Shown: one piece after another, positions 1 to 37,555 of the stretch
Position numbering within the stretch: position 1 is the stretch's first letter
How the letters are laid out: each line of letters opens with the position of its first letter
DNA from: Defluviitaleaceae bacterium
Lineage (GTDB): Bacteria > Bacillota > Clostridia > Lachnospirales > WRAX01
Direction: 5' to 3'
Length of the DNA: 37,555 bases
NCBI GenBank assembly: GCA_009780415.1
Contig: WRAC01000026.1
Span: forward strand, 1-37,555
Made by a program: the position numbers and the translations under genes
The notes under the pieces: generated by a model
Databases searched by the model: none
The model's input: the letters and a program-made list of their open reading frames with translations, nothing else
What the model was told of the DNA's origin: nothing

Positions 1-135
1 ATATTCGATAGGAAGAGTGCGATAACCTACTTCATACCTTGAATAAACATTTTGCCTTATATTTAGAATTTTTCCAATTTCTGACTGCGTCAATTCCCTA
101 TCAGTTCTTAAATCTTTTAATCTTTGGAAATACAT
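1..135 (-). CDS. XRE-family HTH transcriptional regulator, partial (3' part lies outside the window)
   Basis: Reading the minus strand from an ATG at 135 gives 45 codons without a stop, running off the window edge. The peptide starts MYFQRLKDLRTDRELTQ and continues with SEIGKILNI and a YSRYE motif, the normal order of a lambda-repressor/Cro (HTH_3) domain: helix 1, then the TQ-x-EIG recognition helix-turn-helix. A GAGGTGA ribosome binding site sits about 8 nt upstream. It is divergent from the small gene at 228, and TTTGGTGCT direct repeats lie between them, so it probably regulates that intergenic region. Only the DNA-binding domain is visible; the rest of the protein cannot be judged. Confidence 0.85.
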   Translation of the reverse strand, partial: MYFQRLKDLRTDRELTQSEIGKILNIRQNVYSRYEVGYRTLPIEY

Positions 136-171
136 ATAATTCACCTCATGTAAAATTATATAATAATCCCG

Positions 172-210
172 TTTGGTGCTATTGACTTTATCGTCATTTG
201 GTGCTAAAAT
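172..210 (+). promoter_or_regulatory. Promoter of the 228 gene with TTTGGTGCT direct repeats (candidate operator)
   Basis: A -35 box TTGACT (182-187) and a -10 box TAAAAT (205-210) are separated by exactly 17 nt. The 9-mer TTTGGTGCT occurs twice, at 172-180 (just upstream of the -35) and at 197-205 (in the spacer, touching the -10). Two copies 25 bp apart, next to a divergent XRE repressor gene, look like operator half-sites. On the minus strand a TATAAT (complement of 155-160) could be the -10 of the XRE gene. Confidence 0.6.
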
Positions 211-227
211 AAATTGAGGTGATTTTA

Positions 228-419
228 ATGGGTATAGAATGCGAATTTGATTACTGTATTTACAATAAGGGCGGCGTTATTTGCATATTGAAAGAAATCA
301 GGATGAACTGCATAGGGATGTGCGAAAATCTTATAACCTTACAATTTTCACAGGAAGAGCTTGAAGAACATAAACAGAGTCAATTACAAAAAAGAATAAA
401 CAAATTCGGCAAGCTATAG
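228..419 (+). CDS. Small Cys-containing hypothetical protein (63 aa)
   Basis: The start is taken as ATG 228, because the GAGGTG Shine-Dalgarno at 216-221 fits it; an in-frame GTG at 219 overlaps that site. The 63-residue product has four Cys in its first half (MGIECEFDYCIYN, then GGVIC and GMCEN) and a charged, probably helical Glu/Lys/Gln-rich C-terminus. Small proteins of this pattern are common in clostridial genomes, but I know of no assigned function. The Cys spacing could bind a metal; that is inference. It has its own promoter and is divergent from the XRE gene. Confidence 0.7.
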   Translation: MGIECEFDYCIYNKGGVICILKEIRMNCIGMCENLITLQFSQEELEEHKQSQLQKRINKFGKL

Positions 420-421
420 TT

Positions 422-470
422 CCTGCAAAGTTAACCGGTATTTGCAGGGGCGAACTATGTTCGCCCGCAA
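422..470. repeat. Two adjoining hairpins, REP-like, between convergent genes
   Basis: CCTGCAAA (422-429) pairs with TTTGCAGG (441-448). Next to it GGGCGAAC (448-455) pairs with GTTCGCCC (459-466) around a 3-nt loop, with an outer TTGC/GCAA pair. The second hairpin has a close relative at 29175-29195. It lies between the end of the small gene (419) and the end of araM (472), so it may act as a bidirectional terminator, although there is no long T-run. Confidence 0.6.
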
Positions 471-471
471 T

Positions 472-1710
472 TTAATGGAACGGCGATTTTTCCAGCAAAT
501 TCAAATCCCCAAGAAGTTGTAAAACGGTGTAAACCTTCTTCCGCTCCCGTGCCAGCAGAATACTCTCACGTAAAAGATTGCTGTCAACGCTTACATCACA
601 AGGGGAAACCGGCGCGCCGACGGTTTTTAACAGTTCCGCCACATCACCGGGCTCCGGCAGTTTACGGGCAATTTCTTTTATTTCCGCCCATTTTTCAAGA
701 ATCAGATCATACGGCAGATTAGGATTTTGTGTTTTTAGCAATTCCGGCGCCGAGTTCCCGTATTGACTGGCAACAAGCCCCTCAATCCATGCCCTGTCCT
801 GTTCGCCGGGCCGTTCGGGCTGAACCGGCAGCGATTTCCATAAGGTTAGCGCGCACAGCGCGCCAACGCCAACGCTTAACCCATGGGCGACGGGTTTCTT
901 ATGTTCGGCAAGGCGGCGCATTTCCCAGTAATGCGACAAATGATGCTCCGTACCCGAAGCCGGGCGTGAATCCCCGTAAAGGCTCATGGCGATGCCGGAG
1001 AGGACAAGCCCTTCCGTTAGGCGCGTAACAGCCTGTATATCGCGGTTTTGCAAAACCCCCGCGCTTTCCGCGCAAAGCCGCAGCGCTTCCGACATCATAC
1101 CGTATATTTCCGGAGGCATGGGTTCGCCCGTCAGGATATGTGATAGCTCCCAATCCGCCATGGCGCTGTATTTGCCCAGCATATCGCCCAGCCCGGAGGC
1201 GAACATGATCATCGGCGCGTCCTTCATAACCGTTATATCGCAAAAAACAGCCTCCGGGCATATGGTCTGCGGCGTTATTTTCATGCCCAGTATGGTCATT
1301 GCCGCGCCTTTTGACGCGTAGCCGTCCATGGAAGGCGCGGTGGCGGCAATGACACAGGGCTTTAATGTTTTATGCCCGACGTATTTGCATAAATCGGTAA
1401 TGGTGCCGGAGCCAACACCCAGCAGCAGATTATGCTGAGGCAAAACGGCTTTAGAAAGAGCGTCAATGGCGGCTTCGTCGGCTTTAAGCTCCCCGTCTGC
1501 GTAAACAAACTCATCAAAGCCGATACCGGCTTCTTTCAGCAGGACGCAGATCCGCGCCCCGGCAGCCTCATGGGTATTGATATCCTGCACAACCAGGACA
1601 TTATCATAACCCTTGGCCTTTATCCACCCGGGAATATTTGTTAAGATATCCTCGCTTATTTCAATATGCCCTATAATATCCGTATATTTACTCCAGTCAA
1701 TTCTGCCCAT
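472..1710 (-). CDS. araM: sn-Glycerol-1-phosphate dehydrogenase (AraM/EgsA family)
   Basis: The 412-aa product is an iron-containing-alcohol-dehydrogenase fold protein of the AraM/EgsA type, which reduces dihydroxyacetone phosphate to sn-glycerol-1-phosphate with NAD(P)H; B. subtilis AraM is known to do this with Ni. Family signatures are the dinucleotide-binding [13 protein letters not shown], the metal-site [10 protein letters not shown] (Asp), SGLGDMLGK, the His-rich [12 protein letters not shown], and [10 protein letters not shown] (His). ATG 1710 (MGRIDWSKY) is preferred over ATG 1728 because a GGGGG stretch precedes it at good distance. It overlaps the 3' end of araD by 14 nt, so the two are probably translationally coupled, as in the B. 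subtilis arabinose operon. No pcrB-like partner is in the window. Confidence 0.9.
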
Positions 1711-2389
1711 AATAAGCCCCCGCGCCATGCTTACGCAGGAAATGCTTGTCCAGAAGCTCCCGCTGCATGGGTTTTATATCTTTGTTCAGGGCCAGGCAAT
1801 GCCAGGCCATGTAACAGACTTCCTCCAGAACAATGGAATTCTCCACTGCCTTCATAACATCCGCCCCCCATGTGAACGGCCCGTGGCTGTGGACAAGGAC
1901 GGCGGGGATATCGGCGGGGGAAAGTGCGGCAAAACGCTCCGCAATCACAACGCCGGTGTGATGTTCATAGTCCCGTAAGATTTCGTCATGCGTCATGGGC
2001 CGCGTAATGGGTACCTCGCCGTAAAAATAATCGGCGTGGGTAGTGCCCAGGGCCGGCGCGCCAAGCCCGGACTGCGCCATAATCGTGGCCCATGTGCTGT
2101 GGGTATGCGCAATGCCGCCGATGCCGGGGAAAGAGCGGTACAGCTCCAGATGCGTGGGCGTGTCCGAGGACGGCTTCAGGCGGCTCTCAACAACCTTGCC
2201 CGTGGCAAGCTCAACGACAACCATATCTTCCGCCTTCATATCCGCGTACTCAACGCCGCTGGGCTTTATGACCACAAGCCCGTTTTCCCGGTCAACCGCG
2301 CTGGCGTTTCCCCATGTCAGAACCACAAGGCTGTGGCGGGGCAGCATGAGGTTTGCCTCCCACACTTTTTGCTTTAAATCTCTTAACAT
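1697..2389 (-). CDS. araD: L-ribulose-5-phosphate 4-epimerase
   Basis: The 230-aa class II aldolase/epimerase interconverts L-ribulose-5-phosphate and D-xylulose-5-phosphate, the last step of arabinose entry into the pentose phosphate pathway. Zinc ligands are visible as H95 and H97 (GIAHTHSTW) and H169 (HSHGPF). D76 (SSDTPTH) and D120 (THADYF) match known E. coli active-site aspartates in position, and the C-terminal Tyr pair (AYYGQN) is present. Length equals the usual ~231 aa. An AGGAG site precedes the ATG. It is the first gene of an araD-araM pair; araA, araB and an arabinose transporter are not present, so the substrate source is unclear. Confidence 0.95.
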
Positions 2390-2418
2390 ATTCCGTCAGC
2401 TTCTCCTTCTATTGCAAT

Positions 2419-2853
2419 TTAATCGACACTAAAAACAAATCCCGACACGCCGATTTCTATGAAATCCAAATAATAAACATCCTCTTCCTCGTCGTCGCTT
2501 GGCATAATGACGAACCTGACTCCCTCGCCGCTTTCCTTGTCAATAATGTAGGCAAAGGTTCCGTCAGGGTAAATCTCAAGCGGCCCTACGGCCCCGACGG
2601 TTGCAGCGCCCCCCGCAAACGCGATAGCCATATCTCCGTCTTCCATCATGGCGAAGTATGCCGTCCCGGCTTCGTTTCCGCCGCCATCTTTCAGCGTGCC
2701 TCTGTATGCGCTTGTAACCGCTTCAAGCTCGTTAAAATCGCCGCTCCAGCCCTGCTCCGCTTTTACTACGGGTTCCGGTTCGGGGTTTCTTCTGCACGCG
2801 GTAAGGCTAAGCATTATTAATGCGGCGGCGCAAATAATCAATATCTTCTTCAT
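2419..2853 (-). CDS. Putative lipoprotein (144 aa)
   Basis: The start is ATG 2853 (MKKILIICAAALIMLS), preceded by GAGG; a longer in-frame reading to 2904 would put extra residues before the signal peptide. A type II signal peptide ends in the lipobox LTAC, and the mature part begins RRNPEPEP. The remaining ~120 residues look like a small all-beta domain ending in acidic EEEDVYYLDFIEIG. I do not recognise a family. It lies 29 nt upstream of araD on the same strand, so cotranscription is possible, but the function need not be related. Divergent from the gene at 2966. Confidence 0.75.
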   Translation of the reverse strand: MKKILIICAAALIMLSLTACRRNPEPEPVVKAEQGWSGDFNELEAVTSAYRGTLKDGGGNEAGTAYFAMMEDGDMAIAFAGGAATVGAVGPLEIYPDGTFAYIIDKESGEGVRFVIMPSDDEEEDVYYLDFIEIGVSGFVFSVD

Positions 2854-2897
2854 GAGAATTATTTCCTCTCGTTTTCTGAAAGTATAACATATTTTCA

Positions 2898-2926
2898 TTG
2901 TCAATCATAGTCCTATGTGTTAAAAT
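2898..2926 (+). promoter_or_regulatory. Promoter for the 2966-miaB operon
   Basis: TTGTCA (2898-2903) and TAAAAT (2921-2926) have a 17-nt spacer and lie about 40 nt before the GTG start at 2966. The same DNA carries TTGACA on the opposite strand (complement of 2899-2904), so the divergent lipoprotein promoter may overlap it. Confidence 0.6.
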
Positions 2927-2965
2927 AAGCTGGTTACTTAAAACACAAATGGAGAGTGGAGAGTT

Positions 2966-3448
2966 GTGTCAACCGATATTATCATCATCGTATTTATTAT
3001 TGTCGCAGCCGTTGTCGCCGGGCTTTACTTCCTTAACCGCTGGGCTTCCAAAAAGCAGGTGGGCCAGCAGCAGCTTATTGAAAAAACCAAGCAGCGCGCG
3101 GATATTTATGTTATAGATAAGAAACGCGACAAGGCGGAAAACGTTAACCTGCCCAAGATGGTGACGGAACAGATGCCGCGTTTGTCCAAGATAATGAAGC
3201 TGTATTTTGTTAAGGCCAAAGTAGGCCCGCAGATCGTTACCATGATGTGCGACAAAAAGGTTTTTACTTTTATCGAGCCTAAAAAGACCTATAAAGCCGA
3301 GATTGCCGGCATGTATATCATAAACGTCAAGGGGATGAAAACAGCCGCCGAGCTGAAGGAGGCGGCAAAGCAGCGGAAGCAAAAGGCAAAGGACGAGAAG
3401 GAATCCCAAAAAGCACAGAAAAAGGCGGCAAAGAAACGTGGCGCGTAA
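2966..3448 (+). CDS. Single-pass membrane protein of unknown function (160 aa), upstream of miaB
   Basis: Translation from GTG 2966 follows a GGAGAG site. The N-terminus is one hydrophobic segment (about residues 4-25, IIIIVFIIVAAVVAGLYFL), followed by a soluble part of about 100 residues and a Lys/Ala/Glu-rich tail (from about residue 120) that should be a charged helix. I do not recognise a catalytic motif. It overlaps the start of miaB by 11 nt, which indicates one transcript and translational coupling. Function unknown. Confidence 0.75.
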   Translation: MSTDIIIIVFIIVAAVVAGLYFLNRWASKKQVGQQQLIEKTKQRADIYVIDKKRDKAENVNLPKMVTEQMPRLSKIMKLYFVKAKVGPQIVTMMCDKKVFTFIEPKKTYKAEIAGMYIINVKGMKTAAELKEAAKQRKQKAKDEKESQKAQKKAAKKRGA

Positions 3449-4805
3449 TACCATAAAGGCTGTTGACAAGCATAAAAAAACGTACCATATAATATCATTC
3501 GGCTGCCAGATGAACGCCCATGATTCCGAGAAACTGGCGGGGATACTTCAAGGCATGGGTTATACCCCCGCGGGTGATGAGACAACCGCGGGGCTTGTGG
3601 TCTATAACACCTGTTGCATACGCGAAAACGCGGAAAACAGGGTTTTCGGCAACCTTGGCTACATGAAATACATGAAGCAGAAAAACCCCGGATTGGTCGT
3701 AGCCGTAGGCGGCTGTATGCCCCAGCAGGAAGCGGCCTTGGAAAAGCTGAAGGAAACCGGGGCGGCGGATATTTTGTTCGGCACGCATAACTTGCATACC
3801 TTCGGCAGTTTGCTTGAACAAGCGTTGGATACGGGCATAAAGGTTACGGATATCTGGCAGGAATGGGATGGCTCCGACCGCGGATATATCAGCGCCGTGC
3901 GCGAAAACCCGTGGCGCTCGGGCGTAAACATCATGTACGGCTGCGATAATTTCTGCTCCTATTGCGTGGTGCCTTTAGTGCGCGGGCGCGAAAGGAGCCG
4001 CAAGCCTGACGAAATTCTGGACGAAATCCGCGCGCTTATAAATGACGGAGTAGTTGAAATAATGCTCCTTGGGCAAAACGTAAATTCATACGGGCAGAAA
4101 TCAAATGACGGCGCAGCGTTCCCGGAGCTTTTGAGATTAGTTGCGGGCTTGAAGCCCGCGCTCCCACGCATACGTTTTATGACCAGCCATCCCAAGGATC
4201 TATCGCTTGAGCTAATCCACGCCATACGAGACTGCGAGAACATTTGCCGGCATATCCACCTGCCCGTCCAATCCGGCTCCGACAAAATTTTACAAGCCAT
4301 GAACCGCAAGTATACCCGCGAGGATTATTTATCATTACTCAGCGCCTTGCGCCGCGAGGTGCCGGATATCACGGTCACAACGGACATTATCGTAGGCTTC
4401 CCCGGCGAAACGGACGACGACTTTGAGGCTACCCTTGAGCTTGTGCGCCAAGCACGGTTTGGCGGGGCGTTTACGTTTTTATACTCGAAGCGCGAGGGGA
4501 CAAAAGCGGCGGAGATGGACTGCCCCGTGCCGGAAAACACCGCAAACGAGCGTTTCGCGCGGCTTGTGGATACGATAAACCCGATAGCCCTTGAAATAAG
4601 CAAATCGTGGGAAGGCCGTATTGTTCAGGTATTAGCCGAAAAGTTGGAAAAAGGCATGTTCACCGGGCGCGCCGGGAATAACATGCCTGTGCATTTTCCC
4701 GATAACGGGGCAAGCAGCCCCATAGGTAGTATTGTTCCGGTAAAAATCACGGAGGGCAGGACGTTTTTCCTGATTGGCGAACAATGCTACCAAAACCACG
4801 AATAA
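3438..4805 (+). CDS. miaB: tRNA-2-methylthio-N6-dimethylallyladenosine synthase
   Basis: MiaB is a radical-SAM methylthiotransferase that adds a methylthio group to i6A37 of tRNAs reading UNN codons. The N-terminal UPF0004 domain carries C23 (FGCQMN), C59 (NTCCIRENAE) and C93 (GGCMPQ) for the auxiliary cluster. The radical SAM triad is C169/C173/C176 (YGCDNFCSYCVVP). The C-terminus fits a TRAM domain. Length (455 aa) is normal. The start is GTG 3438, inside the upstream gene; there is no better Met, as the first internal one lies within the conserved FGCQMN. A 17-nt palindrome (4143-4159) sits in frame at residues AGLKPA, where family members vary. The 3' end overlaps the convergent transglutaminase-like gene by 19 nt. 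Confidence 0.96.
   Translation: MARNTIKAVDKHKKTYHIISFGCQMNAHDSEKLAGILQGMGYTPAGDETTAGLVVYNTCCIRENAENRVFGNLGYMKYMKQKNPGLVVAVGGCMPQQEAALEKLKETGAADILFGTHNLHTFGSLLEQALDTGIKVTDIWQEWDGSDRGYISAVRENPWRSGVNIMYGCDNFCSYCVVPLVRGRERSRKPDEILDEIRALINDGVVEIMLLGQNVNSYGQKSNDGAAFPELLRLVAGLKPALPRIRFMTSHPKDLSLELIHAIRDCENICRHIHLPVQSGSDKILQAMNRKYTREDYLSLLSALRREVPDITVTTDIIVGFPGETDDDFEATLELVRQARFGGAFTFLYSKREGTKAAEMDCPVPENTANERFARLVDTINPIALEISKSWEGRIVQVLAEKLEKGMFTGRAGNNMPVHFPDNGASSPIGSIVPVKITEGRTFFLIGEQCYQNHE
4143..4159. repeat. 17-nt palindrome (7-3-7) inside miaB
   Basis: GCGGGCT, loop TGA, AGCCCGC form a perfect hairpin in the coding sequence of miaB, encoding part of VAGLKPALP. It has the same 7-bp stem and 3-nt loop geometry as other palindromes in this window (25569-25585, 16185-16235, 449-465). 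Confidence 0.6.
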
Positions 4806-5767
4806 CGTGTATCCGCCCGTGGAATTACAACGGCGTTTTCATCGGTGGAATAAATCGTAAACATCAGCGGCGCGGTCATCGCACCCCTTATATAAAAGCC
4901 GGGTTCCGCCGTTGCGAGCCGGTTTTGCTGAAAATCGGAGCGGATATCGGTTTCATATGCTCCGTATGATAAATGCGCGGTGCCGTTCCGGTTAAACCAT
5001 CCCCATGTCGGGTCGGCAAAATGCCATTTGCCGTCCGCATAAAACTCTACCCAAGCGTGGGCGACGCCGCGGTGGCTCCAGTCCGCCGCATTTTTTAATG
5101 GTATGCGCAGCGACAAACCGGAAATCATCCGGGCTGGAATCCCTTCCGCGCGGAGCAGCGCGGTCATCAGCGCGGCATAATCACCGCAAACGCCCATGCG
5201 CCTAACCAATAATTCGGAGGCCGAAAACCGGGAAGTGTTCGCTTGATTGCCCGTAACGCCGCGGATAGTCTTGTTGGCATACCTTATTATATTTCTAGCT
5301 GTCCGGTAATCATTACGGCCGCGAAGTTCCTCCCCAAGCCTGATAATGTCTCCGTTATCCGAGTCCACCCATTGCTGCGGCAATGTATATTCGTCAAGAA
5401 CATCCCCGTCCCAAGGTTTAACATATCTGAATAACTTAGCTGTATATGTTACCGTAACAACCTTTTCCGAACCATCTGAAAAAACTTTTGCCGTTAATTC
5501 ATCCCGGCAGCCATGATTTTCCACGGAATAATCATCCGCGCCTGCAACGGAGAACCCGGTTATTTCCTGATAAGCCCCGCTAACGGGCAGAATCACATGC
5601 AAATAGGTTTCCGAACCGTTTACGGCCATAATCCGGTATGTTTCTGTAATTATGAATGTCCTTTGCGGGTTTAAAAAGAAAACAAACAATACTGCCGCCG
5701 CGATAATTAACGCGGCGGCAAACCCATACCATTTATAATGCTTGCTCCGTCCTTTTGATAATCTCAT
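4787..5767 (-). CDS. Membrane-anchored transglutaminase-like (TGc) protein
   Basis: The 326-aa protein has a basic N-terminus, a single membrane segment (about residues 13-32), a beta-rich extracytoplasmic part and a C-terminal transglutaminase-like core. The catalytic triad is visible: C194 (MGVCGDYAAL), H237 (VAHAWVEF) and D252 (FADPTWG). Such domains act as cysteine proteases or transamidases; the substrate is unknown. The start is ATG 5767, because AAGGAG lies 7 nt upstream even though this falls inside the end of hypD (35-nt overlap). That coupling places it in the hypE-hypD transcription unit. A link to peptide or collagen breakdown feeding hydroxyproline is speculation. Confidence 0.85.
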   Translation of the reverse strand: MRLSKGRSKHYKWYGFAAALIIAAAVLFVFFLNPQRTFIITETYRIMAVNGSETYLHVILPVSGAYQEITGFSVAGADDYSVENHGCRDELTAKVFSDGSEKVVTVTYTAKLFRYVKPWDGDVLDEYTLPQQWVDSDNGDIIRLGEELRGRNDYRTARNIIRYANKTIRGVTGNQANTSRFSASELLVRRMGVCGDYAALMTALLRAEGIPARMISGLSLRIPLKNAADWSHRGVAHAWVEFYADGKWHFADPTWGWFNRNGTAHLSYGAYETDIRSDFQQNRLATAEPGFYIRGAMTAPLMFTIYSTDENAVVIPRADTRYSWFW

Positions 5768-8090
5768 CTTGCAGCTCCTTGTTAAGATTTCTGAAATGGT
5801 CGCTGTAGCCGGCTACGCGCACGATCAAATCCTTGTAGTCCTCGGGGTTTTCCTGCGCCGCGATAAGGGTTTGGCGGTCCACCACGTTGAACTGGATGTG
5901 ATGCCCGTCCATAGCGAAGTACGCGCGGATTAGGTCTGCCATCGCGTCCAGGCCTTTCTCGCCCTGTACAGCTGACGGCGTGAACTTTTGGTTCAGCAAT
6001 GTTCCGCCTGTTTTCAAATGATCCAGTTTGGAAGCCGACCTGAGAGCCGCCGTCGGGCCGTTTACATCCGCGCCCTGGGTTGGAGATATGCCCTCTGACA
6101 CGGGCTTGCCTGCCCTGCGCCCGTTTGCGGATGCCATCATAACCTCTCCAAAATACACATGGCAGGTGGTGGGCAGCATGTTCACGCGGTATGTACCGCC
6201 GCGCATATTAGGCCGCCCGGTCATGTTTTCGTGGTAATACAGGAATACCTCTTTCATTAAATCGTCGGCGTAATCGTCGTCGTTGCCGTATTTTGGAGAA
6301 TCGTTGACCAATTTTTGGCGAAGCTCCTCATATCCCTCAAAATCGCGCTCCAGCGCGGACATCAGCTCGTCCATGGAAACGTCTTTCTCATCGAATACGC
6401 GGTGTTTTATGGCGGCAAGGGAATCCGTTACGGTTCCTATTCCCACACCTTGCAAATAGCTGGTGTTGTACCGCGCCCCGCCCGCGTTATAGTCCTTGCC
6501 CCGGGCGATGCAGTCGTTCGTGATGACGGACAGGAACGGCACGGGCATATATTTCGCGTACAGCGCCTCGATGATGTTTGAGCCGCGCACCTTAATATCC
6601 GTAAAATGAGCGATCTGCTTCTTGTACGCATCCAGCAGGGCGTCATATGTCTTAAAATCCGCCGCTTTGCCCAGTTTTAGCCCCAGCTGCTTACCCGAAA
6701 CCTTGTCAAATCCGTTGTTCAGCGTAATTTCCAGGATTTTCGGCAGATTAAAATACCCGGTAAGTATATACGCCTCGTTTCCGAACGCCCCGGTCTCAAC
6801 GCAGCCGCTTGACCCGCCGCGCCTTGCGTCGTCAAGGCTCTTGCCCGCAACAAGCAGCTCCTGCACAATGGCCTCGGTGTTGTAGAACGCGGGCTGGCCC
6901 CAGCCCTTCCTTGAAATCTCACAGGCGCGTTTAATAAACCAGCGCGGCGTTTTCTTTGAAATCTGCACGTTTGAGCTGGGCTGCAGCAGTTTCATTTCGT
7001 CCATGCAGTCCAGGATTAAGCGGCTGACGGGGTTGCAGCCGTCGGAGCCGTCGGGCGCAATGCCGCCTGTGTTGATGTTGGCAAAGTCCGTATAGGTGCC
7101 GCTTTCCTTCAGCGTAATGCCCACCTTGGGCGGCGCGGGCTGGTTATTGAATTTAATCCACAGGCATTCCAACAGTTCCAGAGCCTTTTCGTCGTCCAGC
7201 CTCCCCTCGTCCGTATCTTTTTCATAAAACGGGAATAAATGTTGGTCCAGCCGCCCCGGGCTGTAAGCGTCCCAAGGGTTCAGTTCCATCGTAACGCACA
7301 GATGCACAAACCAGTACATCTGAATTGCCTGCCAATACGTACGCGGCTTATGCGCGGGTACAACTGCGCAGTTTTCCGCGATTTGGCGGAGTTCAGCCGC
7401 TCTTGCCGGATCGGTTTCGGATTTTGCCATCCCTTCGGCAAGCCCCGCGTAACGTTTGCCCAGTTCCATTACCGCGTCACAGGCAATACCCATGGCGCGA
7501 AGCTGCTCCGCTTTCGCGACGGCTTCCATATCCGCGGAATAATCCAGCTCATCTATCGTTTTCTTTATTTTTTCTTTAAAATCCAAAAACCCGTTTAGGT
7601 AAATGATCTCCGAACCAACGGTATGCCCCGGGCCGCGCTGCTCCATAAACTCTGTAAAAATCCCGGCGGCGTAACATTCTTTCCATTCGGAGCTGACCGC
7701 TTCCATTATTTTTTTCCGCATACAGCGGCCTTCCCAAAAAGGCGCGATCCGCTCCTGCTGAATCGCGAAATCACCCTCCGCCACCTTGAACGAAATCAAT
7801 TCCCGCGCGTCCATAACGCGCATGTCCTCAAGGCTGTGGCAGATCAGCTCGGGGAAGGTGGGCGCGGTTTGGGGGGCGTCGCCTTTTTCGCCCACAATCA
7901 GTTCGCCCGGGTATATGTTAATTTTTTTATGCTTCATTATGTGTAAAAGCGTAAAAGCGCGAAGCTCCGGCACCGAACAGCGGCCCTCGTACATTTCGTA
8001 AGCCTCGGTTTCCAGCAGCGCGCGTTCAAGGCTTAGGCGCGGCGCGGTTGTTACGCTTTGCCCGCGTAATGCTTTAATGCGTGTGTTCAT
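5733..8090 (-). CDS. hypD: trans-4-Hydroxy-L-proline dehydratase (glycyl radical enzyme)
   Basis: This 785-aa glycyl radical enzyme dehydrates trans-4-hydroxy-L-proline to 1-pyrroline-5-carboxylate, which P5C reductase can turn into proline. Thiyl C430 and base E432 lie in SSGCVETGAF; the radical glycine is G761 in RVAGYSDHF. H156, D274, S330, D335, Y446, T641 and F148 are present at a constant -4 offset from the residues I recall for C. difficile HypD (H160, D278, S334, D339, Y450, T645, F152), which separates it from pyruvate formate-lyase, choline and glycerol relatives. The start is ATG 8090: GGAGG lies 8 nt upstream, overlapping an earlier in-frame ATG at 8105. It follows the activase gene after 26 nt. 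Cytoplasmic and oxygen-sensitive. Confidence 0.93.
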   Translation of the reverse strand: MNTRIKALRGQSVTTAPRLSLERALLETEAYEMYEGRCSVPELRAFTLLHIMKHKKINIYPGELIVGEKGDAPQTAPTFPELICHSLEDMRVMDARELISFKVAEGDFAIQQERIAPFWEGRCMRKKIMEAVSSEWKECYAAGIFTEFMEQRGPGHTVGSEIIYLNGFLDFKEKIKKTIDELDYSADMEAVAKAEQLRAMGIACDAVMELGKRYAGLAEGMAKSETDPARAAELRQIAENCAVVPAHKPRTYWQAIQMYWFVHLCVTMELNPWDAYSPGRLDQHLFPFYEKDTDEGRLDDEKALELLECLWIKFNNQPAPPKVGITLKESGTYTDFANINTGGIAPDGSDGCNPVSRLILDCMDEMKLLQPSSNVQISKKTPRWFIKRACEISRKGWGQPAFYNTEAIVQELLVAGKSLDDARRGGSSGCVETGAFGNEAYILTGYFNLPKILEITLNNGFDKVSGKQLGLKLGKAADFKTYDALLDAYKKQIAHFTDIKVRGSNIIEALYAKYMPVPFLSVITNDCIARGKDYNAGGARYNTSYLQGVGIGTVTDSLAAIKHRVFDEKDVSMDELMSALERDFEGYEELRQKLVNDSPKYGNDDDYADDLMKEVFLYYHENMTGRPNMRGGTYRVNMLPTTCHVYFGEVMMASANGRRAGKPVSEGISPTQGADVNGPTAALRSASKLDHLKTGGTLLNQKFTPSAVQGEKGLDAMADLIRAYFAMDGHHIQFNVVDRQTLIAAQENPEDYKDLIVRVAGYSDHFRNLNKELQDEIIKRTEQAL

Positions 8091-8116
8091 GCCTCTTTCC
8101 TCCATGTAAAAACCCC

Positions 8117-8899
8117 CTAATCAACAATAAAACCGGCTTTTTCCCAATCGGTTTTAATTTCAAGCATCCGCTCCGGCGAAGGTGTATAAAAACCATCGCA
8201 TGGCGGTTTTTTCCCAAATTCAGCCCATTTGCCCGTACCGGTGGCATGGTAGGGCAGAAGCGAAACCATGCGCGTTGCTGCCTCCCGCGCCGCTCCGCCG
8301 GTTACTGACGGCGCATGCGTCATGGCCGTATCAATCATCGCCGCCATTTCGGCCCCGTCGTTTACACCGCCGATAACCGGGACGCGCAGCCAAACCTTTG
8401 CCACGCGGCCAAGTTTTTTAAGGTTGTCCAAAATCCGTTCATTTCCCTTGCCAGTGAACTCCCTGTGCAATTCGGCCGACGCGGTTTTCATATCGTAGAG
8501 AAAAACGTTTATGTAAGGCAAAACGGCCTGAAAATTCTCCCACGGCACATCTCCGCATGTGTCGCAGGCCACGTCTACGCCGTTTTGCTTTAATAACCGC
8601 AAAAATGTAACCAAATACCCCATATCCTGCGCCAGCGGCTCGCCGCCCGTGATAGTCACGCCGCCGCCGGACATATTGTAGAAAATGCCGTCGCGCATGG
8701 CGATGCGGACAAGTTCATTAACATCATAAGTCTTGCCGGCCGTGCGGCCATCCGAGCCCGTTTCCGCCGCGAACGCCATTGTTTCGGGATTATGGCACCA
8801 ACGGCAATTCAACGGGCAGCCCTTAAAAAAAACCGCCGTTCGGATACCGCCGCCGTCGTGTATGGAGTATCTTTGGATATTTGTTATAAGTGTGCTCAT
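8117..8899 (-). CDS. hypE: Glycyl radical enzyme activase, minimal form (HypE-like)
   Basis: The 260-aa radical SAM enzyme should abstract hydrogen from G761 of HypD. The N-terminal signature YSIHDGGGIRT (usually DGPGIRT) is followed by the cluster triad C28/C32/C35 (GCPLNCRWC), then GGEPL at 85-89 and DTCGD. In most activases of this class except that of pyruvate formate-lyase, a ferredoxin-like insert with eight Cys follows WCxNPE. Here residues 40-60 are a short Cys-free linker, so the auxiliary clusters are absent. Adjacent hypD on the same strand makes the partnership near certain. No Shine-Dalgarno is visible before ATG 8899, and a promoter lies directly upstream. Confidence 0.88.
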   Translation of the reverse strand: MSTLITNIQRYSIHDGGGIRTAVFFKGCPLNCRWCHNPETMAFAAETGSDGRTAGKTYDVNELVRIAMRDGIFYNMSGGGVTITGGEPLAQDMGYLVTFLRLLKQNGVDVACDTCGDVPWENFQAVLPYINVFLYDMKTASAELHREFTGKGNERILDNLKKLGRVAKVWLRVPVIGGVNDGAEMAAMIDTAMTHAPSVTGGAAREAATRMVSLLPYHATGTGKWAEFGKKPPCDGFYTPSPERMLEIKTDWEKAGFIVD

Positions 8900-8905
8900 A
8901 TGTTA

Positions 8906-8934
8906 ATTATAGGGGATAAAACCATGTTACGCAA
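8906..8934 (-). promoter_or_regulatory. Promoter immediately upstream of hypE (possibly leaderless transcript)
   Basis: On the minus strand TTGCGT (complement of 8929-8934) and a perfect TATAAT (complement of 8906-8911) are 17 nt apart. Only 6 nt separate the -10 from the ATG at 8899, so initiation at the usual distance would fall at or next to the start codon. There is no Shine-Dalgarno. Confidence 0.5.
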
Positions 8935-8936
8935 TA

Positions 8937-9338
8937 TTAATAAATATCTTTTTTCTCCTTCATACATTCCCAGTCAATCTCGTACACCCCGTCTTCATGC
9001 ACCGCTTCTTCATTCTTCGTATTGACAACCTCTGATTTGGCTTCCCGCAGCTTAGTCAGCGCGTCCGCCAGAAGCAGCATCTCCGTCATTTTATCAATAT
9101 TGCTGTGGGCGTCCTCCCGCATAAAAGGCTTCAGCGAGCGCAGCAGCGTCACTTCCTTAGGCGGCTCGGCCCGTGAGCGTTCATGCATTGCGGTCAGCGC
9201 TTCTTTCATGCGGCTGACGTAACGGTCACGCAGCATCCCGGTTACAAGCCCCATCGCGTCCCTCATGTCATTCCCGACCTGTACCGGGTCGGAAAGCCTT
9301 TGTGAAAGCTCAAAAATCTCCATATAGTTGCCGCTCAT
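8937..9338 (-). CDS. Hypothetical helical protein (133 aa)
   Basis: ATG 9338 is chosen for its GGAGGT site; an upstream in-frame ATG (9350) overlaps that site. The product is soluble, mostly alpha-helical by composition, with no signal peptide or Cys motif, and ends in a very charged tail (EEAVHEDGVYEIDWECMKEKK). I do not recognise a family. Its start overlaps the 3' end of the subtilase remnant by 29 nt, and it ends 38 nt before hypE, so it could be read with either. Function unknown. Confidence 0.65.
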   Translation of the reverse strand: MSGNYMEIFELSQRLSDPVQVGNDMRDAMGLVTGMLRDRYVSRMKEALTAMHERSRAEPPKEVTLLRSLKPFMREDAHSNIDKMTEMLLLADALTKLREAKSEVVNTKNEEAVHEDGVYEIDWECMKEKKDIY

Positions 9339-9756
9339 ACTGACCTCCATATTTTAGTAAAGCCTCAATATCCAGCGCTCCCCAGCCCTGCTGGTTCTTT
9401 GGATAATAAAGGTTTACGGCACTTTTTTTTAATAAATATTTAACATCATTTGGTTGAAGGCGCGGGTGTTTTTCCAGCAGCAGGGCAACGGCCCCCGCAA
9501 CCACCGGGGTTGACATGGATGTGCCGCTCATCTTTATATACCCGGCAGAAACGGGCATATCCCATGCCCTGCCGTGTTTTAATCCGTAATCCAGGGACAT
9601 GCAGGACACAATATCCGCTCCGGGAGCGATTATATCCGGCTTTACAATGCACTCCGCAGTCGGTCCGCGCCCCGAAAAATTTACAAGCGTATTCCCCCAA
9701 ATCTGCACAGACTTATGGTCGTCGGATGATAACGTGAATTGGTTAATATTCATCAA
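9310..9756 (-). pseudogene. Subtilase (peptidase S8) C-terminal remnant
   Basis: The 148-residue reading frame carries the second half of a subtilisin-like domain: VNFSGRGPT, KPDIIAPGADIVS and the catalytic serine motif SGTSMSTPVVAGA, then the usual C-terminal NQQGWGALDIEALL. The Asp and His of the triad and about 200-300 upstream residues are missing. Upstream DNA has stops in all three frames within some 30 nt and then reaches the divergent gene at 9818, so the 5' part is deleted rather than merely frameshifted. It cannot be an active protease. The next gene overlaps its end by 29 nt, a relic of an older operon. Confidence 0.75.
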
Positions 9757-9817
9757 GCAGACATTTTATTGATGCCGACGTATCTTCTTGTAAATTATTG
9801 AATCGGAGGAACAATAT

Positions 9818-10867
9818 ATGCAGATAGGCAACGGGCAAGGGGATAATGGGCAAAGGGACGACAGGCAGAGATATAACGGGCCGGAGCCGGGAAGACCCGC
9901 GGAACATCCCAGATATAGGGGGAACGGCAGGCGTATCCTTGGATTGAGCGCGGCGGTATTAATAATCATAATCATTTTGGCTTCGGTATTTTTCAATGTT
10001 GCGAGGGCTTCCCACACATATACAAACAGCTACAGCTACGTGACTTACACGGGCGGGGTAAGGAACATAAATATAGAAACGTCCTCCGCTAATGTCCGCG
10101 TTGTTGAAACAGGCGGCGGGGAGCTTAGGATGACAGTAAACGGAAGGGCAAACTATGAACCGGATCTGGCCGCAAGCAACAGCGGCGATACTATATCGAT
10201 TAGGTTTGATAAGGACATGCGCTTTTCTTTAATTAACAGTTACAGCAATTTGGAATTGACCGTGGAAATTCCCAGGGATTATGCGGGAAACTTGACCGTG
10301 ACGACAAGCTCGGGCAGGATTGAGCTGAACGACAGCGGCTTTAACGATGTAACGCTCAGGGCATCCAGCGGTAATATCCGGATAAGGGATTTAAGCTGTC
10401 AAAACCTTAGATTGAACACATCCAGCGGCAGGATAGAGGCGGAATCCTTAACTGTAACGGAAGGTGATATCAGAAGCACCAGCGGAAACGTTATCCTTGA
10501 TAAGGCGAACGGCGGCAGCCTGAATATAAGAACTTCCAGCGGAAGGATTAACGTGGGCCGCGCTGATAACGCGGATATCAGGGCGAATGCGTCGAGCGGG
10601 AACGTTGAAATCAAATATGTTAATTTTGATAACGATTTAAACATAGGAACAAGCTCGGGAAGGATCAACCTTTATCTCCCCAGTAACGCCGAGTATGTGC
10701 TTGACGTAACAACAAGCTCCGGCAGCATTAACAGCGAGTTTCATAATTTCACCAGAGACCAGTCAAACGAACGCAGGAACAGATTTTCCGGGAGAACCAG
10801 CATCGGTGCCGTAAATGAAATAAAATTATCCGCCAGTTCGGGGAACGTTAATATCAAGACTAATTAA
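9818..10867 (+). CDS. DUF4097-family beta-repeat membrane protein
   Basis: The 349-aa product has a polar Gly/Arg/Pro-rich N-terminal tail of about 38 residues, one membrane segment (about 40-60), and an extracytoplasmic part of repeated strands in which SSGRI(N/E) and SSGNV alternate about every 18-20 residues (for example TTSSGRIELND, RASSGNIRIRD, TSSGRINVG). This is the pattern of DUF4097 proteins, predicted right-handed beta-helices often linked to cell-envelope stress or regulation. GGAGG precedes the ATG. It stands alone, followed by a terminator. No partner regulator is next to it. Confidence 0.85.
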   Translation: MQIGNGQGDNGQRDDRQRYNGPEPGRPAEHPRYRGNGRRILGLSAAVLIIIIILASVFFNVARASHTYTNSYSYVTYTGGVRNINIETSSANVRVVETGGGELRMTVNGRANYEPDLAASNSGDTISIRFDKDMRFSLINSYSNLELTVEIPRDYAGNLTVTTSSGRIELNDSGFNDVTLRASSGNIRIRDLSCQNLRLNTSSGRIEAESLTVTEGDIRSTSGNVILDKANGGSLNIRTSSGRINVGRADNADIRANASSGNVEIKYVNFDNDLNIGTSSGRINLYLPSNAEYVLDVTTSSGSINSEFHNFTRDQSNERRNRFSGRTSIGAVNEIKLSASSGNVNIKTN

Positions 10868-10918
10868 GAAATCAACGCCAAAAGCCCCCCTGCATTCGCG
10901 TATGTTGGCAAAGCAAAG

Positions 10919-10957
10919 AAAAAGCGGTAGAAATCTTGAGATTTTAGCCGCTTTTTT
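10919..10957 (+). terminator. Rho-independent terminator of the DUF4097 gene
   Basis: AAAAAGCGG pairs with CCGCTTTTTT; the inner arms (AGAAATCT with AGATTTTA) extend the stem with one mismatch and wobbles. A run of six T follows. It lies about 50 nt after the stop codon. Confidence 0.8.
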
Positions 10958-11060
10958 AATGAAAAAATGAATAATCATGGTATAATTATTCATATAAAGA
11001 ATGATTTTATCAAGGCATTGGGTGATTTAACTGTAAGAATTTGTTCTCAATAACGCCTTA

Positions 11061-11170
11061 TACCAAGCTGCAATCTAAATCACACTAACTCCGGGCGGAT
11101 GATCCAGTACGCTCACGCTCAGGCCGGCTCATCCGCCCGGAGTAAGTGTTGCTTTGATTGCAACTTGGTA
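11061..11170. mobile_element. 110-bp fold-back MITE-like element flanked by TTA repeats
   Basis: The two 42-nt ends (11061-11102 and 11129-11170) are inverted copies matching at 36 of 42 positions; outer ends are TACCAAG/CTTGGTA and the inner arms ACTCCGGGCGGATGA/TCATCCGCCCGGAGT are perfect. The central 26 nt are unpaired. TTA occurs directly on both sides (11058-11060 and 11171-11173), as expected of a 3-bp target duplication. It has no reading frame. This is the main content of the gene-free stretch 10868-11380, besides the terminator. Confidence 0.65.
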
Positions 11171-11380
11171 TTAGTTCGTCTGCGCTGTACATTGTTTTTA
11201 CGTTCTGCGAGTTGATAATTCCATATGTCGGTTTCGGTTTGCTACGATAGGTAAACATGATTTACATTATCAAATATGACATACTGTTGTCAGGTTATTT
11301 ATCGTATAATGCCAAATAAGGATTTATTATAAGATGCAAAGTCGTAGATAATTTATATTAGGCGAAGGTGTGGAAACGGC

Positions 11381-11788
11381 ATGAAGGAAATAAGTATTGC
11401 TTTGATTTCTATAATCTTAATGTTTCTATTATCCGCATGTGGTCGTTTAAATCCGAATTATATACGTATCCCGGAACAATCTGATATTGCATATGTTGAC
11501 GCAATTATTTTCGGACAGGTAACCGTAATAACCGATTTAGATTGGATTTTAAAGATAGCAGAACAATTTGATTTTTTTCAACCAACAAGAATTGAATATA
11601 GGAGAGAAGCCCCTTCTATATCAAGCAACGAATGGATTAATTTATCTTTTCGTGATGAAAATGGTGATTCTGTTGGCGGCGGGGGGATTGTTTACCAACA
11701 AAAAAATAAATGGTATTTATTTCAAGCTTATAATGGAGTATTTCTTGCCAATGATATTTTTGTTGAGTTGATAATGAATATTAAATAG
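11381..11788 (+). CDS. Putative lipoprotein (135 aa)
   Basis: MKEISIALISIILMF followed by the lipobox LSAC is a type II signal peptide. The mature domain of about 115 residues contains a helix around TDLDWILKIAEQFDFF and a strand-rich part with a GGGG turn. The family is not recognised. Codon use and base composition look AT-richer than the flanking housekeeping genes. It stands 90 nt before the next unrecognised gene on the same strand, so the two may form one accessory unit. Confidence 0.75.
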   Translation: MKEISIALISIILMFLLSACGRLNPNYIRIPEQSDIAYVDAIIFGQVTVITDLDWILKIAEQFDFFQPTRIEYRREAPSISSNEWINLSFRDENGDSVGGGGIVYQQKNKWYLFQAYNGVFLANDIFVELIMNIK

Positions 11789-11878
11789 CGTATATTATAA
11801 GCATTAGCCGTAGCTATGTTATTGCAAAAGGCACATTACAAATAATATAATATCAAAAACAGAAGGAGTGATAGTAAG

Positions 11879-13003
11879 ATGAGTATACATCACGGCGGGA
11901 CAGTAACGTTAAAACCAATCAGTGAAATTGCAAAATTCAAAAAAAACTTGATACCGGCGAATATACCAGAGACTTATGCGCTTAAACCCATGTTTAAAAA
12001 CGTTGCAAGCGAAGAAAATATACGAAACGGCGTTATCGCATTCAGGGATTTTTTATATTTATTTTGTGACCGCTTAATCTCAGACGGTCATTTATATGCT
12101 AAACCGCCAAAAAGTCCGAATAGCATGGACGATTATCCGTTTTTACATAATATTACAAACCTGTTAGTTGACATAGGTTATTATAGCAAGCTGGATGAAA
12201 GCGGCGATAAATTATTGGTAACCGAAATACCGTTATGCGCTGCCTTAACCGATGAGAATGGAAAAAAAACGAGCCCTAAAATCCCTGCTTCCGGTTTAAT
12301 TGAATGTTTGCGGTTTTTAGCTCTCTGCGGTTTTGTTTTTACCGGTATTGACTTAAAAGCAAAGGCGCTTAATATTTCGGAAGAACAAATGTTAGAAGTG
12401 TCGTATCCGAATAATCCTATCATGCTGACGGGGTTAAAAGCCATGTCGATTGCAGATATGGAACTGCGGATGACAAGGAGGTATTGGAACGACGGTTATC
12501 TTTTACGGTGCGATTACAGATTAATTAAAGCGGATGATACGGATGTACTTGATGTTTTGAAGGATTTTTTGCATCCGTTACCCGAAAAAGTTCAAGAATT
12601 CGCCTTAAAGTTACATAAGCGTCATATGAATATGGGAATGACTTGTGTAATATTTAATATAAATATTGCTTATTCATATACAAAGAATAGCCGGCGGGCC
12701 TTGTCCTCACGGGATATATATGATCGAAGGATATGGGAGTTTGCCCGTTCTATAAAAGATGGTTATTGTTTAGTTATAAGAGCTAAAAAAACAGATAAAT
12801 ACGCGGATGTTATCGAAGAATTCCCTTTATCCTTACGTGAAAAAATCGCAATGGGATATGGCTGCGACAGGAAGCTGCGCAATGAACGCTGTCAGGGCGG
12901 CTGCCAAGGGTTTCGCATACCTTTGGATGATTCAATACTTAGTATCAGCGGGGATATTGAAACATGGCTTGATAATGAGGTGTCGTGCTCAATAAAAAAA
13001 TAG
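11879..13003 (+). CDS. Uncharacterised protein with C-terminal Cys motif (374 aa)
   Basis: AAGGAG precedes the ATG at 11879. The protein has no signal peptide or membrane segment. The N-terminal two thirds are a mixed helical region; the last ~60 residues hold a conserved-looking block, GYGCDRKLRNERCQGGCQGF followed by IPLDDSI and DIETWLDNE. Cys spacing (C-x8-C-x3-C) suggests a small metal site. I recall similar C-termini in unannotated proteins of gut Clostridia, often in several copies per genome, but no function. Low-GC composition fits an accessory gene. Confidence 0.7.
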   Translation: MSIHHGGTVTLKPISEIAKFKKNLIPANIPETYALKPMFKNVASEENIRNGVIAFRDFLYLFCDRLISDGHLYAKPPKSPNSMDDYPFLHNITNLLVDIGYYSKLDESGDKLLVTEIPLCAALTDENGKKTSPKIPASGLIECLRFLALCGFVFTGIDLKAKALNISEEQMLEVSYPNNPIMLTGLKAMSIADMELRMTRRYWNDGYLLRCDYRLIKADDTDVLDVLKDFLHPLPEKVQEFALKLHKRHMNMGMTCVIFNINIAYSYTKNSRRALSSRDIYDRRIWEFARSIKDGYCLVIRAKKTDKYADVIEEFPLSLREKIAMGYGCDRKLRNERCQGGCQGFRIPLDDSILSISGDIETWLDNEVSCSIKK

Positions 13004-13196
13004 GCGTTATCTTCATAACCGCAAAACCGGATAGCCTATATGGAGTATCCGCGTTGCGGTTTTGGCTTTTAACCCCGGTGGGATACACGGATTTTGACCC
13101 TTCAACGCGAACAGGAAAAAGAAATGGCATAAAACGGGTTGCGGCTAAAAACCGCAACCCCCGTATTTACAAGGTTTGGCGGGTGCGGAATGGGAT
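13004..13196. repeat. Intergenic stretch with a strong hairpin; suspected dispersed repeat
   Basis: GGGTTGCGG (13136-13144) pairs perfectly with CCGCAACCC (13152-13160) around a 7-nt loop. There is no T-run, so it is not a canonical terminator. The plus strand reads DFDPSTRTGKRNG, then KRVAAKNRNP and YKVWRV. That resembles spurious short ORFs I associate with repeated intergenic DNA in clostridial genomes; this is recollection, not a search. It separates two convergent genes. Confidence 0.35.
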
Positions 13197-14273
13197 TCAG
13201 ACATTAAACCGGAACAAGATCACATCGCCCTCTTTAACGATATACTCTTTACCCTCAAGCCGCACCAGCCCGGCTTCTTTTGCCGCCGCGTAGGTGCCGC
13301 GCTCCATCAGGTCGTTATAATTTACTGTTTCCGCTCGGATAAAACCGCGCTCGATGTCCGAATGTATTTTACCCGCGGCGGCCGGCGCTTTTGTGTTCAT
13401 GGGTATGGTCCACGCGCGGGCGGCTTTCGGCCCGGCAGTCAGGAAACTCATAAGCCCCAATTTTTTGTAGCTCGCCGTTATAATGCGGTCAAGGCCGCTT
13501 TCGGCAATGCCTAAATCCGCCATCATCGCGGCTCTTTCCCCGTCGTCGAAGGCGGCCATTTCCTCTTCCAGCTTGGCGGAGATTTGAAACACCTCAGCGT
13601 CGGATGGGATGCCTAAATGCACATCCCCCGCGATAAAGGAACCGGTGGCATCCTCGTCTACATTCAACGCATAAATCACGGGCTTCCCCGTAAGAAGCCC
13701 CAGCATTGAAACAAGCGCCCCTTCATCCTTAGATAATTCAAGGCTTCTGACAGGCTTCCCAGCCTCCAGCTCAGCCGTAAGCCTTTCCAGCGAAGCAAGC
13801 TCCGCGTAAACGCTTTTGTCCGCCTTAGCCGCTTTCTGCTGCTTCAGATAACGCCGCTCAAGCTGTTCCAAATCCGCGAAAATCAACTCAAAATCAACGG
13901 TTTCGATATCACGCGCCGGGTTAACCGTGCCGTCCACATGTATAACATTGTCATCCTGAAAACACCGCACGACATGCACCAGCGCGTCGGACTGGCGTAT
14001 GCCGTCCAAAAATTTGTTGCCAAGCCCCTCACCCTTGCCCGAACCTTTAACAAGCCCGGCAATATCCATGAATTCGATGCTGGCGTGTACAATTTTAACC
14101 GATTTATACATCTTCGCCAATTCGTACAAACGCGGGTCAGGCACGGACACCGCGCCCACGTTGGATTCCTTCGTGCTGAATGGCGAAATGCCGCTCTTTG
14201 CCCCCGAGCGCGTCAGCGAATTAAAAAGCGCCGTCTTGCCTGAGTTGGGCATACCAATTATTCCCAGTTTCAT
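13197..14273 (-). CDS. ychF: Redox-regulated ATPase YchF (Obg-family)
   Basis: The 358-aa product has G1 at residues 7-14 (GMPNSGKT), G3 DIAGLVKGSGKGEG at about 70-83 and the ATP-specifying G4 variant NVDE at 204-207 in place of NKxD, as in YchF/OLA1 proteins, which prefer ATP. A coiled region (about 135-175) and a C-terminal TGS domain ending in EGDVILFRFNV complete the family layout. YchF binds ribosomes and modulates stress and translation responses. ATG 14273 is the start because GGAGG lies just upstream; the open frame to 14345 is not needed. Divergent from the transporter gene, with overlapping promoters. Confidence 0.95.
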   Translation of the reverse strand: MKLGIIGMPNSGKTALFNSLTRSGAKSGISPFSTKESNVGAVSVPDPRLYELAKMYKSVKIVHASIEFMDIAGLVKGSGKGEGLGNKFLDGIRQSDALVHVVRCFQDDNVIHVDGTVNPARDIETVDFELIFADLEQLERRYLKQQKAAKADKSVYAELASLERLTAELEAGKPVRSLELSKDEGALVSMLGLLTGKPVIYALNVDEDATGSFIAGDVHLGIPSDAEVFQISAKLEEEMAAFDDGERAAMMADLGIAESGLDRIITASYKKLGLMSFLTAGPKAARAWTIPMNTKAPAAAGKIHSDIERGFIRAETVNYNDLMERGTYAAAKEAGLVRLEGKEYIVKEGDVILFRFNV

Positions 14274-14310
14274 TATGATCCTCCAACATTTGCAATAAAC
14301 CAACTTTTCT

Positions 14311-14361
14311 ATTATAAATAAAAACCTGGTTATTGGCAATAGCATCTTTGTGTGATATACT
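14311..14361. promoter_or_regulatory. Divergent ychF / EamA-transporter promoters sharing one -35 element
   Basis: On the plus strand TTGGCA (14333-14338), a 17-nt spacer and TATACT (14356-14361) point to the transporter gene. On the minus strand TTGCCA (complement of 14334-14339), a 17-nt spacer and TATAAT (complement of 14311-14316) point to ychF. Both -35 boxes are the same palindrome-like 7-mer TTGGCAA read in opposite directions. Confidence 0.75.
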
Positions 14362-14397
14362 AACAGAGTTGCATTTCTGAGAGGATGTATTAATTAT

Positions 14398-15303
14398 ATG
14401 GAACGCTTCAACGTCAAAGGTAATGTAATGGTTTTGATAACGACAATGATTTGGGGCGCGGCGTTTGTGGCGCAGAGATCGGGCATGGAGCATGTGGATC
14501 CGTTTACGTTCTTAGCCGTGAGGTTCTTTATCGGCGGCTGTGTGACAATGGCGGCGGCCCCGCTTTTCGCGCGTATGGCAAAAACACGGCAATCATTTAC
14601 GGATTTATTCAGCAAAGGCACAATTAAAGCCGGAATGTGTTGCGGGGCGGCCCTTTTTATAGCTGCCAGCTTGCAGCAATCAGGCATGCAGTACACCACG
14701 GCGGGTAAGGGAGGCTTTCTTACCACGCTTTACGTTATCTTCGTCCCGATTATCGGGCTGTTCCTCAGGAAAAAGCCGCGTGTGTGGGTCTGGTTCGGGA
14801 TGGCGCTGGCCGTCGCCGGTACATATTTCCTCAGCGTAAACGAAGGCTTCACAATAAACCAAGGCGATCTGCTGATACTATGCTGCGCCCTGTTTTTCGC
14901 CTTTCATATATTAATTATAGACCGCTTTGCCGGCAGCCATGACGGCATCGCCATGTCCAGCGTCCAATTCTTCACCGTTTCGGTCTTCGCGGGTGTTTTT
15001 ATGGTATTGTTCGAAACCCCGCGCGTTTCGGATATAATCGCCTGCACAATCCCGCTGCTCTACACAGGCCTGTTAAGCAGCGGCGTGGCATATACCTTGC
15101 AAATAAAAGTACAGAAAATAACCGCTCCGTCCGTAGCCGCCATCTTATTAAGCATGGAGTCGGTTTTCGCCGCGTTAGCCGGGTACCTGTTCATAGCGGA
15201 AATCCTTACGGCGCGCGAGCTTCTGGGCTGCGCGCTTGTCCTGGCCGCTGTAATTACCGCGCAGATACCGGGAAAAAAACACAGGGAGATTAGCAATAGA
15301 TAA
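14398..15303 (+). CDS. DMT-superfamily transporter (EamA domains)
   Basis: The 301-aa protein is very hydrophobic with about ten membrane segments arranged as two EamA repeats; the first opens with MVLITTMIWGAAFVAQRSG, typical of EamA carriers. The second repeat has the usual SGVAYTLQIKVQK and SVFAALAGYLFIAE. These proteins export or import metabolites such as amino acids or nucleotides; the substrate cannot be read from sequence. GAGAGG precedes the ATG. The PHP gene begins at or just after its stop, which suggests a two-gene operon. Confidence 0.9.
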   Translation: MERFNVKGNVMVLITTMIWGAAFVAQRSGMEHVDPFTFLAVRFFIGGCVTMAAAPLFARMAKTRQSFTDLFSKGTIKAGMCCGAALFIAASLQQSGMQYTTAGKGGFLTTLYVIFVPIIGLFLRKKPRVWVWFGMALAVAGTYFLSVNEGFTINQGDLLILCCALFFAFHILIIDRFAGSHDGIAMSSVQFFTVSVFAGVFMVLFETPRVSDIIACTIPLLYTGLLSSGVAYTLQIKVQKITAPSVAAILLSMESVFAALAGYLFIAEILTARELLGCALVLAAVITAQIPGKKHREISNR

Positions 15304-16135
15304 ATTATACGCCGATATGCACGTACATTCATATTTTTCCGACGGCAGTCTTACACCCGAGGAGATCGTTGAAGCCGCAAAGAAGAACAATGTCGGGGTT
15401 CTTGCCGTCGCTGACCATAACTTTCTGGAGGGTTGTCTGCTCACACGCGAACTGTGTGCCGATAATGGCATCATCTGCATTCCCGCCGTGGAGATTGACA
15501 CACTGGATGGGGAGAACCACTTACACGTACTTGCCTATGGGTTTGACGTGAATAACGCGCGATTCCGCGATTTCCTGGCTCATACGCGTTCAATACTGTT
15601 TGAAACCAACGATAAATTGATTAAGGCCATGGAAAAAGACTACGATACCATTTCCGCAGCCGATTACAACGATTTCATTTACGACAGGCGGCTTGGCGGC
15701 TGGAAGAGCCTCCATTACCTCATGGCAAAGGGACTGACCGCAACCCTCCGGGAAGGACTCATTTTTTATTCGCGGTATAACATTACCCATAACAAGATGA
15801 ATTATTCGCCGGTTAACGCCGCCGTGCGCGAGATACATCAAGCGGGGGGATATGCGGTGCTGGCGCATCCGGGCGAACATAACATGATTAACATGAACAG
15901 CCTTGACATTTTTCAAAGCGAAGCCACACGTATACTGGAATATGGGCTTGATGGCATAGAGTGTTACTACCCAGCCCATTCTGAAGCGATAACGCGGATT
16001 TGTTTAGACCTATGCAGCGAAAAGGATTTGCTGATAACAGCCGGCTCAGATTGCCATGGCTCATTCGGCAAAACAAGGCTCGGGGAAATGAACATACCGG
16101 TTGAAAGGCTTGTATTAAAAGACTTGCTTGCATAA
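15296..16135 (+). CDS. PHP-domain phosphoesterase
   Basis: The protein is a PHP-superfamily metal-dependent phosphoesterase of the YciV/RNase AM kind. Metal ligands are in the N-terminal HVHSYFSDGS, ADHN, AVEID, a later LAHPGEH and the C-terminal SDCHGSF. Likely substrates are nucleotides or short RNA 5' ends. The first ATG (15317) has no Shine-Dalgarno, whereas GGGAG (15284-15288) sits 7 nt before an in-frame ATA at 15296, giving M/IDKLYADMHVHS; most PHP proteins have a few residues before the H-x-H. I therefore place the start at ATA 15296, which would be rare; ATG 15317 is the conservative alternative. Transcribed with the transporter gene. Confidence 0.85.
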   Translation: MDKLYADMHVHSYFSDGSLTPEEIVEAAKKNNVGVLAVADHNFLEGCLLTRELCADNGIICIPAVEIDTLDGENHLHVLAYGFDVNNARFRDFLAHTRSILFETNDKLIKAMEKDYDTISAADYNDFIYDRRLGGWKSLHYLMAKGLTATLREGLIFYSRYNITHNKMNYSPVNAAVREIHQAGGYAVLAHPGEHNMINMNSLDIFQSEATRILEYGLDGIECYYPAHSEAITRICLDLCSEKDLLITAGSDCHGSFGKTRLGEMNIPVERLVLKDLLA

Positions 16136-16176
16136 ATTGCCATGCCTCCTAATAAAATATAGACAAAGCTCTATTT

Positions 16177-16243
16177 TAACGTGAGTTCGGCGAAGCCGAA
16201 CCGTTTGCGCGGCAAACGAAAATCCTAAGGATTTTTCACGTTA
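16177..16243. repeat. Cloverleaf palindrome: 8-bp stem enclosing three 7-3-7 hairpins
   Basis: TAACGTGA (16177-16184) pairs with TCACGTTA (16236-16243). Between them, without a single unpaired base, lie three 17-nt hairpins: GTTCGGC-GAA-GCCGAAC (16185-16201), CGTTTGC-GCG-GCAAACG (16202-16218) and AAAATCC-TAA-GGATTTT (16219-16235). All stems are perfect. No coding frame is evident. Confidence 0.85.
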
Positions 16244-16246
16244 TGA

Positions 16247-16281
16247 GCATAATATTGAGCGGTTTTTGCTCAATATTATGC
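16247..16281. repeat. 14-bp perfect hairpin upstream of the FMN-bind-like gene
   Basis: GCATAATATTGAGC pairs exactly with GCTCAATATTATGC around the 7-nt loop GGTTTTT. It starts 3 nt after the cloverleaf and ends 25 nt before ATG 16307, leaving the AAGGAGG site free. It may be part of the same element or a leader structure. Confidence 0.7.
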
Positions 16282-16306
16282 GAATATAATTTTAAGGAGG
16301 CGCCTG

Positions 16307-16807
16307 ATGAAAGGTCCCAAAATCATCGTTTTCCACATAAGACAACTGCTAAAGACCGCCGCGTTTGTGCTGGCTGGGCTGTTGATAATATTCCTGCTGA
16401 TATGGGTGCTGGCACCCAAAGAACAAGGCGGGCGCGAGCCCCGAAGCAGCGGGCAAAGCCCCGCCGCCCTAACCTTGTCGGCGGATGAGGCGTTCGGGCA
16501 AGTGCTGTACATACCGGGATCATACAGTTCGGTTATAGTCCTGGACGACAACAACATTTATGTAACCGTGACGGTTGATGCCTTCAGCATCACGGATGTG
16601 CGTCTCACGAACATGGCGTACGCCCAGCAGCGATTGTATCCCCTGTTCACACCCGTAATGGAGCAGTTGAGGCACGACATTTTATTGCACCAGACCACGA
16701 GGGTGGAACCCCCCGAAGATGGGCCGCAAACGGGGCTGCTGCTGTTGGAAGCGATAAATATAGCCATCGGCCAGGCCTTTGCCCATACGGTTACGACGGG
16801 TTTATAG
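16307..16807 (+). CDS. Membrane-anchored protein with FMN_bind-like domain (166 aa)
   Basis: AAGGAGG precedes ATG 16307. One membrane segment (about residues 16-35) is followed by a polar linker and a domain reading YSSVIVLDDNN, VTVTVDAFSITDVRLTN and LLLEAINIAIGQA. That strand pattern and the final helix resemble FMN_bind domains, in which a Thr near the end may carry covalent FMN; I do not see a clear SGAT flavinylation motif, so flavin binding is doubtful. The YkvI gene starts 1 nt after its stop, so the two are cotranscribed and may work together at the membrane. Confidence 0.7.
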   Translation: MKGPKIIVFHIRQLLKTAAFVLAGLLIIFLLIWVLAPKEQGGREPRSSGQSPAALTLSADEAFGQVLYIPGSYSSVIVLDDNNIYVTVTVDAFSITDVRLTNMAYAQQRLYPLFTPVMEQLRHDILLHQTTRVEPPEDGPQTGLLLLEAINIAIGQAFAHTVTTGL

Positions 16808-16808
16808 C

Positions 16809-17873
16809 ATGAAAGCCGGGATCGAATCAAAAAAGGCTTTGGCGGCGGCGGGCGTGTTTATAAGCCTGATGGTTGGCGCGGGTTTTGCCACGGGGCGTGA
16901 GCTGCTGACGTTTTTCGCCAAAAGCGGCGCGCTGGGCGTGGCGGGCTTTGCCGTATCCTGCGCCGTCCTTGCCCTGTGCGGCTGGGCGGTGATGGACATC
17001 ACCTTCCGGCGGCGTATAAGGGGCTACAGTGAATTTATGTCGCTGGTGCTGGGGAAGCGGCTGGGGCGCGTAATGGTTTTTTTGGTGAATATATTTATTT
17101 TTGTTATGATGGCGACCATGTTTTCCGGGTTTGGGGAGGCGATGACGCAGGCCGTTTCCTTTAATTACTCCGCCGGGGTAATATTTATGGCGGCTCTATG
17201 CTTCCTGACGTTTTTATTCGACCTGAAAGGCATTGTGCGCGTAAGCGCCGTCCTTGCGCCGGTTTTGGTGGTGGGCGGCCTGTTCTTCGGCATTTTTCAG
17301 GTTTTGACGGACACGGCCGCCGTGTTTCTGCCCTTCAGGACAGGTGCTTTTGGTTTTTTATGGCCCGCGGCTATTTACGCGTCGTACAATCTGCTTACGG
17401 CCGTCTCGGTTCTTTCAACCATGGGAAACGAGATTGTAAGCCGCAAAACGGCAAAACGCGCGGCTTTTATCTCGGGGGCGGTTATCTTTATTTTAGGCCT
17501 TGCGTTTTTAGCGCCGATTTACTTGAATTTCAACATGCTTCGGGATGTGCCCGTGCCGCTCCTGGCGCTGGCTGAGCGCGGCGGCGGCGGGATAGAAGCC
17601 GTTTACCTGGTGGTCCTCATCGCCGCCATTTTTACAACCTCCGTATCCAGCGGGTTCGCGGTTATAGAATGGCTTCATCCCCTCGTAAAAAAACGCCTGT
17701 CCCGCACAGCCGTCAAAATCCTTGTAACCCTCGCGGGCGTGCTGTTAGCCCACATCGGTTTCAACGCTTTCATCGAAAAGGCATACCCGCTTTTCGGTTA
17801 TATAGGTTTATTCCAAATCGCCGCAATCCTCTTATACTTCGCGTTTGGCGAAAAGGAAACGGCAGCGGCGTAA
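16809..17873 (+). CDS. YkvI-family membrane protein
   Basis: The 354-aa protein has about ten membrane segments and starts with AAAGVFISLMVGAGFATG, the glycine-rich first helix of YkvI-type proteins (APC/LeuT-fold relatives). Other landmarks are MDITFRRRIRGYSEF and the buried LLTAVSVLSTMGNEI. YkvI proteins are presumed transporters with unknown substrate. ATG 16809 lies 1 nt after the upstream stop, so translation is probably coupled. An earlier in-frame TTG (16779) is less likely. Confidence 0.85.
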   Translation: MKAGIESKKALAAAGVFISLMVGAGFATGRELLTFFAKSGALGVAGFAVSCAVLALCGWAVMDITFRRRIRGYSEFMSLVLGKRLGRVMVFLVNIFIFVMMATMFSGFGEAMTQAVSFNYSAGVIFMAALCFLTFLFDLKGIVRVSAVLAPVLVVGGLFFGIFQVLTDTAAVFLPFRTGAFGFLWPAAIYASYNLLTAVSVLSTMGNEIVSRKTAKRAAFISGAVIFILGLAFLAPIYLNFNMLRDVPVPLLALAERGGGGIEAVYLVVLIAAIFTTSVSSGFAVIEWLHPLVKKRLSRTAVKILVTLAGVLLAHIGFNAFIEKAYPLFGYIGLFQIAAILLYFAFGEKETAAA

Positions 17874-17878
17874 AAGCA

Positions 17879-17911
17879 ACGCAGGGGCAGGCCTTGTGTC
17901 TGCCCCTGCGT
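17879..17911. terminator. 12-bp perfect hairpin after the ykvI-like gene
   Basis: ACGCAGGGGCAG pairs exactly with CTGCCCCTGCGT around a 9-nt loop, 5 nt after the stop. There is no T-run downstream, so it may be a REP-type palindrome or an mRNA-end protector rather than an intrinsic terminator. It shares the AGGGGC...TGTGT...GCCC outline of the hairpins at 448 and 29175. Confidence 0.5.
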
Positions 17912-18007
17912 ACCGAACCAAATCCTCTCTGTTCAAGTCCTGTAAGATAACCAGAAACTTAGACATTCCCCGGTTTTCCATTGTCTATTCCTCCTCCGGG
18001 TTTTATC

Positions 18008-18475
18008 CTATTGTATGTTGTTTAATGTGTTAAAGAAAGCCCTTGTTTCATCAGGTGTCTGACCGTTAAGGAAAACCCAGCCGCCCTCAAGCTCCATAAC
18101 GATATACGGCGGGTTGTTACGGTGAATATAAACATTGCCCCGGCCATAACCCGCTACGTCAAATCTGCCGGCATAAAGCCTTGGGCTGCCCGTGCCCACT
18201 CTTCTGCTGACGGAAGGGAAATTCTCTATCATGGCTACGCTTTTTATATCGTTTGTTGAAAAGTTAAATGATCCCGTAAAAATACCCGGAGACTTAATTT
18301 CCGCCTCTGTCCCCGTAATAACAAGGGAAACGGCGTTTGGGCCTCCAAACAAAATTAAGCATATAAACACCGCAACCGCTAGCAAGGTAACTGCCAGCAG
18401 CACCTTGCCCAACTTTGTCTCCGTATTGAACGAGTAACCCCAGCCCACCGTCCGTTTCACAAAAAGCTTTTTCAT
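18008..18475 (-). CDS. Membrane protein with PH-like domain (155 aa)
   Basis: ATG 18475 (MKKLFVKRTVGWGYSFN) follows a GGAGGT site; the longer open frame overlaps the upstream gene and is not needed. One membrane segment (about 25-45) is followed by a strand-rich domain ending with FLNGQTPDETRAFFNTL, typical of small bacterial PH-like domains (YdbS/bPH type) in which a last helix packs on the barrel. It is the last gene of a GntR - DUF5808 - PH-like operon on the minus strand. Function unknown; probably envelope-related. Confidence 0.75.
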   Translation of the reverse strand: MKKLFVKRTVGWGYSFNTETKLGKVLLAVTLLAVAVFICLILFGGPNAVSLVITGTEAEIKSPGIFTGSFNFSTNDIKSVAMIENFPSVSRRVGTGSPRLYAGRFDVAGYGRGNVYIHRNNPPYIVMELEGGWVFLNGQTPDETRAFFNTLNNIQ

Positions 18476-18488
18476 AATCCTTACCTCC

Positions 18489-19580
18489 CTATATAAAATG
18501 AAAAACCAAACCAAGTTCAAGCAGAGCGTTATAAACCGCAAAACCCATCAATACCGCAAATGCCAAAACAATTATCACGGCAAACGCTTTTCCTCCCGCA
18601 GACGCAATATTCATGGTCATTCCGTGCCCCATGCGCTTCTCGACAAACGTTCTGCTGTCCTTTGGATTATTATATATCATAACCCCAAATGCCCAGCAAA
18701 GGTCGTCATCCTCATATACTTCCTTATTTACCAGCCCGCGCATCCTATTCCTTACGCCCCGTATCCTGTTATGCGCGCAGAATGTAACCGGGATAAGGAT
18801 TATACAGTATGTAAAGCTGATAGCGGTGATAATAATCTCCGCGTTTTTCGTATTATCCGCCGCCAATAGGAAAGTCAATGCCAAAAAGTAACAGCTTTGC
18901 AAAAACGCGATAATAACGCAGCACTTTGTCCATTCTCTTTTAAACACACGGTTCAACTCGGTATTTACCTCTGTACTGTCGCTGTACACCACCGTCCTGC
19001 TCTTGCTGTAAATAAAGTATATCATAAAAAAAAGGAATAATAAAATCAATCCGTTAATTGCTATGGGCCAAAAAAGCATTTCGCGGTTATCGCTAAATAA
19101 AATGATCATTATAGAAGCAACCGTTATGATCAATGGCGGAATAAACCATTTTTTAGATACCGGGAACGTGCCCTTCAGCCGGCTCACCTCGGTATCTACG
19201 CTGATGATGCGCTGTGTGCCCATCCACCATTCATTCTCTTTCTTTAGGCTGTAAAGCCGCATAAAATATTTGCCGACGAGTTTTTGGTTTAGCCAAATAT
19301 ATACGATAATCCACACCGCGAGATATAAAAGGATTGCGGAAGCATACCCTGAAAAAAACAATATCGGTGATGTAAGTATCAAAAAAATGAGCGCAAGCAG
19401 CGAGTGCGCTTCGCGGTATTTACTAATAATATTGATAACGGCACTGTTCTTCAAGACATGGCGCGGCAAAGCTACGCCTAAAAGAATATTACCGTTAGGT
19501 TTTTCACCTGTCCGGTTCGTCGAGTATATCGCAACAATTATTATAAGGGCGGCAAACATAAACGAAATTGTTAAAATCAT
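18489..19580 (-). CDS. DUF5808/DUF1648-type multi-pass membrane protein
   Basis: The 363-aa protein has about seven membrane segments. A C-terminal block DDDLCWAFGVMIYNNPKD, then FVEKRMGHGMTMN, is the DUF5808 motif (Trp, YNPxD and a VEKR-x-G sequence). Such proteins are typically encoded with YtrA-type GntR regulators. The start is ATG 19580, which shares its A with the TGA stop of the regulator gene (TGATG overlap). The next gene starts 13 nt after its end. Likely role: membrane function controlled by the upstream repressor; substrate unknown. Confidence 0.8.
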   Translation of the reverse strand: MILTISFMFAALIIIVAIYSTNRTGEKPNGNILLGVALPRHVLKNSAVINIISKYREAHSLLALIFLILTSPILFFSGYASAILLYLAVWIIVYIWLNQKLVGKYFMRLYSLKKENEWWMGTQRIISVDTEVSRLKGTFPVSKKWFIPPLIITVASIMIILFSDNREMLFWPIAINGLILLFLFFMIYFIYSKSRTVVYSDSTEVNTELNRVFKREWTKCCVIIAFLQSCYFLALTFLLAADNTKNAEIIITAISFTYCIILIPVTFCAHNRIRGVRNRMRGLVNKEVYEDDDLCWAFGVMIYNNPKDSRTFVEKRMGHGMTMNIASAGGKAFAVIIVLAFAVLMGFAVYNALLELGLVFHFI

Positions 19581-19975
19581 CAAGCCGTGCCCCCCGAATA
19601 AGACAGATTCAATTTGCTGTACACATCGGCACATACTTTCATAAAATCATCGCGGTTCATTCCCTTTAATGACGACTCCGCAATCAACAGCGTTAACTCA
19701 ATCTCCACCTTCTCGCGGAACCGGCCCGACAAATCAACCTTCGGGCTGACCTTTGCCCCGTGCCGCCGGTCAATTTCTATATAACCCTCCTGTTTTAATA
19801 TAGCATATGTTTTATTAACGGTCATTGTATTGATTCCGATATCCTCCGCCATTTGCCGAACGGTAGGCAGCCCCTCCCCGATTTTCAATTCGCCCCTGCC
19901 AATTCCCATAACAATTTGATTGCGGAGCTGAACGTAAATCGGCGTTGCGCTCGTTGTATCCAGTTTGATTATCAT
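19580..19975 (-). CDS. GntR-family transcriptional regulator, YtrA subfamily
   Basis: The 131-aa product has the N-terminal winged helix (PIYVQLRNQIVMGI, GEGLPTVRQMAEDIGIN, MTVNKTYAILKQEGYI) and then only about 55 residues, too short for a FadR, HutC or MocR effector domain, which is characteristic of YtrA regulators. The short C-terminus mediates dimerisation. These act as repressors of their own operons with membrane-protein genes, as here. A GAGGGGCAGG sequence precedes the ATG. A dyad symmetry on its own promoter supports autorepression. Confidence 0.9.
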   Translation of the reverse strand: MIIKLDTTSATPIYVQLRNQIVMGIGRGELKIGEGLPTVRQMAEDIGINTMTVNKTYAILKQEGYIEIDRRHGAKVSPKVDLSGRFREKVEIELTLLIAESSLKGMNRDDFMKVCADVYSKLNLSYSGGTA

Positions 19976-19999
19976 AAAACCTGCCCCTCTATAAAAAAT

Positions 20000-20048
20000 A
20001 AGTCTGACATGTATTACAAACTATAATACACATCAGACTTAGTGTCAA
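20000..20048 (-). promoter_or_regulatory. Promoter and inverted-repeat operator of the ytrA-like operon
   Basis: On the minus strand TTGACA (complement of 20043-20048) and TATAGT (complement of 20020-20025) are 17 nt apart. An inverted repeat, 20000-20016 against 20024-20040, pairs at 15 of 17 positions (AAGTCTGA..TGTATTA half-site) around a 7-nt centre and covers the -10 and most of the spacer. Its position suits repression by the GntR protein encoded just downstream. Confidence 0.75.
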
Positions 20049-20080
20049 GATATTTCTGATATTTTAAACCTTAAATCAAA

Positions 20081-20896
20081 TTATTTCTTCCTTACCGGAT
20101 GGCAAATCTCTGTCACCCATTTTTCGGGGTTGGGCTCATGGGCGGGGCTGACGTGGTATATGAAGAACATGGGGCCGTTATATTCATAGCCGTTGTCGGA
20201 AACCCACGCGCACACAACCTCGTTAACCTGGGCAACCTTGTCATAACTGCCCTTGCATACAGCCGACGCCATTTCGATAGGCCCGACTGTCTTGAAAACA
20301 ACGTTTGCGGTATTTTTGCGCTTTCCCTTTACGGCTAATTGAACCTCTACGTCCACATCGCTCTCCTTATAGCTTTCGTCATGAAAAACCGCCATGGGAT
20401 AGCAGGGGTTTTCCAAAGGCAAATCGCCGCCCATTTCCTCTGTCATCTGATCCCAAAGGATTTTTTCGTCGTTGTAGGCAGGAATGGTCTTGCGCAGGCT
20501 TGCCACATAACGCTGCGGCATTGTTTTAAGAGTAACGTCATACTTCATGGAATATTCATCCTCTCTTAGTCGTTTCATGGCCGTTTCAATCAGCGCCAGC
20601 CGGTCCCGGGCTTCCCGTTCCTGTTCCCGCACCTCCGCCAGCCTTACCGACAGAAAAGCCTCAAGCGCAAGGGGGTCGTGATATTGCCTTATTATCTCCA
20701 TAATGGAGGCAAGGCTGAAACCCATATCCCTTAGCGACGCAATGCGGTTTGCCGTCTGAAGCTGGGCGGGGGAGTAGTAGCGGTAGCCGGTAAAGCTGTC
20801 TACAGTACACGGCTTTAGCAGCCCCATGTCGTCATAATGACGCAGCATCCGGATGCTGATCCGTGACAGCTTTGAAAAATCGCCGATTTTAACCAT
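20081..20896 (-). CDS. MerR-family regulator with GyrI-like effector-binding domain
   Basis: Residues 1-70 are a MerR winged helix (KIGDFSKLSRISIRMLRHYD, GLLKP, TGYRYYSPAQL), followed by a dimerisation coiled coil (about 75-118) and a C-terminal GyrI-like/AraC_E_bind domain (about 120-271; GYEYNGPMFFIYH, PEKWVTEICHPV). This is the layout of BmrR/TipA-type multidrug or small-molecule sensors, which open their target promoter when ligand binds. AGAGGT precedes the ATG. It is monocistronic, with a promoter whose spacer holds a palindrome. The target may be itself; a drug-efflux gene is not adjacent, and the neighbour downstream is the YtrA-type operon. Confidence 0.92.
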   Translation of the reverse strand: MVKIGDFSKLSRISIRMLRHYDDMGLLKPCTVDSFTGYRYYSPAQLQTANRIASLRDMGFSLASIMEIIRQYHDPLALEAFLSVRLAEVREQEREARDRLALIETAMKRLREDEYSMKYDVTLKTMPQRYVASLRKTIPAYNDEKILWDQMTEEMGGDLPLENPCYPMAVFHDESYKESDVDVEVQLAVKGKRKNTANVVFKTVGPIEMASAVCKGSYDKVAQVNEVVCAWVSDNGYEYNGPMFFIYHVSPAHEPNPEKWVTEICHPVRKK

Positions 20897-20935
20897 GATT
20901 ACCTCTTGGATATATCCATATTTGAGCTCAATTCC

Positions 20936-20966
20936 ATTCTATAGTATGACACTGTGTCAGAGTCAA
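20936..20966 (-). promoter_or_regulatory. MerR-type promoter with 19-bp spacer and palindromic operator
   Basis: On the minus strand TTGACT (complement of 20961-20966) and TAGAAT (complement of 20936-20941) have a 19-bp spacer, the over-long spacing used by MerR activators. The spacer contains the perfect 13-bp dyad TGACACAGTGTCA (20947-20959). A 17-bp alternative with TATAGA also exists, so ordinary transcription cannot be excluded. Confidence 0.65.
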
Positions 20967-20984
20967 GGGGTAAAATAAACTTTT

Positions 20985-21401
20985 TTATAGAGCCTTCCCC
21001 ATAAACATCTCAAGGGGCTGTTCATAAGGCGGGATATCCAAAACAATGGCCCCCATATCCTTATACCCCATCTTGCGGTAAAAATGCTGCCCATCCTCAT
21101 TGACCTGGGTTGACACCATTATTATTTTATACCCCAGCAGTCTCATCTCGTCCTCCCAGTGGAGCATTGCCCTGGTTCCAAAGCCTTGCCGCTGGTAAGG
21201 TGGGTTAAGGTAGAACATCGTCAGAAAAGGGATAAAATCAAAGATCAGGTTAAATACCATTACACCCGCGTATTCTCCGTCATATCGTAAAATATAGCAT
21301 CTTTTATCCCGGACTTTCAGCTCGAACTCACTTTCAGACAGATTTTCCCCGGGGCAGACATTTTGCATATCAGCCATTGTCGCATAATTAATAGAAAACA
21401 T
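20985..21401 (-). CDS. GNAT-family N-acetyltransferase
   Basis: The 138-aa protein has the GNAT fold order: N-terminal strand-helix, a YAGVMVFNLIF beta hairpin, and the acetyl-CoA pyrophosphate-binding loop PPYQRQGFGTR (about residues 68-77; Q/R-x-x-G-x-G/A), then the NEDGQHFYRKMGY helix typical of the C-terminal half. The acceptor is unknown. ATG 21401 is preferred because GGAGGT precedes it; the open frame extends to 21440. It is followed by the MerR gene on the same strand, but that gene has its own promoter. Confidence 0.88.
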   Translation of the reverse strand: MFSINYATMADMQNVCPGENLSESEFELKVRDKRCYILRYDGEYAGVMVFNLIFDFIPFLTMFYLNPPYQRQGFGTRAMLHWEDEMRLLGYKIIMVSTQVNEDGQHFYRKMGYKDMGAIVLDIPPYEQPLEMFMGKAL

Positions 21402-21477
21402 ATAAACCTCCATTATACAATCGTTTGAGCCTGCGCGCACGCAGTTTAATGTTCACGGTATTATCGCCCGCAAAGAC

Positions 21478-24400
21478 TTAAAATAAATCCAAAGTCAATT
21501 GATTAGTCTCCGGCAGCCCTTGCAGCAGACCGTTCTTAACAAACAACTCCAACACCGTTTTCGATATCTTCGTTCTTTCCTTAAAATCCTGACGGGAGAT
21601 AAATTCGCCGTCTTTCCTTGCCTCCACAATGTTTTGCGCCGCGTTGCCGCCAAGACCCGCCAAGGTCATCAATGGCGGCAGGATGCTTTTTTCCGTGAGC
21701 ATGAAGCGGTGTTCATGGGATTTATATATATCAATAGGCAGGAAATTAATACCGCGGGAGTACATTTCAAGTATCAGCTCCAGCATATTCGCGGCGTTTT
21801 TATCCTTTGCGCTCGCGTCCCTGCCAAGGGCGTTTACGCGGGTAAGCTCGCGGCTTGCGGCTTCCGGGCCTTTACACATGGTCTCATAGTCGATGTCCTC
21901 GGTTTTTACGGAGTATGAGGCGGCGTAGAAGGCGAGTGGATGGTGGATTTTATAATAGGCTATACGCACGGACATCATAACATAAGCGACGGCATGGCCT
22001 TTCGGGAACAGGTATTTTATGCGGCGGCAGCTTTCTATGTACCATTCCGGAACGCCGGTCGCCGCCATTATCCCGGCGTCCTCGCCGCTCAACTGGGTAT
22101 GGGTCTTACGCACCCTTTCCATTATATTAAACGCCGTTTTCTTCTCAACACCCATGTTTACAAGGTATAGCAAGATGTCGTCGCGGGCGGCGACAATGCC
22201 GTTCAGGTTTGCCACCCCTTTTTTTATCAAATCCGCGCCGTTGCCCAGCCACACATCCGTGCCGTGGGACAGGCCGGAGATTTTCACCAGCTCCGTAAAT
22301 GAATTCGGGCGTGTATCGGCAAGCATCTGCCGCACAAAGGACGTGCCGAATTCCGGTATGCCAAGGGTGCCAAGTTCCTTGTGGCTGCCGTTAAAAATAG
22401 ATATTACCGCCTTGTCGCCCAAATCAACGGTCAGCGGGTCAACACCCGTGAACTCGTTTAAAAGGCGTATTACCGTCGGCGCGTCGTGCCCAAGTATGTC
22501 CAGCTTCATCAAACGGCCCTCAAGGGCGCTATTATAGTCGAAATGCGTGGTGGTTATGCGCGAATCCTGATTGTCGGCCGGGCGTTGGATAGGGCAAAAC
22601 TCGTGTATATCGTGTCCGTCCGGCACGATGATTACGCCGCCGGGATGCTGGCCCGTGGTGCGCTTAACGCCCACCAAGCCCGCTACAAGCCGGTTTTTCT
22701 CCGCATTGCGTTTTATCAATCCGCGCTCCTCTAAGTAGCCGTTAACGAAGCCAAATGCCGTTTTATCCGCCAAAGTTCCGATTGTTCCGGCCTTAAACAC
22801 ATTTTTTTCGCCGAACAGCTCCGTAGCGTGGGCATGTGCCTGTGCCTGATATTCGCCGGAAAAGTTCAGGTCGATGTCCGGCTCCTTGTCGCAGTCAAAG
22901 CCTAAAAATATCTCGAATTTAATCTCATGCCCGTCTTTTTTAAGCATATCTCCGCAAACGGGGCAAGCTTTATCAGGCAAATCGCAGCCGGATAAACCGG
23001 GTAAACGCTTGCTGAGTTCAGCGGCCTCCAAAGATTTAAAATCCGCAAATTTGCACTTTGCGCAGTAATAATGGGCTTCCAGCGGATTAACCTCCGTTAT
23101 GCCCGACATGGTTGCCGCCAGGGACGAACCGATTGAACCGCGTGAACCCACAAGATAACCTTTGTCCAGCGAACGGCGCGTCAAAATCCGCGCGGCGTTA
23201 TACAGCGAGGAAAAGCCATGCTTGCAAATTGAATCCATCTCAAGCTCAATACGTTGTTTTACGGTTTCCGGCGGATTTGCGCCGTACATTTCCATAATAT
23301 TCGCGTCAATTATCCCTTTTAACTGTTCATCGGAGCCCGGGATCATCAGAGGGAACGTGCCGCTTGGCAGCGGTGAGACATTTTCCGCAGTATCCGCGAT
23401 TTTACGCGGGTTTGTTATGACAACCTCGGCGGCCTTTTCCGGGCTTAGGTACGAAAATTCATCCAGCATCTCCCGCGTGGTGCGGAAGAACAGCGGGGCT
23501 TGCTGATCCGCGTCCTTGAAGCCCTCTCCCGCCATAATTATTTCCCGGTAAATACTGTCACCGGGGTTTAGGAAATGCACGTCGCATGTGGCGGCGACGG
23601 GCTTTCCCAAGGCTTCGCCCAGCTCAACAACCCTCTTGTTCAGCGCGATCAGGGCGTCTTCGGACGCAACCGCGCCTTCCCGCACCAGATACATATTGTT
23701 CTTATGTGTTTGCAACTCAATGTAATCGTAAAAATCCGCCAGCTCTTTCAGCCGCTCCATCGTTTCGCCGCGTAAAACAGCCCCGTAAAATTCCCCGGAT
23801 TCGCAAGCCGTCCCTAAAATTAAACCCTCCCGCTTTGCGGCAAGTACGGACTTGGGTATACGCGGGCGTTTGTAGAAATAATTCAGGTTGGACAAACTCA
23901 CAAGCTCGTAAAGGTTTCGCATCCCGGTTTGGTTTTTGACCAAAATAATGGCATGGTGATACGGCAGCTTCTTAACGTCAATATTACCGCCGCCCAACGC
24001 GTTTATGTCCTTTAAGCGCGAAACTCCTTTCTCAATAATCATTTCGCGGCACTTCAAAAAAATTCCGGCACAGGCCCCGGCGTCGTCCTCGGCGCGGTGG
24101 TGTTTTTTAAGCGGGGCCCCGCAATGCTCCGCCATTACGTTTAGCTTATGGCTGTGCAGCTCGGGGAACAAAGCCCTTGTCAGCTCAAGGGTGCAAACCG
24201 CCGTCCGGCTTGCGGTACGTCCAATTTTTTCGGCGGCGCGGCGGATAAAACCCACGTCGAACCTGGCGTTATGCGCCACAAGGACGGCATCTCCAGTAAA
24301 GTCCAGAAACGCGGGCATAACCTCGTTTATGCGGGGCTGGCCTTGCAACATCTGGTCGTTAAGCCCCGTGAGCTTCATTATTTTTCCCGGCAGAGGCATA

Positions 24401-25545
24401 CCGGGGTCTATAAGGGCTGAGAACCGCGCGGTAATCTCGCCTTTAACCATTTTTACCGCGCCAATCTCAATAATCATATCCTTATCCGGGTCAAGCCCGG
24501 TTGTTTCTATGTCAAAGGCTACGAATTCATCATCCAGAGCCAGATTGCCGGGGTTTTGCACAATGGCGGCCGTGTCGTCCACCAAGTACGCCTCCATCCC
24601 GTAAATCACCTTTACGCCGTACTTTTTCCCGGCGGCGGCGGCTTCGGGGAAGGCCTGCACATTGCCGTGGTCCGTTACCGCGACCGCGTGCATACCGAAC
24701 CCGGCGGCGCGTTTTATGTAGTCCGTAACGGAATTCGTCGCGTCCATTTGGCTCATCTGCGTGTGTAAATGCAACTCAACGCGTTTTTCCGGCGCACCGT
24801 CGGTGCGAGTGTCCGGCACGAAATCGGAAGGCGCAATCTGAACCGCCGCCATGGTAAGCTCCTTGGCGAAATCGTCATACCGTACCTTACCCAGAACGCG
24901 CACAGATTTTCCCATGTCAGCGAAATCGCCCAATTCCGTATCAAACTCCGATTCGTCCTTCATAAAGAATTTAACGGTTATAGAATCCGTACCGTCCGTA
25001 ATATCCATCACGCACATCAGCCGCCCAGTGCGCGTGTTCGTCTTTTCCAGCCGGAATATAACGCCCTCCGCAAGGATCTCGTCGCCCTCCGACAATGGTT
25101 CGCAAAGTTCGGTAACAACGCCCTTTAATTCCTTTACGGCCAGCTTTGCCGGACGGCGTTTAAGTGATCCGTTTGATTTTGGGCTTGGAGCCTGGCTTTT
25201 GGTTCTTGGTTCCTGGCTCTTGGTTCTCGGCTCTTGACTCACGGTTCTTGGCTCCGATTTTACCGGCGGCTGGATAATAACCGGTACGGGCTGTTCGAAT
25301 ACAATTGCATCCGCGTCGGGTTCTGTCAAAACAACTTTAACATCCTGTCCGTACCGCTCTTTCGCCAATCCTTCTATCATAGCGTCCGCGCGGCATGTGC
25401 GCAGCATAAAAACACCGCGTTTCTTTAGCTGGATGGTCAGTTCCGCTTGATCCGAGCTAAACATAATTTCGGCGTCCTGTAACAGCGTCCCGCTTATAGG
25501 GCTTATTTCCGAAGCTTTCTTAATTATATCATCATAGAATCCCAT
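21478..25545 (-). CDS. polC: DNA polymerase III alpha subunit, PolC type
   Basis: PolC is the main replicative polymerase of low-GC Gram-positives, with built-in proofreading. Order: N-terminal domain (1-90), OB fold (about 140-240), PHP (HLHT at about 258-261, VTDHG at 291-294), DEDD exonuclease (FDIETTG, D345/E347), PHP remainder, Cys zinc module (YYCAKCKF; DKACPVCGDM) and palm with catalytic aspartates in EPDIDLNFSGEY; it ends LPETNQLTLDLF. 1355 aa is normal to slightly short. ATG 25545 overlaps ispG by 14 nt; an earlier ATG (25560) is possible. Odd: a 21-bp repeat in the linker at about residues 97-125 encodes SQEPRTK units. Confidence 0.97.
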   Translation of the reverse strand: MGFYDDIIKKASEISPISGTLLQDAEIMFSSDQAELTIQLKKRGVFMLRTCRADAMIEGLAKERYGQDVKVVLTEPDADAIVFEQPVPVIIQPPVKSEPRTVSQEPRTKSQEPRTKSQAPSPKSNGSLKRRPAKLAVKELKGVVTELCEPLSEGDEILAEGVIFRLEKTNTRTGRLMCVMDITDGTDSITVKFFMKDESEFDTELGDFADMGKSVRVLGKVRYDDFAKELTMAAVQIAPSDFVPDTRTDGAPEKRVELHLHTQMSQMDATNSVTDYIKRAAGFGMHAVAVTDHGNVQAFPEAAAAGKKYGVKVIYGMEAYLVDDTAAIVQNPGNLALDDEFVAFDIETTGLDPDKDMIIEIGAVKMVKGEITARFSALIDPGMPLPGKIMKLTGLNDQMLQGQPRINEVMPAFLDFTGDAVLVAHNARFDVGFIRRAAEKIGRTASRTAVCTLELTRALFPELHSHKLNVMAEHCGAPLKKHHRAEDDAGACAGIFLKCREMIIEKGVSRLKDINALGGGNIDVKKLPYHHAIILVKNQTGMRNLYELVSLSNLNYFYKRPRIPKSVLAAKREGLILGTACESGEFYGAVLRGETMERLKELADFYDYIELQTHKNNMYLVREGAVASEDALIALNKRVVELGEALGKPVAATCDVHFLNPGDSIYREIIMAGEGFKDADQQAPLFFRTTREMLDEFSYLSPEKAAEVVITNPRKIADTAENVSPLPSGTFPLMIPGSDEQLKGIIDANIMEMYGANPPETVKQRIELEMDSICKHGFSSLYNAARILTRRSLDKGYLVGSRGSIGSSLAATMSGITEVNPLEAHYYCAKCKFADFKSLEAAELSKRLPGLSGCDLPDKACPVCGDMLKKDGHEIKFEIFLGFDCDKEPDIDLNFSGEYQAQAHAHATELFGEKNVFKAGTIGTLADKTAFGFVNGYLEERGLIKRNAEKNRLVAGLVGVKRTTGQHPGGVIIVPDGHDIHEFCPIQRPADNQDSRITTTHFDYNSALEGRLMKLDILGHDAPTVIRLLNEFTGVDPLTVDLGDKAVISIFNGSHKELGTLGIPEFGTSFVRQMLADTRPNSFTELVKISGLSHGTDVWLGNGADLIKKGVANLNGIVAARDDILLYLVNMGVEKKTAFNIMERVRKTHTQLSGEDAGIMAATGVPEWYIESCRRIKYLFPKGHAVAYVMMSVRIAYYKIHHPLAFYAASYSVKTEDIDYETMCKGPEAASRELTRVNALGRDASAKDKNAANMLELILEMYSRGINFLPIDIYKSHEHRFMLTEKSILPPLMTLAGLGGNAAQNIVEARKDGEFISRQDFKERTKISKTVLELFVKNGLLQGLPETNQLTLDLF
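25187..25255. repeat. 21-bp tandem repeat inside polC
   Basis: Three diverged 21-bp units (25187-25207, 25208-25228, 25229-25249) and a partial unit, built from GGTTCTTGG/GGCTCTTGG-like words, keep the frame and encode the heptad SQEPRTK two to three times in the linker between the N-terminal domain and the OB fold. Confidence 0.75.
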
Positions 25546-26632
25546 TATACTCAAGTCCATTCATATCTGCGGGCGGGACGCCCGCGCCCCCAGTTATCTC
25601 TTCCATAACCGCGCCGAAAACCTCCGCCTCCGAAACGGTCTTGATCAGTTCTCCCTTTCGGTAAATCGCGGCTTTGCCATCCCCGCCTGTTACACCGATG
25701 TCGGAATGCGCCGCTTCCCCCGGGCCGTTTACCGAGCAGCCCATAACGCTTATTCTCATACAGCACTTCATATGCGCAACGGCTTTTTCGATCCGCTCAG
25801 CCAAGCCGGCGATATCAATCGACGTACGCCCGCATGTGGGGCATGATATGATCTCCGGCCCAAACCTCCGCAGTTCCATGGCCTTTAATATCTCGCGCCC
25901 ATGCCGTATTTCCTCAACCGGGTCGCCGGAAAGCGAAACGCGTATGGTGTCGCCGATCCCGCGCGACAGCAAAGCCCCGATCCCCGCCGCCGATTTTATG
26001 CCGCCCGAGAATGCCGTACCCGCCTCGGTTATTCCGATGTGCATGGGGTATTTTACCTTCGCCGCCAAAATCTCATGGGCGCGGATAGTAGCCGGAACGT
26101 TTGACGCTTTCATAGAAACTATAATATCGCAGAATTCCAAGCCTTCCAAAATACGTATATGATCCAGCGCGCTCTCCGCCATTGCTTCGGCTAAATCAAC
26201 GCCATGCCCCAGAAACCGTTTCTCCAGCGACCCGCCGTTTACCCCTATGCGTATGGGGACTTTTAGCCCCGCCGCCTTTTTAACAACCTCGGCAATGCGC
26301 TCCTGAGAACCGATGTTACCGGGGTTAAGGCGGAGCTTGTCCACCCCGGCGTCCAATGCCATCAGCGCCAGCCGCCAGTCATAATGGATATCCGCCGCAA
26401 GGGGTATGCTTATTCGTTTTTTGATATCGGGAAGGGCGGCGGCGGCTTCCTTGTCGGGTACGGCAACCCGTACCAATTCGCAGCCCGCCTCTTCCAGTGC
26501 GTGTATTTGCTTAACTGTGGCTTCAGCGTCGGCGGTGTTGGTGTTTGTCATGCTCTGTACGCTTACGGGATGCCCGCCCCCTATGGGCAGGCTCCCGGCC
26601 CATACGGTTCTTGTGTTTTTTCGGTTATACAT
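25532..26632 (-). CDS. ispG: 4-Hydroxy-3-methylbut-2-enyl-diphosphate synthase
   Basis: IspG (GcpE) converts methylerythritol cyclodiphosphate to HMBPP in the MEP isoprenoid pathway, using a [4Fe-4S] cluster and a flavodoxin or ferredoxin donor. The TIM-barrel half has SVQSMTNTNTAD, PLAADIHYDW, LRLNPGNIG and RIGVNGGSLE; the cluster domain has CPTCGR and MGCSVNGPGEA. 366 aa is normal. ATG 26632 follows AGGTGAGG and overlaps the end of the DUF1801 gene by 8 nt. The last ~18 residues (GGAGVPPADMNGLEY) are an unusual tail partly encoded by a 17-nt palindrome (25569-25585). Followed by polC in overlap, a gene order common in Clostridia. Confidence 0.97.
   Translation of the reverse strand: MYNRKNTRTVWAGSLPIGGGHPVSVQSMTNTNTADAEATVKQIHALEEAGCELVRVAVPDKEAAAALPDIKKRISIPLAADIHYDWRLALMALDAGVDKLRLNPGNIGSQERIAEVVKKAAGLKVPIRIGVNGGSLEKRFLGHGVDLAEAMAESALDHIRILEGLEFCDIIVSMKASNVPATIRAHEILAAKVKYPMHIGITEAGTAFSGGIKSAAGIGALLSRGIGDTIRVSLSGDPVEEIRHGREILKAMELRRFGPEIISCPTCGRTSIDIAGLAERIEKAVAHMKCCMRISVMGCSVNGPGEAAHSDIGVTGGDGKAAIYRKGELIKTVSEAEVFGAVMEEITGGAGVPPADMNGLEYNGIL
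25569..25585. repeat. 17-nt palindrome (7-3-7) at the 3' end of ispG
   Basis: GCGGGCG, loop GGA, CGCCCGC form a perfect hairpin inside the ispG reading frame, encoding part of GVPPA. Its geometry matches the palindrome in miaB. Confidence 0.6.
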
Positions 26633-26978
26633 TCCTATCCTCACCTATTATCAGATTATATACGCAAATGTCCCGTATTAACTCAATGGGTACCTCGGCG
26701 TTAAAATCAAGGCGGAACCAACTCTTTGTGCAGGTATAGGCCGCAAGCCTTTCACGGAAATAACTCATTGTATCTATACCGATAGACAGGCTTACCCACC
26801 CCTTATACGCGGCGAAGTGGATAATATCCCTTTTATCAACCGCATAAGTAGCCATCCTCCAAGCGATCCGCGCCGTTGCGTCCGGCAATATTTCTTCAAT
26901 TACCTCTTTTATTTCAAGCATGATCCTTTGTTTTTCTTCCGGAAATTGTAATATATAATCCAAAATTACATCCGTCAT
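26625..26978 (-). CDS. DUF1801-domain protein (YdhG-like)
   Basis: The 117-aa protein has the DUF1801 outline: an N-terminal helix pair with EEKQRIMLEIKEVIEEILPDA, the central WRMATYAV and IHFAAYKGWVSLSIG, and the final VPIELIRDICVY. Family members (YdhG/frataxin-like fold) have been proposed as intracellular iron or metabolite binders. ATG 26978 is chosen because GAGG lies 9 nt upstream. It lies between the DUF2161 gene and ispG with short spacing or overlaps, so it belongs to the housekeeping run. Confidence 0.8.
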   Translation of the reverse strand: MTDVILDYILQFPEEKQRIMLEIKEVIEEILPDATARIAWRMATYAVDKRDIIHFAAYKGWVSLSIGIDTMSYFRERLAAYTCTKSWFRLDFNAEVPIELIRDICVYNLIIGEDRNV

Positions 26979-26989
26979 TTCTGCTAACC

Positions 26990-27739
26990 TCAATCCAGAA
27001 TTTCTTCCCGGTAAACCTTTATCAGCTCCATAAAATCACCGCCGGCCGATTCATCCAGCAGCATTTCAATGCCTTTTGCCGACAAGCCATAGCGTATATT
27101 CCGCCCCTCAACAGAGACCCGCTCAAACCAGCCATAATGGTTGTTCCGTAAGATGTAAGAAACCGACGGATCGCAGTCATATTCGCCGCGCAATTCCCTC
27201 ACGGTCAGCGCGCCGCCTTTTTCCAACGCACAGGCTGTTTTCACCGCTCTTTCACGGTAAGCCGTGGCGATGGGTTTCTTAGTCTGCCCGCCCGTGTTTA
27301 CATCAACCGTGCGCCCCTCAATTTCCTTTACAACCCTTTCCCTGCGCTTTTTACTGGCGGTTTTAACCTCGGCGGGCGGAAAATGCGCAATCTCAACGCC
27401 CTTCAAAGCGGAATCCATCTTCACATAAATCAGCCCAAGCCCCAAACGCTTCACAATCCTCCGCGCCAGCTCATTTTCGCGGCTGTGGGGATGCCGTGGG
27501 CGCGGCACAGCGACATAAACCTGAGACGTAACGCTCTGCCTGTCCACAGCCTGGCATAAAAGCGTCATGTTCAGGCTTTTTTTCAGCTCGATAACCGTCA
27601 GCACGCCGTCCTTCCGTAAACAGATGTCAATACCCAGAACCTCGGCGTTTACGGCATAACCCAAGCCGGTGAAGAAATCCTTCACCGGCTTGTACATATC
27701 GGCTTCATTAAAATCTTTTTTCGCCCGTCTTACAGGCAT
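26990..27739 (-). CDS. DUF2161 PD-(D/E)XK-type nuclease-like protein
   Basis: The 249-aa product opens with EADMYKPVKDFFTGLGYAV and GIDICLRKDGVLTVIELKKS, where GID...ELK is the PD-(D/E)XK core (Asp, then Glu-x-Lys); QAVDRQSVTSQVYVAVP follows. The C-terminal half (about 160-249) resembles a small winged helix. Function is unknown; nuclease activity is a prediction. The ATG follows the pepP stop without any gap, and no good ribosome binding site is seen, so translation is probably coupled. The start region contains a perfect 12-bp palindrome (27663-27691). Confidence 0.85.
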   Translation of the reverse strand: MPVRRAKKDFNEADMYKPVKDFFTGLGYAVNAEVLGIDICLRKDGVLTVIELKKSLNMTLLCQAVDRQSVTSQVYVAVPRPRHPHSRENELARRIVKRLGLGLIYVKMDSALKGVEIAHFPPAEVKTASKKRRERVVKEIEGRTVDVNTGGQTKKPIATAYRERAVKTACALEKGGALTVRELRGEYDCDPSVSYILRNNHYGWFERVSVEGRNIRYGLSAKGIEMLLDESAGGDFMELIKVYREEILD

Positions 27740-29014
27740 TTATTTAACTCGTTTATTACGGGGTACCGGTTTCTTCGCCATAACAGCCTCAATTTCCTGA
27801 ACCGTGCGCGCTATACCGGCGGAAAGCACCTCGCAGCCCTCGGAAGTAACCAGCACATTGTCCTCGATGCGTATGCCGATGTTTTCCTCGGCGATATACA
27901 GCCCCGGCTCAACTGTCAGCACCATACCCTTTTTAAGCTCGCCGTCCTTCATGCGGAAGGCGTCGTGGACGTCCAGCCCCAAATGATGGCTCACGCCATG
28001 GTAATAGTATTTAACAATTTCTTCTTTTTCCTTGATAAGCCCGATGCGCTTCAATTCCTTCTCATAATGCTCCAGAACGGCTTCGTTCAATTCCTTATGC
28101 TTAACCCCCGGTTTAATTTTCGCGCAGACTTTTTCCAATGCGCCAAGGACTATATTGTACAGTTCCTTCTGCCGCGGCGAAAACACGCCGTTTACCGGGA
28201 ATGTGCGCGAAATATCGGCGGAGTAAAGCCCGCACCGCGCCCCAAGGTCAAACAGTATCAAATCCCCGTCATTGGTCTTATCCGTGTTTTTCTTGTAATG
28301 TAAAATCGTCGCGTTTTTACCCGAAGCGGCAATCGTGCCGAACCCTGGCTCCGTAATGCCCGCCATTCTCATGTGATACTCAAAATAGGCCGTATACTCG
28401 TACTCCATCATACCGGGCTTGGAGTTCTGCATCATCAGCTTCAACGCCTCGCCTGTCAATTGGCAGGCCTTCTTAATCTGCTTTACCTCGGCTTTCGACT
28501 TTACCGTTCGGAGTTTTGCAAGAACCGGATACGCGTTTTCAACAACAATATGCGGATAGCTGTCCCTTATTCTGGCGGCAAAAAGCATTTCGGGCGTATG
28601 CCCCGGCGCGAAATAGCGGTTTTCCAAATCAATCAGAACGTTAAGCTTATCCACGTTGAATAATATCCGCGCGATATCACTTTCAAATTGTTCAATCTCC
28701 CTGAACTTTTCAATCCCGCTGATTTCCTCCGCGTCCTCTTTGTTCAGCGCCGCGCCGTCCCATTTCGCCACCAGCTCGTCATAACGCTCAAGATACAAGG
28801 TTTCCGTAGCCTCGCCCTCGGCGTTCTTGAAAATCGTCAGCATAACAACCGGTTCCTCAATGCCCGTCAAATAATAGAAATTCCTTTTGGGCGTAAACGG
28901 ATAAAACTGGTCAGCCGTCCTCAGCGCGGCCTTGCCCGCAAAGGCTATGTACAAGCTGGAATCATCCATTTCCTTAACGAAATTCTTCCTGTTTTCCTTA
29001 AACATCTTACTCAC
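27740..29014 (-). CDS. pepP: Xaa-Pro aminopeptidase (M24B)
   Basis: This cytosolic metallopeptidase removes N-terminal residues preceding proline. An N-terminal creatinase-like domain (1-165) is followed by the pita-bread fold. The five metal ligands are visible in LILFDLGARCG (Asp), YSADISRTFP (Asp), GVSHHLGLDVHD (His), LTVEPGLY (Glu) and IRIEDNVLV (Glu). The start is uncertain: GTG 29014 follows GGAG with 7-nt spacing, whereas ATG 29005 and GTG 29032 are alternatives. It heads the pepP-DUF2161-DUF1801-ispG-polC run and is divergent from tRNA-Glu. Proline released by it fits the hydroxyproline theme only loosely. Confidence 0.94.
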   Translation of the reverse strand: MSKMFKENRKNFVKEMDDSSLYIAFAGKAALRTADQFYPFTPKRNFYYLTGIEEPVVMLTIFKNAEGEATETLYLERYDELVAKWDGAALNKEDAEEISGIEKFREIEQFESDIARILFNVDKLNVLIDLENRYFAPGHTPEMLFAARIRDSYPHIVVENAYPVLAKLRTVKSKAEVKQIKKACQLTGEALKLMMQNSKPGMMEYEYTAYFEYHMRMAGITEPGFGTIAASGKNATILHYKKNTDKTNDGDLILFDLGARCGLYSADISRTFPVNGVFSPRQKELYNIVLGALEKVCAKIKPGVKHKELNEAVLEHYEKELKRIGLIKEKEEIVKYYYHGVSHHLGLDVHDAFRMKDGELKKGMVLTVEPGLYIAEENIGIRIEDNVLVTSEGCEVLSAGIARTVQEIEAVMAKKPVPRNKRVK

Positions 29015-29045
29015 AGCGCCACTCCGTTCCACATTAATACTTTAA

Positions 29046-29081
29046 AGTATACCTTGACAAATTAAAAAAAACAAGTATAAT
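29046..29081. promoter_or_regulatory. Overlapping divergent promoters of tRNA-Glu and pepP
   Basis: Plus strand: TTGACA (29054-29059), a 16-nt spacer and TATAAT (29076-29081), 9 nt before the tRNA-Glu gene. Minus strand: TTGTTT (complement of 29069-29074), 17 nt, and TATACT (complement of 29046-29051) towards pepP. The two overlap by about 20 bp. Confidence 0.7.
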
Positions 29082-29090
29082 TGTTTTCAA

Positions 29091-29162
29091 GGCCCATTGG
29101 TCAAGTGGTCAAGACGCCGCCCTCTCACGGCGGAATCAGGAGTTCGACTCTCCTATGGGTCA
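29091..29162 (+). tRNA. tRNA-Glu (anticodon CUC)
   Basis: The acceptor stem GGCCCAT pairs with ATGGGTC (one G-U), with discriminator A at 29162. The anticodon stem CCGCC/GGCGG encloses loop CTCTCAC, so the anticodon is CTC (reads GAG). The T arm GGAGTTCGACTCTCC is standard. CCA is not encoded. It has a strong promoter directly upstream. Confidence 0.93.
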
Positions 29163-29170
29163 TAAAAAAT

Positions 29171-29195
29171 TGTAGGGGTGAGCTGTGTTCGCCCG
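29171..29195. repeat. REP-like hairpin between two tRNA genes
   Basis: GGGTGAGC (29176-29183) pairs with GTTCGCCC (29187-29194) around a 3-nt loop with two G-U pairs. It resembles the hairpin at 448-466 (TGCAGGGGCGAAC... there, TGTAGGGGTGAGC... here). Confidence 0.6.
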
Positions 29196-29222
29196 TTTAC
29201 ACCATGTAATACATTTTGCTGT

Positions 29223-29293
29223 GCGGGCGTTGCATAGTGGCAGTGCGTGAGCTTCCCAAGCTCAAAGTGAGGGTTCGATTCCCTTCGCCCGCT
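29223..29293 (+). tRNA. tRNA-Gly (anticodon CCC)
   Basis: The acceptor stem GCGGGCG pairs with CGCCCGC; discriminator T at 29293. The anticodon arm TGAGC/GCTCA holds the loop TTCCCAA, anticodon CCC (reads GGG). The T arm GAGGGTTCGATTCCCTT is normal. CCA is not encoded. It is probably cotranscribed with tRNA-Glu. Confidence 0.92.
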
Positions 29294-29312
29294 TTAATGA
29301 ATTAAGTATTGA

Positions 29313-29357
29313 AACCTCTCAACTACGGTATTTTAACATGGTTGAAAGGTTTTTTTG
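29313..29357 (+). terminator. Rho-independent terminator after the tRNA pair
   Basis: AACCTCTCAAC pairs with GTTGAAAGGTT (one mismatch) around a 17-nt loop and is followed by TTTTTT. It closes the tRNA transcript. The stretch 29358-29649 holds no gene I can support; an open frame from 29452 joins the lipoprotein frame. Confidence 0.75.
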
Positions 29358-29649
29358 ATTTTAAAAATGTTGTATTTTTACTATTAAAAGTTAATGTTTA
29401 AAGTGGTAAATATGGCGGTAAATTATTAAGCGTGATGCCTGTTATAATTAAATGACATTAAACCTTTTCCCATCGGAACAAGCTACATGCGAAGGTTTTA
29501 TAGAAGCAGAGGTTGAGCGCGTAAAAGGAAGTATGGAAGTTAAAATTTCGATAGTTGGTAAAATAATGGCTATAACAAGCGAAATCCGTACTGTATTAGA
29601 AAGTGCCAGCGGAAACAGAATGAAACTCGTGAGAAAAGGTATTATTCTA

Positions 29650-30227
29650 ATGTCGAAAAGAGTTATTGTGACATTCTTAATAGCAAATATATTGCTGGTG
29701 ACACTGCTGTCGGCTTGTGGTAATCCATTGGCAACTAAACCGGAAGAGTCAGCATTAGCAGCAGTGCCGATGGAAACCCCTGTTTCCGAGGATCAACAAT
29801 CATCCGTACCGTCGATAAAAACGCTCACAAGTCCAAAAACAGGAAAGAACGGTCTCACTTATTACGCTACAGCATAAACGACGATGTGTACAACGGCGAG
29901 CAGTTTTCGTCGAAATTCAATGAGCTCGGTCTAGTCACTTATGGAGTAAATGATGAATACAGCTATTTTAAGGGAGTTGACAATGAGAACAGTTTCACCG
30001 CATTGATTAGTTACGGCGAATATGTCGGCGAGGAGCAGATTGGAGAAGCAGAAATACTGAACTGGACAGCTCAAATACTGAATATTTACGTATACAAACA
30101 TTCAAAACTTGACTGGAATTCTCCTGACTATAACAACTGGAGAGATTTCGCAATTGACGATGGATACCGGCTGTTATGGATTGATTCTGATTTTGAATCG
30201 TTTGGCTATTCGGTTGAAGCAGATTAA
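29650..30227 (+). pseudogene. Lipoprotein gene broken by a one-base frameshift
   Basis: ATG 29650 gives MSKRVIVTFLIANILLVTL and the lipobox LSAC, then a Pro/Ser/Glu-rich linker. This frame stops at 29877 soon after GLTYY. The following frame, continuing to 30227, reads RYSINDDVYNGEQFSSKF, and the two join smoothly if one C is restored between 29865 and 29866 (TATTACCGCTAC). The second part is a mixed alpha/beta domain ending in FGYSVEAD. The break is either a real inactivating deletion or a sequencing error. Family not recognised. An upstream in-frame extension to 29452 lacks a Shine-Dalgarno and is probably not translated. Confidence 0.65.
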
Positions 30228-30305
30228 ATGAAAACACTTCTTTAACATCACATTATTGGAATGATTTGGTGACAATGATGGGGTAATATATACGAGGTGG
30301 CGATT

Positions 30306-31385
30306 ATGAAAACATACATAAGCATTTTTATTATCATTTTTGTATTGTTAATGTCTTCTTGCGACATTACTGAGAAAATCGTTGAAATTAACAATCCTTC
30401 ACCCACTGTTAAAGAGGATAGCAATGATGCGTACCATGAATTTGCCGAAATGCTTGAAGAATTAACAAATATGCCCGGTGTAGGTAATGTTGATTTTAAA
30501 ATTGCCGGCTGTTACATTATTGAGATTATACTGACAAAAGACGCGGATAAAGTGGATATAAAAGAGCTGTTTGAATGTGTGCAGTGGGGTATTTCTTATC
30601 GCAGCGGTGATCGTTATGTCTGGGAACGGCGTCTTCCGCATAGGGAATTACAGGATACGCAATTGCGTATATATTATGCTGCCGGTGATATTGCATATGA
30701 ATTTCTAGGCTCCCATACTAGCCATTATACCGGGGAATATGATGAATTGGACTATTTTTGGTACGCAATTATTTGGCCTGAAATGGAGGCTGCTTTCTCT
30801 TTCCTGTTTCCGCAGCCACGACAAAGCGTTAATAATAACACTAATGAAGAGAATAAAGAGGAACCTTTATCAATTAATGGCATTAAGATTTTTAATAGTG
30901 AAGAGGATTTAGTGTTTTTAGTCGAAGATAAAGGTTTCGGCCCCTTTAGCCATATTCAGGAAGTACATGTGGCAATCGGTCAGCCGCTTAAAATCAAAGC
31001 GAAATATAGCCCCACACTGAACGATGAACCTTATCAGGATAATTTGATCTATGCAGAGTATGATTTTTGCTCTATACTCTACGCACACTATGTTGCCTTC
31101 GGTATTACTATTCAAAAACCGGGATATGAATTAATGAGGGGCATATCAATTGGAGATAGATATGAGAAAATAATAAGCGCCTTTCCAAGACAGACGGATT
31201 TGTCAAATGATTCCGAAATATTTGTTTCTCTTTATGAAACCGATGAATATTTTATTACCGGTTATATGCATAGTTCTTATGGAGAAAATGTATATATCAC
31301 ATATACAGAAGGCGCGCTATGCATTGATTTTGCCATTGAGGAAGGTGTTTTAGCACGATTTTATACAGGATATATACTTTGGTAA
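30306..31385 (+). CDS. Putative lipoprotein (359 aa)
   Basis: GAGGTGG precedes ATG 30306. The signal peptide MKTYISIFIIIFVLL ends in the lipobox MSSC. The N-terminal half (to about residue 175) and the C-terminal half (about 185-359; LSINGIKIFNSEEDLVF onward) look like two separate domains joined by an Asn/Glu linker. No family is recognised. The stop is 15 nt before the WG-repeat gene, so the two are likely one transcript and may act together at the cell surface. Confidence 0.75.
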   Translation: MKTYISIFIIIFVLLMSSCDITEKIVEINNPSPTVKEDSNDAYHEFAEMLEELTNMPGVGNVDFKIAGCYIIEIILTKDADKVDIKELFECVQWGISYRSGDRYVWERRLPHRELQDTQLRIYYAAGDIAYEFLGSHTSHYTGEYDELDYFWYAIIWPEMEAAFSFLFPQPRQSVNNNTNEENKEEPLSINGIKIFNSEEDLVFLVEDKGFGPFSHIQEVHVAIGQPLKIKAKYSPTLNDEPYQDNLIYAEYDFCSILYAHYVAFGITIQKPGYELMRGISIGDRYEKIISAFPRQTDLSNDSEIFVSLYETDEYFITGYMHSSYGENVYITYTEGALCIDFAIEEGVLARFYTGYILW

Positions 31386-31400
31386 TTGCGGGGGTGTGAT

Positions 31401-33779
31401 ATGAAGAAAAACATTTCAATACTAGTTATTATCTCTTTGCTCTTTTGCTTATCAAGTCCGGTTTCTTTGAACAGCAATATGCCCTATGATTTTGTACGGC
31501 CTTTCAACGACGGCTTGGCGGCGGTATGCCGCGGAGACTGGAAAACCGGCAAGTGGGGTTATATTGACCAGGCGGGGAACGAGGTAATACCATGCGTTTA
31601 TGATTTTGCGTGGGATTTTAACGAAGGTTTGGCATGGGTTAAGCGCGGGGATAAGGTGGGATTCATTAATACAGACGGGTTGGAGATCATCCCGTTTATT
31701 TATGACGGGGACTTTGAATATGATCTGAGGTTTGAAGATGGTTTTGCGTTAGTGTTTCACGTTGAAAGATTTAATGGTAAGTTCGGTTTAATTGATAGAG
31801 AGGGAAACGAAGTTGTGCCGGTTATTTATGATTCGATATGGCCTTTCAGTGAGGGGTTGGCCGCGGTGCGTTATGGCGGCTGGGGAATGGGTAAGTGGGG
31901 TTATATAAATGAAAGCGGACACGAAGTTATACCATGTCAGTTCGATTGGGCGTTTAATTTTACAGAAGGTTTGGCAAGGGTTAACCAGGACGATAAGATA
32001 GGTTTTATCAACACGGATGGGCATGTGGTTCTTCCCTGTACTTATGATTGGGCCGAGCGTTTCAGCGAGGGTTTGGCGGCTGTGCGGGCTGGCGATTGGG
32101 ATACCGGCTTGTGGGGTTTTATAGACAGGGAAGGGAATGAGGTTATCCCTTTTATATATGAATACGCTTACAGTTTCAGCGAGGGTCTTGCGTGGGTTCT
32201 GCGTGACGGTAAAATGGGCGTCATAGATCAAACAGGCGCGGAGGTTATTCCTTTTATTTACGATTTTTACTATAACTATATAAATGATTCGGGAGAAATT
32301 GCCGATGTCGCGTTTGAAAACGGTATTGCGAAGGTGTTGCAGGGTGACGAAGGAGTGCGTGAGTCGGGTTATGTGAGAACAGGTGAGTGGAGTTATATTA
32401 ACCGGGCGGGAAACGAGGTTATATTATACGATTATGATTTTACGCGGGATTGTAACGAAGGTTTGGCATGGACGGTCATAGTGCCGCCAATTTATGACGA
32501 TGTGCAGAGTTTCAGCGAAGGACTGGCGGCCGCTTGTTTGGATGGATATTGGGGATTCATTGATAAATTAGGAAATGCGGTTGTGCCGTTTACTTATTCT
32601 TATGTTGATTCTTTCCGCGAGGGTTTTGCCGCTGTTAGTATTGGCGACTGCTGGGATAATGCCAAATGGGGGTTCATTGATAAAACCGGGAATGTTACGG
32701 TGCCTTTGGATTATGATATGGTTGGTTGGTTTTCAGATGGACTGGCTTGCGTTGTTAAAGACGGCAAGATTGGTTATGTAAATACAACCGGCGAGGTTGT
32801 TATCCCGTTGATTTATGAGTTCTCTTATTATACATATATTTATAATGAGTATTACGTAAAATTCTTCATGCCTGCTTTTTTTGAAGACGAAGGTCTTGTG
32901 TCAGTGATGAACGCCCATTGGTCAGAAGGCGGCAAATATGGCTATATTGACAAGGCCGGAAATAACGTGATCCCCTTTGAATACGATTACGCCGCGCCTT
33001 TTTCCGATGGGCTGGCATATGTTGAAAAAAACGGGAAGTTTGGTTATATTGGCAAATCCGGTGAAATTGTTGTGCCGCTGGAATACGATTCGTATTATGA
33101 ATGGGAAGATATCTATTATATAGAAAACTATTTTGTAAACGGAGCGGCAAAAATTAGCGTTGGTAATTTATACGATGATATGAAATTTGGATTGGTTGAC
33201 AAGAACGGGGAAATTATTATACCGGTTGAATACTTAATGGTAACAAACTTTGAAAACGGCTTGGCGGCGGTTTGCGTTGGCGATATCGACGGTATTTATA
33301 ACGAAACAAACCTGTGGGGGTTTGTGGATGAAACAGGCGCGGAAGTTGTGCCTGTGGGCACATACAGCGGTGTTATATACTGCGGCGAGGGGCTTTGGGC
33401 GGTTAAAAGCGGCGGGTTATGGGGGTTAATGGACAGTGATTGTAATGAAATTATTCCGGGCAAATATAAGCGGATTCGTAATTTTTACGATGGGGCAGCC
33501 GTTGCAGAATTTGAAGGAGAATGGGTTATTATTGACATTCATGGAAATGTTGTTGCAGATTTGGCGTATAACTTTATATCGTACTCTTTCTCTGAAGGTT
33601 TTGCGGAAGTGTATAACGGCGACTGGATAAGCGGAAAAAGGGGGTTTATAGATATAACCGGACGAGAGGTTGTACCCCTTATATTTGACTATGCTTATGA
33701 GGTTAGCGAAGGTATGGCCGCTGTCAGAACCGGCGGCTGGAAGGACGGTAAATGGGGCTTTATCAGCGTAAATAATTGA
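31401..33779 (+). CDS. Exported WG-repeat protein (792 aa)
   Basis: ATG 31401 (MKKNISILVIISLLFCLSS) gives a signal peptide without a lipobox. The rest is 18 full and one partial WG repeats, each about 40 residues, of the type W/F-G-F/Y-I-D-x-x-G-N-E-V-I-P followed by F-x-x-x-Y-D and F-x-E-G-L-A-x-V (for example KWGYIDQAGNEVIP at unit 1 and KWGFISVNN at the end). WG repeats are thought to form beta-stacked binding surfaces; the ligand is unknown. One unit near residue 355 is shortened (EGLAWTVIVPPIYDD), as if about 20 residues were lost between repeats. Neighbouring lipoprotein suggests a shared surface role. Confidence 0.92.
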   Translation: MKKNISILVIISLLFCLSSPVSLNSNMPYDFVRPFNDGLAAVCRGDWKTGKWGYIDQAGNEVIPCVYDFAWDFNEGLAWVKRGDKVGFINTDGLEIIPFIYDGDFEYDLRFEDGFALVFHVERFNGKFGLIDREGNEVVPVIYDSIWPFSEGLAAVRYGGWGMGKWGYINESGHEVIPCQFDWAFNFTEGLARVNQDDKIGFINTDGHVVLPCTYDWAERFSEGLAAVRAGDWDTGLWGFIDREGNEVIPFIYEYAYSFSEGLAWVLRDGKMGVIDQTGAEVIPFIYDFYYNYINDSGEIADVAFENGIAKVLQGDEGVRESGYVRTGEWSYINRAGNEVILYDYDFTRDCNEGLAWTVIVPPIYDDVQSFSEGLAAACLDGYWGFIDKLGNAVVPFTYSYVDSFREGFAAVSIGDCWDNAKWGFIDKTGNVTVPLDYDMVGWFSDGLACVVKDGKIGYVNTTGEVVIPLIYEFSYYTYIYNEYYVKFFMPAFFEDEGLVSVMNAHWSEGGKYGYIDKAGNNVIPFEYDYAAPFSDGLAYVEKNGKFGYIGKSGEIVVPLEYDSYYEWEDIYYIENYFVNGAAKISVGNLYDDMKFGLVDKNGEIIIPVEYLMVTNFENGLAAVCVGDIDGIYNETNLWGFVDETGAEVVPVGTYSGVIYCGEGLWAVKSGGLWGLMDSDCNEIIPGKYKRIRNFYDGAAVAEFEGEWVIIDIHGNVVADLAYNFISYSFSEGFAEVYNGDWISGKRGFIDITGREVVPLIFDYAYEVSEGMAAVRTGGWKDGKWGFISVNN

Positions 33780-33809
33780 TCCGAAACTTCGTCGGCGTCT
33801 TTTATCGTA

Positions 33810-34124
33810 ATGGAGTATCAATTGTTTCCGTTTGATGAAAGTGTTAATAACGCGGATTTTCGGGAGATATATAATGAATTTAAAATCGCGGTGCGCAATA
33901 AAGATCTACAAGCGCTGGATGGTTTCATTGATGAAGAGATATTGATAAGTTTTGACGACGGTATTGGCGGCAAAGATGACTTTTATGGGCGCTGGAGCTT
34001 GAATGACGAACCCGAAGAATCTGAGTTATGGGCCGAGCTTGAGATAATTATTAATCTGGGCGGTTATTTCTGCGATGATAACTTTTTTGTAGCGCCATAT
34101 AACCATTGGTTGTTTAAGTTATAA
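33810..34124 (+). CDS. Hypothetical protein, probably the N-terminal half of a split gene
   Basis: The 104-residue frame begins MEYQLFPFDESVNNADFRE and contains IYNEFKIAVRNKDLQALDGFI, a helical domain found at the front of exported clostridial proteins. It has no signal peptide and no clear ribosome binding site, and it ends 4 nt before the next frame, which reads like the C-terminal part of the same kind of protein. Likely a decaying gene. Confidence 0.45.
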   Translation: MEYQLFPFDESVNNADFREIYNEFKIAVRNKDLQALDGFIDEEILISFDDGIGGKDDFYGRWSLNDEPEESELWAELEIIINLGGYFCDDNFFVAPYNHWLFKL

Positions 34125-34128
34125 TATC

Positions 34129-34329
34129 ATGAAAATAGCTTGGGATTATTTTGATTATTTTGATTACAGAATAAAAACTAATGAGGATTTTGAAAAAGTT
34201 CTGATGCTTTCCGGCGAAGAGGGATATATAAAAAAGAAACATTTAAGGTCGCCGATAGACTTCCGGTTCGGTTTGTCGCGTGATAGTGACGGCGAATGGA
34301 AGATGGTTTTTATGTTGGCCGGGGATTAG
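34129..34329 (+). CDS. Hypothetical protein, probably the C-terminal half of a split gene
   Basis: The 66-residue frame ends in RSPIDFRFGLSRDSDGEWKMVFMLAGD. I recall this ending after an SH3-like domain in secreted proteins whose first half resembles the preceding frame. Here the SH3 part appears shortened to FEKVLMLSGEEGYIKKKH. Start ATG 34129 has no convincing ribosome binding site. Together the two frames look like remnants of one gene with a frameshift and internal loss. Confidence 0.4.
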   Translation: MKIAWDYFDYFDYRIKTNEDFEKVLMLSGEEGYIKKKHLRSPIDFRFGLSRDSDGEWKMVFMLAGD

Positions 34330-34335
34330 AGCATT

Positions 34336-35298
34336 TTATTCCGGATACCTATATACTTTATGTATGCCAAACATGGCGGCATTTTCGCCTACAGTCGTAT
34401 AATGCGGGCGCGGGCCGTAGCTTTGCAATAAAATGTCATCGTCATCAATGCTGTCCGCCATACCCTTGTTTTCATAGTAAACCGCAAGATGTGAACCATA
34501 GTGCAAAATGTCGCCCGGTTTTATTGTATCGTCATCGGAAAGCGGTATAAGGTATTTATGAATGTTTTGCGGACCGCAGTAGGGAATGTCCAGCCCCATC
34601 CTGCGCATACCGTAAATAACGAACGCCGCGCAATCGCTGCCAATCAGAAGGTCTGTCTGATGACCATACGCGGTATTTTTGGGATACATAATAAAAGGGC
34701 TGTGCATTAACTCGCTAAGATAGCCTAAATAGCTGTCATCCCCACGGTAAACTATTTGTAATATGCCGTTTTCAAGGAAGATTGGGGCCAGCCTTTCAAA
34801 ACATTCCCGCCCGCTATTTCCCGGAACGGCTTGGATATAATATGCGCCGTAACCGTTTGTAAAAATGTCCCCGGCCTGCAATACGCCCAATTTGTTCAAT
34901 CGCGTGTATGAATAAGCTATAGGCTCCATATATGATAAAAATTGGTTTTTGGGCGCAAGAGTGAAATTATCGTAACCGCCGTCAATGTATACCGGGCTTA
35001 TTGTGTATAAACCATATACGACATTGGGCGGCGGTATAGCGGAAAAAACTTCACCGTTTAAGGTAAACACATGCGAATCGCTGTAATAAACACCACCTAT
35101 AATAAAAACCGGCATAACAGAGATATCGTCGCCATGCTTTACGAACACCCTGTTTTCATAGATATAAGAGCCGCCATTTAAAGAAACAACGAAAAAAATA
35201 TCGTCGACATATAAACCATCAGGTGATTCCGGAACAGCGGTAACAGTCATAACAACAGCACAAATTATTAATATCAGTATTGTTATTGTCCTATTCAT
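34336..35298 (-). CDS. Exported NlpC/P60-like cysteine hydrolase
   Basis: The 320-aa protein has a signal peptide (MNRTITILILIICAVVMTVTA) and a beta-rich N-terminal region (30-120). The C-terminal part (from about 205) fits a papain-like NlpC/P60 fold: Cys in GSDCAAFVIYGMRR (C223), PGDILHYGSHLAVYYEN (H270) and a later polar residue. Such enzymes cut peptidoglycan peptides or similar amides; the substrate is unknown. The start overlaps the end of the upstream gene by 8 nt without a clear ribosome binding site, so translation is probably coupled. Confidence 0.7.
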   Translation of the reverse strand: MNRTITILILIICAVVMTVTAVPESPDGLYVDDIFFVVSLNGGSYIYENRVFVKHGDDISVMPVFIIGGVYYSDSHVFTLNGEVFSAIPPPNVVYGLYTISPVYIDGGYDNFTLAPKNQFLSYMEPIAYSYTRLNKLGVLQAGDIFTNGYGAYYIQAVPGNSGRECFERLAPIFLENGILQIVYRGDDSYLGYLSELMHSPFIMYPKNTAYGHQTDLLIGSDCAAFVIYGMRRMGLDIPYCGPQNIHKYLIPLSDDDTIKPGDILHYGSHLAVYYENKGMADSIDDDDILLQSYGPRPHYTTVGENAAMFGIHKVYRYPE

Positions 35299-36628
35299 CG
35301 AAAAGAGGAGTTTCAGACACTATATAACCCGGGCTGACCCGATTCCAGTTTGAATCACCCGCAAAACCCAGAGTATAGATTTGACTAATGCAAACATCAT
35401 TATATTTTCTGCCCGGATACACATCCAGAATCGTAAGCCGTACATTGCGGCCAATCTCAAAAATCTCCGCGCTTGCTATTGGTAATTCTTTCAGTATTTG
35501 GTCATAAGGAATATTTGCAAACTCGATAACCCTTTCATAACCCAACGACAGTTCCTCTATTTTAAGTGTTTTGATCCTTGCGTTATCATAATAAAGCTCC
35601 TCAGTGCGGATAAATCCATTTAGTATCCCAAGTGTCAGCGCTTCATAGCTCTCGCCTTTGATTTTAATCTCGAACACGGTACCTATGCCATTATTATCCG
35701 CCGCCCATACAGTGCCAAGATTCCTGTCAAAAAGGTTATGTACGGAATATCTGTTATTATCGCTTTGTAATGTTTGGGAAACATAAATCTCCCCTATGGC
35801 GTAGGCCGAAGGCTCATCAAGCGCCGTATACTCAAAAGGATAATCCACAACAATTGAGAAAACGCCGGCATCTGCGAAATCAAAATCCTCTTGAGAATAA
35901 GTAAAAACACCAAATGCGTCACGCCGGAATTCCCTGATGTTCATTTTTATATCACGGGCAAAATAAAGCTCGGTATAGTCAACACGCAACTCAAATAAAG
36001 CCGCCTTGCCGCTGCCCCAGTACGAGGCAGGGCGGAAATCGTACATAAAAACGGCGTTTGAATAATGATCCAGCGGCCATTTATTTGTTCCGGCGCTTGT
36101 GTAGCTGTTATCCGTTTTATATGTAATGGTAAGTGTTTTTATTTCACCCTCGTCAAATGGCAGGTTAACGCTGTAATAATTGTTTTGCGTTTTCCGATAC
36201 CATACTTCTTGTCCATCAAGAGCGTTACCATAATCGGGATTGGTTTCCAGTTTGATATAATCATCGTGTTCCTCTATTTCCTGTACAAGCGAGTACGTAA
36301 GTTTTTTTCCGTTATCATAGAAAGCAATCCATCTCACCGAAGCATCCTGATATTCCTCAAATACATAATTTATAACCGGGAATATATAATTAAGCTCTAG
36401 TGCCGCCCCGGTATTAACAAGCGTATACTCAACCGATACAACTGTGCTGTAGGGCGAAATATTAATATTCAGCCTTTCATACTCTACATATATATCCGGT
36501 GTGTCTATAAAACTAATGCTGCCCCCGACTAACAGGCTGGCTCCGTCACCGGGGCCTCCGTTTGCAAAGACTTGATATCGGGGAAACGTGAAGATAATAA
36601 TACATAATATGCCAAGGATTATTCTCAT
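35291..36628 (-). CDS. Exported DUF4424/discoidin-like protein (445 aa)
   Basis: ATG 36628 follows AAGGTGG. A signal peptide ends around VFANGG (residue 22). The N-terminal region (about 25-270) resembles DUF4424-type beta sandwiches that open with GGxxxFxxTPDIxVEYERLNI. A second region (about 275-400) contains YSVHNLFDRNLGTVWAAD and IGTVFEIKI, the pattern of NADase-type glycan-binding/discoidin-like domains (ligand-binding beta sandwich). It may bind surface sugars; this is inference. Operon partner of the NlpC/P60-like gene. Confidence 0.7.
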   Translation of the reverse strand: MRIILGILCIIIFTFPRYQVFANGGPGDGASLLVGGSISFIDTPDIYVEYERLNINISPYSTVVSVEYTLVNTGAALELNYIFPVINYVFEEYQDASVRWIAFYDNGKKLTYSLVQEIEEHDDYIKLETNPDYGNALDGQEVWYRKTQNNYYSVNLPFDEGEIKTLTITYKTDNSYTSAGTNKWPLDHYSNAVFMYDFRPASYWGSGKAALFELRVDYTELYFARDIKMNIREFRRDAFGVFTYSQEDFDFADAGVFSIVVDYPFEYTALDEPSAYAIGEIYVSQTLQSDNNRYSVHNLFDRNLGTVWAADNNGIGTVFEIKIKGESYEALTLGILNGFIRTEELYYDNARIKTLKIEELSLGYERVIEFANIPYDQILKELPIASAEIFEIGRNVRLTILDVYPGRKYNDVCISQIYTLGFAGDSNWNRVSPGYIVSETPLFDE

Positions 36629-36661
36629 TGCGTCCACCTTTCTAAATATCTTTGGAATTTT

Positions 36662-36690
36662 ATTGTATCATATTTGCGATTCTGCTACAA
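36662..36690 (-). promoter_or_regulatory. Promoter of the exported-protein pair, abutting the transposase remnant
   Basis: On the minus strand TTGTAG (complement of 36685-36690) and TACAAT (complement of 36662-36667) have a 17-nt spacer, 34 nt before the ATG at 36628. The -35 box reaches the first base of the transposase fragment. Confidence 0.5.
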
Positions 36691-37208
36691 TGGTTATAGC
36701 TAACAATAAGATGAAAGCGGATGGTCTATACTACAAAACAACCGAAAAAGCCCGCAGCCAAATAGAAATTAGGGAATATTTTCAAACCGGTGATATTGAT
36801 TGGCTTCCTTGCAAGGAAAAATGGAAAGGCATCAAAAGTATTGGAATGACACGGACAACGTTCAGGTCAGACAAGGGTGAGACTTGTGAAACCAGATATT
36901 ACATAAACAGCCTGACGCCTGAAATAGAGTTGTTCTCGCATTGTGTACGAGGGCATTGGGCGGTAGAGTCAATGTATTGGCATTTAGATGTGACTTTCCG
37001 GGAAGACAAAAACCAAACGATTGAAAAAACTGCCGCTGAAAATTTTAACATTTTACGAAAACTGGCACTATCCATCTTAAAGGTGTTTGAACTGGATAAG
37101 AAATACAGTTTGAAAAAGAAACGTTTTGCTTTAAGTTGCGGATTCCGCAAACTCATCGACAAGTTGATGGCTCTTTGCTTTTCCTTTTGGGGGCAGATTT
37201 ACTTGTGA
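36690..37208 (+). pseudogene. ISAs1-family transposase, 5'-truncated remnant
   Basis: The 172-residue frame carries the C-terminal part of ISAs1-type transposases: RSQIEIREYF, DIDWLPCKEKWKGIKSIGM, ETRYYINSL, the DDE glutamate region VRGHWAVES and WHLDVTFREDKN, then ENFNILRKLALSILK. The first ~200 residues with two catalytic aspartates are missing, and the join near residues 1-20 (VIANNKMKADGLYYKTTEKA) is shortened too. It cannot transpose by itself. Terminal inverted repeats were not identified. It marks the edge of the exported-protein island. Confidence 0.85.
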
Positions 37209-37267
37209 TTTCCTTTCATACGTTCAAAAATGCCGCAAACGCGGCACAAATAAATAATGAAAGTAGT

Positions 37268-37296
37268 CGACAAAGCGGGAAAAACGTGGTATAATC
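37268..37296 (+). promoter_or_regulatory. Well-formed promoter upstream of an unidentified transcript
   Basis: TCGACA (37268-37273), 17-nt spacer, TATAAT (37291-37296). Within 37209-37555 there is also a small hairpin TGCCGC/GCGGCA (about 37230-37245) and a 26-codon ATG frame at 37349. A further frame is open from about 37403 to the window end without a clear start codon. No protein family is recognised in this 347-nt stretch. Confidence 0.55.
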
Positions 37297-37555
37297 GCTT
37301 CAAACACCAGTATACTACAGAGCACGGCAGTCCAAGTGGTGTTCTTAAATGAAACCCGGATGTGTATATGTGCCGCCGCCTATACAAGCACAAATAATTG
37401 GTACTTTGAGCCCGTACACTTTACATTGAAAACAATCAATGTTTACGTTTAGGCGGCAGTCACTGTTGCTGTAACGGCATCACACAGTACATCACCGAAA
37501 CATTTTCCACCATCAACAGTGATTTAATACGCTTCCGTACGTGGCTTTTGAATCA

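Follow-up and report, generated by a model that had tools for sequence, protein, structure and literature searches.

The window, by which we mean the whole 37,555-nucleotide stretch of the Defluviitaleaceae contig WRAC01000026.1, carries on its forward strand a compact cluster of hairpins at 16177-16281. The cluster begins with a four-way-junction module (16177-16243), recognized from its fold and from covariation, in which an 8-bp outer stem (TAACGTGA at 16177-16184 paired with TCACGTTA at 16236-16243) encloses three hairpins of 7-3-7 geometry. These are hairpin 1 at 16185-16201 (GTTCGGC-GAA-GCCGAAC), whose 5' arm coincides with the inner half of the terminal repeat described below, hairpin 2 at 16202-16218 (CGTTTGC-GCG-GCAAACG), and hairpin 3 at 16219-16235 (AAAATCC-TAA-GGATTTT). 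There are no linkers between the hairpins, and the only unpaired bases within the module are those of the loops. Hairpin 4 (16247-16281) follows after a TGA and has a 14-bp stem formed by GCATAATATTGAGC and GCTCAATATTATGC. This geometry, as given in the first-pass annotation, is correct to the base by both the sequence and the DNA fold; folding the cluster as DNA returned exactly the drawn structure at -39 kcal/mol, compared with -13.4 ± 2.4 kcal/mol for shuffled sequences (z = -10.8), and none of 200 shuffles was equally good.

Downstream of the cluster lie a Shine-Dalgarno sequence and then an ATG at 16307, matching the earlier description. The label "FMN-bind-like" that had been given to the gene starting there (16307-16807) could not be confirmed, as Pfam gave no match. 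A promoter and terminator scan of 16080-16330 was empty. The motif GAATATAAT, which follows hairpin 4, was considered as a promoter and rejected on reading, because transcription would begin at the Shine-Dalgarno sequence. At the gathering threshold, Rfam recognized only tRNAs in the window (two genes on the forward strand, at 29091-29162 and 29223-29293; RF00005) and nothing at the element, and a permissive Rfam scan of seven loci also gave no match at the element. Elsewhere on the forward strand, the window holds a long open reading frame at 31386-33779 (~800 aa), the translation of which reads as WG-type repeats, and, near the contig end, the C-terminal part of an ISAs1-family transposase (36588-37208; NCBIfam NF033564).

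Copies of the element, their ends, and their insertion sites

The cluster is present in three copies in the window's genome, the two others being 83 to 86% identical to a 121-nt stretch and located on other contigs. Altogether, we collected ~75 copies over eight genomes (G000, G006, G014, G037, G050, G058, G072, and the Bacillota MAG Cu122P5bin5). Copies L010 and L012 of Cu122P5bin5 came from an exact-pattern search, the remaining matches of that pattern being chance. Of the 392 genomes examined in the order, 7, belonging to four families, were positive with a five-copy covariance model, with 26 matches in G058, 22 in G050, 19 in G037, and 3 in G072. Of 391 genomes sampled at class level and 398 at phylum level, two sets that overlap each other and include some genomes of the order, none but the window's own matched a 32-copy model, and viral contigs searched with left-end and right-end patterns gave no match either.

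Element ends were read from copies aligned with their flanking DNA. Full-length copies measure 148 to 153 bp (~150 bp), with a longer form of 175 to 180 bp in which hairpin 4 contains an additional hairpin. They are bounded by ACSTGAGTTCGA...TCGAACTCACGT and run in the order ACSTGAG, hairpins 1 to 4, joint GAATATAATCAAAG, hairpin 5, and CTCACGT. Exact 7-bp target duplications flank 18 of the 49 two-ended copies (1.7 expected with shuffled partners), and none is 8 bp long; at least 6 of the 7 positions match in 31 of 49 full-length copies, with the consensus TAATWTA. L014, a complete copy in the window's own genome, has TAATTTA at both sides. At the place in G050 that corresponds to L031, the element is missing, but ~1 kb of other DNA is found there, so that the place does not qualify as a clean empty site.

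The window copy breaks off at the conserved joint GAATATAAT (16282-16290), as located by alignment of copies, and lacks the fifth hairpin and the right terminal repeat that L014, L009, and L012 possess. Both the window copy and L002 end after GAATATAA(T), without hairpin 5 and the right end. On the left, the window copy has the terminal inverted repeat ACGTGAGTTCGG (16179-16190), preceded by the presumed target duplication TATTTTA (16172-16178), which fits the consensus; with the right copy lost, the 7-bp duplication is read here from its left side only. By its sequence, then, the window feature is the left ~113 bp (about two-thirds) of a ~150-bp element, the right end having been lost. Fragments of other kinds occur in G072, where the unpaired ends L086 to L103 comprise solo right ends, left fragments, and minimal palindromes, with no enclosed transposase recognized in the first ~230 bp. 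In the three solo right ends L086, L091, and L092, the break always falls at the 3' foot of hairpin 4, the mirror image of what the window copy and L002 show as solo left ends. The minimal palindromes of G072, ~45 bp long (L090:4256-4300 and L098:220-262), contain nothing but hairpin 5 and both terminal repeats and are possibly mobile micro-derivatives.

Insertions are almost all intergenic. Among the 49 full copies, the TAA stop codon of an open upstream frame is completed by the left end in 13 cases and by the right end in 4 (P = 0.05), and between same-direction neighbors the sense orientation is favored 27:12 (P = 0.02); because several tests were run on mechanically called open reading frames, the stop-codon and orientation bias is only a hint. 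The element's first base completes an upstream TAA in L024, L027, L043, L051, L063, L064, L066, and others, and the upstream gene appears to stay intact in such cases.

A tree of the copies groups them mostly by genome, as bursts, support values not being considered. L032 and L045 (from G050 and G037) cluster with L009 from another family, which suggests horizontal transfer of the element between families. In L057 and L060 (~1001-1155), from two species of one genus, the element occupies the same spacer before the same gene, whose sequence suggests a YlqF-like GTPase, and a terminator-like hairpin lies just upstream of the element. These are probably two independent insertions, because their target duplications differ.

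IS982-type ends and the presumed partner transposase

A search with DDE_Tnp_1 led to L120, also in the window's genome, where an exact 12-mer ACGTGAGTTCGA (L120:967) lies ~100 bp before a broken transposase gene that is split over two frames. Singly, both transposase pieces match NCBIfam IS982 below the cut-off, and one of them scores above it in the genome search; the right end of L120 has been lost close to the contig end. The other DDE_Tnp_1 loci had no matching ends within reach. Relatives of the L120 transposase are present in plasmids and viral contigs, and the ends of five loci were computed independently of the miniature inverted-repeat transposable element (MITE) sequence. IS982 elements on a Nostoc plasmid (L135) and on a contig of the viral collection (L131) carry ACGTGAGTTCGA at both ends (12/12), with target duplications TATGTTA and TAATATA, respectively. 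A Pseudanabaena element (L137) has the ends ACGTCAGTTCGAC/ACGTGAGTTCGAC, with ACGTGAGTTCGA at one end only, and the duplication CAGATAA, and a Bacteroides element (L136) has the near-identical ends ACGTGAATTCGA/ACGTGTGTTCGA; at the fifth locus, L133, such ends were not found. The target duplications of these four intact elements are thus 7, 7, 7, and 6 bp long.

The element examined here has the corresponding properties. It is 148 to 180 bp long, contains no transposase gene, and has up to 26 matches per genome; its terminal inverted repeats are identical or nearly identical to those of IS982-family elements (11/12 bases of ACGTGAGTTCGA at the remaining end of the window copy), and the 7-bp target duplication of full-length copies has the length seen in three of these four elements. 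Because both ends and target duplications match IS982 elements, we file it as an IS982-type MITE, and the window feature is very probably part of such a non-autonomous element. Mobility by IS982 is what we infer from the same ends and duplications. The first-pass annotation had considered selection or mobilization of the element likely, and the multiple copies, terminal inverted repeats, and 7-bp target duplications bear out mobilization. Compared with the IS982 elements examined, the common part consists of the 12-bp ends only, and this set may lack the actual parent.

The window's genome yielded no intact IS982 transposase (broken L120 only), and none was detected in the four copy-rich genomes G058, G037, G050, and G072. 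The partner transposase may have been lost from the copy-rich genomes, may have been overlooked, or may act from elsewhere.

Paired changes and decay in the interior

The interior folds as a four-way junction plus two long hairpins, whereas IS982 termini do not fold so. Among 5 copies, 99.5% of cells are paired and 13 pairs are double-changed; among 32 copies, the values are 90.8% and 29 of 57 pairs (0 of 500 shuffles). The 32 copies contain 105 double-changed cells, compared with 23 in shuffles and 13 to 27 in slid registers, controls that do not fully remove relatedness among copies. Even among the three copies of the window's genome, stems are altered on both arms. In hairpin 2, relatives show changes on both sides at 6 of 7 pairs. 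The base of hairpin 4 has two further pairs in relatives; it carries tandem G.A in the window copy, G-A/A-G tandem mismatches in some lineages, and C-G/C-G in other lineages. In the G037/G050 lineage, the outer stem has changed from AACGTGA/TCACGTT to AACCTGA/TCAGGTT and the right terminal repeat stays CTCACGT. As the 5' end changed with its internal partner and CTCACGT did not, it is the junction stem, and not end-to-end pairing, that is matched.

Within genomes, single-sided departures comprise 113 G-U and 97 A-C cells (P = 0.30), yet double Watson-Crick changes (126 cells) far outnumber other double changes (27 cells). The recent G037 burst lacks double changes except in L045, a separate subfamily. 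Stems that decay without compensation had been proposed earlier as the observation that would speak against a maintained structure; single copies do decay in this way, but a comparison of subfamilies shows coordinated change. Because the stems change on both arms together between subfamilies, pairing would seem to be upheld in source copies.

It is possible, though we consider it rather unlikely, that the junction and hairpins serve a function in the element, transposition or amplification requiring them as a DNA fold (single-stranded or cruciform) or as a transcript fold. If so, only copies with intact pairing would spread, making this a bacterial MITE under selection for its folded shape as well as its ends. 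Somewhat better placed, if still short of an even chance, is the alternative that the paired changes arise without selection, from arm-to-arm copying (template switching in palindromes), with the interior a neutral passenger of the MITE. This reading concerns the interior only and is compatible with an IS982-type MITE. Two copies look like arm-to-arm copying: L020 shows a pair of adjacent double changes but lacks single-sided departures, and in L075 the outer stem is altered on both arms despite an eroded right end. The distribution of double-changed variants over three copy-rich genomes (51 in a single copy, 15 shared) and the tolerance of resident copies for single-sided losses point the same way. 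Against it, the outer-stem change of the G037/G050 lineage spans arms 51 nt apart, is common to that one lineage, and left CTCACGT untouched, and all five helices survive across four families. Selection and arm-to-arm copying may both be at work, and the data do not separate the two.

A structured cis-regulatory RNA of the downstream gene, here taken as a leader or riboswitch-like element, had also been suggested. It would account for the covariation of stems between lineages, for the Shine-Dalgarno sequence directly adjoining the element in the window and in L002, and for the orientation of all three copies of the window's genome, which is that of the downstream gene. However, those three downstream genes are unrelated, and the copies at large stand in several configurations and in both orientations, L009 lying between convergent genes. 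The copies have target duplications and terminal inverted repeats, and no part of the element matches Rfam above the gathering score. Pair losses show no strand-specific tolerance of G-U; because G-U is not favored over A-C, resident copies are not kept as sense-strand RNA. A cis-acting RNA is therefore unlikely, and as an explanation of the window feature we consider it very improbable. Loop sequences cannot decide between DNA and RNA. Across copies, hairpins 1 and 3 mostly close with C(GAA)G, which gives DNA mini-hairpins of great stability, and hairpin 2 mostly closes with C(GTAA)G, which is a GNRA tetraloop in RNA.

Even less probable is a repeat of the REP/REPIN type that relies for its movement on a RAYT (Y1, HUH) transposase, the agent named in the first-pass annotation. 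The element is palindromic, intergenic, and multi-copy with small hairpins, as such repeats are, but in its 12-bp terminal inverted repeats and its 7-bp target duplications it agrees with the IS982 DDE family, and the GTAG/CGTC foot is absent at the hairpins, including in the consensus. Least likely of all is a host recombination or cruciform-binding site kept for chromosome function. The very stable DNA hairpins with C(GAA)G triloops would suit it, but the element occurs sporadically, in 7 of the order's 392 genomes and in none besides among those sampled for the class and phylum, and it bears the hallmarks of insertion.

Returning to the IS982-type MITE, we propose that an IS982 transposase acting in trans would bind the 12-bp ends ACGTGAGTTCGA and move the ~150-bp element, which would insert through a 7-bp staggered cut at AT-rich TAATWTA, often at the TAA stop codon of a gene or in an intergenic spacer. 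The window copy would have lost its right end after insertion. Pairing would be upheld in source copies through selection during amplification or through arm-to-arm copying, and resident copies, once inserted, would decay without sign of RNA function. A conspicuous palindrome is accounted for in this way. Across bacterial families, its interior retains a perfect four-way junction even as copies hop, and the dozens of copies at varied stages of decay form a useful natural data set for asking if selection or arm-to-arm copying maintains the hairpins of small mobile DNA.

Relation to known mobile elements and repeats

The family is absent from Rfam and from the literature searched, in which miniature inverted-repeat elements with a four-way junction gave no match, and its novelty is the covarying junction interior. 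REP and REPIN repeats (PMC3733652, PMC3116915) are also palindromic, intergenic, and multi-copy; they are RAYT-associated and have no such terminal repeats, in contrast to the target duplications and IS982 ends found here. ERIC, Correia/NEMIS, and RUP elements (PMC2229807) resemble the present one in being ~100 to 200 bp long, intergenic, and strongly folded. The present element differs from them in forming a four-way junction with two further hairpins and in pairing its 5' end internally and not with its 3' end. The IS982 insertion sequences L135, L131, L136, and L137 share ACGTGAGTTCGA or a near-identical end and duplications of 6 to 7 bp, but they are ~1.0 to 1.1 kb long, encode a transposase, and have ends that do not fold into a four-way junction.

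IS982-derived MITEs are already known, an example being MITECca01 of Cardinium (PMC9769881). As described in the relevant passages of that report, MITECca01 is, like the present element, short and non-autonomous, with IS982-type ends and no transposase gene. It is ~240 bp long and keeps sequence beside the left repeat of its parent, whereas only the 12-bp ends of the present element match IS982. The passages on MITECca01 that a term search finds in the same report do not mention hairpins or secondary structure, whereas the interior of the present element is an array of five hairpins.
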